From: Oceanicaulis alexandrii DSM 11625
Lineage (GTDB): Bacteria; Pseudomonadota; Alphaproteobacteria; Caulobacterales; Maricaulaceae
Length of the DNA stretch: 64,000 bases
Assembly: GCF_000420265.1 (NCBI RefSeq)
Contig: NZ_ATUP01000001.1
Span: 1,860,001 to 1,924,000, forward strand
Direction: 5' to 3'
The stretch's first letter is position 1. Each line of letters starts with the position of its first letter. The position numbers were made by a program, and so were the translations under genes. A model generated the notes under the pieces. It was not told the origin of the DNA, ran no database searches, and saw only the letters and a program-made list of their open reading frames with translations. This document shows positions 1 through 64,000 of the stretch, piece after piece.

Positions 1-1
1 A

Positions 2-2641
2 GTCGCGACGCTGGCCGCTGATGTCACCGAAGTGTTCGAACCGTTCACAGTGTCCATCACGTTTGATGAGGCGGTGAGCGGGTTCGAGGTATCGGATCTG
101 GTGATCGTGAACGCGACGAGCGGACCTCTTGTGACACGCTCTGAAACGGAGTTCTCCCTCCAGATCACGCCGCCGGTCTCTGGGTCGCTGAGCATCAGCC
201 TGCCAGCCGACAGGGTGACCGATGACCTTGGCAACGCGAATTTGGCGTCTGATGCTTTATCTCTGGACGTGGATGAAAGCGCGCCTGTCCTGACCAGCAT
301 CATGGCCGAGACAGGTCTTGTGACCAATGCCGATACGGTGCGATGGAGCGTTGAGTTCAACGAGGCCGTAACAGGAGTCGACGCTTCCAGCTTTGAAGTG
401 TCCGGCGTTGCTGGCGCAGTAATCTCCGTCTCCGGGTCTGGATCGACTTACCAGGTGGCCGCTTCTGGCGGCGCACTGGCGGATCTGGATGGCGACGTTC
501 AGTTGGCCGTCTCGGCGCAAACGACGATTGAGGATTTGTCCGGGATCGCGTTTGAGGGCGAGGGTCCGACAGGCGTGGACGAATCTTCGGTTAGACTGGA
601 CAACACGGCGCCGGTCGCTCAGCTGACGACGGAGTCTCTCGAAGTGACCGGGCCCTTTGATCTGGCCCTGGCGTTTAACGAGGCGGTCTCAACACCGGAT
701 CTCAGCGCATTGAGCGTCGAGAATGGCGCCGCGTCGGCTCTGACGCAGGTGAACGCCCGGACCTATACGGTGCGCATTGCGCCAGAGACCTATGGTGAAG
801 TTGTAATTTCACTGGTGGCGGGCGCCGTTGTCGATGAAGCGGGCAATGCGAGCGCGGCCTCAGATCTGAGCCTTCAAGCGGTGGCGGAGGATGTCGAGGT
901 CGAGGTTGAAGTTGATATCGATCAGAATGACCCGGTTGGTGTCGCGGCGACCGCCAGGGTCACCAATCCAGGCACCGAGTTGGTCCGGTTCCGCGCCAGC
1001 GTTGATGTGGATTGGCTGACCGTGACACCTCTGGAAGGGGTTATTCCGGCGCAGTCTGACATTGATTTCTCGGTCGCGGTGAATGACCTGGCGGCAGCGC
1101 TCAATGCGGGCTCGTATACCGGGACTGTAACCATTGTGCGCGAAGCGATCGACGGTTCGGCGTCAACGGCGTCTGCGGGCGCATCCGGACCCCAGGCGGT
1201 CGAAGAGATTGTGCTGGCGCGCTTCCCGATCACTCTGGTGCTGACGACCCGTAAAGGCGCCGTGCAGCTGCTCACGACGACTCCGGCGGGCGTTTCGGGC
1301 GATGCTGATTTTGACTATGCCTCAAGCGTTTCCGCGTTCGACGGCTTGCAGCTCTCGACGGTGAACGGGCAGGCGCAGAGCGCGTCAGTCGAGCTCGATG
1401 AGGGCGTATACGAGGTCCGCCAGAGCGCTCCGGCCGGCTGGCGTCTGGAAGCGGTCAGCTGTGCCGGCGACCTGGATGGCGGTTCCACCGCGGATCTGAC
1501 AAACGGTGTGCTGCGGCTTGATCTTGATCCGGGTGAAACCCTCGTCTGCACGTTTGAAAACGCGCGTGACGAGGATGTGGTCCGGCTCGCCACCCAGCGC
1601 GCCATTCGCAACTTCATGCTGCGACGGGCCGACCGCATCATTGATGCCGCGCCCGATCTATCGACCCGGCTCGGGGCGCGAAATGAAAGCGGTGCGGGTC
1701 TGTACTCCGCGGATGTGGATCGCGGGCGGTATAATATGAGCCTGACGGCGTCGCTCGCAGGTGCGCGCAACCAGGCCAAGGCCCGTCATGCAGATGCACC
1801 GGGCATGCCTTCGCATATGCGTGACGAGGGACGGCTTGATGTGTGGCTGTCGGCGGAGATTTCAGGCGTCACCGATAATCGCGCCGGGGATCGCGCTGAG
1901 AGTGATTTCGGCGTGGCGCAGCTCGGCGCGGACTGGGCTCTGTCCGACGATCTGCTGATTGGCGGCATGGTCCAGTTTGATTGGATGGATGAGACCGCGC
2001 GGGAGGTCTTTGAAGAGGCGGGCGCCATAGCCGGCGCGCGCGTTGACGGCGAAGGCTGGATGGCCGGGCCCTATATGGTCTGGAGACTGGCTGACCGGGT
2101 GATTTTTGATGGCCTGGCGATGTATGGAACAAGCTCAAACACCGTAAATCCGCTGGGGCTTTACGAGGACGAGTTCGAGACGGATCGCTGGATGGTGCGC
2201 GCCAATCTGACCGGCGAGTACGCGCGTGGTCCCTGGATGCTGCGGCCGCAGGCCACGCTCACTCACTTTGAAGAAACCCAGGATGCGTATGCCGACAGTC
2301 TGGGGATTTCTATCCCCGGCCAAAGCGTCGAGCTGGGGCGCCTGTCTGCCGGGCCTGAATTGATCTGGCGGCATGAGCGCAGCAATGGCGCTCGTTGGGA
2401 GCTGAGTTCGCGCGTCAGGGCGGTCTGGGATTACCAGCCGGCGGATCTGCTGACGGAAAGCGGGTTGTTCGCCGATGATGAGTCAGAGTTCCGCGCCGAT
2501 GGCGAGCTCGGCGTCTCCGCTATCTTGACCAATGGGGCCATTGTGCAGGTCTCGGTCGGTCTGTCAGGTATCGGACAATCTGATTTTGAGGCGAACTCGG
2601 CCCGCTTCAATGTGCGCTTCCCGCTCAGCCTGGGACAGTGA
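2..2641 (+). CDS. Ig-like repeat surface protein with C-terminal beta-barrel, 5' truncated
   Basis: The reading frame is open from the first bases of the window, so the N-terminus lies upstream. The visible 879 residues start with several bacterial Ig-like repeats of about 90 residues; a recurrent stretch resembles VTGVDASSFEVSG. A BACON/SpaA-like region follows, with a Cys pair around the sequence LVCTFENA near residue 510. From about residue 600 to the end there is an alternating hydrophobic/aromatic pattern of an outer-membrane autotransporter-type barrel, ending in NVRFPLSLGQ. I infer a large cell-surface protein whose barrel anchors or exports the repeats; the ligand is unknown. The barrel assignment rests on pattern, not on a database match. 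Confidence 0.75.
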   Translation, partial: VATLAADVTEVFEPFTVSITFDEAVSGFEVSDLVIVNATSGPLVTRSETEFSLQITPPVSGSLSISLPADRVTDDLGNANLASDALSLDVDESAPVLTSIMAETGLVTNADTVRWSVEFNEAVTGVDASSFEVSGVAGAVISVSGSGSTYQVAASGGALADLDGDVQLAVSAQTTIEDLSGIAFEGEGPTGVDESSVRLDNTAPVAQLTTESLEVTGPFDLALAFNEAVSTPDLSALSVENGAASALTQVNARTYTVRIAPETYGEVVISLVAGAVVDEAGNASAASDLSLQAVAEDVEVEVEVDIDQNDPVGVAATARVTNPGTELVRFRASVDVDWLTVTPLEGVIPAQSDIDFSVAVNDLAAALNAGSYTGTVTIVREAIDGSASTASAGASGPQAVEEIVLARFPITLVLTTRKGAVQLLTTTPAGVSGDADFDYASSVSAFDGLQLSTVNGQAQSASVELDEGVYEVRQSAPAGWRLEAVSCAGDLDGGSTADLTNGVLRLDLDPGETLVCTFENARDEDVVRLATQRAIRNFMLRRADRIIDAAPDLSTRLGARNESGAGLYSADVDRGRYNMSLTASLAGARNQAKARHADAPGMPSHMRDEGRLDVWLSAEISGVTDNRAGDRAESDFGVAQLGADWALSDDLLIGGMVQFDWMDETAREVFEEAGAIAGARVDGEGWMAGPYMVWRLADRVIFDGLAMYGTSSNTVNPLGLYEDEFETDRWMVRANLTGEYARGPWMLRPQATLTHFEETQDAYADSLGISIPGQSVELGRLSAGPELIWRHERSNGARWELSSRVRAVWDYQPADLLTESGLFADDESEFRADGELGVSAILTNGAIVQVSVGLSGIGQSDFEANSARFNVRFPLSLGQ

Positions 2642-2698
2642 TGATCGCCGTGCGGCAAGGGCGGGCGTAGCGTCTGTCCTTGCCATCTCATATGCCAT

Positions 2699-3154
2699 TC
2701 AGAGTGGTAATTCCGTGGTGTTCTTCAACGCTTCCATGGCGAAGGAAGCCGAGACATCTGACAAGGGTGCGATCGCGATCAGCCGTTTGTAGACCGCGTC
2801 ATAGTCAGAGATTTCCGGCAGCATGATCTTCAGCAGATAATCCACATCCCCGCCCATCCGGTAAAACTCCACCACTTCAGGCATCCGTTTGACGCCTTTG
2901 GAGAAAGCGTCCAGCCAGTCGCCGTCATGACGGCTGGTGCGAATAAAGACGAACAGGGTGGTCTTCAGGCCCAGCGCGTCCGGATCCAGCAGGCTCACCT
3001 GCTTGCGGATCACGCCGGCGTCGCTCAGCCGTTTGATGCGGCGTGCTGTCGGCGTGGCGCTCAGACCGATGGCGTCCGCATAGTCCTGCACGGTGCGGTT
3101 TGCGTCATCCTGCATGAGGCGAAGAAGCTTCTTGTCATGGTCGTCAAGCGTCAT
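2699..3154 (-). CDS. Lrp/AsnC family transcriptional regulator
   Basis: The 151-residue protein has the standard Lrp layout. An N-terminal winged helix-turn-helix (about residues 1-60, LDDHDKKLLRLMQDD then LSATPTARRIKRLSDAGVI) precedes a ligand-binding RAM/AsnC domain with the typical GGDVDYLLKIMLPE strand. I chose the internal ATG that gives MTLDDHDKKLL, the usual family start; an ATG four codons upstream (3166) is also possible. It is divergent from the class V PLP enzyme at 3267, and Lrp regulators usually control the neighbouring amino-acid gene. Its effector cannot be read from the sequence. Confidence 0.9.
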   Translation of the reverse strand: MTLDDHDKKLLRLMQDDANRTVQDYADAIGLSATPTARRIKRLSDAGVIRKQVSLLDPDALGLKTTLFVFIRTSRHDGDWLDAFSKGVKRMPEVVEFYRMGGDVDYLLKIMLPEISDYDAVYKRLIAIAPLSDVSASFAMEALKNTTELPL

Positions 3155-3169
3155 AATGCCCACCATTTT

Positions 3170-3225
3170 GAGTGAATTTCCCTAGATTCTGGGCATTATA
3201 TTGGAGAAATGAGCGAATATCACTC
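3170..3225. promoter_or_regulatory. Divergent promoter region with inverted repeat, possible Lrp site
   Basis: Between the Lrp gene and the PLP enzyme there is an imperfect inverted repeat: GAGTGAATTTC (3170-3180) and GAATATCACTC (3215-3225), 9 of 11 positions symmetric. The stretch is AT-rich compared with its surroundings. The arm centres are 45 nt apart, which could suit an oligomeric Lrp protein. Its use as an operator is inference. Confidence 0.4.
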
Positions 3226-3266
3226 GGCAAAAGAGTGTTTCATGGGGCTAGCAGAAAGGCCTCGCC

Positions 3267-4931
3267 ATGACTCACGCTCCCACCCCCGACCCGATTGACG
3301 CTGCGCGTGACGCTCTGATCGGCGCTGACGCCGTCTTGCGGACGCCTTTCGGGCTCAAGCCTCTGGTCTATGCCGATTACGCCGCCTCAGGCCGTGGGGA
3401 TCAACGCATTGAGGATCAGCTCCTGGCGCTGCAGCCGCTTTATGCGAACCCGCATAGTGATGACAGCGCGACCGGGCGTGAGGCGACGGCCTGGCTGCAT
3501 CGCGCTGAAGCCCTTTTGAAGACCGCGATCAATGCGGGCGACGACGATGTGGTGATCGCTTGCGGGTCCGGCGCGACCGGCGCCATCGAGCGTCTTCAGC
3601 AGATACTGGGCGTGACCGAAGCGCCCGCCTCGAAAGCCGCGCGCGAACAGGCGCTGATCGAGATCCTGGGGCAGGAAGAGGCCGAACGCGTCCAGAGCGC
3701 GCTCAAGGCGCGCGCGCCCGTGGTGTTCGTCGGGCCCTATGAGCACCACTCCAACGAGCTGACCTGGCGTGAGGCGCAGGTCGAGATCGTCCGCATCGGT
3801 CTTGATGCAGACGGCGGCGTGGATTTCGACCATCTGGCTCGGGCCTTGGCGGATCCCGCCTTCGCCAACCGTCGTAAGATCGGCGCTTTTTCAGCCGCCT
3901 CCAATGTCACCGGCATGCGCACGGATGTAGCGCGGCTGGCGCGGCTGCTGCACGCCTATAATGCGATCTTGTGCCTCGATTGCGCGGCCAGCGCGCCTTA
4001 TCTGCCGATTGATATGAACCCGGCTGAGGGGACGGATGCGGCGCCGGATGCGGTTTACTTCTCGCCCCATAAACTGATTGGCGGGCCCGGCGCCTGCGGG
4101 GTGCTGGCGTTCAAGGCGGCGCTTTATCGCAGTGACTTGCCGCCAACCTTGCCGGGTGGCGGGACAGTCACTTATGTCACGCCGGACAGCCATGATTTCA
4201 TCACGGACATCGCCGCGCGCGAGCGGGCCGGCACGCCAGGGGTGATGCAAATGATGCGCGCCGCGCTGTCTCTGACGGCGCTGGGCGCAGTGGGCTATGA
4301 GCGTATCGAGCATCGCGAACAGGACGCCCTCAAACGCGCGTTTGACGCGTGGACCGCACACCCGGCGATCGACATTTTGGGGTCGCACGATCCAGTCCGG
4401 CGCATCGGCATTGTCTCGTTCAATATCCGATCCGGAGACGGCGAGATGCTGCATCCGAGATTTGTGGCCACCCTGCTCAATGACCTGTTTGGCGTTCAGG
4501 CGCGGGCCGGCTGTTCCTGCGCCGGGCCGTATGCACACCATTTGCTCGATCTGGATGAACAGACCACGGGCGAACATCGCACCGCTGTCCTGTCAGGCTA
4601 TGCCGGGCTACGTCCGGGCTGGTGCCGGCTCAGCCTGCACTGGGTGATGGATGAGGCCGAGATCGACTATCTGATTGCGGCGGTGCTGTTCATCGCCGAG
4701 CAGGGCGCGAAATTCCTGCCGCTCTACAACTTCAACGCTGCGACCGGAGCCTGGCGCAACCGGCGGCAAGCTGAAGCAATCGGCATGGCTGCGCCGACTG
4801 GCGGCAAGGCGATGATGCAGGCCGCTTTTGAAGAGGCGCAAGCCCTGGCGCAGACATTGGAGTCTGAGCCGTGTTGCGGGCGCCTGCCTGAGTGCGTTGA
4901 AGCCTTGCGGCGCTTCCGCGTACCGGCCTGA
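3267..4931 (+). CDS. Class V aminotransferase-fold PLP enzyme (cysteine desulfurase-like)
   Basis: This 554-residue protein belongs to the NifS/SufS-type fold-type I PLP enzymes. The PLP lysine is K269 in SPHKLIGGPG, preceded by the cofactor-binding Asp in LCLDCAASAPYLP. A GCSCAGPYAHH segment (about residue 413) is in the position of the catalytic-Cys loop of cysteine desulfurases. At 554 residues it is much longer than SufS (about 400); the extra part includes a tail with a CC pair (SEPCCGRLPEC). No suf or isc gene is adjacent, so a role in Fe-S assembly is not supported by context. The divergent Lrp gene suggests control by an amino acid. The substrate is unknown. Confidence 0.75.
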   Translation: MTHAPTPDPIDAARDALIGADAVLRTPFGLKPLVYADYAASGRGDQRIEDQLLALQPLYANPHSDDSATGREATAWLHRAEALLKTAINAGDDDVVIACGSGATGAIERLQQILGVTEAPASKAAREQALIEILGQEEAERVQSALKARAPVVFVGPYEHHSNELTWREAQVEIVRIGLDADGGVDFDHLARALADPAFANRRKIGAFSAASNVTGMRTDVARLARLLHAYNAILCLDCAASAPYLPIDMNPAEGTDAAPDAVYFSPHKLIGGPGACGVLAFKAALYRSDLPPTLPGGGTVTYVTPDSHDFITDIAARERAGTPGVMQMMRAALSLTALGAVGYERIEHREQDALKRAFDAWTAHPAIDILGSHDPVRRIGIVSFNIRSGDGEMLHPRFVATLLNDLFGVQARAGCSCAGPYAHHLLDLDEQTTGEHRTAVLSGYAGLRPGWCRLSLHWVMDEAEIDYLIAAVLFIAEQGAKFLPLYNFNAATGAWRNRRQAEAIGMAAPTGGKAMMQAAFEEAQALAQTLESEPCCGRLPECVEALRRFRVPA

Positions 4932-5606
4932 TCAGCGCGAGAGTCGCCGGGTGAGATTGGCGTATATCTTGGTGACCATCAGCATTTCAGCAGAATGAGG
5001 CGTATACTGACGGCTCAGGCTGGCGTGAAGGTTTTCAAGATCATACAAGAGCTCGCGGTCGCCAGCGTCGGGAATGTCGCTTTCGACCCATCCCACACAG
5101 ACCCGGCGTGCGCCTGATGTGACAGGCGTGACCGCATGCAAAGAGGTTGATGGGTAAAGGAAGACATCTCCGGCCTGACCCTTCACCGATTGGGTGGCGC
5201 CGGCCTGGTCGATGACCAGCTCGCCGCCTTCATAATGCTCGGGGTCTGACAGAAAGAGGGTGAAGGACACATCGGTTCGGATCCTGTCCTCGCCGCGCCC
5301 CATGAAGGGGTTGTCGACATGGGCGCCATATTCGCCGCCATCGGACGTCTCGCTGACAATCAGTTTTGAGAACCGCTTCGGGCGCGTGGCCGCATTGAAG
5401 ACCGTGTGGGTCGCCAGCGCGTTTTCCAGCAGGCCCCTCAATTTTGCACCTGCCTTGGAGCTCAGATCCGCCTGGCGATTGCGTTTGACCTGACGGGCTG
5501 TCGGGCCTGCGGTTTTTGCGCCGTCTTCCCAGCGGACCTGATCCATCAGAGTGCGGGCTTCGGCCAGGGTCTCTGCGCTCAAGATGCTACCGATTGTCAG
5601 ATGCAT
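4932..5606 (-). CDS. PKHD-type Fe(II)/2-oxoglutarate hydroxylase (PiuC/YbiX family)
   Basis: The 224-residue protein matches the usual PiuC/YbiX length of about 225. The iron ligands are H96 and D98 (YGAHVDNPFMG) and H157 (STSLHAVTPV); the 2-oxoglutarate Arg lies in SGARRVCVGW. The frame stays open far upstream, but the start at MHLTIGSIL has an AGGAAG ribosome site and agrees with the family. In Pseudomonas this family is linked to iron and siderophore uptake. A Fur-like box sits just upstream, between this gene and the divergent lipoprotein, which supports iron control. The molecular substrate of these hydroxylases is not settled. Confidence 0.88.
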   Translation of the reverse strand: MHLTIGSILSAETLAEARTLMDQVRWEDGAKTAGPTARQVKRNRQADLSSKAGAKLRGLLENALATHTVFNAATRPKRFSKLIVSETSDGGEYGAHVDNPFMGRGEDRIRTDVSFTLFLSDPEHYEGGELVIDQAGATQSVKGQAGDVFLYPSTSLHAVTPVTSGARRVCVGWVESDIPDAGDRELLYDLENLHASLSRQYTPHSAEMLMVTKIYANLTRRLSR

Positions 5607-5616
5607 GTTGACTTCC

Positions 5617-5631
5617 TGAGAACGATTTGCA
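5617..5631. promoter_or_regulatory. Putative Fur box
   Basis: The 15-mer TGAGAACGATTTGCA fits the 7-1-7 Fur pattern (TGATAAT-N-ATTATCA) at 10 of 14 arm positions and keeps the outer TG/CA and central A/T bases. It lies 11 nt upstream of the hydroxylase start and 45 nt upstream of the divergent lipoprotein, so one site could repress both. The call rests on this resemblance and on the iron link of the hydroxylase family. Confidence 0.5.
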
Positions 5632-5675
5632 GTTTCTACTTTATCCTTCCAATTTCGGGGTGAACAGGGGTTCCC

Positions 5676-6524
5676 ATGAAACAGCAGTTCAAACGCGTCA
5701 CCGCCATGGGCCTGGGCCTTGTGCTGAGCGGCGGTCTCGTCGCCGGATGCGAGCCTGCTTCCGATGGCGGCGCCCAGGCTCCAGCCACTCAGTCTGCGCC
5801 TGACGCTCACGCTGCTGCGACGCCGGAACAGGGCGCTGCTGCGCCGTCGCCGGGACTGACCGGCGAAGGCGAAGGCGGGGTTGTTGTGGAAGACGCCGCC
5901 ACGGATCCGGTGGTTTATGGCGCGGCCCTGGCCGTCGCGGAAGCGCATGTGATCGCCGCCCGCGACGCCCACGCCGTGGGCGAGATCGACGCGGCGGGTG
6001 AAATGTTCGCGCACCCGGCCAGCGAAGTGCTGTTTGATATGGAAGATACATTCCAGCAACTGGGCGTCGAACCGTTTGAAGGCCAGTTTCTGGATGCGTC
6101 GGCGGCGGTCTTCAATGACGCCAGCCATGACGAAATTGTCGCGCGCACGGACGCTATTATCGCGACCTTGCGCCAGGCGATGACCCAGGCGCCGGATGAC
6201 GGCGCCTCTCAGGCCCGGATCGCGGCCGGCATCGCCGCAGACCAGATCGACCGCGCGGTGGACATGTATCGGATCGCCCAGGATAATCCGGCCTATGGGC
6301 CGTATTTGGACGGCTATGGTTTTTACCATGCCGGCAAGACAGCGTTTGAAGACCATGAAGCGATGATCGACGCCGAGCTGCCTGAAGGCGCAGCGCGCAT
6401 TCGTGACGCCCTGTCCTTGCTGTCTCAGGCTTATCCCAGCGCCGCGCCGCAAGACAGCTATCCGATGAACCGGGCCGAGCTGAACACGGCGTCTACGCAG
6501 GCTTCCCTCGCCGTCATGCGTTAG
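5676..6524 (+). CDS. Predicted lipoprotein, possibly iron-related
   Basis: The 282-residue protein begins with a lipoprotein signal (MKQQFKRVTAMGLGLVLSGG) and a lipobox LVAGC, so it should be lipid-anchored. A low-complexity Ala/Pro linker runs to about residue 60. The rest is helical with conserved-looking His and acidic residues (AEAHVIAARDAHAVGE, MFAHPASEVLFDMEDTF, GYGFYHAGKTAFEDHEA). The helical His/Glu pattern recalls proteins encoded near imelysin/EfeO-type iron proteins, but I cannot assign the family. A shared Fur-like box with the divergent PiuC-type hydroxylase supports a role in iron uptake or handling. A terminator follows 30 nt after the stop. Confidence 0.75.
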   Translation: MKQQFKRVTAMGLGLVLSGGLVAGCEPASDGGAQAPATQSAPDAHAAATPEQGAAAPSPGLTGEGEGGVVVEDAATDPVVYGAALAVAEAHVIAARDAHAVGEIDAAGEMFAHPASEVLFDMEDTFQQLGVEPFEGQFLDASAAVFNDASHDEIVARTDAIIATLRQAMTQAPDDGASQARIAAGIAADQIDRAVDMYRIAQDNPAYGPYLDGYGFYHAGKTAFEDHEAMIDAELPEGAARIRDALSLLSQAYPSAAPQDSYPMNRAELNTASTQASLAVMR

Positions 6525-6553
6525 AGGCATGCTGGATCAAGACGGTCAGACAG

Positions 6554-6583
6554 CCCCGCCGCGCTCCTGTGCGGCGGGGTTTT
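6554..6583 (+). terminator. Rho-independent terminator
   Basis: A 9-bp stem CCCCGCCGC / GCGGCGGGG with an 8-nt loop is followed by TTTT. It follows the lipoprotein gene and separates it from the hydrolase at 6666. Confidence 0.85.
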
Positions 6584-6665
6584 CATTGAACCTGGCGCCT
6601 CCGCGCTCCATGCTCCTCCCAGACAAGCCGCCGGAAACAGAGCGGTTCGCACAAGGGGAGAGATC

Positions 6666-7574
6666 ATGCAGGCACAGGCGAGTTTGCAAGCCTGGCGCGC
6701 CGCGGGCGCGTTTTTCAACTATCGCGGTCACGACATCTTTTATCGCACAGGCGGTGATTGGTCCGACGCCTCAAAACCGGTTCTTGTCCTGATCCACGGC
6801 TTTCCGACCGCCAGCTGGGACTGGGTGCTGCTTTGGGATAATCTGTGTAGGGATTACAGGGTCGCGGCTCTGGACATGATCGGTTTTGGCTATTCCGACA
6901 AGCCGGTCCGATACGCCTATTCGATCCTGGACCAGGCGGATTTGCATGACGCCTTTTTTGCGCATCTCGAGATCAAGGCGTGCCATCTCTTCGTCCATGA
7001 TTACGGGGATACGGTCGCGCAGGAATTGCTGGCGCGGTATCTCGAACACGGCGATGCGGCGGCGGTGACGCTGCAGTCGATCTGTTTTCTCAATGGCGGC
7101 CTGTTCCCCGAACAGCATCGCGCCACGCTGACCCAAAAACTGCTCCATTCGCCGCTTGGACCGTTTCTGGCGCGATTGATGACTCGGGACAAATTCGCCA
7201 AAGGGCTTGGTGAAGTGTTCGGACCAGACACCCAGCCCGCGAAAGAAGAGATGGACGCCTTCTGGGCCCTGGCTCAGGAAAAGGGCGGCATGCCGCGCAT
7301 CGGACACAAGCTTCTGGGATATATCACCGAGCGGCGCCAATACCGGGAGCGATGGGTGGGCGCGCTCGTTCATTCGACCCTGCCGATGAAAGTGGTCGAC
7401 GGGGGTCTCGATCCTGTCTCGGGCGCTCACATGGTCGAGCGGTACCGTGAGCTTGTTCCGAATGCGGATACTCTCGTTTTGCCCCATGTGGGGCACTATC
7501 CGCATTGGGAGGACCCCAAAGCCGTGCTTGACGGATTTATGAATTTCCAGTCCGCTATGGCCAAGGCTCGATAA
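6666..7574 (+). CDS. Alpha/beta hydrolase of the MEST (PEG1)/haloalkane dehalogenase type
   Basis: The 302-residue alpha/beta hydrolase has the oxyanion motif LIHGFPTASWDW near residue 40 and an Asp nucleophile, D112, in VHDYGDTVAQELL instead of the Ser of esterases. The catalytic His is probably H277 in HVGHYPHWEDP. Asp nucleophiles are typical of haloalkane dehalogenases and epoxide hydrolases. Several segments (HDYGDTVAQELL, LNGGLFPE, RRWVGAL-like ERWVGALVHST, LDPVSG) recall the animal imprinted protein MEST/PEG1, whose reaction is uncertain. The ribosome site GGGGAG is 5 nt before the ATG. The downstream amidohydrolase starts 26 nt later and is probably co-transcribed. Confidence 0.85.
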   Translation: MQAQASLQAWRAAGAFFNYRGHDIFYRTGGDWSDASKPVLVLIHGFPTASWDWVLLWDNLCRDYRVAALDMIGFGYSDKPVRYAYSILDQADLHDAFFAHLEIKACHLFVHDYGDTVAQELLARYLEHGDAAAVTLQSICFLNGGLFPEQHRATLTQKLLHSPLGPFLARLMTRDKFAKGLGEVFGPDTQPAKEEMDAFWALAQEKGGMPRIGHKLLGYITERRQYRERWVGALVHSTLPMKVVDGGLDPVSGAHMVERYRELVPNADTLVLPHVGHYPHWEDPKAVLDGFMNFQSAMAKAR

Positions 7575-7600
7575 CAGGGCCCTTTTATGGGAGGAGCGCC

Positions 7601-9511
7601 ATGACCCATCAATGGGACAGGGTGATTGCCGGTGGGCTGGTGTTTGATGGAACCGGAGTCGCTCCGGTCGTCGAGGACATCGCCATCAAAGACGGCCGCA
7701 TAGCGGCGCGTGGGCCTGATCTGGATCGGACACAAGCCGAAACGGTTATCGAGGCGCATGGCGAATGGGTGATGCCGGGCTTGCTGGACATCCACACCCA
7801 TCTTGATCTTGAAGTGGAGTTTGATCCGGCCCTGCGCGAAGTGGTGCGCCATGGCACCACCACCGTTTTGATGTCGAACTGTTCGCTGGGTCTCGCGTAT
7901 GGCAATCAACGCCGCAATGGCGAAGACCCGCTGGTGGATTGCTTCGCCCGGGTCGAGAACATGCCCAAACCGGTCTTGCGCAAGGTCGCCGAGCGCGCCA
8001 GTTGGACCACGTCTGCAGGCTATTTCTCTCATCTTGATGACTTGCCGCTCGGCTGCAATGTCATCCCGCTCATCCCCCATTCCATGCTGCGCGCCCAGGT
8101 GATGGGGCTGAACGGCTCGGTCAGCCGCACCGCCGGCGAGGCGGATTTGCGCGAAATGGAAGACCTGCTCGAACAGGCGGTGACGGAAGGCTATGTCGGC
8201 TTCTCAACCGATTCCCTGCCCTTCCATTTCCTGTCTGAAGACCCCAATCGCCGGGTGAAAATCCCGTCGCAGTTTGGTCAGTATAAGGAACTCAAGCGCC
8301 TGACGGCGATCTTGCGGCGCAATGACCGGATCTGGCAGGCGACGCCGCCCAAGGACAAGCCTCTGGCGGTGTTCCGTAATTTCCTTCTGACCTCTGGGCG
8401 CTTGTATGGTCGGCCGCTGAAGGTGACGGCGGTGGCGGCGCTGGACGTGGCGGCGAACCGGTCGCTGAAAAAGCTGGCGATGATCCTGAGTCATTTGTTC
8501 AATTCGCCACTTCTGAAGGGCCATTTCCGGTTTCAGGCTTTGGCCGCGCCGTTCAAGGTGTTCTGGGACGGGCCCATCAACCCTCTGGCCGAAGAAGTGC
8601 CGGCGCTGCGCGAGCTGAACGAGCTGGATCTCGAAGATGTGGCCGGGCGCAAGGCGCTGTTGAGAGACAAAGCGTTCCAGGCGCGTTTTTCGAAAATGTG
8701 GATGACCGGCAAGACCGGATTCGGGCCTGCCCGTCTCAAGCGCATGATGAAAATGGAGAGCCTGGCGTTCGACCGCGATTTCGATCAGATGATCTTTCAT
8801 TCAGGCGGTCCGGAAATCTGGACAGGCGAGAGCTTCCAGCAGGTCTTTGATCGCTACCGCGCCTGGCGCGTCGACCCAGCCTTCGCCCGCACCCATGATG
8901 AGCAGAGCGTTTTTGAACGCTTGCCCGAAACCGCCGCGAAAGAAGCGGGCTTCGTTCTGGCGCTGTTTGAAGCGTTTGATCTGGGTTTGCGCTGGTGGAC
9001 GGTCTCCGCCAATCGCGACCCCGAGACCATCCGGGAGCTGATCAACCATCCGCTGACCTTGCCCGGGTTCAACGATTCCGGCGCTCACATCACGAATATG
9101 GCCTTCTATGACGGCAATCTGCGAGCGTTGAAACTGGCCCAGGACGAGGGTCTGGAGCGCGTGGCGAGCCAGATCCGGCGCCTGACGCGGGAGCCGGCGG
9201 ACTTTCTGGGCGTCAAGGCGGGCCGGATCGATATCGGTGATTGCGCCGATGTGACCGTCGTCAACCCCGAGGCGCTGGCGCGCTATGATTCCGAAGCGGG
9301 CAGCAGGTTCATCTGGCGCGAGGATTACGGCCATGAGCAGATGGTCAATCGCTCCGATGGCGTTGTGAGCGCTGTGCTGGTGGCCGGCGAGCCTGTCTAT
9401 GCGCAGGGTGATTTCACCCCTGCAGCAGGCCGAACGCCCCTGGGCCGCGCCCTGCGCCATGAAAGCTGGAGCGGCGGGCGCGCCAAGCCGGAGGCTCTGG
9501 CGGCGGAGTAG
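7601..9511 (+). CDS. D-aminoacylase-type metal-dependent amidohydrolase
   Basis: The 636-residue protein is an amidohydrolase-superfamily enzyme. It opens with the small beta-sandwich segment IAGGLVFDGTGVAPVVEDIAIKDGRI. The first metal motif GLLDIHTHLD is near residue 66, and GFNDSGAHITNM near residue 490 gives a later metal or catalytic site. The nearest family I recognise is N-acyl-D-amino-acid deacylase, which hydrolyses N-acylated D-amino acids; many members act on other cyclic or linear amides, so the substrate is open. It follows the MEST-like hydrolase by 26 nt with its own GGGAGGAG ribosome site. Confidence 0.85.
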   Translation: MTHQWDRVIAGGLVFDGTGVAPVVEDIAIKDGRIAARGPDLDRTQAETVIEAHGEWVMPGLLDIHTHLDLEVEFDPALREVVRHGTTTVLMSNCSLGLAYGNQRRNGEDPLVDCFARVENMPKPVLRKVAERASWTTSAGYFSHLDDLPLGCNVIPLIPHSMLRAQVMGLNGSVSRTAGEADLREMEDLLEQAVTEGYVGFSTDSLPFHFLSEDPNRRVKIPSQFGQYKELKRLTAILRRNDRIWQATPPKDKPLAVFRNFLLTSGRLYGRPLKVTAVAALDVAANRSLKKLAMILSHLFNSPLLKGHFRFQALAAPFKVFWDGPINPLAEEVPALRELNELDLEDVAGRKALLRDKAFQARFSKMWMTGKTGFGPARLKRMMKMESLAFDRDFDQMIFHSGGPEIWTGESFQQVFDRYRAWRVDPAFARTHDEQSVFERLPETAAKEAGFVLALFEAFDLGLRWWTVSANRDPETIRELINHPLTLPGFNDSGAHITNMAFYDGNLRALKLAQDEGLERVASQIRRLTREPADFLGVKAGRIDIGDCADVTVVNPEALARYDSEAGSRFIWREDYGHEQMVNRSDGVVSAVLVAGEPVYAQGDFTPAAGRTPLGRALRHESWSGGRAKPEALAAE

Positions 9512-9527
9512 GGGACTTTTCTGGTTC

Positions 9528-9740
9528 TCCCTCGCCTCCGCTCGGTCGATCCTCGCTAAAGCTTCGGACGCGCGGTCGCGCTTGCGAACCTCCGGTTCGG
9601 GGAGGCAACTTGTTCATGCTGGCGTTAACGAGCCTGCAAGGCTCGCAAGGCCAAAGGCCGCCCGCAGCGAAGCGAGGATCGACCGAGCGGAGGCGAGGGA
9701 CAACAGAAGCAATCCCGCGTCCGCAGCGAAGCGAGGATCG
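9528..9740. repeat. Intergenic repeat cluster with 30-bp perfect inverted repeat
   Basis: Positions 9528-9557 and 9671-9700 form a perfect 30-bp inverted repeat (arm begins TCCCTCGCCTCCGCTCGGTC). A 20-bp unit starting CCGCAGCGAAGCGAGGATCG occurs directly repeated at 9662-9681 and 9721-9740. Small hairpins (AACCTCCGGTT, GAGCCTGCAAGGCTC) fill the interior. No transposase is encoded. I read it as a REP/MITE-like interspersed element in the gap between the convergent amidohydrolase and nth genes. The whole 253-bp gap holds no plausible gene. Confidence 0.75.
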
Positions 9741-9764
9741 GAAGCCGACAGGCTTCCTCCTCAC

Positions 9765-10457
9765 TCAAGGCGCGGGCGTCTTGTCCTTGAACTTGCAGAT
9801 GTCGGCGATGGCGCAGCGCCAGCATTCAGGCTTGCGCGCCTTGCACACATAGCGCCCGTGCAGGATCAGCCAGTGATGGGCGCCTTTGAGATATTGCGGC
9901 GGGGTGATGCGCTCCAGGCGCTCCTCCACCTCGTCGGGCGTCTTGCCCGGCGCCAGACGGGTGCGGTTGCTGACGCGGAAGATATGAGTATCCACCGCGA
10001 TGGTGTGCTGGCCGAAGGCTTCGTTGAGCACGACATTCGCCGTCTTGCGCCCCACGCCGGGCAGGCGGATCAATTCATCACGGGTTTGCGGCACTTCGCC
10101 GCCAAACTCTTCCAGGATCATTTTGGACAGGGCGATGACGTTCTTGGCCTTGTTGCGGAACAGGCCGATCGTCTTGATGTGCTCGCGCAGGCCCTCTTCG
10201 CCCAGAGCCAACATTTTTTCAGGCGTGTCCGCGACCTTGAACAGCTTGTCGGTGGCTTTGTTGACGCCCACATCGGTGGCTTGCGCCGACAAGGCGACGG
10301 CGACCACCAGCGTGAACGGGTTTGAGTAATTGAGTTCGGTCTGCGGCTCGGGGCGATCATCGGCCAGACGTGCGAACAGCTCTTCGGCCTGTTCCCTGTT
10401 CAGTCCGGGCGGGCGGCGTTTGGCGGACTTTTTTCTGGGCTTTTGCGCTTGGGTCAT
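9765..10457 (-). CDS. nth: Endonuclease III (DNA glycosylase/AP lyase)
   Basis: The 230-residue enzyme removes oxidised pyrimidines from DNA and cuts the abasic site, in base-excision repair. The helix-hairpin-helix is LPGVGRKTANVV with the catalytic Lys, and the catalytic Asp follows in HTIAVDTHIFRVSNR. The C-terminal 4Fe-4S cluster motif is complete: CKARKPECWRCAIADIC gives the C-X6-C-X2-C-X5-C spacing. The N-terminal 20 residues are a basic extension (KPRKKSAKRRPP). It is convergent with the repeat cluster downstream, and terC lies upstream on the same strand facing it. Confidence 0.97.
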   Translation of the reverse strand: MTQAQKPRKKSAKRRPPGLNREQAEELFARLADDRPEPQTELNYSNPFTLVVAVALSAQATDVGVNKATDKLFKVADTPEKMLALGEEGLREHIKTIGLFRNKAKNVIALSKMILEEFGGEVPQTRDELIRLPGVGRKTANVVLNEAFGQHTIAVDTHIFRVSNRTRLAPGKTPDEVEERLERITPPQYLKGAHHWLILHGRYVCKARKPECWRCAIADICKFKDKTPAP

Positions 10458-10496
10458 GGGCTGGCGATAGCCTTCAACCCGCTTGGGCGCAAGTCT

Positions 10497-11216
10497 TCAC
10501 CCATGAGGTTTGCGATTACGCCGGGCGAGGATGTTGAGCACTTCCACCAGCAGGGAAAAGGCGATGGCGAAATAGATGTAGCCGCGCGGAATATGAAAGC
10601 CGAGCCCGTCCGCAACCAACGCCACGCCCACCAGCAGCAGGAAGGACAGCGCCAGCATTTTCGTGGTCGGGTGGCGCGCGATGAAGGCGGCGACGCTGTC
10701 AGCGGCGAGGATCATCACTAAAATCGCCAGCATCACGGCGGCGATCATGATGGGCAGCCGGTCGGTCAGGCCCACCGCCGTGATCACGCTGTCGAGTGAA
10801 AAGACGATGTCGATCAGTGCGATCTGTACGATCACCATGGGCAAGAGACCGGACGCCCCGCCACCATGGCTTTCGCTTTCGCCTTCCACATCATGGTGGA
10901 TTTCCAGCGTGGATTTCGCGAGCAGGAACCCCCCGCCGCCCAGCATAAGGAGGTCGCGCCAGCTGAACCCGTGGTCAAAGAGTTCGAAGACAGGTTGAGA
11001 CAGGCGCGCAATCCAGACCAGCCCCGCCAGCATGGCGATGCGAAAGCCCAGGGCGAGCAAAAGGCCCAGCCGCCGCGCCATGGCGCGTTGATGTTCGGGC
11101 AGGCGCTCGGCCATGACCGCCACGAAAATGATGTTGTCCACGCCCAGCACGATTTCGAGAAAGGCGAGCGTGGCGAAGGAGGCCCAGACGGCGGGGTCGG
11201 TCAGAAATTCGATCAT
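10497..11216 (-). CDS. TerC family integral membrane protein
   Basis: The 239-residue protein has about seven hydrophobic segments and the TerC signatures LEIVLGVDNIIFVAV near the N-terminus and IALIDIVFSLDSVITAVG in the middle; the acidic residues in these are the likely metal-binding sites. A His/Asp/Glu-rich cytoplasmic loop (EIHHDVEGESESHGGG) lies between. TerC/Alx-family proteins are linked to tellurite resistance and, more recently, manganese export. No ter operon is nearby, so a metal-homeostasis role is more likely than tellurite resistance. It ends 39 nt upstream of nth. Confidence 0.9.
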   Translation of the reverse strand: MIEFLTDPAVWASFATLAFLEIVLGVDNIIFVAVMAERLPEHQRAMARRLGLLLALGFRIAMLAGLVWIARLSQPVFELFDHGFSWRDLLMLGGGGFLLAKSTLEIHHDVEGESESHGGGASGLLPMVIVQIALIDIVFSLDSVITAVGLTDRLPIMIAAVMLAILVMILAADSVAAFIARHPTTKMLALSFLLLVGVALVADGLGFHIPRGYIYFAIAFSLLVEVLNILARRNRKPHG

Positions 11217-11343
11217 GCCGGCACTCTACGCCTCGAAGCCCGATGGGTTAAAGACCCTTCCAGTTTTCAGGGCGTGCGGCTTTTCAAGACCGGTGGCTCA
11301 CGGCATAACGCACTGCAGCACACTCAGATCCCGGAAGATCATC

Positions 11344-11781
11344 ATGAAGCCTGACGCGTACCGCCTGAAACTCGAAACATATCCCTCGGTGGTTTCCGTC
11401 CCCAGTCGGTTTCAGGATCTCGATCCGCTGGGGCATATCAACAATGTGGCGATTGGCGCGTTTTATGAAGAAGCGCGCGGCGCGCTGAACCGCCAGGCGT
11501 TCTCACTCGATCTGCGCAAGGCCAACAAGATGCGCATGGTGATCGCGGATGTTCATATCGCGTATCTGGACGAGGCGTTTTATCCTGGCGAGCTGGTGGT
11601 GGGGTCCGGCATTTTGCGCATTGGCGGGTCCAGCTACACGATCGGCCAGGGTCTGTTTCAGAAGGGGCAGTGCATCGGCGCGAGCGAATCTGTTCTGGTG
11701 AACACCGACGGGAAAAAGCCCGCTCCGATCCCCGAAGAGGGCCGCAAGGCGCTTGAAGCCTTGATGATCAAGCCCGCCTAG
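11344..11781 (+). CDS. Acyl-CoA thioesterase (4HBT hot-dog fold)
   Basis: The 145-residue protein has the hot-dog thioesterase signature SRFQDLDPLGHINNVAIGAFYEEAR, with the catalytic Asp of the 4-hydroxybenzoyl-CoA thioesterase group in DLDPLGHINN. It should hydrolyse acyl-CoA thioesters; the chain is unknown. The frame is open upstream to 11113, but the ATG at 11344 gives the family length and begins right before the first strand. It is divergent from terC. A secreted beta-propeller protein follows 91 nt later. Confidence 0.88.
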   Translation: MKPDAYRLKLETYPSVVSVPSRFQDLDPLGHINNVAIGAFYEEARGALNRQAFSLDLRKANKMRMVIADVHIAYLDEAFYPGELVVGSGILRIGGSSYTIGQGLFQKGQCIGASESVLVNTDGKKPAPIPEEGRKALEALMIKPA

Positions 11782-11872
11782 GACTGTATCGGGGTCTTTG
11801 GCGTGCGGTTTTGCACCCTCTTGCCGCTTTACCGCCTTGCTGGCGCCTTTCACGATTGGGCAAAGTGTTTTG

Positions 11873-13162
11873 ATGAAAGCGCTACTCTCCTGTCTCGCCG
11901 CCTCCGCCCTGGTTCTGGGCGCTTCGGCCTCCGCCTTGGCTCAATCGCGATCCGCGCTCGATCTGTCAGCTCTGCTCCGTGAAGAGATGCGGGCTGCGGC
12001 CCAGATCGAGGATTTCGAAACCGCGCATCGCATGAATGCGGCGGCGCTGGAGCTGCAGCCCGGCCATCCGGGATTGCTGAACAATGCGGTGCTGCTGGGC
12101 GCCATGGCCGGGCGGACAGATCATCAGTTCGAGGCGCTTGAAACCATCGCTCGCGCAGGTCTCAGCTATGACCTCGAGGCGGCGGTTCGTAATCTGGCGC
12201 AGCTTGAAGCCGCTGATCCTGAGCGATTGAACGCCATACGCGAGGCGCTCGCTGAGAACGCTGCGCCTGTCGGTCAGGCGGTGCAGGTGGCGAACCCCGC
12301 CCTGCCCAACGCTCTGATCGAAGCGCTGGCGGTCGATAACGAGACCGAGCGCCTGTATCTGGGCGGCGTCGCGGAGCGCCGCATCTTTCGCGTCGAACCG
12401 TTTGCGCCCGATGACTTTGAAGTGTTCGCGGGCGAGGATGAGCCCATTGGCTCGATCTTCGGGCTCGCAGCGGACCGGCGGCATGGTCGGCTCTATGCGG
12501 TTGAGGGCGTGGTGGAGCAGACCCCGCTCGCTGAGGGCGAGCAGCCTGGCACAGCCTTGCTTGTGCTGGACCTTGAAACCGGGGAGCTGATTGAGCGCCA
12601 TACGATTGAGGGCGCGGAGCGCATGGGCGATCTGACCGTGCGCGATGGGGTGGTGTTCGTCTCTGATGCCGACGCCGGGCGGATTTACCGCCTCAACGGT
12701 CCCCGCGCGGAGCTTGAGCTTTATGCCGAAGATGCGCGCTTTGCATCTCTGCAAGGCCTGGCGCAGGCGCGGGGCGCATTGTGGGTGGTCGATTACGCCT
12801 TGGGGTTATGGCGCATTGATCCGGTCAGCCGGGTCGCGCATTTGCAGCCGAGCCCGGACGGGACCAGCCTGATCGGGATGGACGGCCTGGTGGCCGACCG
12901 ACTGGGGCGCTTGTTCGTGGTGCGCAATGGCGCGGCGCCTGCGGGTGTTTTTGAACTGGTGTTTGATACGGCAAACCAGCTTGTCGGGCTTGAGCCTGTG
13001 CTGACAGGGGATGGACGCCTGGACGAACCGACCACGGCGCGGATCGCGGATGATCGCCTGTTTGTGAATGCGGATGCGCCCTGGGACCAGTTTCCGGCCG
13101 ATGGCGCGACGCCTGACGGGCCGCGGCGTTCGCCGGTGATCCTGGCGCTGCCCATCCCGTAA
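11873..13162 (+). CDS. Secreted SMP-30/beta-propeller-like protein
   Basis: I chose the internal ATG because it starts a clean signal peptide (MKALLSCLAASALVLGASASALA, cleavage near SALA-Q); the 25 codons before it lack such a signal. The 429-residue product has an N-terminal helical part (about 30-150) that resembles TPR-like pairs, then propeller blades such as GSIFGLAADRRHGRLYAVEG and GMDGLVADRLGRLFVVRNG. This resembles SMP-30/gluconolactonase-type lactonases, but I do not see a secure metal-ligand set. It is likely periplasmic. Function not assigned. Confidence 0.75.
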   Translation: MKALLSCLAASALVLGASASALAQSRSALDLSALLREEMRAAAQIEDFETAHRMNAAALELQPGHPGLLNNAVLLGAMAGRTDHQFEALETIARAGLSYDLEAAVRNLAQLEAADPERLNAIREALAENAAPVGQAVQVANPALPNALIEALAVDNETERLYLGGVAERRIFRVEPFAPDDFEVFAGEDEPIGSIFGLAADRRHGRLYAVEGVVEQTPLAEGEQPGTALLVLDLETGELIERHTIEGAERMGDLTVRDGVVFVSDADAGRIYRLNGPRAELELYAEDARFASLQGLAQARGALWVVDYALGLWRIDPVSRVAHLQPSPDGTSLIGMDGLVADRLGRLFVVRNGAAPAGVFELVFDTANQLVGLEPVLTGDGRLDEPTTARIADDRLFVNADAPWDQFPADGATPDGPRRSPVILALPIP

Positions 13163-13231
13163 AAACTGTTGTCGGTTAACGGGGATTAACCCGTCGGGAA
13201 GACTCTTTGAGGCAGTCTGGAGGCCATGACC

Positions 13232-15700
13232 ATGGCGGCCGATCCCTCTCTGGATTCCGACACCCCGGTGCGACGCAAGCCCGGGCTGATCGCGCGTGTC
13301 CGCACCGCGTTGATCGGCGCTGTCATGACCGCGCTGGGTGCGTTCGTGATCGTGTCCATGCTGAGCCATAACCCGCTGGACCCCAGCCTGAATGCGGCCA
13401 CTGGACGTGCGGCGACGAACTGGATGGGCGAGCCGGGCGCCGTGACGTCTGATCTCATCCTGCAGATCTCGGGCTGGGCGGGCGCCGCCGCGGCGCTGGC
13501 CTTGACCGGCTGGGGGCTGATCTTGCTGGTGCGTGGCCCACGGGGGCGCTCCAAGACTGTGTCCGCCTTCCGGATCATCTCGGGCTTTCTGGGCGTGTGT
13601 GGATTCGCCATGGCGGTTTCGGCTTTGCCCATGCCCGCGAACTGGCCGTTCGCGACCGGGCTGGGCGGTCTGGTTGGCGACGGCTTGCTGGGCCTGATCC
13701 AGACTGTGACCCGCGAGATTAACGCGCCGGGCGGACGGGTGATCGCGGGCGTGCTGGGATTGACGCTGGCGGTGTTTGGCGTGTTTTTCTGCTTTGGTCT
13801 GACCGTACGGGACCTGACCGCGGCGCGGGACGCCGCCGAGCTGGTCTGGGCGACGGTCCGGGTGTGGATTGATCAGGTTCTGGGCGCCATTCCGCGCGCC
13901 TGGGGGCGTGGCGAGATTGCGGTGCAGACCCCCGCTTCGCCTGATGGCCGTGCGGAAACCGCGCCGGCCTTTCTCAAGCGTGATCGCCGGTCCGGCGCAG
14001 AGCCGGCGCGCACGCCGCCGCGCATCAGCCGCGACCCCGTTGATGAGGATGATGACGACTATGACGACGCGGCCATGACCGCCACCGGCGCGCCGGCGCG
14101 TCCCAGCCCTGTGAAGGTGGCGCGCAAGAAAAGCGTGCGCGAATCGGATCGTGAGGCCCGCGAAGCCCAGGGCGCCTTGCCGTTCAGCGGCGATTCCTCC
14201 GGGTTTGAATTGCCGCGCCTGGATCTTCTGTCGCCGGCGCCGCCGCGTGCGGATACCGTGGATGCCGACGCCCTGGCCCAGAACGCGGAGCTTCTGACGG
14301 GCGTGCTGGCGGATTTCGGCGTGAAGGGCGAAGTGGTGCAGGTGCGCCCAGGTCCTGTGGTGACGCTGTATGAACTGGAGCCCGCGCCCGGCGTGAAAAC
14401 CAGCCGCGTGATCAATCTGGCCGATGATATCGCCCGCTCCATGGCGGCGGTCGCCTGCCGGGTCTCGGTCGTGCCAGGGCGCAACGCCATCGGGATTGAA
14501 TTGCCCAACCAGCATCGCGAGACGGTGTTCCTGCGCGCGCTGCTGGCCTCCAAGCATTTCGAGGCCGCCAAGGCGGAGCTGCCCATGGCGCTGGGGGAGA
14601 CCATTGGCGGCGAACCGTTCACCGCCGATCTCGCAAAAATGCCTCACCTTCTGATCGCGGGCACCACCGGTTCGGGTAAATCGGTGGGTGTGAACGCGAT
14701 GATCCTGTCGCTTCTGTACCGGCTGCCGCCTGAAGAGTGCCGGATGATCATGATCGATCCGAAAATGCTGGAATTGTCGGTCTATGACGGCATTCCGCAT
14801 CTTCTGAGCCCGGTGGTGATCGATCCGAAAAAGGCGGTGGCGGCGCTCAAATGGACCGTGCGCGAAATGGAGTCGCGCTATCTGAAAATGTCCAAGGTCG
14901 GCGTGCGCAACATGAAGGGCTTCAACGAGAAGGCCCGTCAGGCGCGTGAAGACAATGACGTGCTCAGCCGCACCGTTCAGACCGGTTTTGACAAGGAAAG
15001 CGGCGAGCCGGTCTATGAGACCGAGATCATCGAGCCTGATCCCATGCCCTATATCGTCGTGGTGATCGACGAGATGGCGGATCTGATGATGGTCGCCGGC
15101 AAGGATATCGAGGGCGCGATCCAGCGCCTGGCGCAAATGGCGCGCGCGGCGGGAATCCACCTGATCATGGCGACGCAGCGGCCGTCCGTGGACGTGATCA
15201 CCGGCACGATCAAGGCGAACTTCCCCACACGGATCAGCTATCAGGTCACCTCCAAGATCGACTCGCGCACCATTCTGGGCGAGCAGGGCGCTGAACAGCT
15301 TCTGGGCATGGGCGACCTTCTGTACATGGCGGGCGGGGGCCGCATCCGGCGCCTGCACGGACCCTTCGTGTCGGATCGCGAAGTCGAGGATGTGGCCAAC
15401 TACCTCAAATCCCAGGGCACGCCGGAATATCTCGACGCAGTCACCGAGGACCTGGACGAAGAGGGCGGTGAGGGCGCGCTGGATCTTGTGGGCGGCGGAT
15501 CCGGCGATGACCTGTTTGATCAGGCCGTCGCCGTGGTCGCGCGCGACCGCAAGGCGTCCACCAGTTATATCCAGCGCCGTCTTCAGATCGGCTATAATCG
15601 CGCCGCGACCTTGATCGAGCGCATGGAGGATGAGGGCATGATCGGCCCCGCCGACCATGCCGGCAAGCGCGAGATTTTCCTGCCTGAACACGGCGACTGA
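13232..15700 (+). CDS. ftsK: DNA translocase FtsK
   Basis: The 822-residue protein links cell division to chromosome-dimer resolution by pumping DNA at the septum. An N-terminal membrane region (about residues 20-200, four hydrophobic segments) is followed by a charged linker of about 170 residues and the RecA-like motor: Walker A GTTGSGKS at 477-484 and Walker [15 protein letters not shown]. The C-terminal gamma winged helix ([27 protein letters not shown]) reads KOPS sites. I prefer the ATG at 13232, 8 nt after GGAGG; the ATG at 13226 is only 2 nt from it. The gene after it at 15802 is unrecognised. Confidence 0.96.
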
Positions 15701-15801
15701 CCGGCTTATTGAGGCATTAACCCTGCCGCCCGGATTCGCTGGCGTGCGGGCCTGTTTTCCGCCCATGCTCACGTGTTGAGTGGGGTAGGAGACCGGCTCT
15801 T

Positions 15802-16935
15802 ATGTTCAGCCGCCGTCCATATGATCTGAAAAACCTGGTGCGGGGCGGTTCGACGCCGCGCGTGCTCGATTTGTGCGGTCTGCACAAGCGTTTCCCCGAT
15901 CTGGCCCAGACCCCCAATCCGCTGTTTCGCCATCGCGGCCTGAACCGCTGTTTTCTGATCAAGCATAATCTGCGCCGCAATGAGCGCTCTCTGGTGCGGT
16001 CGGGTCGCAATATCGTGACCAAGCTGGTCATGCCCATTGATCCCAAGGATCCGGGCGCCGGCGCCTTCTGGACCTTTATCGAGGCGCCCAATCTGGAAGC
16101 CTGGCTGGAAGAGGCGCTGGGACGTGACCGCAACCTCTATGAAGAAGAATTCACCGAGGATGTGCGCACGCTGTCGCGGCTGAAATCAGCACCAGCCTTT
16201 GATCCCTTCTTGCTGGAAGCCCTGTTCCCGGAGCGCGATCTCGACCCGCGCTATTTCACCATGGCCAAGGCCGACGAAGCCGAGTTCAAGATGTTCGCGG
16301 CCCGGCACATGGCCGACATCTCCGCGAAAGCCCTGGGCGAGACCACCACGCGCAAACGTCCCGAACGCCTCGCCGCGGTGCTGTTTAACGCCAAGAGCCA
16401 CGCCCAACGCGAGGATTTGCGCAACGCCCTGCGCATGGACCCTGAAGACTTCACCGTCGGCGTCTTCGGCTGGAAGGGGCTTCTGTATTATCTGTGGCGC
16501 ATGAACATCATCACCGAAGAGCTGGCGAGCTTCCTGCGCGATCTGGCGCGGCTGGAAAAGGAAGACGGCTCCGCGCCTTTCCGCCCGCTGGCGGCGCCGA
16601 TCAGCCGTATCCGTCGCTCTGTCCGGCTGCGCTGGGAAGACCTCAAGGCCGGGCGGGAAAACTATTACCGCGTGGTCTCGGCCTTCCTCGATGACGGCGA
16701 CCCCATCGCCATGCGGATGCTGCTGCTCAAAGCGCCGAATCTGTTCAGCCGGATCGGGGATGATGTGGCGGCGCTGACCCACCTCACGACCTATTGGAAT
16801 TACTGGCGCCGTCAGCGCGGCGAGGGCGTGATCCGCCACGAAATGGCGACCACGCTGCTGCCTGACCTCGCCGGCGACATCGCCCGCGATCTCGACGACG
16901 ACATGCCGCTCTATCATTCGCGCGGCGTGGCGTAG
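15802..16935 (+). CDS. Hypothetical protein, unrecognised
   Basis: The 377-residue product has no signal peptide, no convincing membrane segment and no motif I recognise. It is rich in Arg, Leu and Asp/Glu (RNALRMDPEDFTVGVFGWKGLLYYLWRMN, RRSVRLRWEDLKAGRENYYRVVSAFLDDGDP), which suggests a helical cytoplasmic protein. Codon use matches neighbouring genes and the whole frame is uninterrupted, so it is very likely real. It begins 101 nt after ftsK on the same strand, with GGAG 10 nt before the ATG. A role in division cannot be claimed from position alone. Confidence 0.8.
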   Translation: MFSRRPYDLKNLVRGGSTPRVLDLCGLHKRFPDLAQTPNPLFRHRGLNRCFLIKHNLRRNERSLVRSGRNIVTKLVMPIDPKDPGAGAFWTFIEAPNLEAWLEEALGRDRNLYEEEFTEDVRTLSRLKSAPAFDPFLLEALFPERDLDPRYFTMAKADEAEFKMFAARHMADISAKALGETTTRKRPERLAAVLFNAKSHAQREDLRNALRMDPEDFTVGVFGWKGLLYYLWRMNIITEELASFLRDLARLEKEDGSAPFRPLAAPISRIRRSVRLRWEDLKAGRENYYRVVSAFLDDGDPIAMRMLLLKAPNLFSRIGDDVAALTHLTTYWNYWRRQRGEGVIRHEMATTLLPDLAGDIARDLDDDMPLYHSRGVA

Positions 16936-17458
16936 GGCTTCTTCGTAACGCCGACCCTCTTTGAATCATTAAAACGCGGGTGCGCGTCCCTCTCCCATCC
17001 TTGAGGGGAGAGGAGAAGACCCCAAGCTTCTCTTTCCCGGCGTAGGCCGGGACCCAGAGCCGGAAACGTGGCGCCCTGTGATCACTGGATCCCGGCCTGC
17101 GCCGGGAAAGAGGGTGATAAGATACGCCCCTCACTTATCCGCCCCCTGGTCATCCTGCCCTATCCTGCCCCTCTCCTCGCTTGTGGAAGGGCGGATCGCG
17201 ACCGTCGGTTGGGGCGAGGAGAGGCGGCGCAAGCTGTCGGCGACGCCTTGCGTGTGACAGGGCGAAGCCAGGCGATGGGAAGGCCGGATCGGCGCTTTCG
17301 CAAGTTCACCCCAGACTATCCAGCCGGACCGGTCTTCCCGCGTTCGCCCCTCGGCCCAATGGGCGCGAGGCGTTTGGGCGTGCGTGAAGGTTTCAAGCGC
17401 TGGCGCCCGCCTTGCAGAACCCTTCGAAAAACGTGAATGCGTTTATGGAGGTGTGCCA
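16936..17458. other. Long intergenic region without a supported gene
   Basis: This 523-bp gap has several short overlapping open frames on both strands, none with a ribosome site or recognisable product. It contains a small CCTCTCCC/GGGGAGAGG inverted repeat near 16990, the palindromic element at 17030-17112, and a second short inverted repeat CTCTCCTCGC/GCGAGGAGAG around 17172-17223. The ribosome site of the next gene (GGAGG) is at its end. Confidence 0.6.
17030..17112. repeat. Palindromic REP-like element
   Basis: Two 28-nt arms, 17030-17057 (CTCTTTCCCGGCGTAGGCCG and on to CCCAG) and 17085-17112, are inverted copies with 26 of 28 positions matching; both mismatches would still allow G-U pairs in RNA. 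The 27-nt loop is GC-rich. Elements with a CCCGGCNTAGGCCGGG core occur dispersed in many alphaproteobacterial genomes; that this one is dispersed here is inference. Confidence 0.7.
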
Positions 17459-18631
17459 ATGCGAGATCGAATTCGGGTTCTGGACGCGCTGCGCGGCTTT
17501 GCCGTGCTGGGTTTGCTGATCGCGCATTTCCCCTCCACCGGCGGGACGAATTTCGCGTTCTCCGATCCGCGTCTTCTGGGCTGGACGCCTTGGGAGATGG
17601 GGCTGTGGGGGACGCAAGCTGTCTTTATCGACGCGGTGATGCGCGGCGTGTTCGCCAGCCTTTTCGGCGCCTCCATGGCGATCATCCTGTCCGGCTCCGG
17701 CGACATGCTGACCCGGCGGGCGGGTTTTCTGGTGCGCTGTATCGGCCTTCTGGTGCTGGGCGTCGTGCATATGAGCCTTCTAGCCTGGTCCTCTGATATT
17801 CTGGCGATCTATGCGGTTGCGGGCATGGGCGTGCTGGTTCTGTCCTGGCTGCCGCCGCGCTATCTGTTCGCCTTCGCGGCTGTGGGATGGGCGGTTGTCG
17901 TGGCCTATGCCGGCTATCGCGACATCGCCACTGAAACCCCGACCTATGCCGAAATGATGGCGGTTCAGGCCGCCCATGCCGAGGGCTATTGGCCCCATGT
18001 CCAAGCCTCAGTTGAGACCTGGATCATGATGATGACCAATGCGTCGGTTCTGGGACGGATCGCGGAAGCGGGCGGCTATATGCTGCTGGGTCTGGGGCTG
18101 ATGCGCTCGGGCGCGCTCAATCTCTCTTCGCAAACGCTGGTGCGCGTCGTCTCGATTGCGGGCGCTGCAGGCGTGGCGCTGGCTGCGGGCACGGCGATCC
18201 ATGCGGCGCTGTCCGGCTTTGTCTTTGACGCCAGCCTGCATCCGGTGATGCGCTTTTCAAAACCCTTCATCGTCATCGCCATGCTGGCGGGGTTCGTGCT
18301 GGCCATGCGGTCTGAGCTCTTTGCTCATGTCAGCAAAGTGATCTTCGAGCCGGTCGGCAAGATGGCGCTGACCGCCTATATGGGCAGCTCGCTGATGATG
18401 CTGTGGCTGTTCACCGGCTTCGGGCTGGAGCTTTATGGCCGCTTTGACCGCGTCGCCCTGTGGGGGCTGATGATCCCGGCGGGCGGTTTCATCATTGTGG
18501 CGTGCAATCTGTGGCTCTCCCGGTTCAAGCAAGGACCGATGGAGAAAGCGCTGCGCATGTTTGTGGATCACGGTACGGCGCTGATCGCGCCGGTGCTGCG
18601 GCCCCGCGCCAAGACCCTGCCGGCGGAGTAG
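17459..18631 (+). CDS. DUF418 (YeiB-like) integral membrane protein
   Basis: The 390-residue protein starts MRDRIRVLDALRGFAVLGLLIAHF, the usual opening of the DUF418/YeiB and acyltransferase-3-like membrane families. About ten hydrophobic segments follow, and the C-terminal DUF418 part contains GKMALTAYMGSSLMM and GPMEKALR-type segments. The ATG is 7 nt after a GGAGG site, which sets the start; the frame is open 25 codons further up. Its substrate is unknown. It is convergent with argG, with a strong hairpin between them. Confidence 0.88.
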   Translation: MRDRIRVLDALRGFAVLGLLIAHFPSTGGTNFAFSDPRLLGWTPWEMGLWGTQAVFIDAVMRGVFASLFGASMAIILSGSGDMLTRRAGFLVRCIGLLVLGVVHMSLLAWSSDILAIYAVAGMGVLVLSWLPPRYLFAFAAVGWAVVVAYAGYRDIATETPTYAEMMAVQAAHAEGYWPHVQASVETWIMMMTNASVLGRIAEAGGYMLLGLGLMRSGALNLSSQTLVRVVSIAGAAGVALAAGTAIHAALSGFVFDASLHPVMRFSKPFIVIAMLAGFVLAMRSELFAHVSKVIFEPVGKMALTAYMGSSLMMLWLFTGFGLELYGRFDRVALWGLMIPAGGFIIVACNLWLSRFKQGPMEKALRMFVDHGTALIAPVLRPRAKTLPAE

Positions 18632-18687
18632 ATGCCTGGCGGAGCGTTGAGGGGCGCTCCACCGCATCGTTTGAACCTGCTGGCGCG

Positions 18688-18719
18688 TGCGTCCCCGGAT
18701 TCTGGGAACCGGGGACGCA
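18688..18719. terminator. Strong hairpin between convergent genes, possible bidirectional terminator
   Basis: A perfect 11-bp stem TGCGTCCCCGG / CCGGGGACGCA with a 10-nt loop lies between the DUF418 gene and argG. Neither side has a T tract, so intrinsic termination would be weak; it may instead protect RNA 3' ends. Confidence 0.5.
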
Positions 18720-18738
18720 TCGATTCCAGGCCTCAGCC

Positions 18739-19965
18739 TTAGTCGTTTTCGCCCAGGCGGTGCTTGCGCTGGGCCAGAAGCTTCAGGCGCAGGGCGTTCA
18801 GGCGAATAAAGCCTTCCGCGTCCTTCTGGTCGTACACATCGTCTTCCTCGAAGGTAACGTGTTCAAGCGAGTAGAGCGAGCTGGGCGACGACCGGCCGAC
18901 CACAAGCACATTGCCCTTGTAGAGCTTCAGGCGGACCTCTCCGGACACATGGCGCTGGGAGTGGTCGATCGCGGCCTGGAGCATTTCGCGCTCCGGGCTG
19001 AACCAGAAGCCGTTATAGACAAGCTTGGCGTATTTCGGCATCAGCTCGTCCTTGAGGTGCATGGCGCCGCCATCCAGGGTCAGCTGTTCGATGCCGCGAT
19101 GGGCGGTCATCAGGATCGTCCCGCCGGGCGTTTCGTAAATGCCGCGCGATTTCATGCCGACAAACCGGTTCTCCACCAGATCCAGACGGCCAATGCCGTG
19201 CTTGGCGCCCAGATCATTGAGTTGGGTCAGGATGGTCGCCGGGCTCATCGCCTGGCCGTTGATGCTGACCGCATCGCCGCGCTCAAAACCGATAGTGACG
19301 TATTCAGGCTGATCGGGCGCGTCTTCAGGATGACAGGTGCGCAGGCAGACCTCGTTGAAGGCTTCCTCGGCGGGGTCTTCGAGCATCTTGCCTTCAGATG
19401 AGGTGTGCCACAGATTCGCATCGACGGAGAACGGCGCTTCGCCGCGCTTGTCGGACGGCACTTCAATGCCGTTCTCTTCGGCGTAGGCGATCAGTTTGGT
19501 GCGCGAGTTGAGATCCCATTCGCGCCACGGGGCGATGACTTTCAGGCTGGGGTCCAGCGCCGCCACGCCCAGCTCGAACCGGACCTGGTCATTGCCCTTG
19601 CCGGTGGCGCCGTGTGCGACAGCGTCGGCGCCGGTTTCGTGAGCGATCTCGACCAGGCGCTTGGAGATCAGCGGCCGGGCGATCGAGGTCCCCAGAAGGT
19701 ACTGGCCTTCATAGACGGCGTTGGCGCGCACCATGGGATAGACATAGTCGCGCACGAATTCCTCGCGCAGGTCATCAATGAAGATGTCCTTGATGCCGGC
19801 CTTTTCGGCTTTTCGGCGCGCCGGCTCCAGCTCTTCGCCCTGGCCCAGATCGGCGGTGAAGGTCACCACTTCCGCCTGATAGGCGTCCTGCAGCCATTTG
19901 AGGATGACTGAAGTGTCCAGCCCGCCTGAATAGGCGAGCACGATTTTCTTGATGTTCTGGCTCAT
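18739..19965 (-). CDS. argG: Argininosuccinate synthase
   Basis: The 408-residue enzyme joins citrulline and aspartate with ATP, the penultimate step of arginine synthesis. The N-terminal P-loop of the ATP-pyrophosphatase type is [12 protein letters not shown]. Further family segments are [26 protein letters not shown] and [20 protein letters not shown] chose the start giving [15 protein letters not shown]; the frame extends nine codons upstream without a better ribosome site. Length is normal. No other arg gene is adjacent. Confidence 0.98.
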
Positions 19966-20098
19966 GGCGCGTCCCGGAGTGCGAGGTTTCAAACGGGCGG
20001 CAATCTAGACCCTGCGGCGGTGCAGCGAAAGCGTCAGTCGCTTAACTGACTCACAAGGCTGATCATGCATGCTGGTATGACAATACAGGAGTTCAAAT

Positions 20099-20635
20099 GT
20101 GACCGAGGCGCCCAAGGGGCCATGCTGTTCCATCATCGCCGAGCCGTCCCGCCTGGACGCGCTCGAAGCCTTGATGCGTCAGGGGATCGAGAACCGTGAG
20201 GATCTGGATGATCTGGCGCGGCTGACGGCGTTCGCCTTCAAGGCGCCGATCTGCGTGATCTCGCTCGTCAGCGACACGGCGGTTCATTTTGTCGGCAAGT
20301 TTGGTCTGGATGCGTGCGCGGTCGCTCTCGATGAGTCCATGTGCACCCAGGTGGTGTGTGAGAATGCGCCTGTCGAACTCTTGAACCTCTCCACCCATCC
20401 TGAATTCAGCGCGCATCCGGCAGCCGTCGATCCGCCCTTCGTGCGCGCCTATTGCGGTCTGCCGCTGATGTCGCCAGAGGGGTTGACCATCGGCGCCGTG
20501 GCGATTGTGGACACCGCGCCCTTCTTTCGGTTTTCTGATGAGGACCGCGAGGCGCTCAACGCGGCGACTCAAGTGGCGCGGCGTCTGATCTTTGGCGACC
20601 GGCTCGACGAGGCTCACTCCGAAGCGGCGGAATAG
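20099..20635 (+). CDS. GAF domain protein
   Basis: The 178-residue protein is essentially one GAF domain: a helix EDLDDLARLTAFAFKAPICVISLVSDTAVHFVGKFG, the central loop with Cys, and CGLPLMSPEGLTIGAVAIVD. GAF domains bind small molecules or chromophores and usually feed a signalling partner. There is no fused output domain and the ligand is unknown. The start is GTG, 7 nt after AGGAG; an ATG two bases before it is in another frame and stops at once. The 3' end overlaps the convergent sdpI-like gene by 22 bp. Confidence 0.85.
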   Translation: MTEAPKGPCCSIIAEPSRLDALEALMRQGIENREDLDDLARLTAFAFKAPICVISLVSDTAVHFVGKFGLDACAVALDESMCTQVVCENAPVELLNLSTHPEFSAHPAAVDPPFVRAYCGLPLMSPEGLTIGAVAIVDTAPFFRFSDEDREALNAATQVARRLIFGDRLDEAHSEAAE

Positions 20636-21300
20636 ACCTCCCGGTCCGGGTCGGTTTTCCAGACCCAGTAAGACAGCGCCAGACTGACCCCGACCACAAC
20701 GCTGACAGTCACCCCCAGAGCTGCAAAAGCGACCGGGGTGGGCGCGAACAGAAAACATGCCGCCGAGATTGACCCGCCCAGCATCATCAGACGTCCGCCC
20801 CAGCGATGGGTGACGTCCCAGGACTTGTCAGAGGAGAGTGTCCAGGGCGTGCGGATGCCGACCAGCCAGTTCGGACGGGTCTTGGACAGCACATTGCCCA
20901 AAACAGCCAGGAGCACCGTACTGGCGAAGCCGACAAGAACGCCTGGATTCTCCAGTGTTTGCAGATGATCAAGCGCCGTCAGCGTGATCAGGGCTTGCGC
21001 CGCCGCCAGAACCCACAACACCCCCGCCCAGGCCGTCAGGACGGCGGGCGCGGATCGTCTCAAATTGTCGCCGCGCGGATCAATCAGCGGCATCAGGGCG
21101 AACAGGCCGCATAGAGCCAGCGCCAGAGCAGGCAACAGCACGAACCCCTCCAACTTGCCGCCCATGCGGTCAGGGGCGCCGTCCATCCCGAAATGAACCG
21201 GGATTTGCGTGGCGTCTCCGACGCCGATCCACCCCCAAATTGACAGGGCTAAAATGAGCGTGATCGGCGGCAAGGCGTACAGAAAACCTTTGCGGATCAT
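20614..21300 (-). CDS. SdpI/DUF1648 family membrane protein
   Basis: The 228-residue protein has an N-terminal DUF1648 part (IPVHFGMDGAPDRMGGK after the first membrane helix) and six or so hydrophobic segments. A later SdpI part holds SKTRPNWLVGIRTPWTLSSDKSWDVTHRWGG, the typical SdpI loop. In Bacillus SdpI gives immunity to the SdpC toxin and signals to SdpR; in proteobacteria the role is not established. It follows the ArsR-type gene with a 1-nt gap, so the two are co-transcribed. No sdpC-like toxin gene is visible here. Confidence 0.9.
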   Translation of the reverse strand: MIRKGFLYALPPITLILALSIWGWIGVGDATQIPVHFGMDGAPDRMGGKLEGFVLLPALALALCGLFALMPLIDPRGDNLRRSAPAVLTAWAGVLWVLAAAQALITLTALDHLQTLENPGVLVGFASTVLLAVLGNVLSKTRPNWLVGIRTPWTLSSDKSWDVTHRWGGRLMMLGGSISAACFLFAPTPVAFAALGVTVSVVVGVSLALSYWVWKTDPDREVYSAASE

Positions 21301-21301
21301 T

Positions 21302-21580
21302 TCAAAGCTCCTTCTTGGTGTCGGGTGATTGCAGCAAGCTCATCATCAGGCTCAGCAGTTCTTCGGCGACGCTGGCGTTCAATCGGTAACGAATGGAGTT
21401 GCCGACTTTTTCCGCCTGGATGAGGTCAGCCTCTTTCAAGGTCGCGAAATGTCGCGACATGGTGGGCTTGGCCACGTCAAACTGCTCTGCCAGATCCCCC
21501 GCGGTCATCGGGCCGTCGCGCAGCAAGCGCAGCACGTCACGGCGCACGGGATGGGCCAGGGCGGAAAAGACATCACTCAT
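21302..21580 (-). CDS. ArsR-type autorepressor (SdpR-like)
   Basis: The 92-residue winged-helix protein has the ArsR core: FSALAHPVRRDVLRLLRDGPMTAGDLAEQF, then the recognition helix KPTMSRHFATLKEADLI and the wing VGNSIRYRLN. No Cys metal site is present, so it is not a metal sensor. It heads the sdpR-sdpI pair. The start codon is only 6 nt beyond a -10-like TAAATA, so the mRNA may begin at or next to the ATG. An operator-like double palindrome overlaps that promoter. Confidence 0.92.
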   Translation of the reverse strand: MSDVFSALAHPVRRDVLRLLRDGPMTAGDLAEQFDVAKPTMSRHFATLKEADLIQAEKVGNSIRYRLNASVAEELLSLMMSLLQSPDTKKEL

Positions 21581-21586
21581 GCGATC

Positions 21587-21621
21587 TATTTAGCCTAGAC
21601 GCTAATTAGCGTCAATGCTAA
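21587..21621. promoter_or_regulatory. Promoter and double-palindrome operator of the sdpR-sdpI pair
   Basis: Positions 21590-21621 read TTAGC-N6-GCTAATTAGC-N6-GCTAA, a symmetric pair of inverted repeats around a 16-bp perfect palindrome GACGCTAATTAGCGTC (21598-21613). On the minus strand this overlaps a near-consensus promoter: -35 TTGACG (21615-21610), a 17-nt spacer, and -10 TAAATA (21592-21587). ArsR-type repressors usually bind such sites, so autoregulation is likely. The divergent lipoprotein hydrolase gene starts 32 nt beyond, so it may be controlled too. Confidence 0.75.
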
Positions 21622-21652
21622 CTATAGGGCGTGAAGAACAAGGAGACTTCTG

Positions 21653-23059
21653 ATGAGCCGCTCGTCTATCGCCCTGTTGCCTGTCCTGTTGCTGCTCGCT
21701 GCGTGTGATGCGCCGCCTGCGCAATCAGCGCCCCAAGCTCAGTCAGACAGCGAATTGACGGCAAGTCTCGCGCCAGCGGACCCGGCGTTTGACGGGCGCT
21801 GGGCCGGGGTGCTGGACGCTGGCGCTCAGCCCTTGCGACTGGAATTGGAGATCGACCTGTCTGGCGATGAACCGTCCTTGATCCTGATCTCTGTGGATCA
21901 GGGCGGAGCGCGCGTGCCGATGTCTGTGGTGCGGATGAATGGCGATCAGCTTCATTTCTCCACGCCCGGCATGGCCCTGCAATATGACGGCGTTCTGGAA
22001 GACGGCGTGATTTCAGGCACGTTTGATCAAGGCGGATTGAGCGCGCCTTTGGTGTTTGAGCCCCATGAAGATCAGACGCGCGATGAGCCGTCCGCCCGGA
22101 TCGCTCCGGTTCATGGCGAGGGCCGGGTTGTCGAAGTGGCGCTTGAAGACGGGCGTCTGGAGGGGGTGCTGACGAGCCCGGATGCGCCTCGTGCGGGCCT
22201 GGTTCTGATCAGCGGGTCCGGGCCACAGGATCGCGATGGCAACATAGCGGGTCATCCCGTGTATGCGGCTGTGGCGGATGCGCTGGCTGAGGCCGGGGTC
22301 GCCAGCCTGCGTCTGGATGATCGCGGCGTGGGCGCGTCTGACGCCCCGGCGCCCCTGAGCCCCGCTGATCTGGCCGATGACGCGGTTCGCGCGCTGGAGG
22401 TGCTGCAGGCGGAGACCGGGCTCTCTTGCGTCGGTTATCTGGGCCATTCCGAAGGCGGGTATCTGGGCCTTCTGGCGGCTAATGAATCGGGGGCCGACTT
22501 CATGATCTCGCTCGCCGGTCAGCATCAGGACATGGCGACCCTGCTCTACGACCAGTCTGAAGCCCTGATCCGGGCGTCCGGGCAGGGGGAAGACGCCGTG
22601 GAGGCGAACCGCGAGCTTCAGACCCGTGTGTTTCAGGCCATCGACCAAGCCGGGCCGGGCGAAGCGCCCGCCGCCATCGAGGCGGTCTTGATAGAGCTGG
22701 GGCTGCCTGAAGCGGCGGCGCGTCAACAAGGCGCGATGTGGGGCCAACCCTATGCTGTGGCGATGTTTGAGGGTGACCCGGCCGAGGCGGCCGCTGCGTT
22801 TGAAGGTCCCGTGCTGGCGCTGTTCGCCGAAAAAGATCTCCAGGTCCTGCCCGAAGCCGCCCAGGCCGCTCTGCTGGCCGCGCGCGGCGACAAGCCGACC
22901 CGCTCCGTGATCGTTCCGGGTGTGGATCATATCTTTGAAGACAGCGAGACCGGCTCCCCGTCCGAATACGGCGCGGCTGGGCATGCGCTGTCTCCGACCG
23001 CCTGGGCGATGCTGGTGGAGGAAACCCGCGCCCTGATCGGTCAGGCGTGTGCGGACTGA
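21653..23059 (+). CDS. Lipoprotein alpha/beta hydrolase
   Basis: The 468-residue protein has a lipoprotein signal with lipobox (LLLLAACDAPPA), so it is probably anchored in the envelope. An N-terminal all-beta part (residues 40-150, DGRWAGVLDAGAQPLRLELEID) precedes an alpha/beta hydrolase domain with ISGSGPQDRDGN (oxyanion), the nucleophile elbow GHSEGG near residue 268, and a C-terminal catalytic His in PGVDHIFED. It resembles the bacterial esterase/peptidase-like family with N-terminal beta domain. It is divergent from sdpR across the double-palindrome operator. Confidence 0.85.
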   Translation: MSRSSIALLPVLLLLAACDAPPAQSAPQAQSDSELTASLAPADPAFDGRWAGVLDAGAQPLRLELEIDLSGDEPSLILISVDQGGARVPMSVVRMNGDQLHFSTPGMALQYDGVLEDGVISGTFDQGGLSAPLVFEPHEDQTRDEPSARIAPVHGEGRVVEVALEDGRLEGVLTSPDAPRAGLVLISGSGPQDRDGNIAGHPVYAAVADALAEAGVASLRLDDRGVGASDAPAPLSPADLADDAVRALEVLQAETGLSCVGYLGHSEGGYLGLLAANESGADFMISLAGQHQDMATLLYDQSEALIRASGQGEDAVEANRELQTRVFQAIDQAGPGEAPAAIEAVLIELGLPEAAARQQGAMWGQPYAVAMFEGDPAEAAAAFEGPVLALFAEKDLQVLPEAAQAALLAARGDKPTRSVIVPGVDHIFEDSETGSPSEYGAAGHALSPTAWAMLVEETRALIGQACAD

Positions 23060-23142
23060 CCGGCGCAGGCTTGGTTCTGGACAGAGCGAGGCGGAACGGT
23101 CACTTTCTCTGATCGAAGCATCATCGTCAGATTGGAGATCAC

Positions 23143-23976
23143 ATGGCCCGGCGTCTCGCTCTTGTTACCGGTGCGTCATCCGGCATTGGCGCTGCCTTTG
23201 CGCGCGAATTTGCCCGTCGGGGCTGGGATCTGGCTCTGGTGGCGCGTCGCGAAGACCGGCTGAAGGATATGGCCGAGGAGCTGAAAGCCCAGTTCGGCGT
23301 GGACAGCCTGGTGATCGCTGCGGATCTCTCCAAACCGGACGCGCCAGAGGCCATCATCAAGGCGGTGTCTGATGCGGGCCGTCAGGTTGACGCCCTGGTC
23401 AACAATGCGGGCGTGGGGCGTCCGGGGGCCTTTGTCGAGCTGAGCTGGGACGACCAGGCCGAGTTCATGGAGTTGATGGTCACCAGTTATCTGAAGTTGA
23501 TGCATCTGGTCGCCAAGCCCATGGCCGAACGCGGTTTCGGACGCATCATCAACATCGCTTCAGTGTCCGCTCTGCTGCCCGCCGCCAACGCTCACACCCG
23601 CTATTCAGGCACGCTCTATCCGGGCGCGAAAAGCCTTCTGATCAAGGTGTCCGAAGCGCTCGGGCTCGAGCTCAAGGACCGCAATGTCCATGTGACCGCC
23701 GTGGCGCCGGGTTATACCTGGTCGGAATTTCACGATGTGAACGGCGCGCGCACCACCGTCTCCAATCTGCCCTCCTTCTGGATGCTGACCGCTGAAGACG
23801 TCGCCGTTTCCGGGTATGATGCGGTAGAGCGCGGCGTGCCGCTGCGCGTTCCCGGCGCCTGGTACAAATTCCTCGTCGCCGTCTCCCGCGTGCTGCCTGA
23901 CCCGGTGGGGCAGGCGATCATGCGCCTGCAGGAAAAACGCATGGTGGCGAAGGCCAAGGCCAACGCCGCATCCTGA
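23143..23976 (+). CDS. SDR family oxidoreductase (DltE/YqjQ-like)
   Basis: The 277-residue short-chain dehydrogenase has the cofactor motif TGASSGIG at the start, NNAG (LVNNAGVG), the catalytic Ser in INIASVSALLP and the Tyr-x-x-x-Lys pair in YPGAKSLL. An Arg-Glu at the end of strand 2 (VARRED) suggests NADP(H). The substrate is unknown. It starts 83 nt after the lipoprotein hydrolase; a small hairpin lies after it, before pyrF. Confidence 0.9.
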   Translation: MARRLALVTGASSGIGAAFAREFARRGWDLALVARREDRLKDMAEELKAQFGVDSLVIAADLSKPDAPEAIIKAVSDAGRQVDALVNNAGVGRPGAFVELSWDDQAEFMELMVTSYLKLMHLVAKPMAERGFGRIINIASVSALLPAANAHTRYSGTLYPGAKSLLIKVSEALGLELKDRNVHVTAVAPGYTWSEFHDVNGARTTVSNLPSFWMLTAEDVAVSGYDAVERGVPLRVPGAWYKFLVAVSRVLPDPVGQAIMRLQEKRMVAKAKANAAS

Positions 23977-23992
23977 CGCTTGATCACGTGCA

Positions 23993-24023
23993 CGCAGCGG
24001 TCTAGGTCGCTGCGACCTTTATT
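23993..24023 (+). terminator. Possible weak terminator
   Basis: A 7-bp stem CGCAGCG / CGCTGCG with an 8-nt loop is followed by a short T-rich stretch ACCTTTATT. It lies between the SDR and pyrF. Confidence 0.4.
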
Positions 24024-24031
24024 GTCCGGGG

Positions 24032-24724
24032 ATGACCATGACCGACCGCCGCCTGATCACCGCGCTAGACCTGCCGACCATTTCAGACGCGGAAGCGCTG
24101 GTGGAGGTGCTGGGCGAGGCTTGCGCGCACTACAAGATCGGCCTCCAGCTTCTGCCCATTGGCGGCATGGATCTGGCCCGCTCGCTGAAGGCGCGCGGTC
24201 ATGACGTGTTCCTCGATTTCAAGCTCCACGACATCCCGGCCACCGTGGAAAAAGCCACACGCTCGATCACCCAGGCGGGCGCAGACCTTCTGACGGTCCA
24301 CGCCGAACCGCCCGTGATGCGCGCGGCGGTGGAGGGGCGTGAAGGGTCTGATCTCAGGATTCTCGGCGTCACGGTTCTGACCGCTTATGACGACCCGATG
24401 CTGACCCAGATGGGGTACGCCTATGGCGCGCGGGATCTGGTGATGCGCCGGGTGGATCAGGCGCTTGATTGCGGACTGGACGGCGTCGTCGCCTCGCCGC
24501 AGGAGGCTGAAGCCATTCGCGCCCGCGTGCCTGATGATTTCCTGATCGTCACGCCCGGCGTGCGTCCGGCGGGCGCGGCGCTGGGCGATCAGGTGCGCGT
24601 GGCGACGCCTGAAGCCGCCTTGAAGGCGGGCGCCTCGCATCTGGTGATCGGACGACCCATCAGCCAGGCTGATGATCCCTTCGCGGCGGCGCAAGCGATC
24701 GCCGACGAGATGGCGAAAGCCTGA
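24032..24724 (+). CDS. pyrF: Orotidine 5'-phosphate decarboxylase
   Basis: The 230-residue enzyme converts OMP to UMP, the last step of pyrimidine synthesis. The catalytic Lys/Asp tetrad is in DFKLHDIPATVEKA near residue 67, and the phosphate site is TPGVRP and VIGRPISQADDP near the C-terminus. The opening ITALDLPT is the usual first strand. There are two in-frame ATGs (24032, 24038). A strong terminator follows immediately. Confidence 0.97.
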   Translation: MTMTDRRLITALDLPTISDAEALVEVLGEACAHYKIGLQLLPIGGMDLARSLKARGHDVFLDFKLHDIPATVEKATRSITQAGADLLTVHAEPPVMRAAVEGREGSDLRILGVTVLTAYDDPMLTQMGYAYGARDLVMRRVDQALDCGLDGVVASPQEAEAIRARVPDDFLIVTPGVRPAGAALGDQVRVATPEAALKAGASHLVIGRPISQADDPFAAAQAIADEMAKA

Positions 24725-24729
24725 CACGA

Positions 24730-24760
24730 AAAACCCCGGAAGCGCCGCTTCCGGGGTTTT
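24730..24760. terminator. Bidirectional rho-independent terminator
   Basis: A perfect 14-bp stem AAAACCCCGGAAGC / GCTTCCGGGGTTTT with a 3-nt loop carries a T run on either strand. It lies between convergent pyrF and trxA and should stop both. Confidence 0.93.
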
Positions 24761-24784
24761 CTGTCTTTGGAAAAGGATCAGCGC

Positions 24785-25105
24785 CTAGACGGCTTCGTTG
24801 ATCCATTCCTCGATCTTGGACTTGGCCATGGCGCCGACCTTGCGGCTGACTTCTTCGCCGTTCTTGAAGATCAGCAGAGTGGGGATGCCGCGCACGCCGT
24901 ATTTGCTGGGGGCCATCGGGTTTTCGTCGATATTGACCTTGGCGATGGTCAGCTTGCCGGCCTTGTCGGCGGCGATCTCTTCGAGCGCCGGGCCGATCTG
25001 CTTGCAGGGGCCGCACCATTCCGCCCAGAAGTCGACCAGCACCGGGCCGTCGGCTTTCAGAACATCAGATTCAAACGTGTCGTCGGTCACCGCTTGGGTC
25101 GCCAT
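24785..25105 (-). CDS. trxA: Thioredoxin
   Basis: The 106-residue protein is a canonical thioredoxin, the cytoplasmic dithiol donor. The active site is [14 protein letters not shown], the cis-Pro loop is [12 protein letters not shown], and the length is typical. Start and AAGGAG ribosome site are clear. It lies 106 nt downstream of addA; the intervening sequence could carry its own promoter. Confidence 0.98.
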
Positions 25106-25211
25106 GAGCCTTGCTCCTTACAAAAAACCTAAAACAACCGGCCGCCGCCCGGAATCGGCGCGACTGCAGGTCTGAAGTTGACCGGAGACCTAGGAAGCCC
25201 CAACGCTGCGG

Positions 25212-28200
25212 TCAAGCATTCGCTGGGCGCCGGGCGCGGCTGAGCACCGCGTCCAGACGGTCTCCGGGTAGTTCCATCAAACGCGGCGCATCTGTCCAAA
25301 GTAGGGCGCAGCGCACCGGCTTGTCGGGGTGAAGTCCCTGCAATAGCGCGCGATAGGCGGCCATTTGCGCCAGATAGGCGCGGGGTACGTCCGCTACCTG
25401 TGTGGGCGGCGGACGGTTGGTTTTGTAATCCACGATCAGGACTTCGTGATCAGTGACCACCAACCGGTCGATCTGGCCATTGATCACCATGCCGCCTGGC
25501 AGACCCCTCGCCTGGCCCGCGACGGCGGCCTCGGCGCGAGAGCCGGGCTGGAACAGGGCGGCGAAGGCCGGGTCTGAAATCACGCGCAGGGTTTCCGATG
25601 CAATCTCGCGGCGCTGGCTCTCGCTGAGATCGGTTTGGGTCTCCAGATACCGCAAGGCTGACGCTTCCCGACGCTCAAGCTCGACATCGGGCAAGGTCTG
25701 CAGAAGCTTGTGGATCAGCTCGCCGCGGCGGAAGCGCGATTGCCCGCCCGTCGCCAGGGGAGACAGGGAGGCGGGCTCAAACCCGTCCTCTTCCTCGCCC
25801 AGAAGATGGGACGGCGCGACCGAGCGCACGGGCGCCGGATCAACCGGCGGCGGCCGTGTCGCCCACTCTGGCAGTGCGGCCGGGGCGGGCGCTGGCGCTG
25901 CGCTCGCCGCCAGCGGTTTGGGATCGGCGCCGAAGCGCAGGCCCTCACTGACGGTCCAGCCGTTTTCTTCGGCCACGGCGTCCAGCGTCGTGCGAACCGG
26001 GCGCCAGTCCTCTCCGGTCCAGTTGCGTTGACACCGGTCATACCAGCTGCCCGCATCCACCTTGCCCGCAACGCCATGGGTATGCCCGCAGACGATCAGG
26101 CGATCGCGCGCCCGGGTCATCGCCACGTACAGAAGGCGCTGATATTCGCCATCGGCGTCCAGCTCCTTGCGCTCGGCCATGGACGCCATCAGCGGCGGCG
26201 GCGTTTTCATGTCCGGCGCCCACAAAAGCCCCGCCTCTTCATGGGCGAACAGGCCGCCTGAACGGTCCTTGGGCAATTGGGTGGTGTCGGGCAGAAACAC
26301 GATCGGCGCTTCAAGGCCCTTCGCGCCATGCACGGTCATCACCCGCACCTCGCCGCGACCTGCTTCCATCTCGCGCTTGATCTGGGCGTCATCGGTCTGC
26401 AGCTCGGCGACAAAACGCGACAGCGACGGCGCGCCTTCCACTTCATGGGCGAGCGCGCGGTTGAGAAACTCTTCCGCCGGATCGCGCGCCTCTTCGCCCA
26501 GGCGCGCATAAAGCCGCGCCAGACGGCTTTCCCCGGTGGGGCTGGCTTCGGTCAGAAAGCGCGCGAAGAAAGCATAGGGCGCGTCGGTCTCCACCCGCGC
26601 GCGGGCTTTGTCGAGCACGCTGCGGGCCTCGGCGAAGCGCGGGTCCTCGCTCTGGCGCAGCTTGTCCCAAAGCCGGGCGCCGGGTTTGCGGCTGAGATCA
26701 AACAGGGCGTTGTCGTCAATGGGCGGGGCCGGCGTGTCCACCGGATGGAAGAACGGGCTCTTGAGCACTTCCGCCAGCGACAGGTCGTCTTCGGGCAAGA
26801 GCGCAAAGCGGGCGAGAGAGAGGAGATCCTCCACCACCAATTGGTCGGGCAGGGTCATGCGGTCGGCGCCGGCCACCGGCACGTCTTTGAGCTTCAGCCG
26901 CCGGATGATCTCTTCAAACAATCCGCCGCGACGGCGCACCAGCACGATGATGTCGCCGGCATGGGCCGGGCGCAATCGCCAGGGCTTGCCTTCTTCCCAC
27001 ACCCCGTCGCCACGCTTGAGGATGTCGGCGATTTCGCTCGCTACCGCTTCCGCCAGCTGATTGCGCGCAGAATCCTTGCGCTCGGCGTCCACAGGCCGCA
27101 GATCAAGCTCGTCCTCCTGACCGCCTTCGGGCTTGGGGACCGCCGGCCAGATTTCCACACAGCCCGGCGCATTGGCGCGGGCGGCGAGGTGGCCGTCATA
27201 GCGATGAAACGCCAACGGATCGCGGCGCTCAAGCGTTTCTGGATCGCTCATCAACAGCTTGGTCTCCAGCCCTTCGACCATATCCTTGCGCTCAGCGCCA
27301 AGGGCGGCCGCTTCAGCGGCGAAGCAGGCGTCAACCGCCGCCAGGATTTCGGGGCTGGAGCGGAAAGAGACGTTGAGCGGCGGGCTTTCAAAGCGCAGGC
27401 GCGCGAGCCGGGCCTCGGTCTGAAGGCGCTGGCGCTGGGCCAGGAACTCGCGCGGATCGGCGTTCTGGAACGAATAGATCGATTGTTTCTCGTCGCCGAC
27501 GCAGAACACCGTGCGCTGAAGCGCATCGGGATGCTGGTCCAGATGCGCCCCCTCGCCGGCGAAGAATTCCTCGGTCAGCGCATTGATCACCGACCATTGT
27601 TCTGGCGCGGTGTCCTGGGCTTCATCCACCAGCACATGATCAAGCCCCTGGTCGAGCTTGTAGAGCGCCCAGCCCCGCGCCTCGGAATCGGTTAGCAGCA
27701 GGCGCGCGCGCTCCACAAGGTCTGAGAAGTCCACCCGGCGCAGCCGGTTGAGCCGGGCCTGGTAATCGCTCAGCAAGCGCTCGGCCAGTCGCAAGGCGGC
27801 GCGGGTCATCCGATTGGCGGCGGCGGCGGCCAGCTTGGGCAGGATTTCATCGCCCACCCGGTGAATCTCCGCCCCTTCATCGCCAAACAAGGTCACCAGG
27901 ATACGGTAGTTCTCGCCGGTCTTCTTGGAGAAGATGGATTTGGGCTTTTTCAGCGCGCCGGTCTTGGTGGTTAGAAACTCAATATAATAATCAAAGGCTT
28001 CGGCGGCGTCTTCATCGGCCACATCGAGCACTTCCAGCAGCGCTTGCGCGCTGGCCTGATCGGTTTTCGTCCCGCCGGTCTGCAGCGCGCTCAAGGCAGC
28101 TTCCAACGCGCCCACATCGGTGTCCGCCCAGGCTTCAGCGAGCACCTGATCCACATCAAGCTCGGGGTCCACGCCCAAAAGCGCGCTCGCTTGTTCCAGC

Positions 28201-28871
28201 AAAGCGTCCAGCGATCCGGCTTGCGCAAGCGCCTGATTGATTTCATGGCGTTTGGACATGGCGAAGCTGGCGAGCTTTGGCAGGGCGTCGGCTCCGGCAT
28301 TATCGATCAGCGCGGCGATCGCCTGGGCGATTTCGCCTTCAGGGTCTTTGTGCGCGAGGCCCGACAGCGCATCCAGCGCTTCGGCCTGCAGCGCTTTGCC
28401 AGCCGCCTCATCCTGAACGTCAAAGCCGGGCGGCAGGCCCGCTTCCAGCGGGAAGCGCCGCAACAGGCGCTCACAAAACGCGTGCAGGGTCTGGATTTTC
28501 AATCCGCCGGGCGTTTCCAGCGCACGCGCGAACAGGCGCCGCGCTTCGGCCAGCTCCGGGCGCTGGCCCTCGGTGACCAGCGCATCCAGTTCAGCTGTCA
28601 GCGCGTCATCGGGCAGGGTCGACCAGTCGCCCAGCTTGCGAAACAGGCGAGTCTGCATCTCGCCGGCCGCGGCCTTGGTGAAGGTCACGCACAGGATGCG
28701 GTCAGGCTTGGCGCCTGCGAGCAGCAGGCGCGCCACCCGGTCCACCAGAACGCGGGTCTTGCCCGAGCCGGCGTTTGCTTCGACAAAGACGCTGGCGGAC
28801 GGGTCCGCGGCAAGCGATTGCGCCGCGCTGGCGTCTGAGACGATGGCGGGATCAAATCCGGGCTGGCTCAT
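25212..28871 (-). CDS. addA: Double-strand break repair helicase-nuclease AddA
   Basis: The 1219-residue UvrD-like helicase-nuclease works with AddB to resect double-strand breaks for RecA. The Walker A is EANAGSGKT (K38) and the Walker B region is DHVLVDEAQDTAPEQW. Later helicase motifs include VMTVHGAKGLEAPIV and QRLLYVAMTRARDRLIV. The C-terminal RecB-type nuclease motif is LIVDYKTNRPPP near residue 1148. The start overlaps the end of addB by 4 nt (ATGA), so the two are translationally coupled. Confidence 0.97.
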   Translation of the reverse strand: MSQPGFDPAIVSDASAAQSLAADPSASVFVEANAGSGKTRVLVDRVARLLLAGAKPDRILCVTFTKAAAGEMQTRLFRKLGDWSTLPDDALTAELDALVTEGQRPELAEARRLFARALETPGGLKIQTLHAFCERLLRRFPLEAGLPPGFDVQDEAAGKALQAEALDALSGLAHKDPEGEIAQAIAALIDNAGADALPKLASFAMSKRHEINQALAQAGSLDALLEQASALLGVDPELDVDQVLAEAWADTDVGALEAALSALQTGGTKTDQASAQALLEVLDVADEDAAEAFDYYIEFLTTKTGALKKPKSIFSKKTGENYRILVTLFGDEGAEIHRVGDEILPKLAAAAANRMTRAALRLAERLLSDYQARLNRLRRVDFSDLVERARLLLTDSEARGWALYKLDQGLDHVLVDEAQDTAPEQWSVINALTEEFFAGEGAHLDQHPDALQRTVFCVGDEKQSIYSFQNADPREFLAQRQRLQTEARLARLRFESPPLNVSFRSSPEILAAVDACFAAEAAALGAERKDMVEGLETKLLMSDPETLERRDPLAFHRYDGHLAARANAPGCVEIWPAVPKPEGGQEDELDLRPVDAERKDSARNQLAEAVASEIADILKRGDGVWEEGKPWRLRPAHAGDIIVLVRRRGGLFEEIIRRLKLKDVPVAGADRMTLPDQLVVEDLLSLARFALLPEDDLSLAEVLKSPFFHPVDTPAPPIDDNALFDLSRKPGARLWDKLRQSEDPRFAEARSVLDKARARVETDAPYAFFARFLTEASPTGESRLARLYARLGEEARDPAEEFLNRALAHEVEGAPSLSRFVAELQTDDAQIKREMEAGRGEVRVMTVHGAKGLEAPIVFLPDTTQLPKDRSGGLFAHEEAGLLWAPDMKTPPPLMASMAERKELDADGEYQRLLYVAMTRARDRLIVCGHTHGVAGKVDAGSWYDRCQRNWTGEDWRPVRTTLDAVAEENGWTVSEGLRFGADPKPLAASAAPAPAPAALPEWATRPPPVDPAPVRSVAPSHLLGEEEDGFEPASLSPLATGGQSRFRRGELIHKLLQTLPDVELERREASALRYLETQTDLSESQRREIASETLRVISDPAFAALFQPGSRAEAAVAGQARGLPGGMVINGQIDRLVVTDHEVLIVDYKTNRPPPTQVADVPRAYLAQMAAYRALLQGLHPDKPVRCALLWTDAPRLMELPGDRLDAVLSRARRPANA

Positions 28872-31800
28872 GACGTGCCTCCCTCTCCGTTATCGTCGCC
28901 GGGCGCGCTCGCCCATTCCTTGCGGCGGGCCAGATGATCGTAATCGCCCCATTTATTGATGAATTTCACCCTTGGCTGGCTGGGATAAGTGCGACGTGGA
29001 TCATCAAAATTCGCCACCCATTTCACCAGACGTTCCAAAGCCTGCTCGGCCAGAATGCCCGCATCGTCGCCATCAGGGTTTCTGACCATGGATTTGGGCT
29101 CGCCGGGCACGCGCCCGCCGGACAGACGCACATAAATGAGATCGCCCGGCTCGTGGCTGGGCGCGTCTTCAAACGCGCCGCGCGCGGCCATCGCGGCCTC
29201 CAGCGGCAATTGCGGAGCGAAACCGGCGGCGACTTCCTTGGCTGAAGGCGGCTGGCCGGTCTTGTAATCCACGATGTCGAGCGCGCCCGAGGGCCTGAGA
29301 TCAATCCGGTCGGCGCGTGCGGTCAGGGTGAACAGACCGCCGGGCGCCTCGAACGTGATGTCGCCCAGCGCTTCAAGAGCGGTCGGCAGGAAGCCGTAAT
29401 CGCGTCGCTCTTCTTCGAAGACGATCATGTACTGCGCCACGCGTTCGAAGCGCTTCATCTCGACGCCCAGCGCATTGTCGCTGAACCCGGCCTGGATGAG
29501 CGCGTTTTCACCCTCTTTCAGCAATCGCTCCAGCGCATCGCGTGGCAGGGTGTCGGCGTCGCCAAGGCTGCGCACCCAGGTTTCCAGCGCGGCGTGATAG
29601 GCCGTGCCGCGTTCGGGCGGGCCAGCGGGACGGTCCAGCGGATCAAGCTTGTCGAGGCGCAGGATTTTGCGGGCGAAGATCGAATAGGGATCGCGCACCC
29701 AGGTTTCGATCTGGGTGACGCTCAACTGACGCGGCCGCGCCTCAACCGGCGGAGCGGGCTCGGGCGGCTTGATGAAGGTGTGAGCCGTGGTGGCGTCCAG
29801 CGCTTCGGCCAGCGCCAGATAATCGTGCCTGGGGACCAGGGCCTGCTCAGAAGCCTCTCCCAGCGCGCCGCGCGCCAGGGTTTTGAGGCGCCATAGCCAG
29901 CGCGAGGCGACCGTGGGCGCGCCATCAAGCTTGGCGGACCGGGTCAGCGTCACATCGCGGGCGCAGGCCAATTGTGCAAAGTCATGGGCGGCCAGGCCGA
30001 AGCGTTCTTCGGGCGCGGACAAACCCGCCGCCATCCGCATGCCGCGGCTGAGGAAGGGATCTGATTTGGGCGCGGCGGGCCAGACGCCTTCATTGAGCCC
30101 GGCCAGGATCACCCGGTCAGCTTCCGCCAGACGCGCTTCAAGCGGTCCCAGGATCTGCAGGCGCGGATGCGCGCCATAGCGGGGCCGGACCAGACGGGCG
30201 CGCGCCGTTTCCAGCACGGCGCGGGCGAAATCATGCAGGCTCAGCGGTGGCAGCGCCTCGGCCTCTTCCATGAATTCGCGCATCAGAAGCGCAGCGTTCT
30301 CACCCGCATCCGTCGCCCAGAGGCGGTCTGCGCCCGCCATATCGTCCGTGCGCGCCAGCGCTTCAGCGCTTTCAACCAGCGCCTGGGTCCAGGCGCGCAT
30401 GGTGTGCGCGCCCTCAAGCGCGCTCAGCGGCGACAGCGCCTGAGCCAGCGCATCAACGATACCGCCCCAACGGTCGCGGCGGTCTTCATCATCGCCGGCG
30501 GCGTCACGTACATGCCCGGCCAGCGCCATCCAGCTATAGCCCGGACGGCGACCGCGCAGGGCGCGCCGTTCCATCGCCCCCAGCACAGCGCGCAGGGGCG
30601 CGCGCTCTTCACCCAGCGCAAACAGCGGCGAGGTGGCGAGGGCCGAGAAGGCCAGCGCTGACCCGGGATCGAGCGCAGCTTGCAGGACGCGGATCAGGAA
30701 GGCCCCGGACGGGGTGTCGGACAAAGGCTGACCGGCGGAATCGTCCACCGTCACCCCAAAGCGCGCCATTTCGGTGATCACCCGGCGCGAGAGGTTCCGG
30801 TCAGGTGTCACCAGAACGCCGCGTGCGCCCGGCGTCTCGAGCGTTTCACGCAGCATGAGCGCAATGGCGCGCGCCTCTTCGGCGGGCGCCGGCGCATCAA
30901 TGACGCTCAGCCCGTCCAGCGCGGTTTCAAAAACGTCCTCGCCCCAGGCTTCTTTGAGATCGTCCACACGGCGGAGCCAGTCCGCCGTGGCTTCGGCGGG
31001 ACGCAGGGCTTCGGCGATGACGCGGGCGCGCGGGGCGTCCTGGCGACCTTCCTCGGCGCCGGGCCAGAACCGGACATCGTTCCGGTCAAGGCCAATCCTG
31101 TCGATCAGGGTTTTCATGGCGCGCTGGGGATGGCCGTCATCAATGGCCGCCCAGGCGTCTTCATCCATATCGCGCGCAAACCCCGGCAGGACCACGCAGC
31201 CTTGGGGCAGGCTCGCCACCGCGCTCAACAGCTCGGCGGCGGCGGGGATGGAGCCAGTGGATCCGGCTGCGATCACCGGATCTGCGGGCGGGGTCTCGCG
31301 CCAGCGCGTCGCCAGCGCCTTGAGCAGCAAGGACCGACGCCGGGCCGGGTCCACACGCTGAATCTCTTGAAGCCGCGCGGGCCAGGCCTCCAGCACGATG
31401 TCCAGAAACAGCGCGGCTTCCTGCATGTGAGCGGGCAGATTGGCGCGGATCTCTTCGGTCAACGCGCCCAGATCGTCCACATCCTCGGTGGCGAGATCAT
31501 CCAGAAGGCGCGCCAGATCATCCGCTAGCGCCAGCGCGCCGCCCGCGCCCATGGAGCGCCCTACGGCCTGTTCCTTTTGCAAGATCAGGCTGGCCAGCTC
31601 GAACCGCCGGCGGGCGGGTGAGACGGCTTCGGGAGCGATGTCCGCAAGTTCTCCGGGTTCAAACGGCGGCTCGTCCGCGTCCACATCCCCGATGGGCCGG
31701 ATCATCGGCAACAACGCTGCGCCGGGCGACAAGCGGGTGAAGGCTTCGGCCAGTTCACGCCCGGCCCGGCGGGTCGGGATCAGGACCGTCACCCGGCTGA

Positions 31801-31921
31801 GCGCGTCAGGATCGGGAAAGGCGTGTTTCAGCCCGCGCGCCAGCTCTGTCAGGAACGGCGCGGCGGGCGGCAGGGTGAAAACCCGCGGCGAAGGGTGTGA
31901 AAACAGATGATCAGCGCTCAT
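28868..31921 (-). CDS. addB: Double-strand break repair protein AddB
   Basis: The 1017-residue protein is the alphaproteobacterial AddB, an inactivated-helicase-like scaffold with a C-terminal RecB-type nuclease: SVTQIETWVRDPYSIFARKILRL begins the domain and LDIVDYKTGQPPS carries the catalytic Asp and Lys near residue 884. I see no Cys cluster that would match the Fe-S site of Bacillus AddB. It overlaps addA by 4 nt and the upstream murU by 4 nt, so this is a tight operon. Confidence 0.94.
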   Translation of the reverse strand: MSADHLFSHPSPRVFTLPPAAPFLTELARGLKHAFPDPDALSRVTVLIPTRRAGRELAEAFTRLSPGAALLPMIRPIGDVDADEPPFEPGELADIAPEAVSPARRRFELASLILQKEQAVGRSMGAGGALALADDLARLLDDLATEDVDDLGALTEEIRANLPAHMQEAALFLDIVLEAWPARLQEIQRVDPARRRSLLLKALATRWRETPPADPVIAAGSTGSIPAAAELLSAVASLPQGCVVLPGFARDMDEDAWAAIDDGHPQRAMKTLIDRIGLDRNDVRFWPGAEEGRQDAPRARVIAEALRPAEATADWLRRVDDLKEAWGEDVFETALDGLSVIDAPAPAEEARAIALMLRETLETPGARGVLVTPDRNLSRRVITEMARFGVTVDDSAGQPLSDTPSGAFLIRVLQAALDPGSALAFSALATSPLFALGEERAPLRAVLGAMERRALRGRRPGYSWMALAGHVRDAAGDDEDRRDRWGGIVDALAQALSPLSALEGAHTMRAWTQALVESAEALARTDDMAGADRLWATDAGENAALLMREFMEEAEALPPLSLHDFARAVLETARARLVRPRYGAHPRLQILGPLEARLAEADRVILAGLNEGVWPAAPKSDPFLSRGMRMAAGLSAPEERFGLAAHDFAQLACARDVTLTRSAKLDGAPTVASRWLWRLKTLARGALGEASEQALVPRHDYLALAEALDATTAHTFIKPPEPAPPVEARPRQLSVTQIETWVRDPYSIFARKILRLDKLDPLDRPAGPPERGTAYHAALETWVRSLGDADTLPRDALERLLKEGENALIQAGFSDNALGVEMKRFERVAQYMIVFEEERRDYGFLPTALEALGDITFEAPGGLFTLTARADRIDLRPSGALDIVDYKTGQPPSAKEVAAGFAPQLPLEAAMAARGAFEDAPSHEPGDLIYVRLSGGRVPGEPKSMVRNPDGDDAGILAEQALERLVKWVANFDDPRRTYPSQPRVKFINKWGDYDHLARRKEWASAPGDDNGEGGTS

Positions 31922-32640
31922 GCGCGTGAGCGTAGCCGATTCTCCGCCGCATGACGCGCGTCAGGGTCGCCTACATGCATCCAGAACGCATCCATCACAC
32001 AACCATGCACGCGGCCGGCCTGGAGCGCGGTGTTCCAGATGAGGTTTGTGGAGAACGGCTCGACCGGCAGCCCCTTGAGCACGCGTGGGTGCAGGATCTG
32101 AACGCCGGTATAGGCGTAAGGGGCGCTCTGTCTTTCGCCGCGGCGAGTCAGTCGCCCGTCCTCGCCCATGAAGAAATCACCCGGCCCGTCAAACCCCAGC
32201 GTGTTCCCGGTCGGCGTGATCAGGAGCAGGGCGTCCATGCGCTCGGGGTCAAAGGCTTGGGCGAGCCTGGACAATTCGCTCTTACCCTCTGTCTCGCGCC
32301 AGACGGAATCGATATTCGCCACAAAAATGGGCGCGTCGCCCAATAGCGGCGCCGCCTTGGCGAGGCCGCCGCCGGTTTCCAGCAATTGATCGCGCTCGTC
32401 GGAAATGACGATCTTGGGGGAGCTGCGGGAGGCGAGATGCGCCTCCAGCCGGTCGGCGAAGTGATGGACATTCACCACAGCGGTTTCAACGCCGGCCTGA
32501 GCGAGCTTGTCGAGCGTCCAGTCGATCAGCGGTTTGCCGTCAAGCTCCACCAGCGCCTTGCAGCGATCATTGGTCAAAGGACGCATGCGGGTGCCCAGTC
32601 CTGCGGCCATCACCATGGCTCTAGTCGGGAGCTGGGTCAT
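31918..32640 (-). CDS. murU: MurNAc-1-phosphate uridylyltransferase-type nucleotidyltransferase
   Basis: The 240-residue nucleotidyltransferase has the signature MVMAAGLGTRMRPLT at the N-terminus, then KALVELDGKPLIDW and the metal-binding FVANIDSVW. With the AmgK-type kinase 2 nt upstream it forms the AmgK-MurU pair, which in Pseudomonas recycles peptidoglycan sugars by making UDP-MurNAc. This reaction is inferred from the pair; sugar-1-phosphate specificity is not visible in the sequence. Confidence 0.88.
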   Translation of the reverse strand: MTQLPTRAMVMAAGLGTRMRPLTNDRCKALVELDGKPLIDWTLDKLAQAGVETAVVNVHHFADRLEAHLASRSSPKIVISDERDQLLETGGGLAKAAPLLGDAPIFVANIDSVWRETEGKSELSRLAQAFDPERMDALLLITPTGNTLGFDGPGDFFMGEDGRLTRRGERQSAPYAYTGVQILHPRVLKGLPVEPFSTNLIWNTALQAGRVHGCVMDAFWMHVGDPDARHAAENRLRSRA

Positions 32641-32642
32641 GC

Positions 32643-33743
32643 TCAGGCCTTCTCGAAGAGGGCGGGTGTCAGGGCGCTGGCGGCGGCCCGGACGGGAGCG
32701 AGAACCGGATGGGCGAGGTCGCGCACAAAATGGCGCTCCACCCGCGGCAGAAGATCCAGATACCGCGTCTTGCCGTCGCGCTGGGCGAGGCGCACGAAAA
32801 TCCCCAGGATCTTGGCGTTGCGCTGGGCGGCCAGAACTGCAGCGGAGGCGTCGAACGCCTCGCGATCACTCAATCCCGCCGCCTTGAAGAAGCGGTCGGT
32901 CAAAGGCGTCGCCAGATCGGGCGCCACATCGCGGCGGGCGTCCTCGATCAGGGAGACCAGATCATAGGCGGGATGGCCGAACAGCGCGTCCTGAAAGTCC
33001 AAGAGGCCGACCTTGGCCTCATGCTCGCGCTGCGGCAGCCAGATCAGGTTCTCGGCATGGTAATCGCGCAGCACCAGCCCCGGCGCATGGGCTTTCAGGG
33101 CGGGCAGGACCTGCGCCCAGGCTTTGCGCCAATCCGCTTTGTCCGCCTCGGTCGGGGCCTGGCCCTTATGGGGCGCATACCAGTCGGTGAACAGCTCGGT
33201 CTCCGCGCTGAGCGCCAGCGCGTCATAGTCCTGAAGGGTCCACGAATGGCCAAAGGCTGTGGGTTCGCGCTCGAACGACGAGCGATAGATCGCCGCCAGC
33301 GCCTCGACCGCGGTCGCATAAAGCGCGCCTTCATGGGCGACGCTCGGGATCAGGCGCGCGAACAGGGCGTCGGTCAGGTCCTCGAGGATCAGAAAACCCT
33401 GATCAATATCCGCTTCAAAAATGCGCGGCGCGGAGAACCCGCGCGCGGTCAGGGCGCTGGAAATGGCTGCGAAGGCGGCGGTGTTGTTGCCGGCCAGGCG
33501 CGCGACGGCGTTATAGCCCAGCGCCTGTCGCTCTTCTTCGCTCGCGTCAATCGGGCAGGCGGGGGCTTCTGATCCGCCGGGCGCGTCCATGAGCATGGCG
33601 GTGTCGTCGCCGCGGTTCAGCCGAAAATAGGATCGACTGGAGGCGTCGCCGGGAAAGGCGCGCACATCTGCATCACCCCAGCCCGCCGCTTTGATGAACG
33701 CGGCGCGCGCTTCAGCGCGCGGATCAGTCTGCAAGTCCGCCAA
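32643..33743 (-). CDS. amgK: AmgK-type anomeric sugar kinase (aminoglycoside phosphotransferase fold)
   Basis: The 366-residue kinase has the APH-fold motifs: FLILEDLTDALFARL, the catalytic loop LVLRDYHAENLIWLP (Brenner motif) and the metal Asp in VGLLDFQDALFGHPAYDL. In other bacteria AmgK phosphorylates MurNAc/GlcNAc at the anomeric position, feeding MurU. No ATG is available upstream; I chose TTG 33743 because GGGAG lies 7 nt before it. TTG 33773 and TTG 33734 are alternatives. The start overlaps the 3' end of tsaE. Confidence 0.85.
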   Translation of the reverse strand: MADLQTDPRAEARAAFIKAAGWGDADVRAFPGDASSRSYFRLNRGDDTAMLMDAPGGSEAPACPIDASEEERQALGYNAVARLAGNNTAAFAAISSALTARGFSAPRIFEADIDQGFLILEDLTDALFARLIPSVAHEGALYATAVEALAAIYRSSFEREPTAFGHSWTLQDYDALALSAETELFTDWYAPHKGQAPTEADKADWRKAWAQVLPALKAHAPGLVLRDYHAENLIWLPQREHEAKVGLLDFQDALFGHPAYDLVSLIEDARRDVAPDLATPLTDRFFKAAGLSDREAFDASAAVLAAQRNAKILGIFVRLAQRDGKTRYLDLLPRVERHFVRDLAHPVLAPVRAAASALTPALFEKA

Positions 33744-34185
33744 GGCGAGTCTCCCAGCTTCCAAAAGCTTCAAGGCGCGCGGTGCGCCCGCCGGCCTCGG
33801 TTTCAGTCAGGACTATCTCAAGCCGGTCCGCCGGACGCCAGCGTCCCATGCGGTCAGGCCATTCGATCAGGGCGGCGCCATGATCCAGCGCCTCGTCTAT
33901 TCCCAGCTCATCAAGCTCCTCGGGATCTTCAAGCCGGTAAAGATCGGCGTGCAGCAGCATGAGGCCCTGATCGGTCTCATAAGGCTGGACGAGCGTATAG
34001 GTGGGGCTGGGCGCATCTTTTTCGCCGGTCAGCGCTTCGATCACGCCGCGCGCCAGCGTGGTTTTACCCGCGCCCAGGCCGCCTTCGAGCAAGACAGCGT
34101 CGCCGGGCTGGAGCAGGCGCGCCAGGCGCGCGCCCAGCCGCGCATTGGCTTCAGGGTCAGGCAGGGTCAGGGTCAGGACGCTCAT
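33724..34185 (-). CDS. tsaE: tRNA t6A biosynthesis ATPase TsaE
   Basis: The 153-residue ATPase helps form N6-threonylcarbamoyladenosine at tRNA position 37. The Walker A is EGGLGAGKTTLARG, followed by SPTYTLV and the LHADLYRLEDPEEL segment. I chose the ATG that gives MSVLTLTLPDPEAN; the frame extends 33 codons upstream without a family match. It is the first gene of the tsaE-amgK-murU-addB-addA operon, a common alphaproteobacterial order, and overlaps amgK by 20 nt or more. Confidence 0.93.
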   Translation of the reverse strand: MSVLTLTLPDPEANARLGARLARLLQPGDAVLLEGGLGAGKTTLARGVIEALTGEKDAPSPTYTLVQPYETDQGLMLLHADLYRLEDPEELDELGIDEALDHGAALIEWPDRMGRWRPADRLEIVLTETEAGGRTARLEAFGSWETRLGGLAD

Positions 34186-34325
34186 GATGAGGCTGATAGG
34201 ACGGCTCGCGCATGGCGGCAAGACTTCGCATCGCCTCGTTTGCGCAGTGCGGCGCTTGACTTGGACCCGAGGGCGCGGCGCCATGGACCCATAAGAAACG
34301 AGACAGACAGGGAGCGCGGATCGCA

Positions 34326-35543
34326 GTGTCCGGAACGGTCATTATCGGAGGCGGCCAGGCTGCCCTGTCCGCAGCGGCGGAATTGCGCAAGCGCAAGTAT
34401 GATCAGCCGATCATCATTCTGGCGGGCGAAGCCGCCGCGCCTTATCAGCGTCCGCCGCTGTCCAAAGCGTATCTGGCGGGTGAGCTGCCGGTGGACCGGC
34501 TCTGGCTCAAACCCGCTGAATGGTACGACAAGGCCGAAATTGATCTGCGCACGGGCGTGCGCGTCACCGCCATCGACCGCAGCGCCTGCAATGTCATCAC
34601 CGATACCGGCGAACGCATCGCCTATGACCGTCTGATCCTGGCGACCGGCGGAGAGGCCCGGCGCCTGCCCATTCCGGGCGCGGACCTGGACGGGGTGCAT
34701 GTGCTGCGCACGCTGGCGGAAACCGAAGACCTCGCCGCCTCCTTTCATGACGCGCGCTCCATCGCCATTATCGGCGCGGGCTATATCGGGCTGGAAGTCG
34801 CCGCGTCCGCCCGCAAGCGGGGGCTGGAGGTGACCATTCTGGAAGCGGCCGAGCGCCCGATGGCGCGCACGGCGAGCGCGCTTCTGGGCGGCTGGTTCGG
34901 CGCGATCCATCGCGGATACGGCGTCGATCTGCGCGTTCAGGCGCCGGTGAAGGCAATCGCTGGCGAAGGCGGCAAGGTCACCGGCGTCGAGTTGGCCGAT
35001 GGCGAGATCGTGGACGCCGACACGGTGCTGGTGGCCGCAGGGCTGACGGTGAACGATCAGCTGGCGCGCGCCGCGGGGCTTGAGTGCGAGAACGGCATCT
35101 TAGTGGATGAGACCGCCCGCACAGGCGATGACCGGATTTACGCCATTGGCGATGTCGCGCGTTTTCATTCCAAACGCTATGGACGCTCGATCCGGCTGGA
35201 ATCAGTCCAGAACGCCATTGATCAGGGCAAGGCGGCGGCTCAGGCGATATGCGGTCTCGAGGTCGATTATGATCCCGTGCCCTGGTTCTGGTCGGACCAG
35301 TACGACATGAAGCTGCAGATCGCCGGCCTGATCGAGGGCGCGGACCAGATGATCCGCCGCGGCGATCCCGAAGAGGGCAAGTTCGCGCTGTTTCATTTGA
35401 TGGACGGACGCCTGATCGCCTGCGAGGCGGTTAATTCCGGCCCCGAATACATGGCCGCTCAGCGCATGATCGCCTCAAATGCTGAGCCTGACCCGGATCG
35501 TTTGCGCGATCCCGGAGTGGCGATGCGCGACTTCCTGTCCTAA
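34326..35543 (+). CDS. FAD-dependent ferredoxin reductase
   Basis: The 405-residue flavoprotein is of the putidaredoxin/rhodocoxin reductase type and should pass electrons from NAD(P)H to a 2Fe-2S ferredoxin. The FAD Rossmann motif is VIIGGGQAALSAA at the start (GTG codon), with the PYQRPPLSKAYL loop. The NAD motif is IAIIGAGYIGLEVAA near residue 150, and IYAIGDVARFHSK binds FAD near 285. The ferredoxin gene follows 54 nt later. No cytochrome P450 is adjacent. Confidence 0.93.
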   Translation: MSGTVIIGGGQAALSAAAELRKRKYDQPIIILAGEAAAPYQRPPLSKAYLAGELPVDRLWLKPAEWYDKAEIDLRTGVRVTAIDRSACNVITDTGERIAYDRLILATGGEARRLPIPGADLDGVHVLRTLAETEDLAASFHDARSIAIIGAGYIGLEVAASARKRGLEVTILEAAERPMARTASALLGGWFGAIHRGYGVDLRVQAPVKAIAGEGGKVTGVELADGEIVDADTVLVAAGLTVNDQLARAAGLECENGILVDETARTGDDRIYAIGDVARFHSKRYGRSIRLESVQNAIDQGKAAAQAICGLEVDYDPVPWFWSDQYDMKLQIAGLIEGADQMIRRGDPEEGKFALFHLMDGRLIACEAVNSGPEYMAAQRMIASNAEPDPDRLRDPGVAMRDFLS

Positions 35544-35918
<375 letters not shown>

Positions 35919-35959
35919 CGCGCTTGACCGCGGGGCCGAGCCCCGCTTAAACACACGAA

Positions 35960-36145
35960 TTACGCGACGGTTCTCCCGCGAGGGAGCGAAGAGGGAACAC
36001 CGGTGCGACGCGCAAGCGTCTGGTCCGGGGCTGTACCCGCAACTGTGAGCGGCGAGGGATGCGCCACATGCCACTGGATCGTCAGATCTGGGAAGGCGGC
36101 GCATCGCATTGACCCGCAAGCCAGGAGACCTGCCATCGCGGTCGC
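35960..36145 (+). ncRNA. Cobalamin riboswitch
   Basis: The leader carries the conserved cobalamin aptamer blocks in order: GAGGGAACACCGGTG (35990-36004), GGGCTGTACCCGCAACTGTG (36038-36057), CATGCCACTGG (36067-36077), TGGGAAGGCGG (36089-36099) and AAGCCAGGAGACCTGCC (36118-36134, the B12 box region). It lies upstream of btuB. A TCGTCC/GGACGA pairing at 36220-36242 could be part of the expression platform. Binding adenosyl- or methylcobalamin should reduce expression of the operon. Confidence 0.95.
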
Positions 36146-36306
36146 TCGTTCTGGGTGCGGGAACACACCAGGAGAACGCGGACGCCTTCCGTTTGCAGCG
36201 ACGACCGGCGCGTCGAGCGTCGTCCTGACTCTGTCGGGACGAAGCGCCGTTGCATCGCTGTCCGTCGAGAGCCGCTCACGCTCCCGGCGCCAACGGAGGC
36301 TTCCTG

Positions 36307-38250
36307 ATGAAAGCCCAAATCTCTCTCGCGGCGCTCGCGATCGCGCTGTCCGCCGCTCCGTCTTTCGCTTTAGAGCGACCAGAAGACACCGTCGTCGTCA
36401 CCGGCGTACGCGCGCCCAGCCTGTTGGAGCGCCTGCCCGCCACGCTGGACGTGATTGATCGCGCCGAGCTCGATCTGAATAATCAGAACACGCTGGTCGA
36501 AGCGCTGTCCGCTGCGCCGGGTCTCGCCGTGGTTCAGTCCGGCCCGGCGGGGTCGACCGCCAGCGTTTTTGTGCGCGGGTCGAACTCCAAGCATATCCTC
36601 GCGCTTTATGACGGTATCCGTCTCAATGACGTGTCGGCCTCCAATGGCGCGTTCAATTTCGGCTCCGATCTTGTGGGCGACGCCGGCCGCATCGAGCTGG
36701 TGCGCGGTCCGCTCTCTTCGCTTTATGGTTCAGATGCTGTTGGCGGCGTGATCAACATCCTGCCGCGCCGGGCGCCCGAGAGCGGCTCCGAGCTTTACGG
36801 CGAGGCGTCCGTGGGTGAGTTCAACACCTATCACGCCCTGATCGGCGGCGGCGTGCGCGAGGGCCGGTTCAATCTCGCCGCCACCGCGGAATATCAGGAC
36901 AGCGACGGCTATGACGTGACGCCGGACCGGATCTCGACCCGCACGGGCGATCCGGATCCGTCGCAATTCACCGTGCTTTCGGCCAATGGCGGGTTTGCTT
37001 TCACCGATATGTTCAGCGTTGAGGCCCTCATCCGGCATCGCGAGTCAGAGGTGGATTTCGACACGTTCTCGGGCGGACCCACGGGCTTCCAGCGCGCCGA
37101 CGACACGGATCTGCTCAGCGAGGATTCCCAGACGCTGTGGAGCCTGGGGCTTGTCTATGCCCGCCCGGCCCAGAATATTGAGAGCCGCCTGCGCGCAGGG
37201 CGCGTGAAGATGTCGCTCGACAGCTTCAATGACGGCGCTGCGACGGATGCGTATGACGGCGCGCGCGATTTCGTCCAATGGTCCAATGTGTGGACGCCGG
37301 ACAGCCTGTCAGCCCTCATCGAGCCAGTGATCAGCTTTGGCGTCGATTTTCAGGATGAAGAGGCTCAGTCAGACACCGCGTTCAATGCGCCTCTGTCGGT
37401 TAGCGAAGACCTCTGGTCCGCCTACGCCGCCGTGCAGGCAGGATTGACCGCGCGCTTTGACGTCACCGGCTCGATCCGCCTTGATGACTATGAAGCGTTC
37501 GGCGACCAGACCACCTACAATCTGGGGGCGGTCTATCGTCTGGACATGCTCAACACCCGCCTGCGCGCCAGCTATAGCACGTCTTTCAAGGCGCCGAGCC
37601 TGTCTGAGCGGTTCTCCAGTTCCGCCTTCGTCGCCGCCAATCCTGACCTGCAGCCGGAAGAGGGCGAGACGTTCGAGATCGGATTTGACAGCGCGTTGGA
37701 TCTGGCCGGACGCGAAGACGCACTGCGCTTTGGAGCGGTCTGGTATGACAGCGCGATCGAGGATCTGATCGAGTATGTCTATGACGGCGCCCTGTTCATC
37801 GGTCAGAATCGCAATGTGGGCGAGGCGGACCTTCAAGGCTATGAAGCCTTCGCCGAATGGACGCCCATTGATCAGGCGTCGGTGCGTGTGGACTACACCC
37901 ACACCGATGCGACCAACGCCAGCACGGGCGCGCCATTGCTGCGCCGTCCTGAGGACAGCTGGGCCGTGACCGGGACCTGGCGGCCGATCGAGATCGCGTC
38001 GCTCAGCGCGACCTGGCGCTCTGTCGGCGCGCGTACGGACGTCACCTATGACGATGCAGGCTTCTATGTCAGCGGGTCAGGCCCTGTGCCGTCGTATGAA
38101 ACGGTGGATATGACGGGCGTTCTGGATGTGCGCGAGAGGCTCCAGCTCGTGCTGGGCGTGCGCAATCTGTTTGATGAGACTTATGAGCCTGTCGCCGGGT
38201 TCGCCGGTGCGCCGCGTGCGGTGACGCTGGGCCTTCGGGTGCGTCCGTGA
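36307..38250 (+). CDS. btuB: TonB-dependent vitamin B12 receptor
   Basis: The 647-residue outer-membrane receptor has a signal peptide (MKAQISLAALAIALSAAPSFA), a TonB box DTVVVTG at residues 27-33, and a plug domain with SVFVRGSNSKHILALYDGIRLND and VRGPLSSLYGSDAVGGVINI. The 22-strand barrel region follows. The start is set by GGAGG 7 nt before the ATG. The cobalamin riboswitch upstream and the BtuF-C-D genes downstream make the B12 assignment firm. The final residues are LRVRP rather than a terminal aromatic. Confidence 0.95.
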   Translation: MKAQISLAALAIALSAAPSFALERPEDTVVVTGVRAPSLLERLPATLDVIDRAELDLNNQNTLVEALSAAPGLAVVQSGPAGSTASVFVRGSNSKHILALYDGIRLNDVSASNGAFNFGSDLVGDAGRIELVRGPLSSLYGSDAVGGVINILPRRAPESGSELYGEASVGEFNTYHALIGGGVREGRFNLAATAEYQDSDGYDVTPDRISTRTGDPDPSQFTVLSANGGFAFTDMFSVEALIRHRESEVDFDTFSGGPTGFQRADDTDLLSEDSQTLWSLGLVYARPAQNIESRLRAGRVKMSLDSFNDGAATDAYDGARDFVQWSNVWTPDSLSALIEPVISFGVDFQDEEAQSDTAFNAPLSVSEDLWSAYAAVQAGLTARFDVTGSIRLDDYEAFGDQTTYNLGAVYRLDMLNTRLRASYSTSFKAPSLSERFSSSAFVAANPDLQPEEGETFEIGFDSALDLAGREDALRFGAVWYDSAIEDLIEYVYDGALFIGQNRNVGEADLQGYEAFAEWTPIDQASVRVDYTHTDATNASTGAPLLRRPEDSWAVTGTWRPIEIASLSATWRSVGARTDVTYDDAGFYVSGSGPVPSYETVDMTGVLDVRERLQLVLGVRNLFDETYEPVAGFAGAPRAVTLGLRVRP

Positions 38251-39098
38251 GGGTCCGGGCGGCGGTCCTTTTCGTCGCCCTGATGCTGGGCGTCGTCGCC
38301 TCTGGTACGGCGGCGGCGCTTGCTCCGCGCGTGGTGTCGCTGGACTATTGCGCGGATCAATATGTGCTGGGGCTGGCGGATCGGGATGCGATCGCGGCGG
38401 TCTCCACCCATGCCGATGACCGTCATTCCTATCTGCGCGATCAGGCGCACGGCCTGCTCCAGCTCAGAGATGACGCGGAAGACGTTCTGGCGCTGGCGCC
38501 CGATCTGATCGTGCGCGGCTATGACGCCGGGGGGCGCGCCGGCGCGTATTATCAGCGCTTGGGCCTTGAGACCTTCGAGCTGGGCTTCAGCGCGGGCTTT
38601 GACGATGTGGAGGCCATGATCCGGCGTACGGCCCTGGCCCTCGGCCAGGCGGACCGCGGGGAGGCGCGCATCGCTCATATGCGCAGCCAGTTGGCGCGCG
38701 CGGCTGACGGACCGCGCTTGCGCGCGCTCTACATGACGCCCTCGGGCCTCACCACAGGGTCGGGCACCCTGATGCATGCTTTCATGACAGCGGCGGGCTT
38801 TGAGAATGTCATCGCCGAGCAAGGCAAGACCGGCTGGATCAACCTGCCGCTCGAACAGTTGCACCAGCAGGCGCCGGACATCATTCTCGCGGCGTTTTTT
38901 GACGGTGAGACGGCGCCCATCGACAGCTGGTCGGCCAGCCGGCATTCCGTGTTCCGGCGAATGATGGAGACCACCCCCGTTATTGAACTGGATGCGGCGG
39001 CGTTGTCGTGCGGCGCCTGGTTCATGGCGGATGAGGCTTTGCGTGCGCGACAGGCCGCCAATGCGTTGGTCCTGGATCTGGACGGGGCTGAATCATGA
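38247..39098 (+). CDS. btuF: Cobalamin ABC transporter substrate-binding protein
   Basis: The 283-residue periplasmic protein has a signal peptide (VRAAVLFVALMLGVVASGTAAA) and the class III binding-protein pattern, PRVVSLDYCADQYVLGLADRD, then LALAPDLIVRGYDAGG and LEQLHQQAPDIILAAFFD. It should bind B12 and deliver it to BtuCD. The GTG start overlaps the end of btuB by 4 nt, indicating translational coupling. It carries two Cys residues. Confidence 0.9.
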   Translation: MRVRAAVLFVALMLGVVASGTAAALAPRVVSLDYCADQYVLGLADRDAIAAVSTHADDRHSYLRDQAHGLLQLRDDAEDVLALAPDLIVRGYDAGGRAGAYYQRLGLETFELGFSAGFDDVEAMIRRTALALGQADRGEARIAHMRSQLARAADGPRLRALYMTPSGLTTGSGTLMHAFMTAAGFENVIAEQGKTGWINLPLEQLHQQAPDIILAAFFDGETAPIDSWSASRHSVFRRMMETTPVIELDAAALSCGAWFMADEALRARQAANALVLDLDGAES

Positions 39099-40084
39099 CG
39101 CGCCTGACCTTGCTCGCCGCCTTGGGGGCGACTGCTATTGGGATGCTTCTGGCCTCGGCGCTGTTGGGCAGTTCAGAGCTGTCCATGCTGCAGGCGTTTG
39201 CGGCGCTCTGGGGCGGCGGCGATGAAACCGCGCGCATCATCGTCTGGGAGATTCGTTTGCCGCGGGCGCTGGCCGCTCTGGGCGTGGGCATGGCGCTGGG
39301 CTCATCCGGCGCCCTGATGCAAGGCTTGCTGAGAAATCCGCTGGCCGAACCGGGGGTTCTGGGCGTGTCGGCCTCAGCCTCTCTGGGCGCGATCATCGCG
39401 CTCTATTTCGGGATCAGCGTTCTGGGCGCTTTCACGGTGCCCGTATTCGCCATTTTGGGCGCACTGGCGGCGACGGGGGTCTTGAGCGGTCTGGCGAGCG
39501 TGCGGATCAGCGCGGTGCAGCTGATCCTGGCGGGGGTCGGCCTGTCCAGTTTCGCCGGCGCGCTGGGCGCTTTGGCGATGAATCTGGCGCCGAACCGGTT
39601 CGCCTTGTCAGACATGGTCAGCTGGATGCTGGGTTCGGTCACCAATCGCTCATTGGATGACCTGGTGTTTGTTGCGCCGTTCTGGCTTGCGGGGGGCGTG
39701 CTCGCCCTGCTGACGGCGCCGCATTTGCGCGCCCTGGCGCTGGGCGAAGAGACCGCGCAGACCCTGGGCGTCGATCTGGCGCGCACACGGGTCGGCGTTA
39801 TCGGCGCTGCGGCGCTGTTGACGGGCGCGGCTGTGGCGATTTCAGGGGTTATCGGCTTTGTCGGCATTGTCGCGCCCCATATCGTGCGCCCTTTTGTGCG
39901 ACATGATCCGTCTGATCTGGTCTGGCCGAGCGCGTTTCTGGGCGGGGTCCTGATCACCCTGGCGGATCTGGTGTTGCGACTGGTTCCGCTGGATCAGGAG
40001 TTGCGACTGGGCGTCATGGTGTCTCTGATCGGCGCGCCGGTCTTCATCCTGATCGCTGCGCGCAGCCGGGGTATGGGACGATGA
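39095..40084 (+). CDS. btuC: FecCD-family ABC permease, B12 uptake
   Basis: The 329-residue permease has about ten hydrophobic segments and the FecCD landmarks: IRLPRALAALGVGMALGSSGALMQGLLRNPLAEPGVLGVS, and GFVGIVAPHIVRPFVRHDPS, which contacts the ATPase. Context makes it the B12 permease. It overlaps btuF by 4 nt and btuD by 4 nt. Confidence 0.93.
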   Translation: MTRLTLLAALGATAIGMLLASALLGSSELSMLQAFAALWGGGDETARIIVWEIRLPRALAALGVGMALGSSGALMQGLLRNPLAEPGVLGVSASASLGAIIALYFGISVLGAFTVPVFAILGALAATGVLSGLASVRISAVQLILAGVGLSSFAGALGALAMNLAPNRFALSDMVSWMLGSVTNRSLDDLVFVAPFWLAGGVLALLTAPHLRALALGEETAQTLGVDLARTRVGVIGAAALLTGAAVAISGVIGFVGIVAPHIVRPFVRHDPSDLVWPSAFLGGVLITLADLVLRLVPLDQELRLGVMVSLIGAPVFILIAARSRGMGR

Positions 40085-40848
40085 GCCAGACTGGAACCAC
40101 TCGCATCGTTCTGGATCATGTGACCGTGAAACGCCGCGGCGTGAACGTGCTTGATGATGTCAGTCTGGTCGCGGCGCGTGGTCAGCTCACGGCTCTGGTC
40201 GGACCGAACGGGGCGGGCAAGTCCACCCTGATCAAGACGGTGCTGGGATTGTTGAAAGCTGAAACCGGCGCCGTCTGGGTGGATGATGCGCCTGTCGAGA
40301 TGCTCTCTCCGACAGCGCGCGCCCGCGCCATGGCCTATCTGCCGCAAGATCGAAGCCTCGCCTGGTCCATGACGGGCGGAGATCTGGCCGCGCTGGGACG
40401 ATACGCCTGGGGCGCCGCCGCCTATGATCGCTTGCCTCCAGCTGACCGGACACAGGTCGATCTGGCTTTGGCGCAAGCCAGCGCCAGTCATCTCAAGGAT
40501 CGGCTCGTCCATGATTTGTCGGGCGGGGAGCAGGCGCGGCTGCATCTGGCGCGCGCGCTCGCGTCCAACGCGCCGATCCTGTTGGCCGACGAGCCCATTG
40601 CGGCGCTTGATCCGCGTCATCAGCTGGAAGCCATGTCGGTCCTGCGCCGCCAGGCTGATGAAGGCGCGAGCGTCATCTGTGCGCTTCATGATCTCGAGCT
40701 CGCCCGTCGCCACGCCGATCAGATCGCCGTTCTGGATCGGGGGCGCCTGCGGATCGCCGCCGCGCCTGATCAGGCGCTCAGCGACGAGATTCTGGCCGAG
40801 GTGTTCGGTGTGCGGCGAACCCGGTCTGAGGGCTTTGAGATGTTGTAG
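40081..40848 (+). CDS. btuD: ABC transporter ATPase, B12 uptake
   Basis: The 255-residue ATPase has Walker A GPNGAGKST (residues 41-49), the signature LSGGEQARLHLARAL (from about 146), Walker B PILLADEPIAALD and the switch His in ICALHDLELARRHAD. It completes the btuBFCD operon headed by the riboswitch. Stop is followed by 201 nt without a clear terminator. Confidence 0.94.
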   Translation: MSQTGTTRIVLDHVTVKRRGVNVLDDVSLVAARGQLTALVGPNGAGKSTLIKTVLGLLKAETGAVWVDDAPVEMLSPTARARAMAYLPQDRSLAWSMTGGDLAALGRYAWGAAAYDRLPPADRTQVDLALAQASASHLKDRLVHDLSGGEQARLHLARALASNAPILLADEPIAALDPRHQLEAMSVLRRQADEGASVICALHDLELARRHADQIAVLDRGRLRIAAAPDQALSDEILAEVFGVRRTRSEGFEML

Positions 40849-41049
40849 GCTGCCAGTCGTCTCAATGTAACAAGCTGAAATACTTAACGCTATTCCATCT
40901 TGGATCGATCCTGGCGCGCTGCTCGGGCGTCCTGAGCGTCCCAAGCGTGCTCAGTTCGGCTTCGACCAATGTCGGGCTGCCCGCTCCGCCCTGTGACTGA
41001 CACCCTTCCTGTCATACGGGGAAAACCCCGATGAATAGGGAGGAGCACG

Positions 41050-41385
41050 ATGGCTGACTCAGACCATCCGACCACGGGCGAGCCGCCAAAAGGGCCGCCG
41101 CGGGATCACAACATCACCGAGGAGCGCTACAAGCGCTATTGGCAGGAAAACCTCAATCTGATGGGAATCCTGCTCGCGATCTGGTTCACCGTATCCTACG
41201 GATTCGGAATCCTGTTCCGTGACATTCTGGACAATTTCTCTATCGGCGGCGCGCCGTTGGGATTCTGGTTCGCGCAGCAGGGCGCGATCTACGTCTTTGT
41301 CATTCTGATCTTCGTTTACTCCGCGCTGATGCATCGCATCGAGCGCAAGTATGACGCGGAAACTGAAAACGGTCAGGGAGGCTGA
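41050..41385 (+). CDS. DUF4212 protein, small subunit of sodium/solute symporter
   Basis: The 111-residue protein has a charged N-terminus (EERYKRYWQENLNLMGILLAIWF) and two membrane helices, ending in a HRIERKYDAE tail. DUF4212 proteins are small partners encoded next to SLC5 symporters, as here: the symporter ATG lies 1 nt after the stop. A GGGAGGAG ribosome site precedes the ATG. The 201-nt upstream region contains a GGGGAAAACCCC hairpin but no clear operator. Confidence 0.92.
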   Translation: MADSDHPTTGEPPKGPPRDHNITEERYKRYWQENLNLMGILLAIWFTVSYGFGILFRDILDNFSIGGAPLGFWFAQQGAIYVFVILIFVYSALMHRIERKYDAETENGQGG

Positions 41386-41386
41386 T

Positions 41387-43330
41387 ATGGAATCGACCAT
41401 TCTGGGTCTCGACACCACCTTGTTCTGGACCGCGTTTTTCGTCATCGGAACATTTGGTCTCTACATCGGCATCGCGATTTGGGCGCGGGCGTCGACCACA
41501 GAAGATTTCTATGTGGCCGGCCATGACGTGCATCCGGTCTTCAACGGGATGGCCACAGCCGCTGACTGGATGAGCGCAGCCTCATTCCTGTCCATGGCGG
41601 GACTGATTGCGTTCATGGGCTATGACGGCTCGGTCTTCCTGATGGGCTGGACGGGCGGTTATGTGCTGCTGGCGTTGCTCCTGGCGCCCTATCTACGCAA
41701 GTTCGGCAAGTTCACCGTGCCCGACTTTGTCGGCGACCGGTATTACAGCCAGGCGGCCCGCATCATGGCGGTGATCTGCGCCCTGTTCATCTCCTTCACC
41801 TATATCGCCGGGCAGATGCGCGGCACCGGCATCGCCTTCTCCAACTTCCTGGGCGTGCCGATCGAGATGGGCGTCATCATCGGCGCGATCATCGTGCTGT
41901 TCTATGCGGGTCTCGGCGGCATGAAGGGCGTCACCTACACCCAGGTCGCGCAGTATTGCGTGCTGATCTTCGCGTTCACCGTTCCGGCGGTTTTCTTGAG
42001 CTTGCAGATCACCGGCACGCCGATTCCGCAGCTGGGATTCATCGGCAACACGGCGGATGGAACGCCCTTGCTGCTCAGCCTGGACCGGACCCTGTCTGAA
42101 CTGGGCTTCAGCTCCTATCTCGAGGGGCAGAAGTCCATGATCGACGTCTTCGCCATCACCTTGGCGTTGATGGTCGGCACGGCGGGACTGCCGCACGTGA
42201 TCATCCGCTTCTTCACCGTGCCGCGGGCCTCGGACGCTCGCAAATCGGCGGGTTGGGCGTTGATCTTCATCGCCGCGCTTTACACCACGGCGCCAGCCGT
42301 GGCGGTGTTCGCCCGCTCGAACTTCATCGAAACGGTCAATGAAAGCACCTATTCCACTGAGGTCGCTGCTCAACAGGCGCGCGCTTCGGAAATGGGCGAA
42401 GGGGCGACCCCGCAATGGTTCTACAACTGGGAGCGCACCGGTCTTCTGGGCTTCACCGACAAAAACGGCGACGGCCAGATCCAGTATCGCGCCGACCCGG
42501 AGGTGAACGAGGTGACCACGCTCGACCGTGACATCTTCGTGCTGGCCAATCCCGAGATCGGGGGCCTGCCGGGCTGGGTGATCGGTCTGGTGGTCTCCGG
42601 CGGCTTGGCGGCTGCGCTGTCCACCGCTGCGGGTCTCTTGATGGTGATCAGTTCGGCGGTGTCACACGATCTGTGCCGCAAGGTGCTGATCAAGAACATG
42701 ACGGACACCCAGGAGCTTCTGGTCGCGCGGATTGCGGCCGTGGGCGCGGTGGTCGTGGCGATCTATGCGGGCATCAACCCGCCTGGCTTCGTCGCCGCGG
42801 TCGTGGCCTTCGCTTTCGGTCTGGCCGCCGCCAGCTTCTTCCCGGTGATCTTCCTGGGGATTTTCTGGAAGCGCATGAACAAGGAAGGCGCCATCGCCGG
42901 CATGGTGGTCGGTCTGTCGATCACTGCGGCCTACATCGTGCACTTCAAGATCGGCTTCAGCCCGATTGTGCTCGGCGTGGTCGCCCTGATCATCAGCCTT
43001 ATCCTGCTGATCATGTATTTCGGCCTCAAGGAAGAGGGGGAGACCCGGCCCATGCTGATCGGTTCGATCGTGTTCGGACTGATCTTCCTGGGCGGTCTGT
43101 TCGGCATCTTGCCAAACATTCCCCAAGGCACGACCGATCAATGGTTCCTGGGCGTGTCTCCGGAAGGCTTTGGCTCTGTCGGCATGGTGATTTCCTTCAT
43201 CACCGCGACGATTGTGGCCTTGGCGACCAAGGCGCCGCCAGAAGAGATCCAGAACATGGTGGAGGACATTCGCATGCCGTCCTCCGTCACCCATGTCACG
43301 CACACCAAGGCGGCGGGCCCGGCTGAATAG
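41387..43330 (+). CDS. SLC5 sodium/solute symporter (VC_2705/ActP type)
   Basis: The 647-residue symporter has about 13 membrane helices and the SSS family pattern: STTEDFYVAGHDVHPVFNGMATAADWMSAASF, then LGGMKGVTYTQVAQY and GGLAAALSTAAGLLMVISSAVSHD. It belongs to the group that carries acetate or other short organic acids with DUF4212. I chose ATG 41387, six nt after a GGGAGG site. A large insert with ERTGLLGFTDKNGDGQIQY resembles a calcium-binding loop and is periplasmic by prediction. A hairpin terminator follows. Confidence 0.93.
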   Translation: MESTILGLDTTLFWTAFFVIGTFGLYIGIAIWARASTTEDFYVAGHDVHPVFNGMATAADWMSAASFLSMAGLIAFMGYDGSVFLMGWTGGYVLLALLLAPYLRKFGKFTVPDFVGDRYYSQAARIMAVICALFISFTYIAGQMRGTGIAFSNFLGVPIEMGVIIGAIIVLFYAGLGGMKGVTYTQVAQYCVLIFAFTVPAVFLSLQITGTPIPQLGFIGNTADGTPLLLSLDRTLSELGFSSYLEGQKSMIDVFAITLALMVGTAGLPHVIIRFFTVPRASDARKSAGWALIFIAALYTTAPAVAVFARSNFIETVNESTYSTEVAAQQARASEMGEGATPQWFYNWERTGLLGFTDKNGDGQIQYRADPEVNEVTTLDRDIFVLANPEIGGLPGWVIGLVVSGGLAAALSTAAGLLMVISSAVSHDLCRKVLIKNMTDTQELLVARIAAVGAVVVAIYAGINPPGFVAAVVAFAFGLAAASFFPVIFLGIFWKRMNKEGAIAGMVVGLSITAAYIVHFKIGFSPIVLGVVALIISLILLIMYFGLKEEGETRPMLIGSIVFGLIFLGGLFGILPNIPQGTTDQWFLGVSPEGFGSVGMVISFITATIVALATKAPPEEIQNMVEDIRMPSSVTHVTHTKAAGPAE

Positions 43331-43354
43331 CCAGATCCAATGTCTGTAACCGGG

Positions 43355-43388
43355 CGCGGCGGCTCTGTGAGCCGCCGCGTTTGCGTTT
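43355..43388 (+). terminator. Rho-independent terminator
   Basis: An 11-bp perfect stem CGCGGCGGCTC / GAGCCGCCGCG with a 3-nt loop is followed by TTTGCGTTT. It follows the symporter and separates it from the kinase gene. Confidence 0.8.
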
Positions 43389-43489
43389 GATCGGGGCGCT
43401 CCTGGCTGGTCAGCGCTTTGGAAATCCGTCTATCGTTCAAGACCGTCTGATCCAGAACACTCAATCCGGACGGGCAGGGAGGAGAGGTT

Positions 43490-46400
43490 TTGCCGCTCAG
43501 TCTCGCGCTTGTGGTGCTTGGCGCCTATGTGGCCTTGCTGTTCGTGCTCGCGGCCTGGGGGGACGCGCATGCGGCGCGCTTTGACCGCTCCGCCATGCGA
43601 CGCGCCGTTCTGTATACGCTGGCGCTGGCGGTCTATTGCACCAGCTGGACCTTTTATGGCGCGGTGGGCGAAGCCGCCCGCGCGGGCTGGGACTATCTGC
43701 CCATCTATCTGGGGCCAGCCTTGGTGTTCTTGCTGGGCTTTCCCATCATCCGGCGCCTCGTGGCGCTGGGACGGGAGCACGACACCAGCTCGATCGCAGA
43801 CTTCTTGTCCCTGCGCTATGGCAAGTCTGCAGCAGTGGGCGCGCTGGCGACGCTGGCCCTGCTGCTGGCGCTGATCCCCTATATTGCGCTTCAGCTCAAG
43901 AGCGCGGCCGCCTCGCTTGATCTTCTGACGGGTGATCCGTTGGGGCGCGGTTGGGGCTTGCCGGTGGCGATCAGCCTGGCGGCTTTTGCGATGGTGTTCG
44001 GTCAGCGCCATACCGACACCGCCGCCAGTCACCGCGGTCTGGCGCTGGCGGTCGGTTTTGAATCCCTGGTCAAACTCGCGGCGATGCTGGCGGTGGGCTG
44101 GCTCGCCGTCGAGGTCTGGATCAACGCCTCGCCGCAAATGCGTCTTGAGGCGCTGGCGCAATCGCCTCTCACGGCGCCGGGCGTGGACTTCCGGTTTGTC
44201 GTGTTGACGATATTGGGTGCGTTCGCAGCGCTGTGCTTGCCGCGTCAGTTTCACATGATGGTGGTGGAGGCGTCCAAACCCGGAGACGCCAACCTGTCGC
44301 GCTGGGGGTTCCCGGCGTATCTGGCGCTCGTGGCGATCCTGGTCCCGCCCATCGCCTGGGCGGGCGGCACGCTGCTGACAGATCCCAATCCGGACGCCTA
44401 TGTGCTGGCCCTGCCGCTGGAGCTCGATGCGCGAGGCCTGGCGGTGTTGGTGTTTCTGGGCGGGTTCTCCGCCGCCGCCGGCATGGTGACCGTCACCGCG
44501 CTCGCCATGTCCACCATGCTGGTGAACAATCTGGTGGGACCGCTCTTTCTGGCGGAAGTGCAACGCGGAGGACTGGCCAAGCGGTTCCTGATGTGGCGAC
44601 GCGCCATGGTGCTGGGGCTGGTGGGGCTCGCCTATCTGTTCCATCTGGGGCTGGATCAGCAGGCGGCGCTGGCCGGGATCGGTCTGGTGGCGTTCGCCGG
44701 GGTCGCCCAGCTCGCCCCCGCCTTGTTGTTCGGGCTGTATTGGCGCAAGGCGAACCGTGCGGGCGCGTTGGCGGGCATGGGCGCCGGGATCGGGCTGTGG
44801 GTCGCGCTGATCCTGATCCCCAGCTATGCCGGGGCTCCTCCACCAGCGCCGGATGGCGTGGACCCGTTCGCTTTTGCCTCCATCCTGTGCCTGGCCGCAA
44901 ACGTCATCGCCTTCATCATAGCCGTAGCGTTTTCGTCTTCAGGTCTGGTGGACGAGCTGCAGGCGGACGCGTTCACCGGCGTACGTCCGCTTGAGACCGC
45001 CCCCGCCATGGGCTCGCGCATCTCCGACCTTGAAATCGTGCTGGTGCGGGTGCTGGGCGCCCATCAGGCGGAAATCGCTCTCTCAGACCTGTCACGGGCG
45101 GTCGCCAGACCCTTACGGCCGGGGGATGTTCTGACCTCTGCTGTGGCGGGCCTGGCCGAAGCGCGTCTGGCGCGGGCTGTGGGCGCGGCCTCCGCCCGAA
45201 TCCTGATGACGCGCGTCTTGCGCGGCGCCCGCGTCAGCCCGGGCGATGTGGTCAAGCTGATTGACGAAACCGCCGAGCAATTGCGCTCCTCCGAGGATCG
45301 CTTGAAGGAAAGCGAACGCTCGATCCGGTTTTACACCGACAATCTGCCGGTGCTGCTCAGCTATGCCGACCGCGATTATTGTCTGCGTTTCGCCAATAAG
45401 GGCTATCTGGACTTCTTTGGTCTGGATGCGTCCGTGATCGGCCGTCCGCTGGCTGAATTCATGAGCGAGGACGAATACGCGCTGCGCCGACCGCATATGG
45501 AAGCGGCGCTCAATGGCGAGCGCCAGGTGTTTGACATTTCACGGCGCAAGGGCGGCGGCCGGGCGCGTTCCTGGCAGGTGGTCTACCAGCCTCGCACTGA
45601 AAACGGCGAAGTGGTGGGCTATTTCGGCGTTTATCAGGACAACACCGCCCGGCGTGAAGCGGAAGAAGGGCTCAAACGCGCGTACGACATGCTGGAATCG
45701 CGGGTGGAGGAACGCACCGCAGCGCTGAAAGCGGAAAGCGAGGCGCGGCTGCAGCTGGCGCAGGATCTGGAAGCGGCCCGCCGCGAGGCGGAGGCCGCCA
45801 CCCAGTCCAAGACACGCTTTCTGGCGGCGGCCAGCCATGACTTGCTGCAGCCGCTGTCCGCGGCTCGCCTGTATGCCGGCGCGCTGGAGGGGGCGCTGGG
45901 GGAGAGCGGCTCTGAGGGCAATCGCAATCTCGCCCATCAGATTGAACGCGCCATCGACCATGCGGACCGTTTGCTGCGCGCGCTTCTGGATATTTCACGT
46001 CTGGATGCGGGCGGCGTCGCGCCGCGACCGAGCGTCTTCGCCATTGACGAGCTGATTGAGGAAACCGCCGCCCAGTTCCAGGCGCGCGCGCTGGCCAAGG
46101 GCTTGAAGCTGCGTGTTGTTCCCAGCCGGCTGGCCGTTTTGTCAGACCGGGGCTTGATGACCAGCGTCGTTCAGAACCTCATTTCCAACGCCATCCGCTA
46201 TACGCCCAGCGGCAAGGTGCTGGTGGGTGTCAGGCGTCAGGGCGATCAGGTGCGCCTGCAAGTGATCGATACCGGCCCGGGCATCGAGCCGGATCGCCAG
46301 CAGGCCATCTTCCGGGAATTTCATCGCGGCGTCGTCGACGCCGGGGAAGATCAGGGTCTGGGTCTGGGGCTGGCGGTGGTGGACCGGATTTGCGCGTCCC

Positions 46401-46903
46401 TGGGACACAAACTGATCTTGAAAAGCGCCTTGGGGGAAGGCGCGACCTTTGAAGTGATCCTGCCGCGCGCCGCCTCGCGAGACCCTCAGACCGTCGTCCA
46501 GGCGCGCCGCCGTCCGGGTGACCTGGCCGGATTGTCGGTCCTGTGTGTGGATGATGATCCGGGCGTGCTGCAGGCGTTGAGCACGCTATTGGAGCGTTGG
46601 GGCTGCGATGTGCGCGGCGGACAGGACGCCGCCTCGGCGGCGGCCGCCTTCGCAGATCAGGCGCCGGACCTGGTGATCCTGGACTATCACCTGACTGACG
46701 CGCTTACAGGACCAGAGCTCTACGAAACGCTATGCGCGCACTGGCAGAGCCGTCCGCCCGGACTTCTGGTGACCGCGGAACGCAGCGCCGCCGCAGGGGA
46801 TGAGGCGCGCGCCGCGGGTCTTGAGCTTGTGCGCAAGCCGGCGTCGCCGGCGGTGCTGCGCGCCAGCCTGAGCTCGCTGAAACGCAAACTCGAAGCGGGT
46901 TAG
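43490..46903 (+). CDS. crbS: SLC5-domain hybrid sensor kinase (CrbS type)
   Basis: This 1137-residue protein joins an N-terminal SLC5-like transporter domain (about residues 1-485, some 13 helices), a STAC-like linker (to about 600), a PAS domain (YTDNLPVLLSYADRDYCLRFANKGYLDFF), a coiled coil, a HisKA with phospho-His near 782 (AASHDLLQPLSAARLY), an ATPase domain (LISNAIRYTPSGKVL near 900) and a C-terminal receiver with D1065 (LVILDYHLTD). CrbS of Vibrio and Pseudomonas controls acetate use (acs, actP). The start is TTG with GGGAGGAG upstream. The stop overlaps that of the convergent regulator gene. Confidence 0.9.
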   Translation: MPLSLALVVLGAYVALLFVLAAWGDAHAARFDRSAMRRAVLYTLALAVYCTSWTFYGAVGEAARAGWDYLPIYLGPALVFLLGFPIIRRLVALGREHDTSSIADFLSLRYGKSAAVGALATLALLLALIPYIALQLKSAAASLDLLTGDPLGRGWGLPVAISLAAFAMVFGQRHTDTAASHRGLALAVGFESLVKLAAMLAVGWLAVEVWINASPQMRLEALAQSPLTAPGVDFRFVVLTILGAFAALCLPRQFHMMVVEASKPGDANLSRWGFPAYLALVAILVPPIAWAGGTLLTDPNPDAYVLALPLELDARGLAVLVFLGGFSAAAGMVTVTALAMSTMLVNNLVGPLFLAEVQRGGLAKRFLMWRRAMVLGLVGLAYLFHLGLDQQAALAGIGLVAFAGVAQLAPALLFGLYWRKANRAGALAGMGAGIGLWVALILIPSYAGAPPPAPDGVDPFAFASILCLAANVIAFIIAVAFSSSGLVDELQADAFTGVRPLETAPAMGSRISDLEIVLVRVLGAHQAEIALSDLSRAVARPLRPGDVLTSAVAGLAEARLARAVGAASARILMTRVLRGARVSPGDVVKLIDETAEQLRSSEDRLKESERSIRFYTDNLPVLLSYADRDYCLRFANKGYLDFFGLDASVIGRPLAEFMSEDEYALRRPHMEAALNGERQVFDISRRKGGGRARSWQVVYQPRTENGEVVGYFGVYQDNTARREAEEGLKRAYDMLESRVEERTAALKAESEARLQLAQDLEAARREAEAATQSKTRFLAAASHDLLQPLSAARLYAGALEGALGESGSEGNRNLAHQIERAIDHADRLLRALLDISRLDAGGVAPRPSVFAIDELIEETAAQFQARALAKGLKLRVVPSRLAVLSDRGLMTSVVQNLISNAIRYTPSGKVLVGVRRQGDQVRLQVIDTGPGIEPDRQQAIFREFHRGVVDAGEDQGLGLGLAVVDRICASLGHKLILKSALGEGATFEVILPRAASRDPQTVVQARRRPGDLAGLSVLCVDDDPGVLQALSTLLERWGCDVRGGQDAASAAAAFADQAPDLVILDYHLTDALTGPELYETLCAHWQSRPPGLLVTAERSAAAGDEARAAGLELVRKPASPAVLRASLSSLKRKLEAG

Positions 46904-47562
46904 ACGGATTGTTCGGCGGGCGGTTCGACATTGAGCGCCTGGGCCACCAGCACCGCCTGGGTGCGGTTGATCACGTCAAGCTTTCTGAAGATCGCGGTCA
47001 CATGCGCTTTCACGGTCGCTTCGGAAATACCCATATCATAGGCGATCTGCTTGTTCAGACGCCCGGCGGCGAGACCATGCAGGACGCGCATTTGCGCCGG
47101 GGTCAGCTGGGCGATTTTCGACGCCGCCTCCGCCGCTTCCTGCGCCTGGGGGTCGCCGCTTTCATCGGGCGCCCAGACATCGCCGTTCAGCACGGCGGTC
47201 AGCGCCTCCACCAGCTGTGTCATGCTGGCGGTCTTGGGAATGAAGCCTGAAGCGCCGAACTCCAGCGCCCGCGCCGCCACGCCGGGCGACTGGCTGGCGG
47301 AGATGACCACCACCGGCGCGCTGGGATGACTTTTGCGCAGTTCCGCCAGGCCGATGAAGCCGGAGCTGTCCGCCATGTGCAGGTCCAGACACACAAGATC
47401 TGTCTGACCGTCCTTCAGGGCGTTCAGGGTTTCAGCCAGCGTACTGGTCTCCACCAGGGTGCGACCGGGCGCGGCTTTGTGGACCGCGGTGCTGAGAGCG
47501 CCCCGAAACAGGGGGTGGTCATCGGCCAGAATGACCCGGCCTTGCGTGGAGTCTGGGGTCAC
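46900..47562 (-). CDS. crbR: LuxR-type response regulator (CrbR type)
   Basis: The 220-residue regulator has an N-terminal receiver (VILADDHPLFRGAL; phospho-Asp D60 in LVCLDLHMADSSG; the KTAS Lys near 110) and a C-terminal LuxR-type HTH (QLTPAQMRVLHGLAAGRLNKQIAYDMGISEATVKAHV). It should be phosphorylated by the adjacent hybrid kinase, as CrbR is by CrbS. It is convergent with the kinase gene; the two stop codons share two bases. GTG start with GGAGG 5 nt upstream. The divergent porin gene may be a target. Confidence 0.9.
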   Translation of the reverse strand: MTPDSTQGRVILADDHPLFRGALSTAVHKAAPGRTLVETSTLAETLNALKDGQTDLVCLDLHMADSSGFIGLAELRKSHPSAPVVVISASQSPGVAARALEFGASGFIPKTASMTQLVEALTAVLNGDVWAPDESGDPQAQEAAEAASKIAQLTPAQMRVLHGLAAGRLNKQIAYDMGISEATVKAHVTAIFRKLDVINRTQAVLVAQALNVEPPAEQSV

Positions 47563-47756
47563 ACACGCCTCCTCATCTGAGCATGAAGTCTAATGGGCTC
47601 CGGCCGGGGCCGTCGTCTGAGCAAAAAGTAGCACATGTGAAGTCCTAAATTTCGACGAACGTCCCATACCGCCGGACCCTCTGTACAACGATACTTTCAT
47701 AATAAAGCCGAAAAATCGGCGCGGGCCTCATGGCTATCCTTGGGAGGGACATCTCT

Positions 47757-49097
47757 ATGACTAGGCTAGGTATTCGTAGCGTATTGGCGGCGACCGCCTC
47801 GGCGTTTGTTCTGACAGCGGCGTCAAACGCACAGGACGTGACCGCTCTTGAAGATCGACTCGCAGCGCTGGAAGCCATGGTGGCTGATTTGCGCTCCGAG
47901 CTGGAAGACGCGCGCGCACAAGCGGACGCGGCGACGGATCGGGTTATTGAAATCGAGCAACGGACCGCATCCGCGCCTGCGGCTCCGGCCGCGCCAACCT
48001 CTTCGGAGCGCGGCTTCACCATGGGCAACACCCAGGTGACCTATGGCGGCTTCGTCGATCTGGACGCCCATGTCACCGATCTCAGCGACGGCGATTTCGG
48101 CGCGACTTCGATTGCGCGCGATTTTTATATCTCTGGCGCCACGCCGGTCGGTGGGACCGGGGATGGCGAAACCGATTTTGATTTCACCGCCAAGTCCAGC
48201 CGCTTCTTCTTCGCCACGTCCACCGAATCAGACATCGGCACGGTGACCGGACGGATCGAATTTGATTTCCTGGGATCGCCCGGCGGGGATGAGCGGGTGT
48301 CAAACTCCTACAATCCGCGTATGCGCGTCGCCTGGGCGCAGATCGGCAATTGGCGCGTGGGTCAGGACTGGTCGACCTTCACCAACACGGCCGTCATTCC
48401 GGAAAGCGCCAGCTTCCTTGTGGGATCTGACGGCATGCTGTTCGGGCGCCAGGCGCAAATTCGTTACACCAATGGCGGCTTCCAGTTCGCGCTCGAGAAC
48501 CCCGATACGACGGTCACGCCTTTTGGCGGCGGCGGCAGGATCGATGGCGGCGACGGCGCATTTCCTGATGTTGTTGCGCGCTATAACTGGAGCGGCGATT
48601 TCGGCGCCATGACCGTCTCGGCGCTCGGCCGCAATCTCGCCTATGAAGGCGGCGGCGTGGACGGCGAAGCATTTGGCTGGGGCGTCAACTGGTCTGGCCG
48701 GGTGAATGTGGGCGAGGGCTCAGACTTGCGCTTCTCCCTGACCGGCGGTGAAGGCATCGGCCGCTATATCGGCCTGAACGCCGTGAACGGAGCAGTGGTG
48801 ACCGCGTCGGGCGATCTGGAAGCGATTCCGGTCTATGGTGGGCTGGTGGCCTGGCGCCAGCAATTGGGTCAGGGGCGTCGACTGTCGGTCGGTTACTCGA
48901 TGCTGGAAGCGGATAATGACATCACATTGACCGGCACAGGCGTGACCAAGAGCACCTGGTCCGCATTCGGCGCCTATTTCTTCCCGGTGGGCCCCGTGAC
49001 CATGGGCGCAGAAATCCTGTTCGGCGAGCGGGAACTGGAAAATGGCCAGAGCGGGACGATCACCCGGGCCACGTTCTCAACAAAATATCCCTTCTGA
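47757..49097 (+). CDS. DcaP-like outer-membrane porin
   Basis: The 446-residue porin has a signal peptide (RSVLAATASAFVLTAASNAQ), an N-terminal coiled coil (ALEDRLAALEAMVADLRSELE) and a barrel starting YGGFVDLDAHVTDLSDGD, ending TRATFSTKYPF with a terminal Phe. This matches the DcaP trimeric porins used for dicarboxylates or other small acids. I chose the ATG after GGGAGGGA because it opens the signal peptide; an ATG nine codons earlier is less likely. Its place beside crbS/crbR suggests uptake of the same substrates as the symporter. Confidence 0.88.
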   Translation: MTRLGIRSVLAATASAFVLTAASNAQDVTALEDRLAALEAMVADLRSELEDARAQADAATDRVIEIEQRTASAPAAPAAPTSSERGFTMGNTQVTYGGFVDLDAHVTDLSDGDFGATSIARDFYISGATPVGGTGDGETDFDFTAKSSRFFFATSTESDIGTVTGRIEFDFLGSPGGDERVSNSYNPRMRVAWAQIGNWRVGQDWSTFTNTAVIPESASFLVGSDGMLFGRQAQIRYTNGGFQFALENPDTTVTPFGGGGRIDGGDGAFPDVVARYNWSGDFGAMTVSALGRNLAYEGGGVDGEAFGWGVNWSGRVNVGEGSDLRFSLTGGEGIGRYIGLNAVNGAVVTASGDLEAIPVYGGLVAWRQQLGQGRRLSVGYSMLEADNDITLTGTGVTKSTWSAFGAYFFPVGPVTMGAEILFGERELENGQSGTITRATFSTKYPF

Positions 49098-49174
49098 TGC
49101 GGCTCGCCTGACCTGTCAGCGAACAGGTCGGGCGTTGCTCGCCCCGAAGGGCTCCCCTGCGCTGGCGTCAGACA

Positions 49175-49852
49175 TCAACCAGCGCGTCCTTGTGCGGCCG
49201 ACGCCCCCTCGTGTCGGCCGTATTTTTTAAGCGCGTGCTCTGAGGCGTGCGGCGTATGAAACACAACGCCTAGCCGGCGATGCATCTGGCTGCGGGCCTC
49301 TTGCGGGCTCAAGGTGTAGATCACGCAGCGCCGCAAAACGCCCAGGTACAGATCAAGCAGGCTTTCCGTCAGCAGATCCGGGCATTCATTCAGGTCGATG
49401 GCTGGATCGTGAGAGGCGCGGGTCAACACGTCTCGGACCGGTGACCATGCGGATTCCAGGCCAATGTGCAGAGCTTTGAAATCGGCTTCATTGGTCAGCC
49501 AATTGTGCCCTATGGCGGCTCGAAACAATTCCAGATCATTGATGTGACGGTCCAGATGGTAATCCAGTAAAGCCGTCACGCAGCCGATGACATCGCCTTG
49601 ATAGCGCCGCGCCAGTTCAGCGCTTTCAAGGCGCAAACGTTCGAAGTCATCCACCATCACTTCACACAGCAAGGCGATCTTGGTGGGCGCCGCATTGAGC
49701 ACCGTTCCCGGAGAGACATTGGCTGCGCTCGCAATGTCGACGATTTTCGCGCGATCATAGCCTTGGCGGTGAAATTCCTCCCGCGCTGCACGCAAGACGG
49801 CGATTCGGGTCTCCGCTTTCTGGCGCGCACGTTTTGTCGTTGGCAAGGTCAT
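49175..49852 (-). CDS. TetR family transcriptional regulator
   Basis: The 225-residue regulator has the TetR HTH at the N-terminus: RIAVLRAAREEFHRQGYDRAKIVDIASAANVSPGTVLN. The C-terminal part is a helical ligand domain without a recognised ligand. I chose the ATG that gives MTLPTTKRARQKAETRI, the usual distance to the HTH; GTG 49945 is the longest alternative. It is divergent from the lycopene-cyclase-like gene, its probable target. Its 3' end contains the porin terminator in antisense. Confidence 0.9.
   Translation of the reverse strand: MTLPTTKRARQKAETRIAVLRAAREEFHRQGYDRAKIVDIASAANVSPGTVLNAAPTKIALLCEVMVDDFERLRLESAELARRYQGDVIGCVTALLDYHLDRHINDLELFRAAIGHNWLTNEADFKALHIGLESAWSPVRDVLTRASHDPAIDLNECPDLLTESLLDLYLGVLRRCVIYTLSPQEARSQMHRRLGVVFHTPHASEHALKKYGRHEGASAAQGRAG
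49195..49228 (+). terminator. Rho-independent terminator inside the 3' end of the tetR gene
   Basis: An 8-bp stem CGGCCGAC / GTCGGCCG with a 10-nt loop is followed by TATTTTTT on the plus strand. It is about 98 nt after the porin stop and should end its transcript. It lies within the coding region of the convergent TetR gene. Confidence 0.8.
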
Positions 49853-50009
49853 TCGTTCGCCTGTCTTCAGTTCCGGGCTGATGGGGTGTGGTTCGCTGAA
49901 CAGCGGCCTTTCATTAAAGCCTGTTAATGTGATCGCGCCAAGCACATGTTGTGAAATACTCTTTTAGCGCATTCCTGAGGCGCATGCCGGTTCGTTTTTC
50001 AAGGACGTC

Positions 50010-51083
50010 ATGTCTGAACGCTTTGATCTTGTCATTCTCGGCGCCGGGCTGTCCGGGCTGGCGCTAGGCAGCGCCGTAGCCCGGACCGGACGGCGTGTTC
50101 GCGCGCTGATCATTGAACCCAGACGACTCACATCAAACCCGCGCCACTGGATGTTCCCGGCTGCGCCTGATCATGGCCTGCGCCGGTTCGAGAGTAGCCG
50201 CTTGACTGGCTTTGAGGTGGAGAGCCCGACGGGCGCTGTTTTGCACAGGCCGCTGAAGCGAATGATTCTGGCGCGAGTCGCCGCGCATGCGGTGCAGGAG
50301 GCGGCGCTGGACGCAGTCGCCGCCGAACCGCGCATGATGCTGAGGGAGGGGGTCAGCGTTGATCGGGTGCAGGGCGGCCGAACTCAGGCGATCGTGGAGA
50401 CAAGCGACGGCCAGGTCTGCGCCAGCTGGGTGGTCGATACGCGGCCGCTTGAAGATGTTGGCATGCCCGCTGGCCGGGTGGTGCAACTGTCACACTTGAT
50501 GACCGCCCCTGTCGAAAGCGGCCATGAAGAGCGCTTGTGTCTGAAAGTCGTGGGGTCGGACTTTCCTGGTCTCGAGCAATTGAGCCTCAGCCGGGACCGC
50601 GTCGTGCATGAACAGGCGCGCTTTGTGCTGGCCCCGCCGCCAGATCTGGCGCTGGAGCCCCAGGCGGACCGGCTGTTGCAATGGGGCGGCCGCCTTGAGG
50701 CTGCTCGGCAATCTCAGGGCGTCTGGCCTTTGGGCTATCGTCCTTTGAGCCGCGGGGCCGGGCGCGTGGTGCTGGCGCCCGCCGACGCCTACGGCTTGCG
50801 GTTTGCGCCAGGCATGGCGGCGCTGCGCTTGCATGATTGGGCGCAAGCGCAGGCGCGTCGACTGACCTATGGGCTCAGCCTTTGCGCGCCGCCGCCGCCG
50901 CCTGTGTCCGCACGGTTGGCGACAGCACGTATCGAAGCGATGATCCGGCGCGATCCGCGCCTGGCGGCCGCGGGTTTGCGCGCCTTGCTTTATGAAGCGT
51001 CGGCCGATGCCGTCATGCGCACCTTGTCCGGCGCCGCCCGCTGGACCGATCTCATCCGCGCCTGGCGGTCGGGGACATGGTAG
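50010..51083 (+). CDS. Lycopene cyclase-like FAD-dependent protein
   Basis: The 357-residue flavoprotein begins FDLVILGAGLSGLALGSAVARTGRRVRALIIEPR, the dinucleotide fold of lycopene beta-cyclases (CrtY type). It has a RHWMF segment near residue 45, where that family has a His-Trp motif, and WVVDTRPL near 135. The tail RTLSGAARWTDLIRAWRSGTW resembles the lycopene cyclase C-terminus. No carotenoid genes (crtE, crtB, crtI) are in the window, so the substrate could be something else. It is divergent from the TetR gene, which probably regulates it. Confidence 0.6.
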   Translation: MSERFDLVILGAGLSGLALGSAVARTGRRVRALIIEPRRLTSNPRHWMFPAAPDHGLRRFESSRLTGFEVESPTGAVLHRPLKRMILARVAAHAVQEAALDAVAAEPRMMLREGVSVDRVQGGRTQAIVETSDGQVCASWVVDTRPLEDVGMPAGRVVQLSHLMTAPVESGHEERLCLKVVGSDFPGLEQLSLSRDRVVHEQARFVLAPPPDLALEPQADRLLQWGGRLEAARQSQGVWPLGYRPLSRGAGRVVLAPADAYGLRFAPGMAALRLHDWAQAQARRLTYGLSLCAPPPPPVSARLATARIEAMIRRDPRLAAAGLRALLYEASADAVMRTLSGAARWTDLIRAWRSGTW

Positions 51084-51135
51084 CGGCGCTGCCGTCAGCG
51101 CTGCATTCTGAGCTCGGCTCGATTAGGGTGCAGGC

Positions 51136-51912
51136 ATGAGTGATTCCGCGATCTCCGCCGATCTCGACGCACCGCCCGAGACCGGGCCGCGTCTGGTGCT
51201 GGTGACCACGCCTATCGGCAATCTGGGCGACATGACGCCGCGCGCCTGGGACGTCTTGCGCGACGCGGACGCCATTGCGTGCGAAGACACGCGCACGACG
51301 CGCCGATTGCTCGAACAGGGCGGCGTCACTGACAAGCGTTTGATCGCCTGTCATGACCATAACGAGACGGCGAGCGCAGCCGGCATCGTCAAGCTGATCG
51401 AAGACGGCGCGACGGTGGCTCTGGTCAGCGATGCGGGCACGCCAGCGATCTCTGATCCGGGTTTTCGTGTGGTTCAGGCGGCGCTCGAGGCGGGATTGAC
51501 CGTCAGCGCCGCGCCCGGCGTCTCCTCGGTGATCATGGCGCTCTCGATCTCCGGCCTGCCGACCGACCGCTTCACCTTTCTGGGCTTTCCGCCCCGTAAA
51601 TCAGGCAAGCGTCAGGCGCTGTTTGCGCTGTATGGGGAATTGCCGTCCAGTCTGATTGTTATGGAGAGCCCGCAGCGCCTGGCGGAATGCCTGGCGGACG
51701 CCCGCGCCGTACTGGGAGATCGCCGCGCCGCGCTGAGCCTGGAGCTGACCAAACGGTTCGAGCGGGTCTGGCGCGGCACGCTCTCAGAACTCGAAGCCCG
51801 GCTTGCCGACCCGCCCAAGGGCGAGGCCGTGATTGTGATCGAAGGCGCAGACGAGGTGCGCGAGAAAAAGAACAAATACGCCGCATTTTCCAAAGCCCCC
51901 AAGCGCGATTAA
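51136..51912 (+). CDS. rsmI: 16S rRNA 2'-O-ribose C1402 methyltransferase
   Basis: The 258-residue SAM-dependent enzyme methylates the 2'-OH of C1402 in 16S rRNA. The family motifs are VTTPIGNLGDMTPRAWDVL, CEDTRTTRRLL, ALVSDAGTPAISDPGFRVV and the SAM loop GVSSVIMALSISGLPTDRFTF. Length is typical. Near neighbours (TetR/cyclase-like, S9 peptidase) do not share this function. The intergenic stretch after it (145 nt) shows no strong terminator. Confidence 0.97.
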   Translation: MSDSAISADLDAPPETGPRLVLVTTPIGNLGDMTPRAWDVLRDADAIACEDTRTTRRLLEQGGVTDKRLIACHDHNETASAAGIVKLIEDGATVALVSDAGTPAISDPGFRVVQAALEAGLTVSAAPGVSSVIMALSISGLPTDRFTFLGFPPRKSGKRQALFALYGELPSSLIVMESPQRLAECLADARAVLGDRRAALSLELTKRFERVWRGTLSELEARLADPPKGEAVIVIEGADEVREKKNKYAAFSKAPKRD

Positions 51913-52057
51913 GATTTCATTAGGATATGCGATATGCAGGGGCGGCGCCCCGCAGCATTGCGACCGGCGCTGGCATCCTTGTGATGGGCGTCGGGCCTCG
52001 ACGCGCAGGCCTTGCCTTCGTTAGGCTGCGCCCCGTACTGACCAAGGAGTTATCGCC

Positions 52058-54103
52058 ATGAACCGTCCACTGTTCACCGGCGTTCTGGGTTTTGCTGCAG
52101 CCTGTGCGCTAGGCGCACAGACGCAGGCGCAAGAACCTTTGACGCTGGAAGATCTGTTCGAAATCCGCCAGGTGTCCGGGATCGACATCTCCCCTGATGG
52201 CGACCATGTCGCCTTCACCGTCTCCACGCCGCGCAATGTGGTTGCGGGTGAAGAGGATGGCACGCCGCAATCGGCGCTGTTCATCGCATCCGGCCCGGAT
52301 GCGGCGCGCCCCTTTATCACCGATGGCGGCGTTGGTGGTGTGGAATGGACGCCGAATGGCGACGCGCTGACCTTTCTCGCCCGTCGCGACGGCGACAGCG
52401 GATCGGCGCTTTACGAGATCGCGGCGGATGGCGGCGAAGCGCGTCGGATCTACAGCCATGACGAGTCGATCCAGTCCTATGTGATCGGGCCCGATGGAGA
52501 GAGCCTGTATTTTATTGCGCGTGAGAAGGCTGACCCGATGCAGCAGACGCTGCGCGATCGCGGGTTCATGGCCAATGTCTATGAAGAGAGCGACATCTTC
52601 TCCTATGTCTGGCGCGCCGACCTGACGGATCCCGACGCGGACCCGGTCCGGTTTGATCTGCCCGGTCATGCATCATCTCTGACCTTGAGCGAAGACGGCT
52701 CACACCTCGCCGTGGCGCTGGCGCCAACCACTTTGGTGGACGACTCGCTGATGGAGCGTCAGTGGACCGTCGTCGATGCGGCGAACGGTTCGGTGATCTC
52801 CACCGTCGAAACGCCGGGCAAGATCGGCATGGCGGCGTTTTCGCCTGACGCTTCGCGTCTCGCCTTTATCGCGGGCGCCGACCGCGCCGACCCCACGGCA
52901 GGCACGCTTCACATCGCGGATGCGCAGACAGGCGAGTATATGGCCATCGCCCGCGACGCCGAGCAGCACGTGAACCAGCTCGCCTGGATTGATCGTAATT
53001 CCGTGCTGACTCTAGCCAGCGTGGGCACGGGCACGGCGCTCGTCGAATACAATATCAATGGCCGTGAAGAGCGCCGCACGCCGACAGAGGCCGGCGTGAT
53101 CTCGTCCATGGATTATGATCGTGATGACCGGGTTCTGGCGGCGACGGTGCATGCTGCGACCCATCCTCGTGAATTGTTTGTGGGTGACCGCCGTTCGCTG
53201 CGCCAGTGGACCGATCACAACCCCCAGCTTGACGACATCGCCTGGGGCGATCAGAGCGTCTTCGAGTTCGAAGCGCGTGATGGCGAACGCATTGAAGGCG
53301 TGCTCGTCACTCCGCAGGGCGAGGCTCCGGCAGGCGGCTGGCCGATGATCATGACCGTGCATGGCGGCCCGGAAGCCCATGACAGCAATGGCTGGGTGAA
53401 CGGCTATTCGCGTCTGGGCCATATCGGCGCCGGTGAGGGGTTTGCGGTCTTCTACCCCAATTATCGCGGTTCTACGGGCCGTGGTGAACGCTTCGCCAAG
53501 CTCGACCATCTCGATGCGCCGGGCGAAGAGTTCTGGGATCTGGTGGACGCGATCGGCGCCCTGTCTGAGGCCGGTATTGTTGACGCCGAGCGCGTGGGCA
53601 TCACCGGCGGGTCCTATGGCGGGTTCGCCTCGTCCTGGGGCGCGACCATCGCCAGCGAACATTTCGCCGCCTCTGCGCCGTTTGTGGCGCTGACCGATCT
53701 GATCAGCTTTTACGGCACGACCGAGATTCCGATCGAGATGGTGGATGTGCACTTCATGCAGCCGCCCTGGGAAGACTGGATGACCTATCTCGAGCACAGC
53801 CCGACCTATCATGCGCCGGGCTCGACCACGCCGACGCTGATCCTGCATGGCGAGGCGGATACGCGGGTGGACACCAGCCAGTCCTTCATCCTCTACCGTA
53901 TCCTGAAGCAGACCTCTGACGCGCCGGTGCGGCTCGTCACCTATCCGGGCGAAGGCCATGGCAATCGCCGCGCCGCCGCCCAGTACGACTACGGTCTGCG
54001 CGTTCTGCGCTGGATGCAGCATTATCTGCAGGGCGAAGGCGGCGAGCCGCCCGCGCCGGAGCTGGATCTGGCCGAACGGCTGGGGCTTGAAGACGCCGAA
54101 TAA
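52058..54103 (+). CDS. Secreted S9 family prolyl-oligopeptidase-like peptidase
   Basis: The 681-residue protein has a signal peptide (RPLFTGVLGFAAACALGAQTQA) and a seven-blade-type propeller from about 30 to 390 (IDISPDGDHVAFTVS, GVEWTPNGDALTFLA). The C-terminal alpha/beta hydrolase has the nucleophile S519 in GGSYGGFASSWG, the Asp in HGEADTRVDTSQ and the His in PGEGHGNRR. It should cleave short peptides in the periplasm or outside; specificity not known. A strong terminator follows. Confidence 0.95.
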   Translation: MNRPLFTGVLGFAAACALGAQTQAQEPLTLEDLFEIRQVSGIDISPDGDHVAFTVSTPRNVVAGEEDGTPQSALFIASGPDAARPFITDGGVGGVEWTPNGDALTFLARRDGDSGSALYEIAADGGEARRIYSHDESIQSYVIGPDGESLYFIAREKADPMQQTLRDRGFMANVYEESDIFSYVWRADLTDPDADPVRFDLPGHASSLTLSEDGSHLAVALAPTTLVDDSLMERQWTVVDAANGSVISTVETPGKIGMAAFSPDASRLAFIAGADRADPTAGTLHIADAQTGEYMAIARDAEQHVNQLAWIDRNSVLTLASVGTGTALVEYNINGREERRTPTEAGVISSMDYDRDDRVLAATVHAATHPRELFVGDRRSLRQWTDHNPQLDDIAWGDQSVFEFEARDGERIEGVLVTPQGEAPAGGWPMIMTVHGGPEAHDSNGWVNGYSRLGHIGAGEGFAVFYPNYRGSTGRGERFAKLDHLDAPGEEFWDLVDAIGALSEAGIVDAERVGITGGSYGGFASSWGATIASEHFAASAPFVALTDLISFYGTTEIPIEMVDVHFMQPPWEDWMTYLEHSPTYHAPGSTTPTLILHGEADTRVDTSQSFILYRILKQTSDAPVRLVTYPGEGHGNRRAAAQYDYGLRVLRWMQHYLQGEGGEPPAPELDLAERLGLEDAE

Positions 54104-54112
54104 GGCGCTGGA

Positions 54113-54138
54113 AAAGGGAGGCGGAAACGCCTCCCTTT
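54113..54138 (+). terminator. Rho-independent terminator
   Basis: An 11-bp perfect stem AAAGGGAGGCG / CGCCTCCCTTT with a GAAA tetraloop; the stem's own TTT ends the run. It follows the S9 peptidase stop by 9 nt. Confidence 0.85.
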
Positions 54139-54259
54139 ATCGTTGGGGACTGGCGGGGCGACAGGATATGAAATCCGCATCGGCGCCCCCTCGCCATGGC
54201 CTCATTCCGCCGCTAACGTGGCGCTTAACGCATTAAGTGACGTGAACGGGAGGATGAAC

Positions 54260-55039
54260 ATGTCAGAGAAAGATCTGTCGCTGGACGGTCGTGTGGTTCT
54301 GGTCGCCGGGGCGAGCCGCGGCATTGGCGAAGCCGCCGCCAAGCGCATGGCGCGCAATGGTGCGATGGTGATTTGCTCGAGCCGCAAGATCGCCGATTGC
54401 GAGCGCGTGGCTGAAGAGATCAGGGCCGAGGGCGGCAAGGCCCGCGCCATGGTGCTGCACCTGGGCGAAGCCGATCATCGCGAAGCGGCCATCGCCAACA
54501 TCAAGGAGACCGAGGGACGTCTGGACGTGCTGGTCAATAACGGCGCCACCAGCCCGTATTTCGGCGAAGCCAAGGACACGCCTGAAGACGCTTGGGACAA
54601 GACGTTCGAGGTGAATGTCAAAGGCCCGTTCTTCCTGTCGAGCCTTGCGATCAACACCTTCATGAAGGATCAGGGCAAAGGCTCGATCATCAATGTCGCC
54701 TCGATCAACGGCATCCGTCCGGGCTATTTCCAGGGCGCGTACTCGATCTCGAAAGCCGCCGTCATCTCTCTCACCCAGGTGCTGGCGCAGGAATGCGGTC
54801 ATCTGGGCGTGCGGGTGAACGCGCTGTGTCCGGGCCTGACTGAAACCAAGCTCGCCTCGGCGCTGACGTCCGATCCGAACCTTGAAGACATGATGAACCG
54901 CAATTTCTCCATCAAGCGCGTCGGCCAGCCCGAAGACATGGCCGCTGCAATCCACTTCCTTGCCAGTGACGCATCAAGCTATATGACGGGCCAGGAATTT
55001 GTTGTGGATGGCGGCATCACCCAGCGTGGTCCGTTGTAG
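54260..55039 (+). CDS. SDR family oxidoreductase
   Basis: The 259-residue SDR has the cofactor motif VAGASRGIGEAAAKR, the nucleotide-binding segment ICSSRK, VNNGA (a variant of NNAG) and the catalytic Ser-Tyr-Lys set in INVASINGIRPGYFQGAYSISKAAV. It resembles DHRS4-type dicarbonyl/retinal reductases; substrate unknown. The ATG 54260 lies 6 nt after GGGAGG; ATG 54254 is too close to that site. Kynureninase follows 12 nt later, so they are probably co-transcribed. Confidence 0.92.
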   Translation: MSEKDLSLDGRVVLVAGASRGIGEAAAKRMARNGAMVICSSRKIADCERVAEEIRAEGGKARAMVLHLGEADHREAAIANIKETEGRLDVLVNNGATSPYFGEAKDTPEDAWDKTFEVNVKGPFFLSSLAINTFMKDQGKGSIINVASINGIRPGYFQGAYSISKAAVISLTQVLAQECGHLGVRVNALCPGLTETKLASALTSDPNLEDMMNRNFSIKRVGQPEDMAAAIHFLASDASSYMTGQEFVVDGGITQRGPL

Positions 55040-55051
55040 GAGAGCTTATAC

Positions 55052-56263
55052 ATGCTGACGCGCGAGGCCTGCGAGGCGCTGGACCAGACTGATCCGCTGA
55101 AAGACAAACGCGACCTGTTCGCTCTGCCTGAGGGCGTGATCTATCTGGACGGCAACTCGCTGGGCGTGCCGCCCAAGGCGGCGCTCGCGCGTCTGCGTGA
55201 AGCCTCTGAATCCGAATGGGCGGTGGGCCTGATCCGGTCGTGGAACGACGCGGGCTGGATGGACCTGCCGCTGACGCTCGGGGGCAAACTCGCGGCGTTG
55301 ATGGGCGTCAAAGCCTCCGAAGTGATCGCGGTCGACACGGTCACCATCAACCTGTTCAAGCTCGCTACGGCGCTGCTGGACCGTGATGGCGGCGGCATTG
55401 CGGCCGAAGCGGGCGAGTTTCCCACCGACAATCATGTGATGGAGGGAATCTCCCGCATCACCGGCGCCCCGATGCACCGGGTCGCGCCCAACACCCGTCC
55501 GAAAGATTTGCCGGACGATGTAAAGGTCCTGATCAAATCGGCGGTGCATTACAAATCCGCCCAGATCGCTGATTTCGAGGGCTATGAGCGTGAAGCGGCG
55601 GCGCGCGGGCTCAACATCATCTGGGACCTCAGCCACGCCACCGGTCTCGTTGATCTCAAGCTCGCTCAATGGGGCGCGAAATACGCGGTGGGCTGCGGCT
55701 ATAAATTCCTCTCCGGCGGCCCCGGCGCGCCGGCCTTCCTGTACTGCGCGGAAGACCAGATCCAGACGCTGGAGCATCCGGTGTCGGGCTGGCTGGGTCA
55801 TAAACGCCCCTTCGGGTTTGAAGACGCCTACGAGCCTGACGACACCATTGTGCGCTGGCGCACCAGCTCGCCCTCCATCCTCGCTCTATCTGCGCTCGAT
55901 GGGGCGGTCAGCGCCTATGACGGTGTGGACATGGCGCAGGTGGAGGCCAAGGCGATCGCGCTGGGTGACATCATGCTCGCGCAAGCGGAGGCGCTGGGTC
56001 TCGATCATGCCTGTCCGGGGCCGGGCGAGCGGCGCGGCGGCCATGTGGTGCTGCGCCATGAGCAGGGCTACGCCATCGTTCAGGCCTTGATCGACCGCGG
56101 GATTATTGGCGATTTTCGCGCGCCTGACTTGATGCGGTTCGGGTTCAATCCGCTCTATAATTCCTACACGGAAGTCTTTGATGCGGCGCAGGCTCTGGCG
56201 GATGTGATCCAGACGGGCGCTTGGGACGACCCGAAATTCCTCGCCCAAAAAGCGGTGACCTGA
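55052..56263 (+). CDS. kynU: Kynureninase
   Basis: The 403-residue PLP enzyme cleaves kynurenine to anthranilate and alanine. The N-terminal IYLDGNSLG, the segment EFPTDNHVMEG, the Asp/His pair in IIWDLSHATG and the PLP Lys K218 in GYKFLSGGPGAPAF are characteristic. No tryptophan 2,3-dioxygenase or kynurenine formamidase is next to it. It is preceded by an SDR and followed by an SMP-30-type gene 63 nt later. Confidence 0.95.
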   Translation: MLTREACEALDQTDPLKDKRDLFALPEGVIYLDGNSLGVPPKAALARLREASESEWAVGLIRSWNDAGWMDLPLTLGGKLAALMGVKASEVIAVDTVTINLFKLATALLDRDGGGIAAEAGEFPTDNHVMEGISRITGAPMHRVAPNTRPKDLPDDVKVLIKSAVHYKSAQIADFEGYEREAAARGLNIIWDLSHATGLVDLKLAQWGAKYAVGCGYKFLSGGPGAPAFLYCAEDQIQTLEHPVSGWLGHKRPFGFEDAYEPDDTIVRWRTSSPSILALSALDGAVSAYDGVDMAQVEAKAIALGDIMLAQAEALGLDHACPGPGERRGGHVVLRHEQGYAIVQALIDRGIIGDFRAPDLMRFGFNPLYNSYTEVFDAAQALADVIQTGAWDDPKFLAQKAVT

Positions 56264-56326
56264 TCGCGCTTGCCCGTTTTGCGCTTCTCCCCCAGAGTAA
56301 AAGAAAAAACATCAGGGGAGGGCGCG

Positions 56327-57391
56327 ATGCTGCGCTGGATTCTGGGCGGCCTCGCCGCTCTTGTCGTGATCTTGGCCGTCGCCGCTTATGGGCCGGGCGC
56401 GCTGAAAGCCTACAAGTTTGATCCCACTGCGCCCGATCCCGCATTGATGGCGCTTTACGAGACGGTGGCTGAACCCGAGCGCCGGGAAGTGCCGAACCTG
56501 CACGGCGCGGAAGATCTGGAACCCGGACCTGATGGTCGGCTGTACGCCAGCCTGGCCGATGGCCGCATCATGGTGCGGGAGATCGAGGGCGGATGGTCAG
56601 AATACGCCAATACCAACGGACGTCCGCTGGGCCTGGCGTTCGCGCCGGACGGGGCGCTCTTTGTCGCCGATGCGCTTAAAGGTTTGCTGCGGCTTGAAGG
56701 CGACGGCGCGTTTGACGTCTGGCTCGCCGATGAGAGCGAAGGCGGGCCTCTGGTCTTCACTGACGATCTGACAGTTTTGAGCGATGGCGCGGTGATCCTG
56801 ACCGACGCTTCGCGCCGCTACGGCTATGGCGAATACATGACCTCTTTGCTCGAAGGCGAGCAGACGGGCGTCATCTACAAGGTCACGGCGCCGGACCAGT
56901 ATGACGTGCTGGCGGAAGGCTTTGGTTTCATCAATGGCGTGGATCATGACCCCAGCACGGGCCGCGTTTTCGTCAACGAGACCTGGGCGGGCCGGGTGAT
57001 CAGTCTTGATCCTGAAACCGGTGATTACGCCGTGCTGATTGACGGATTGCCGGGCTATCCTGACAATCTCGCCTTTGACGAGGAGACCGGGCTGATCTGG
57101 ATCGCCTTGCCCTCTCAACGTTCGCCCCAGATCGAGAGCTTGCATCCCAATCCGTTTGTGAAGCGTCTCGCCTGGCGCTGGATCCAGATTTCCGGATTGC
57201 CGCCCTTTCCGCCGCGCCCGGTGATGGGCATGGCTGTGACCGCCGAGGGTGAGCCGGTTCATGCGCTCTATGGTCCGGATGATGCGCCCTTCGGTGTCAC
57301 CACGGTGACCCCGTGGCGCGGCCAGATCTGGGTGGCGGGGCTAGAGCGTGACGGGGTGGACGCTTATGCCGTTCCCGATCGCATCCAATGA
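56327..57391 (+). CDS. SMP-30/strictosidine synthase-type membrane-anchored protein
   Basis: The 354-residue protein has an N-terminal signal anchor (MLRWILGGLAALVVILAVAAYG) and a six-bladed propeller with APMAP/strictosidine-synthase-like segments: GLAFAPDGALFVADALKGLLRL, DDLTVLSDGAVILTDASRRY and NGVDHDPSTGRVFVNETWAGRV. Such proteins are calcium-dependent lactonase-like hydrolases, though many are unassigned. I chose the internal ATG after GGGGAGGGCG because the anchor begins there. Its stop overlaps the next start (ATGA). Confidence 0.85.
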   Translation: MLRWILGGLAALVVILAVAAYGPGALKAYKFDPTAPDPALMALYETVAEPERREVPNLHGAEDLEPGPDGRLYASLADGRIMVREIEGGWSEYANTNGRPLGLAFAPDGALFVADALKGLLRLEGDGAFDVWLADESEGGPLVFTDDLTVLSDGAVILTDASRRYGYGEYMTSLLEGEQTGVIYKVTAPDQYDVLAEGFGFINGVDHDPSTGRVFVNETWAGRVISLDPETGDYAVLIDGLPGYPDNLAFDEETGLIWIALPSQRSPQIESLHPNPFVKRLAWRWIQISGLPPFPPRPVMGMAVTAEGEPVHALYGPDDAPFGVTTVTPWRGQIWVAGLERDGVDAYAVPDRIQ

Positions 57392-58176
57392 GCCGGACAG
57401 CCCTGATTTCGGGCGGGTCCAGCGGCATTGGCCTGGCCCTGTCTGAACGTCTTCTGGAGCGCGGGTTTCGTTTGCTCTGGGTGTCGCTGGACGAAGATTA
57501 AATCGCCCGCGCGCGCCAATCGCTATTGGCGCGTCATCCCGACGCCGAGATCGAGGGGCGGGCCATGGATCTCGCTGATCCGCAATCGGTGGCGCGGCTG
57601 GTGCAATGGGCGCAGGGCGAGGGCGGGCTCGACCTTCTGGTCAATAATGCCGGCTTCGGCGTGTATGGCGCGTCCAGGGACATGGCGGTCGAGGCCGAGC
57701 AAGCCATGATTGATGTGAACGCGCGCGCCCTGCACGCGATGACCCGGGCCTTCCTGCCTCTGATGGAGTCGGCGGGCGGCGGAACCATCATCAATATTGC
57801 GTCTAACTCCGCCTTCGTGCCGACGCCGGGGCTTGCGGTCTATGCAGCGACCAAGGCGTTTGTCCGGCATTATTCAAACGCTCTGTCTCAAGAGCTGGAA
57901 CAGAGCGGCAGCTCTGTCCGCATCATGACGGTCTGTCCGTCCGCTGTGTCAGACACGCCCTTCAAGGAGCGGGCGGCGGCCAAAGATGTGCGCACCTTCT
58001 CAAGCTTCAGCGCCACCACGGCGGGCGAGGTCGCGTCTGATATTCTCAAAGGCTATGATCGGGGCGCATCCGAGGTGATCACCGGCGCCGCCATGCGCCG
58101 GGCGATGTGGCTGATGCGGTTCTCGCCCGCGCCTCTGGTGCGTTGGCTGACTCGACGGGAAACGCAGCGGATCTGA
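57388..58176 (+). pseudogene. SDR oxidoreductase interrupted by an ochre codon
   Basis: From ATG 57388 (ATGA overlap with the previous stop) to the TGA at 58174-58176 the frame encodes a full SDR of 262 residues except for TAA at 57499-57501, codon 38. Upstream it reads ALISGGSSGIGLALSERLLERG (cofactor motif); downstream it resumes in the same frame with MDLADPQSVARL, LLVNNAGFGVYG and YAATKAFVRHYSNAL, the catalytic Tyr-Lys. The stop lies just after strand 2 of the Rossmann fold. Either the gene is newly inactivated, or the codon is a sequencing error. A downstream restart at TTG 57526 would lack the cofactor site. Confidence 0.85.
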
Positions 58177-58181
58177 AGCGT

Positions 58182-58601
58182 CTAGCGTGTATTGCTTTTC
58201 CGCTGGGCCAGGCGCGTTTTCGAGCCCTCATGAATGACGCGCAGTTCGTTGAGCGTTGTTTCGATCTCGGCCTTTTTCTCTTCCAGACGTTCGATCTCTT
58301 TCGCAGTCATCTCGATCACGAATTCGAGCTGCCGCACGCGCCCTTCACCTTCCTGGCCGTAGAGCTCGAGGAAGGTCTTGATGTCGCTCAGCTTGGTGCC
58401 GATGGTCTTGGCGCGCAGGATCAGGGCGAGGCGTTTCTTGTCGGCGTCGGTATAGACCCGCTGCCCGCCGACGCGCTGGGGTTTGAGCAAACCCTTGTCC
58501 TCATAGAACCGGATCGTGCGCGTGGTGATGCCAAACGCATCGGCCAGCTCGGCGATGCCGAACAGGGTGTCGTGGGTCTTCGTATCGGGCGCGTGAGTCA
58601 T
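58182..58601 (-). CDS. MerR family regulator (LiuR-like)
   Basis: The 139-residue regulator has the MerR HTH with the RFYEDKGLLKPQRVGGQRVYTDADKKRL segment near residue 30-60, and a C-terminal coiled coil (IERLEEKKAEIETTLNELR). No metal-binding Cys set is visible. In other proteobacteria LiuR-type MerR proteins control branched-chain acyl-CoA degradation. It is divergent from the acyl-CoA operon, with a palindrome between the two genes. Confidence 0.9.
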   Translation of the reverse strand: MTHAPDTKTHDTLFGIAELADAFGITTRTIRFYEDKGLLKPQRVGGQRVYTDADKKRLALILRAKTIGTKLSDIKTFLELYGQEGEGRVRQLEFVIEMTAKEIERLEEKKAEIETTLNELRVIHEGSKTRLAQRKSNTR

Positions 58602-58659
58602 GGTGCCTGTCCTTGTCCGTCTCCTTCATACGATGAAGTCTTGCCGCAAACAAGATGTG

Positions 58660-58677
58660 CTTGACGTATACGTTAAG
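58660..58677. promoter_or_regulatory. MerR-type operator candidate
   Basis: The 18-mer CTTGACGTATACGTTAAG is palindromic except for one pair (positions 4 and 15). It includes a TTGACG -35-like hexamer facing the operon. It lies 58 nt upstream of merR and 67 nt upstream of the SDR, where a LiuR-type site would be expected. The -10 is not clear. Confidence 0.6.
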
Positions 58678-58744
58678 CCCTGCGAAGCTCCCCTCAACAC
58701 CGGCGATGACAGACCGGACCAGTCAGGGAGGAGACGGGCGCACA

Positions 58745-59641
58745 ATGAGCGATAACGCCGCACACGCCCGCTATGACAGCGTATTTCGGCCTGACCTGTT
58801 TAAGGGGCAGGTGATCATCGTCACCGGTGGCGGATCGGGGATCGGGCGTTGCATCGCCCATGAGCTGACGGCGCTCGGCGCGCACGCCATTCTGGTGGGG
58901 CGCAAGCAAGACAAGCTCGACGCCGTCGCGCAAGAGATCGCTCATGACGGCGGCTCGTGCGAGACTGCCTCGTTTGATATTCGCGATGAAGAGGCCGTGG
59001 CGTCCGCGATCGCTGAAATGGCGGCGCGTCATGGCCGCATCCATGGCCTTGTGAACAATGCGGGCGGACAGTTTCCCGCCAACGCTGAAGACATCTCCAA
59101 AAAGGGTTGGGACGCGGTGATCGCCACCAATCTGACCGGCGGCTTTCTGATGAGCCGCGAAGTGTTCAAGGCCTCAATGGCTGAACAGGGCGGCGCCATC
59201 GTCAACATCACCGCTGACATGCATCACGGCATGCCGGGCATGGCGCATTCAGGCGCTGCGCGGGCGGGGATGGAAAATCTGACCAAGACCCTGGCGTTTG
59301 AGTGGGCGCCCAAGGGCGTACGAGTGAACGCCGTCGCGCCGGGCTGGATCGCCAGCTCGGGCATGGACACCTATGGCGGCGCCTTCCGCGCGATGATCCC
59401 GCTGCTCAAACAGAATTTGCCCGCGCAGCGCATGGGGTCGGAGGCCGAGGTGTCGGCGGCGGTGACCTATCTGTTGTCGCCGGGCGCGGCTTTCATCACC
59501 GGCGTCCAGCTTCAGGTGGATGGCGGCGCGCCTTTGGGCGAGCGACATTATCCGCTGACCGCTCATGACAAATCAGACGTCTTTAACGGCTTTCACCGGG
59601 CGGTGGATCCGGCGGTCTTGCGCGGTGAGGGAGCAGAGTAA
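58745..59641 (+). CDS. SDR oxidoreductase, PECR/AtuB-like
   Basis: The 298-residue SDR has TGGGSGIGRCIAHEL, NNAGGQFPANAEDISKKGWDAVI and a catalytic region IVNITADMHHGMPGMAHSGAARAG; the usual Tyr-x-x-x-Lys is replaced by a HSGAARAG segment, as in trans-2-enoyl-CoA reductase (PECR)-type proteins. An extra C-terminal part follows (GERHYPLTAHDKSDVFNGF). As first gene of the operon it matches AtuB in the Pseudomonas acyclic-terpenoid cluster. Start: ATG 58745 after an AGGAG site about 10 nt away. Confidence 0.88.
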   Translation: MSDNAAHARYDSVFRPDLFKGQVIIVTGGGSGIGRCIAHELTALGAHAILVGRKQDKLDAVAQEIAHDGGSCETASFDIRDEEAVASAIAEMAARHGRIHGLVNNAGGQFPANAEDISKKGWDAVIATNLTGGFLMSREVFKASMAEQGGAIVNITADMHHGMPGMAHSGAARAGMENLTKTLAFEWAPKGVRVNAVAPGWIASSGMDTYGGAFRAMIPLLKQNLPAQRMGSEAEVSAAVTYLLSPGAAFITGVQLQVDGGAPLGERHYPLTAHDKSDVFNGFHRAVDPAVLRGEGAE

Positions 59642-61251
59642 TGGCGGTCCTGCAAAGCCGGATCAATCCGGGCTCTGACGACTTCGCCGCAGCGCGCGCA
59701 AACATGGTTGAAAAGCTGGACGAGGCGCGTGGCGCGGAAGAGCAGGTGCGCTCCAACTCCGCCGCCAAGAAGTCGCGCTTTGACGAGCGCGGCCAGCTGT
59801 TGCCGCGTGAGCGCGTGGCGCGCTTGGTGGATCGCGATGCGTCCTTTCTCGAAATCGCGCCGCTCGCCGGACTCAAAATGCATGATGATGACGGCGGGCG
59901 CGGGGCTTCGGGCGGCGGCGCGGTGGTCGGCATCGGCGTCGTCTCGGGCAAACGATGCGTCATCGCTGCGTCCGACAGCGCGATCAAGGGCGGCACGGTC
60001 GCGCCCATGGGCTTGCGCAAATCCCTGCGCGCGCAGGAGATTGCGCTGCAAAACAAGCTGCCGATGATCCATCTGGTGGAATCGGGCGGCGCCAATCTTC
60101 TCTATCAGGCCGAGATCTTTGTGGATGGCGGACGCAGCTTCGCCAACCAGGCGCGTTTGAGCGCGGCGGGCATTCCCCAGGTCGCCGTTGTGCATGGCAG
60201 CTCCACCGCCGGCGGCGCCTATCTGCCGGGAATGAGCGATTATGTGGTTCTGGTGCGCGAGAAGTCGAAAATCTTCCTCGCCGGCCCGCCGCTGGTCAAA
60301 GCCGCGATCGGCGAGGACGCGGATGATGAATCCCTGGGCGGCGCGGACCTTCATGGCGAAGTGACGGGGCTCGGTGAATACGTCGCCGATGATGATGCGC
60401 AGGCGCTCGCCTATGCGCGCGACATCATGGACAAGCTCAACTGGAGCGAAGCCACACTGTCCGGGGGCGGCGAAGCGCCGCTTTATGACGCGGAAGAGCT
60501 CATGGGGATCGTGCCGGCGGATGACCGCACGCCCTATGATGTTCGTGATGTGATCGCGCGCGTGGTGGACGCCTCGGACTTTCTGGAATTCAAGGCGCGC
60601 TATGGGTCTGAAACCGTGTGCGGGCATGCCCGCATCGGCGGGCAGGCAGTCGGGATTATTGGCAATAACGGCCCGATCCAGCCTGAAGGCTCCACCAAGG
60701 CGGGCCAGTTCATCCAGCTGTGCGACCAGTCGCAAACCCCGATCCTGTTCTTGCAAAACACCACCGGTTACATGGTCGGTTCGGCGGCGGAACGCGCTGG
60801 CGCAGTCAAGCATGGCTCGAAAATGATCCAGGCCGTGGCCAACGCCCGCGTGCCCAAGATCACCATCGTGCTCGGCGGCAGCTTCGGCGCCGGCAATTAC
60901 GGCATGTGCGGGCGCGGCTTTGACCCGCGCTTCATCTTCGCCTGGCCCACCGCTCGCACGGCGGTGATGGGCGGCGCGCAGGCCGCGAAGGTGATGGAGA
61001 TCGTCACCCGCGGCAAGAATGCGCGCGCGGGCGTGGAGACCGATGAAGAGGCGCTCGCCCAGATGAGCGCCATGATCACCCAGAGCCTTGATGAGCAGAG
61101 CCAGGCGCTCTTCGCCACCGCCCGGCTCTGGGATGACGGGATCATTGATCCGCGCGACACCCGCGCGGTGCTGATCGAATGCCTGAACATTTGTGCTGAG
61201 GCGGATCGCCGTCAGCTGAACCCCAACACGTTCGGAGTCGCGCGGTTCTAA
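59641..61251 (+). CDS. Acyl-CoA carboxylase beta subunit (MCC/GCC-like)
   Basis: The 536-residue carboxyltransferase has the two crotonase-like halves: FLEIAPLAGLKM, IVHGSSTAGGAYLPGMSDYV near 190-215, and IPILFLQNTTGYMVG-like PILFLQNTTGYMVGS near 375 with GSFGAGNYGMCGRGF. The region just before the first TAGGAY reads FVDGGRSFANQARLSAAGIPQVAVVHGSS, unlike the HFGRIFYNQ of methylcrotonyl-CoA carboxylase, so geranyl-CoA or another beta-branched acyl-CoA carboxylase is possible. Its ATG shares one base with the previous stop (TAATG). Confidence 0.9.
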   Translation: MAVLQSRINPGSDDFAAARANMVEKLDEARGAEEQVRSNSAAKKSRFDERGQLLPRERVARLVDRDASFLEIAPLAGLKMHDDDGGRGASGGGAVVGIGVVSGKRCVIAASDSAIKGGTVAPMGLRKSLRAQEIALQNKLPMIHLVESGGANLLYQAEIFVDGGRSFANQARLSAAGIPQVAVVHGSSTAGGAYLPGMSDYVVLVREKSKIFLAGPPLVKAAIGEDADDESLGGADLHGEVTGLGEYVADDDAQALAYARDIMDKLNWSEATLSGGGEAPLYDAEELMGIVPADDRTPYDVRDVIARVVDASDFLEFKARYGSETVCGHARIGGQAVGIIGNNGPIQPEGSTKAGQFIQLCDQSQTPILFLQNTTGYMVGSAAERAGAVKHGSKMIQAVANARVPKITIVLGGSFGAGNYGMCGRGFDPRFIFAWPTARTAVMGGAQAAKVMEIVTRGKNARAGVETDEEALAQMSAMITQSLDEQSQALFATARLWDDGIIDPRDTRAVLIECLNICAEADRRQLNPNTFGVARF

Positions 61252-61283
61252 CAAGACGCGGCCCACCAACGGGAGGACACGCC

Positions 61284-62453
61284 ATGCAGTTCAACGAGCA
61301 ACACGAACAGCTTCGCGACACCGTCGCCAAGTTCGTCGCCAACGAGATCAATCCGTATGTGGATGAATGGGAGGCGGCCGACCAGTTCCCTTCTCATGAG
61401 GTCTTCAAGAAGATGGGCGATCTGGGCCTTCTGGGCCTGCGCTATCCCGAGGAGTTTGGCGGCGCCGGTCTCGACATGACCTATTCGCTCGTCCTGGCCG
61501 AAGAGCTGGGGATGATTGATTGCGGCGGCGTGCCCATGGCCATCGGCGTGCAGACCGATATGTGCACCCCGGCGCTGGCGCGGTTCGGCTCTGACGATCT
61601 GCGCAAGCAATTCCTGGCGCCGGCGATTGCAGGCGACATGGTGGGGTGCCTCGGCGTGTCCGAGCCGGGCGGCGGCTCGGATGTGGCGGCGGTGAAGACC
61701 AATGCGAAGTCAGACGGCGATGATTACATCATCAACGGCACCAAGATGTGGATCACCAATGGCCTGAAGGCGGATTGGTGCTGCCTGCTGGCCAACACGT
61801 CCGACGGCAAGCCCCATGAGAGCAAGTCGCTGATCATGGTGCCGATGGATCTGCCGGGCATTGAAAAGCAGAAGATCCACAAGATCGGGATGCACAGCTC
61901 TGACACCGCGCAATTGTTCTTTGATGATGTGCGGGTGCCCAAGCGCTATCGCATCGGTGATGAAGGCGCAGGCTTCATCTATCAGATGCTGCAGTTCCAG
62001 GAAGAGCGCATCTATGGCGCGGCGTCGTCTTTGAAAAACCTCGACAAGCAGATCGACCTGACCATCGAGTACACCCGTGACCGGCACGCCTTCGGCCAGC
62101 CGCTGCTCGACAATCAGGCGATCCATTTCCGCCTCGCCGAGTTGCGTACTGAAGTCGAGATGCTCCGTTCACTGACCTATCGTTGCGTGGATGATTTCAA
62201 CCAGGGCAAGGACATCACCAAGCTCGCCTCCATGGCCAAGCTCAAATGCGGTCGGCTGGCGCGTGAAGTGTCTGACAGCTGCCTGCAGTTCTGGGGTGGC
62301 ATGGGCTACACGGCCGACAACCTCGTCAGCCGCTCCTTCCGCGATGGCCGCCTGATCTCCATTGGCGGTGGCGCCGACGAGATCATGCTCGGCATCATCG
62401 CCAAGCTTGAAGGCACGCTGCCCAAGCGCCGCAAGCCTGAAGGCAATAAATAG
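61284..62453 (+). CDS. Acyl-CoA dehydrogenase, citronellyl-CoA dehydrogenase (AtuD)-like
   Basis: The 389-residue flavoenzyme introduces a 2,3 double bond in an acyl-CoA. It has the ACAD segments GCLGVSEPGGGSDVA, the substrate-binding MWITNGLKADWCCLLANTS, and YQMLQFQEERIYGAAS with the likely base Glu. The HSSDTAQLFFDDVRVP and VPMAIGVQTDMCTPALARFGS segments resemble what I recall of AtuD. Isovaleryl-CoA dehydrogenase is the main alternative. It starts 32 nt after the carboxylase with GGGAGG upstream. Confidence 0.88.
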   Translation: MQFNEQHEQLRDTVAKFVANEINPYVDEWEAADQFPSHEVFKKMGDLGLLGLRYPEEFGGAGLDMTYSLVLAEELGMIDCGGVPMAIGVQTDMCTPALARFGSDDLRKQFLAPAIAGDMVGCLGVSEPGGGSDVAAVKTNAKSDGDDYIINGTKMWITNGLKADWCCLLANTSDGKPHESKSLIMVPMDLPGIEKQKIHKIGMHSSDTAQLFFDDVRVPKRYRIGDEGAGFIYQMLQFQEERIYGAASSLKNLDKQIDLTIEYTRDRHAFGQPLLDNQAIHFRLAELRTEVEMLRSLTYRCVDDFNQGKDITKLASMAKLKCGRLAREVSDSCLQFWGGMGYTADNLVSRSFRDGRLISIGGGADEIMLGIIAKLEGTLPKRRKPEGNK

Positions 62454-62455
62454 CC

Positions 62456-63256
62456 ATGTCCGCGCCGCGTACTCTATTGGTCGAACGCCACGCCCGGGTT
62501 CTGCATGTGACGCTGAACCGGCCCGCCCTGCGCAACGCCATGTCGCTTGAAATGGTGGATGAGCTCATCAACGCGCTCGCCGACGCTGAACAGCACGGTG
62601 ATCGCGCCATCGTCCTGCGCGGCGCCGAGGGGCATTTCTGTTCGGGCGGCGACATCAAGGATATGGGCGCGGCGCAAGGCCAGCCTGTCTCGGACGGCGT
62701 CGACCCCATCGCGAACGTCAACGCTCGCTTTGGTGAGTTGTGCGTGGCCTTCGCCAGCACCGGCTTGCCTGTGGTGGCGGTTGTTGAGGGTGCGGTCATG
62801 GGCGGCGGTTTCGGTCTCGCCTGTGTGGCGGATGTGGTGCTGGCGTCCGAGACGGCTCTGTTCCGTTTGCCTGAAACCGGGCTCGGGATCGTGCCGGCCC
62901 AGATCGCGCCTTTCCTGGTGGAGCGCCTTGGCTATTCAGAAGCGCGGCGCCTGGCGGTGACCGGCGGCAAGCTGGATGCCGCGAAGGCTCTGGATGTTGG
63001 CCTTGTGCACGCCGTGCATCCCACAGCCGATCTGGATGCGGCGTTGGAGGCCGAGCTTGCACAGATCCGCAAGGGCGCGCCGAACGCCATCGCAGCGACC
63101 AAGGCGTTGATGCGTCGGGCGCGTCTGGAAGCGCCCGCCAGCCTGGTTCAGGACGCGGCTGCGGCGTTCGCCAAGGCGGCGCGGTCTGATGAAGGCGCAG
63201 AAGGCATGACCGCTTTTCTTGAAAAACGTCCCGCCCGCTGGGCTCAAGAGGGATAA
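62456..63256 (+). CDS. Enoyl-CoA hydratase/isomerase family protein (AtuE/LiuC-like)
   Basis: The 266-residue crotonase has the oxyanion holes HFCSGGDIKDMG and EGAVMGGGFGLACVADV, with the glutamates of hydratases at LPETGLGIVPAQIAPFLV. The PAQIAPF segment recalls isohexenylglutaconyl-CoA hydratase (AtuE) more than 3-methylglutaconyl-CoA hydratase. It starts 2 nt after the dehydrogenase stop, so it is translationally coupled. Confidence 0.9.
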   Translation: MSAPRTLLVERHARVLHVTLNRPALRNAMSLEMVDELINALADAEQHGDRAIVLRGAEGHFCSGGDIKDMGAAQGQPVSDGVDPIANVNARFGELCVAFASTGLPVVAVVEGAVMGGGFGLACVADVVLASETALFRLPETGLGIVPAQIAPFLVERLGYSEARRLAVTGGKLDAAKALDVGLVHAVHPTADLDAALEAELAQIRKGAPNAIAATKALMRRARLEAPASLVQDAAAAFAKAARSDEGAEGMTAFLEKRPARWAQEG

Positions 63257-63259
63257 ATC

Positions 63260-64000
63260 ATGGCTGAAACGGCCTTCAAAAGCGTGCTGGTCGCCAATCG
63301 TGGCGAGATCGCTGTCCGTGTGCTGAACGAAGCGCGCGATAGCGGCCGTACGGCCATCGCCGTCTATTCCGAAGCGGATACCGACGCCTTGCATGTGCGC
63401 GAAGCGGACGTGGCGGTCTGCATCGGCCCGGCGCTCGCCAGCGAAAGCTATCTCAATATCGAAGCCGTGCTGGACGCGGCCCGAAAAACCGGCGCCGAGG
63501 CGATCCATCCCGGCTATGGCTTCCTGTCAGAAAACGCCGCTTTCGCCCGTGCGGTGATCAAGGCGGGACTGGTCTGGATCGGCCCGCCGCCCGAAGCCAT
63601 TGACGCCATGGGCGACAAGGCGCGCGCCAAGGAGTTGATGATCAAGGCAGGCGTGCCGACCTTGCCGGGCTGGCAGGGCGCAGATCAATCAGACGCCACC
63701 CTCAAGAGCGAGGCCGACAAGGTGGGCTATCCGCTCTTGATCAAGGCTGTGGCGGGCGGCGGCGGTCGCGGCATGCGCATTGTGCGCAGCGCGGCGGAAT
63801 TTGACGAGGCGCTGATCTCGGCCCGTCGTGAAGCGAAATCTGCTTTTGGCGATGACGCAGTTTTGATCGAGAAATTCGTCGAGCGGGGCCGTCATGTGGA
63901 GATTCAGGTCTTCGCTGATCGTGACGGAAACACTATCCATCTCGGTGAACGCGATTGCTCGGCTCAGCGTCGCCGCCAGAAAGTGATCGAGGAAGCGCCG
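63260..64000 (+). CDS. Acyl-CoA carboxylase alpha (biotin carboxylase) subunit, 3' truncated
   Basis: The first 247 residues are visible. The start [25 protein letters not shown] opens the biotin carboxylase domain, followed by [16 protein letters not shown] and the ATP-grasp segment [14 protein letters not shown] near residue 170. It starts 3 nt after the hydratase stop, with GAGGG upstream. The biotin carrier and C-terminus are beyond the window. It should pair with the beta subunit at 59641 (AtuF or LiuD role). Confidence 0.93.

Follow-up and report, generated by a model that had tools for sequence, protein, structure and literature searches.

Oceanicaulis alexandrii DSM 11625 harbours a gene cluster that combines a carboxylase of the geranyl-CoA carboxylase (GCC) type with a protein of the BKACE family. 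This operon probably breaks down 3-methyl-branched (isoprenoid) acyl-CoAs, by a predicted route that resembles that of the Pseudomonas acyclic terpene utilization (atu) cluster until the cleavage step, at which BKACE would stand in AtuA's place.

Composition of the locus

We analysed a window of 64,000 nucleotides of contig NZ_ATUP01000001.1 (positions 1,860,001 to 1,924,000). The operon extends beyond the window end, with genes for BKACE, an acyl-CoA ligase and an FAD monooxygenase in succession (L003 coordinates).

58182..58601, (-): MerR-family regulator, 139 residues (PF13411, E 2.9e-17), divergent from the operon
58661..58676, (.): putative operator palindrome TTGACGTATACGTTAA, in the gap between the MerR and SDR genes
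58745..59641, (+): SDR oxidoreductase (PF13561, E 4e-55), AtuB-like by place
59641..61251, (+): carboxylase beta subunit, GCC type by PDB match, pocket and tree, AtuC-like
61284..62453, (+): acyl-CoA dehydrogenase (ACAD), AtuD-like (citronellyl-CoA dehydrogenase type) by identity to the ACADs of AtuA-type loci
62456..63256, (+): enoyl-CoA hydratase (ECH; PF00378), AtuE-like
63260..64000, (+): carboxylase alpha (biotin) subunit (Pfam), AtuF-like, cut by the window end and continuing to L003:12233
L003:12238-13116, beyond the window: BKACE (Pfam PF05853)
L003:13140-14969, beyond the window: AMP-dependent acyl-CoA ligase
L003:14953-16437, beyond the window: FAD monooxygenase
L003:16434-17450, beyond the window, opposed to the operon: alpha/beta hydrolase, named by eye

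The genes for MerR, SDR, beta, dehydrogenase, hydratase and alpha are intact open reading frames, that of alpha being cut by the window, and each is backed by Pfam; the full-length alpha subunit has 657 residues (L003:10260-12233). An alternative, longer start of the SDR gene is possible at position 58655. The most distinctive feature of the cluster, the BKACE gene, starts ~1.2 kb past the window end.

The gene order and the divergent MerR gene recur in 12 of the 13 same-family (Maricaulaceae) loci read and therefore do not reflect chance; the exception, L075, has no ECH match. The preliminary description had likened the order SDR, beta, ACAD, ECH, alpha to atuBCDEF, and this likeness is borne out by four Pseudomonas loci (L152, L155, L158 and L144), in which the order is AtuA, SDR, beta, ACAD, ECH, alpha, considering only matches >50 bits for this reading across taxa. 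Identities with these four loci amount to 63-64% for SDR, 58-60% for beta, 66-68% for ACAD, 47-53% for ECH and 56-58% for alpha. The Pseudomonas cluster comprises atuRABCDEFGH, with AtuR a TetR repressor. The Oceanicaulis operon differs from it by a MerR regulator in lieu of AtuR, by the BKACE gene downstream and by the lack of AtuA in the genome.

Carboxylase, dehydrogenase and hydratase

On sequence grounds, the beta subunit is of the GCC type. Its best PDB match is the GCC beta subunit 5ikl, with 716 bits versus 539 bits for 3u9r, the beta subunit of a methylcrotonyl-CoA carboxylase (MCC). Its pocket reads EIFVDG---GRSFANQ, as against EVFPDREHFGRIFFNQ in MCC; the pocket position carries Gly and the 3-residue insertion is absent, which are the GCC criteria given in the available text of PMC4673880. 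All 102 GCC-side rows share these features when read by alignment, while a strict regular expression misses 26 of 101. In a tree built with a quick method and with some long rows, the beta subunit groups with the solved GCC 5ikl, apart from MCC 3u9r (SH-aLRT 99 for the 102 rows of the GCC side).

The dehydrogenase is 64-69% identical to the ACADs of the AtuA-type loci L152, L158, L149 and L160, versus 32% to the isovaleryl-CoA dehydrogenase (IVD) of the same genome, and the best IVD structure scores 208 bits with it versus 645 bits with that IVD; a dehydrogenase fragment (C1:1400556), whose translation was out of frame, and the L133 BKACE, which yielded no ORF, were excluded from the dehydrogenase and BKACE comparisons. 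The second PDB match of the hydratase is 4zu2, a putative isohexenylglutaconyl-CoA hydratase (230 bits), and its score with the NCBIfam gamma-carboxygeranoyl-CoA hydratase model is 155 bits, below the cut-off of 426.

The cluster could be taken for an ordinary leucine/isovalerate (liu) operon coding for MCC and IVD, given that the enzyme classes are the same and that LiuR, according to the accessible part of PMC5343134, also belongs to the MerR family. Such an identity is highly improbable. The GCC-type pocket and the separation of GCC-side from MCC beta subunits in the tree argue against it, as does a separate leucine-type set on contig 2, which comprises that IVD, a hydratase and an MCC-type beta subunit with the MCC Phe and the insertion in its pocket; we reject a leucine operon on these three counts. 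Nor is there an HMG-CoA lyase gene in the operon or downstream. The preliminary description had proposed that the cluster could degrade beta-methyl-branched acyl-CoAs, and this agrees with a beta subunit on the GCC rather than the MCC side, a dehydrogenase distant from the genome's own IVD and a BKACE, not an HMG-CoA lyase, downstream.

The BKACE subgroup

The BKACE matches PF05853 over positions 1-274 of 274 (E 7.6e-82), and the genome codes for no other BKACE. It shares with the family, which includes Kce of lysine fermentation (2y7d), this whole-length match and the catalytic GxED, HxH and IGR motifs. GxED is found in 63 of 63 cluster BKACEs, HxH in 59 of 63 using a strict regular expression, and IGR in 14 aligned sequences. 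However, the match to Kce reaches only 111 bits. Where Kce has the Glu of its GAE motif, 62 of the 63 cluster BKACEs have Leu (the remaining one is unread), and all 63 have a WxWPP-like stretch that is absent from Kce; the linkage with a GCC-type carboxylase in the Oceanicaulis cluster type is a further difference.

In the order Caulobacterales, 40 of 299 genomes code for a BKACE orthologue (all E<=4e-124). A GCC-type beta gene adjoins the BKACE gene in 20 of 20 loci read, which were chosen by BKACE presence and picked by hand from these 40. The linkage is seen in two families of the order, one of them Maricaulaceae, and beyond it in Rhizobiales, Burkholderiales, Nannocystis and, with an altered gene order, Tahibacter. 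For the loci read among the matches listed, the cluster type occurs in Alphaproteobacteria, Betaproteobacteria, Gammaproteobacteria and Myxococcota. We found no description of a link between BKACE and a geranyl-CoA-type carboxylase in the literature searched.

According to the available portion of PMC11961710, BKACEs convert a beta-keto acid and acetyl-CoA to an acyl-CoA and acetoacetate, and the family accepts various beta-keto acids. The BKACE might thus be a passenger with an unrelated beta-keto acid as its substrate, tied to the cluster by operon convenience alone. We consider this unlikely in view of the breadth of the linkage, which persists in Tahibacter despite the changed gene order, of the replacement of the Kce Glu by Leu and of the distribution described below.

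Distribution of AtuA and BKACE

AtuA and BKACE are complementary across GCC loci. Among 48 wide-flanked loci chosen by the carboxylase alone, all from its best 80 matches, 30 have BKACE, 11 have AtuA, 7 have neither and none has both; the other 52 of 100 loci, with shorter flanks, were left out of this count. AtuA is found in 13 of the 100 loci, which include the best 80 carboxylase matches, and never with BKACE, which rules out a hidden AtuA in the BKACE clusters. One locus, listed as both L073 and L110, is counted twice in the 100-locus figures, in the 63 BKACE rows above and in the 46 MerR-bearing loci below. These locus counts come from related sequences, and only three label changes are needed on the beta tree.

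Genome-wide, in a hand-picked set of 46, AtuA is present in 16 of 16 non-BKACE genomes versus 2 of 30 BKACE genomes (Fisher p 1.5e-10, which ignores kinship); the two genomes with both are those of L085 and L120. Conversely, in none of the 17 AtuA-type or 'neither' genomes does a BKACE match exceed 36% identity. The AtuA signature (PF07287) gave no match in the O. alexandrii genome, while the same search was positive in 18 of the 46, Pseudomonas-type controls included. An atuA homologue, for which the preliminary description had suggested extending the window, was thus found neither in the cluster nor in the genome; BKACE was found downstream instead.

The genome's only HMG-CoA lyase gene is on the same contig as the operon, 82 kb from the window end. 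The own HMG-CoA lyase as a query gave no match >100 bits across the 100 loci, which rules out such an enzyme hidden in the cluster. In the hand-picked set, the lyase is present in 29 of 30 BKACE-type and 15 of 16 non-BKACE genomes. Such an occurrence is weak evidence, because the lyase is to be expected for leucine in any case, is found in none of the 100 loci and is shared by the non-BKACE genomes.

These data bear on the idea that BKACE alone cleaves 3-hydroxy-3-alkenylglutaryl-CoA, as a direct replacement for a lyase without HMG-CoA lyase. The complementarity of BKACE with AtuA, which is drawn as a lyase in the accessible part of PMC4847356, would fit, as would the L085 genome (G315), in which no match to HMG-CoA lyase reaches E<=1e-50, although it is a metagenome-assembled genome and also has AtuA. 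Nevertheless, the idea appears improbable, since the described reaction requires a beta-keto acid (PMC11961710, in the portion available) and the hydroxyglutaryl-CoA has no keto group, and since nearly all BKACE-type genomes possess the lyase.

Regulator and putative operator

The divergent regulator is a MerR-family protein, as LiuR is, and not a TetR-type AtuR, as judged from Pfam. The NCBIfam names for metal-type MerR proteins (ZntR, CueR and others) were discarded, with scores far below cut-offs. A second MerR protein of the genome, coded beside fad-type genes, is 38% identical to that of the operon. All 13 same-family loci read have a divergent MerR gene next to the operon; among the best 80 carboxylase matches, MerR is found in 18 of 30 wide-flanked BKACE loci and in 0 of 18 other wide-flanked loci.

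The palindrome is conserved across 14 aligned regions. The genome has four sites for TTKACGTWWACGTMAA at <=2 mismatches versus one for a reversed control pattern. With TTKACGYNNRCGTHA, a pattern looser than TTGACGTWWACGTNA, a site lies between MerR and the operon in 40 of 46 MerR-bearing loci (13 same-family loci chosen by BKACE and 33 from the best 80 carboxylase matches), compared with 0 in 200 shuffles and five sites in the remaining 774 kb; it is missing from L083, L087, L095, L098, L112 and L122. The earlier view of MerR as an unusual regulator thus holds with respect to Pseudomonas but not within the BKACE cluster type, where both MerR and palindrome are common.

Proposed pathway

We infer the following route, including its substrate, each reaction, the order of the last two steps and its regulation, from the gene content, sequence kinship, recurrence, complementarity and palindrome conservation observed. 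The acyl-CoA ligase and the SDR would prepare the acid, and the dehydrogenase would yield a 2,3-enoyl-CoA, as in the conversion of citronellyl- to geranyl-CoA. The GCC-type carboxylase would then add a carboxyl to the 3-methyl group of geranyl-CoA or another beta-methyl-branched enoyl-CoA, and the hydratase would form 3-hydroxy-3-alkenylglutaryl-CoA. HMG-CoA lyase chemistry gives acetyl-CoA and a free keto acid. An enzyme of this type, probably the single chromosomal HMG-CoA lyase, would cleave the hydroxyglutaryl-CoA, releasing acetyl-CoA and a beta-keto acid in free form. BKACE, replacing AtuA, would convert this acid with acetyl-CoA to a shortened acyl-CoA and acetoacetate. The shortened acyl-CoA would proceed through beta-oxidation to 3-methylcrotonyl-CoA and to the separate leucine (liu) enzymes. 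MerR may control the operon at the palindrome TTGACGTWWACGTNA.

The same pathway might have natural substrates other than monoterpenes, either isoprenoids of greater length (farnesyl, phytyl or squalene-derived acids) or isoprenoid methyl ketones that the neighbouring FAD monooxygenase and hydrolase would open. This is a genuine possibility, although we lean against it. The ligase and alpha/beta hydrolase genes adjoin the cluster in all 13 of the same-family loci read and the FAD monooxygenase gene in 12 of them, and the best NCBIfam model for the ligase is FadD11 (407 bits, below the 950 cut-off). Of the 86 loci outside the family (L076-L162 without L110), however, six have a ligase match of at least 40%, in one case over only 88 residues, and none has a match to the monooxygenase or the hydrolase; because they are rare or absent there, these three enzymes are not part of the core.

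With regard to the cleavage step of the favoured route, a LiuE with HIHG-CoA lyase activity is named in the title of a reference cited in PMC4097962. We tentatively suggest that, in the acyclic terpene pathway, a LiuE-type lyase might yield acetyl-CoA and a free beta-keto acid rather than the acetate and acyl-CoA of current schemes, and that AtuA and BKACE might be non-homologous enzymes for the same step, re-activating or cleaving that acid. If true, AtuA would gain an assigned role, the lyase step as now accepted would have to be corrected, and isoprenoid degradation would have a second, widespread branch, defined by BKACE.

In the accessible parts of the literature searched, GCC clusters are those of Pseudomonas and Thauera, beside which the cluster described here represents a second type, with BKACE instead of AtuA. 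Its linkage to GCC-type clusters suggests a function for this BKACE subgroup, and it provides a rule for annotation, in that a GCC-type beta subunit together with BKACE would indicate isoprenoid rather than leucine degradation. The BKACE cluster type suggests that the cleavage step that follows carboxylation may need revision, an idea open to testing.

The operon encodes a geranyl-CoA-type carboxylase and a BKACE protein

All ORFs named in the preliminary description of this DNA were found intact in the window. When the locus is read beyond the window end (L003; the 3.02-Mb genome is on four contigs), the carboxylase alpha subunit is complete at 657 aa and is followed on the same strand, nearly without gaps, by genes for a BKACE (Kce family; PF05853, E 7.6e-82, entire profile covered), an AMP-dependent acyl-CoA ligase and an FAD monooxygenase. 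The next ORF, in opposite orientation, resembles an alpha/beta hydrolase. Among the loci read, matches of at least 40% identity to the monooxygenase and hydrolase are restricted to the same family; the two proteins perhaps open isoprenoid methyl ketones.

Features within and beside the operon (window positions unless marked L003)
50010-51083: ORF, presumably a lycopene-cyclase-type protein
51136-51912: ORF, which we take to be an RsmI-type methyltransferase
55052-56263: ORF, presumably a kynureninase
56270-57391: next ORF after the latter, assumed to be of gluconolactonase/strictosidine-synthase type
58661-58676: palindrome TTGACGTATACGTTAA in the MerR-SDR gap, putative operator from sequence
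L003:14953-16437: FAD monooxygenase, Baeyer-Villiger-like, adjoining the operon
L003:16434-17450: probable alpha/beta hydrolase, adjoining the operon

The carboxylase beta subunit scores higher against the solved geranyl-CoA carboxylase (GCC) beta subunit (5ikl, 716 bits) than against that of methylcrotonyl-CoA carboxylase (MCC; 3u9r, 539 bits). According to Jurado et al. 2015 (PMC4673880), MCC-beta is marked by a pocket Phe after a three-residue insertion, and GCC-beta by a Gly without insertion. The window protein (EIFVDG---GRSFANQ) resembles 5ikl (EIFVEG---ARGFANQ); the corresponding stretches are EVFPDREHFGRIFFNQ in 3u9r and EVFPDKEHFGRIFFNQ in a second carboxylase of the organism, on contig 2. 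In a maximum-likelihood tree of 105 rows built by a quick method, the window protein falls on the GCC side with a support of 99; the pocket is of the Gly type in all 102 GCC-side rows and of the Phe type in both rows of MCC. The acyl-CoA dehydrogenase shares 64-69% identity with the corresponding proteins of four loci containing AtuA, the enzyme drawn as the lyase of the Pseudomonas atu pathway (PMC4847356), and 32% with the organism's own isovaleryl-CoA dehydrogenase (IVD). The latter, encoded on contig 2 with an MCC-type beta subunit and a hydratase, matches a solved IVD with 645 bits, versus 208 bits for the window dehydrogenase. The single HMG-CoA lyase gene is found on contig 1 at a distance of 82 kb from the end of the window. 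Thus, neither grouping with MCC and IVD nor an HMG-CoA lyase directly downstream was found. A leucine-type operon was rejected in view of the pocket, the tree and the separate contig-2 set, and the proposed atu rather than liu type is upheld.

BKACE and AtuA are complementary

No AtuA-family protein was detected in the O. alexandrii genome; the search itself works, since it recovered family members from 18 of 46 hand-picked whole genomes. BKACE orthologues occur in 40 of the 299 genomes of the order, all with E<=4e-124 and none from there to the 1e-40 cut-off; 20 of the 40 loci were read. All 13 loci of the same family (Maricaulaceae, to which Marinicauda salina belongs) have MerR, SDR, beta, dehydrogenase, alpha, BKACE and ligase genes in order, and only L075 lacks matches to the enoyl-CoA hydratase and FAD monooxygenase. 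In a second family (f5), beta, alpha and BKACE are present in 7/7 loci, the dehydrogenase in 6/7 and the hydratase in 4/7, with no matches to MerR or SDR in any of the seven.

We also collected loci by carboxylase alone, taking the best 80 matches listed. Among these, 48 had wide flanks, with upstream sequence of 6 kb or more and downstream sequence of 8 kb or more. BKACE is encoded in 30 of them, AtuA in 11 and neither in 7; none has both. In the hand-picked genomes, AtuA is present in 16/16 with AtuA-type or 'neither' loci, and therefore the seven 'neither' genomes keep AtuA elsewhere; it is found in 2/30 BKACE-type genomes (those of L085 and L120; in the latter the open frame spans just 448 aa). 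A close BKACE orthologue is absent from 17/17 AtuA-type or 'neither' genomes, including that of L143 (best match 36% identity). On the beta tree, the BKACE/AtuA labels need 3 changes, versus 12.2 for shuffled labels. The Tahibacter loci (L153, L162) have BKACE upstream, in the order BKACE-dehydrogenase-beta-alpha. Their beta subunits sit beside those of AtuA-type Nevskiaceae, which together with the different gene order points to at least one likely independent exchange. None of the counts given here for BKACE and AtuA is independent of kinship.

The carboxylase module is already known. Our literature searches, in a corpus that excludes most subscription papers and probably the main BKACE study, found no link of DUF849/Kce to geranyl-CoA or acyclic terpenes among the papers listed, nor of Kce to MCC. 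On these searches, which are not proof, neither the BKACE branch nor the complementary occurrence of BKACE and AtuA appears to have been described.

A possible route of cleavage

By the reaction of HMG-CoA lyases, 3-hydroxy-3-R-glutaryl-CoA would be split into acetyl-CoA and the free acid R-CO-CH2-COO-. LiuE, the HMG-CoA lyase, reportedly also has terpene-pathway lyase activity, to judge by the title of a paper cited in a review. That review names LiuE for the lyase step (PMC4097962). BKACEs are described in PMC11961710 as converting a beta-keto acid and acetyl-CoA to R-CO-CoA and acetoacetate. In the proposed route, an HMG-CoA-lyase-type split of 3-hydroxy-3-R-glutaryl-CoA would yield acetyl-CoA and a free beta-keto acid, which BKACE would convert with acetyl-CoA to a shortened acyl-CoA and acetoacetate. 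Acetyl-CoA would be recycled and the shortened acyl-CoA delivered, as by AtuA plus thiolase. Against this chemistry, the products given in PMC4847356 and PMC4097962 are acetate and acyl-CoA. HMG-CoA lyase is found in 29/30 BKACE-type genomes, which gives the lyase-BKACE route indirect support, and also in 15/16 of the other hand-picked genomes, as expected for leucine. Where Kce has a GAE motif and lacks a WxWPP stretch, the cluster BKACEs have G-x-L (62/63, the remaining one not read) and a WxWPP-like stretch (63/63), features compatible with a hydrophobic side chain.

MerR and its putative operator

The MerR gene had been considered unusual for such a cluster. This view does not hold, as MerR is present in 18/30 wide-flanked BKACE loci versus 0/18 others among the best 80 matches; MerR therefore goes with the BKACE cluster type, being common but not universal in it. 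LiuR is also a MerR protein (PMC5343134), a likeness known here at the family level. At least two papers mention MerR together with atuC. Within the same family, the palindrome is a conserved block of the MerR-SDR gap: 13 of 14 genomes carry exact TTGACGTWWACGTNA at their cluster, and G183 carries a one-base variant. TTKACGYNNRCGTHA-type sites are found in the matching gap of 40 of 46 MerR-bearing loci (33 of the 46 coming from the best 80 listed), 5 times in the other 774 kb, and never in 200 shuffles of the gaps.

The regulator seems to have been exchanged as well as the lyase, since f5 keeps the BKACE-type cluster without a MerR match and its locus L082 has a divergent TetR gene (L082:11505-12128), L082 being the only one of L076-L082 scanned for a regulator.

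The palindrome also precedes an acyl-CoA dehydrogenase gene elsewhere in the O. alexandrii genome (G000:C1:1400448; L030:6448) and a different one in six relatives (L164, L167, L168, L176, L178 and L179), in several of which an ORF resembling ctaA adjoins the site. These dehydrogenases are possibly further regulon members, or the sites possibly belong to another MerR. A second MerR of the organism (L031:11596-12252, 38% identical) is encoded beside fad-type genes, with a TTGACGTGAACGTCAA site, related to the cluster palindrome, at its 5' end (L031:12107). This site suggests that the breakdown of straight-chain acyl-CoAs may be tied to that of branched-chain ones through MerR control.
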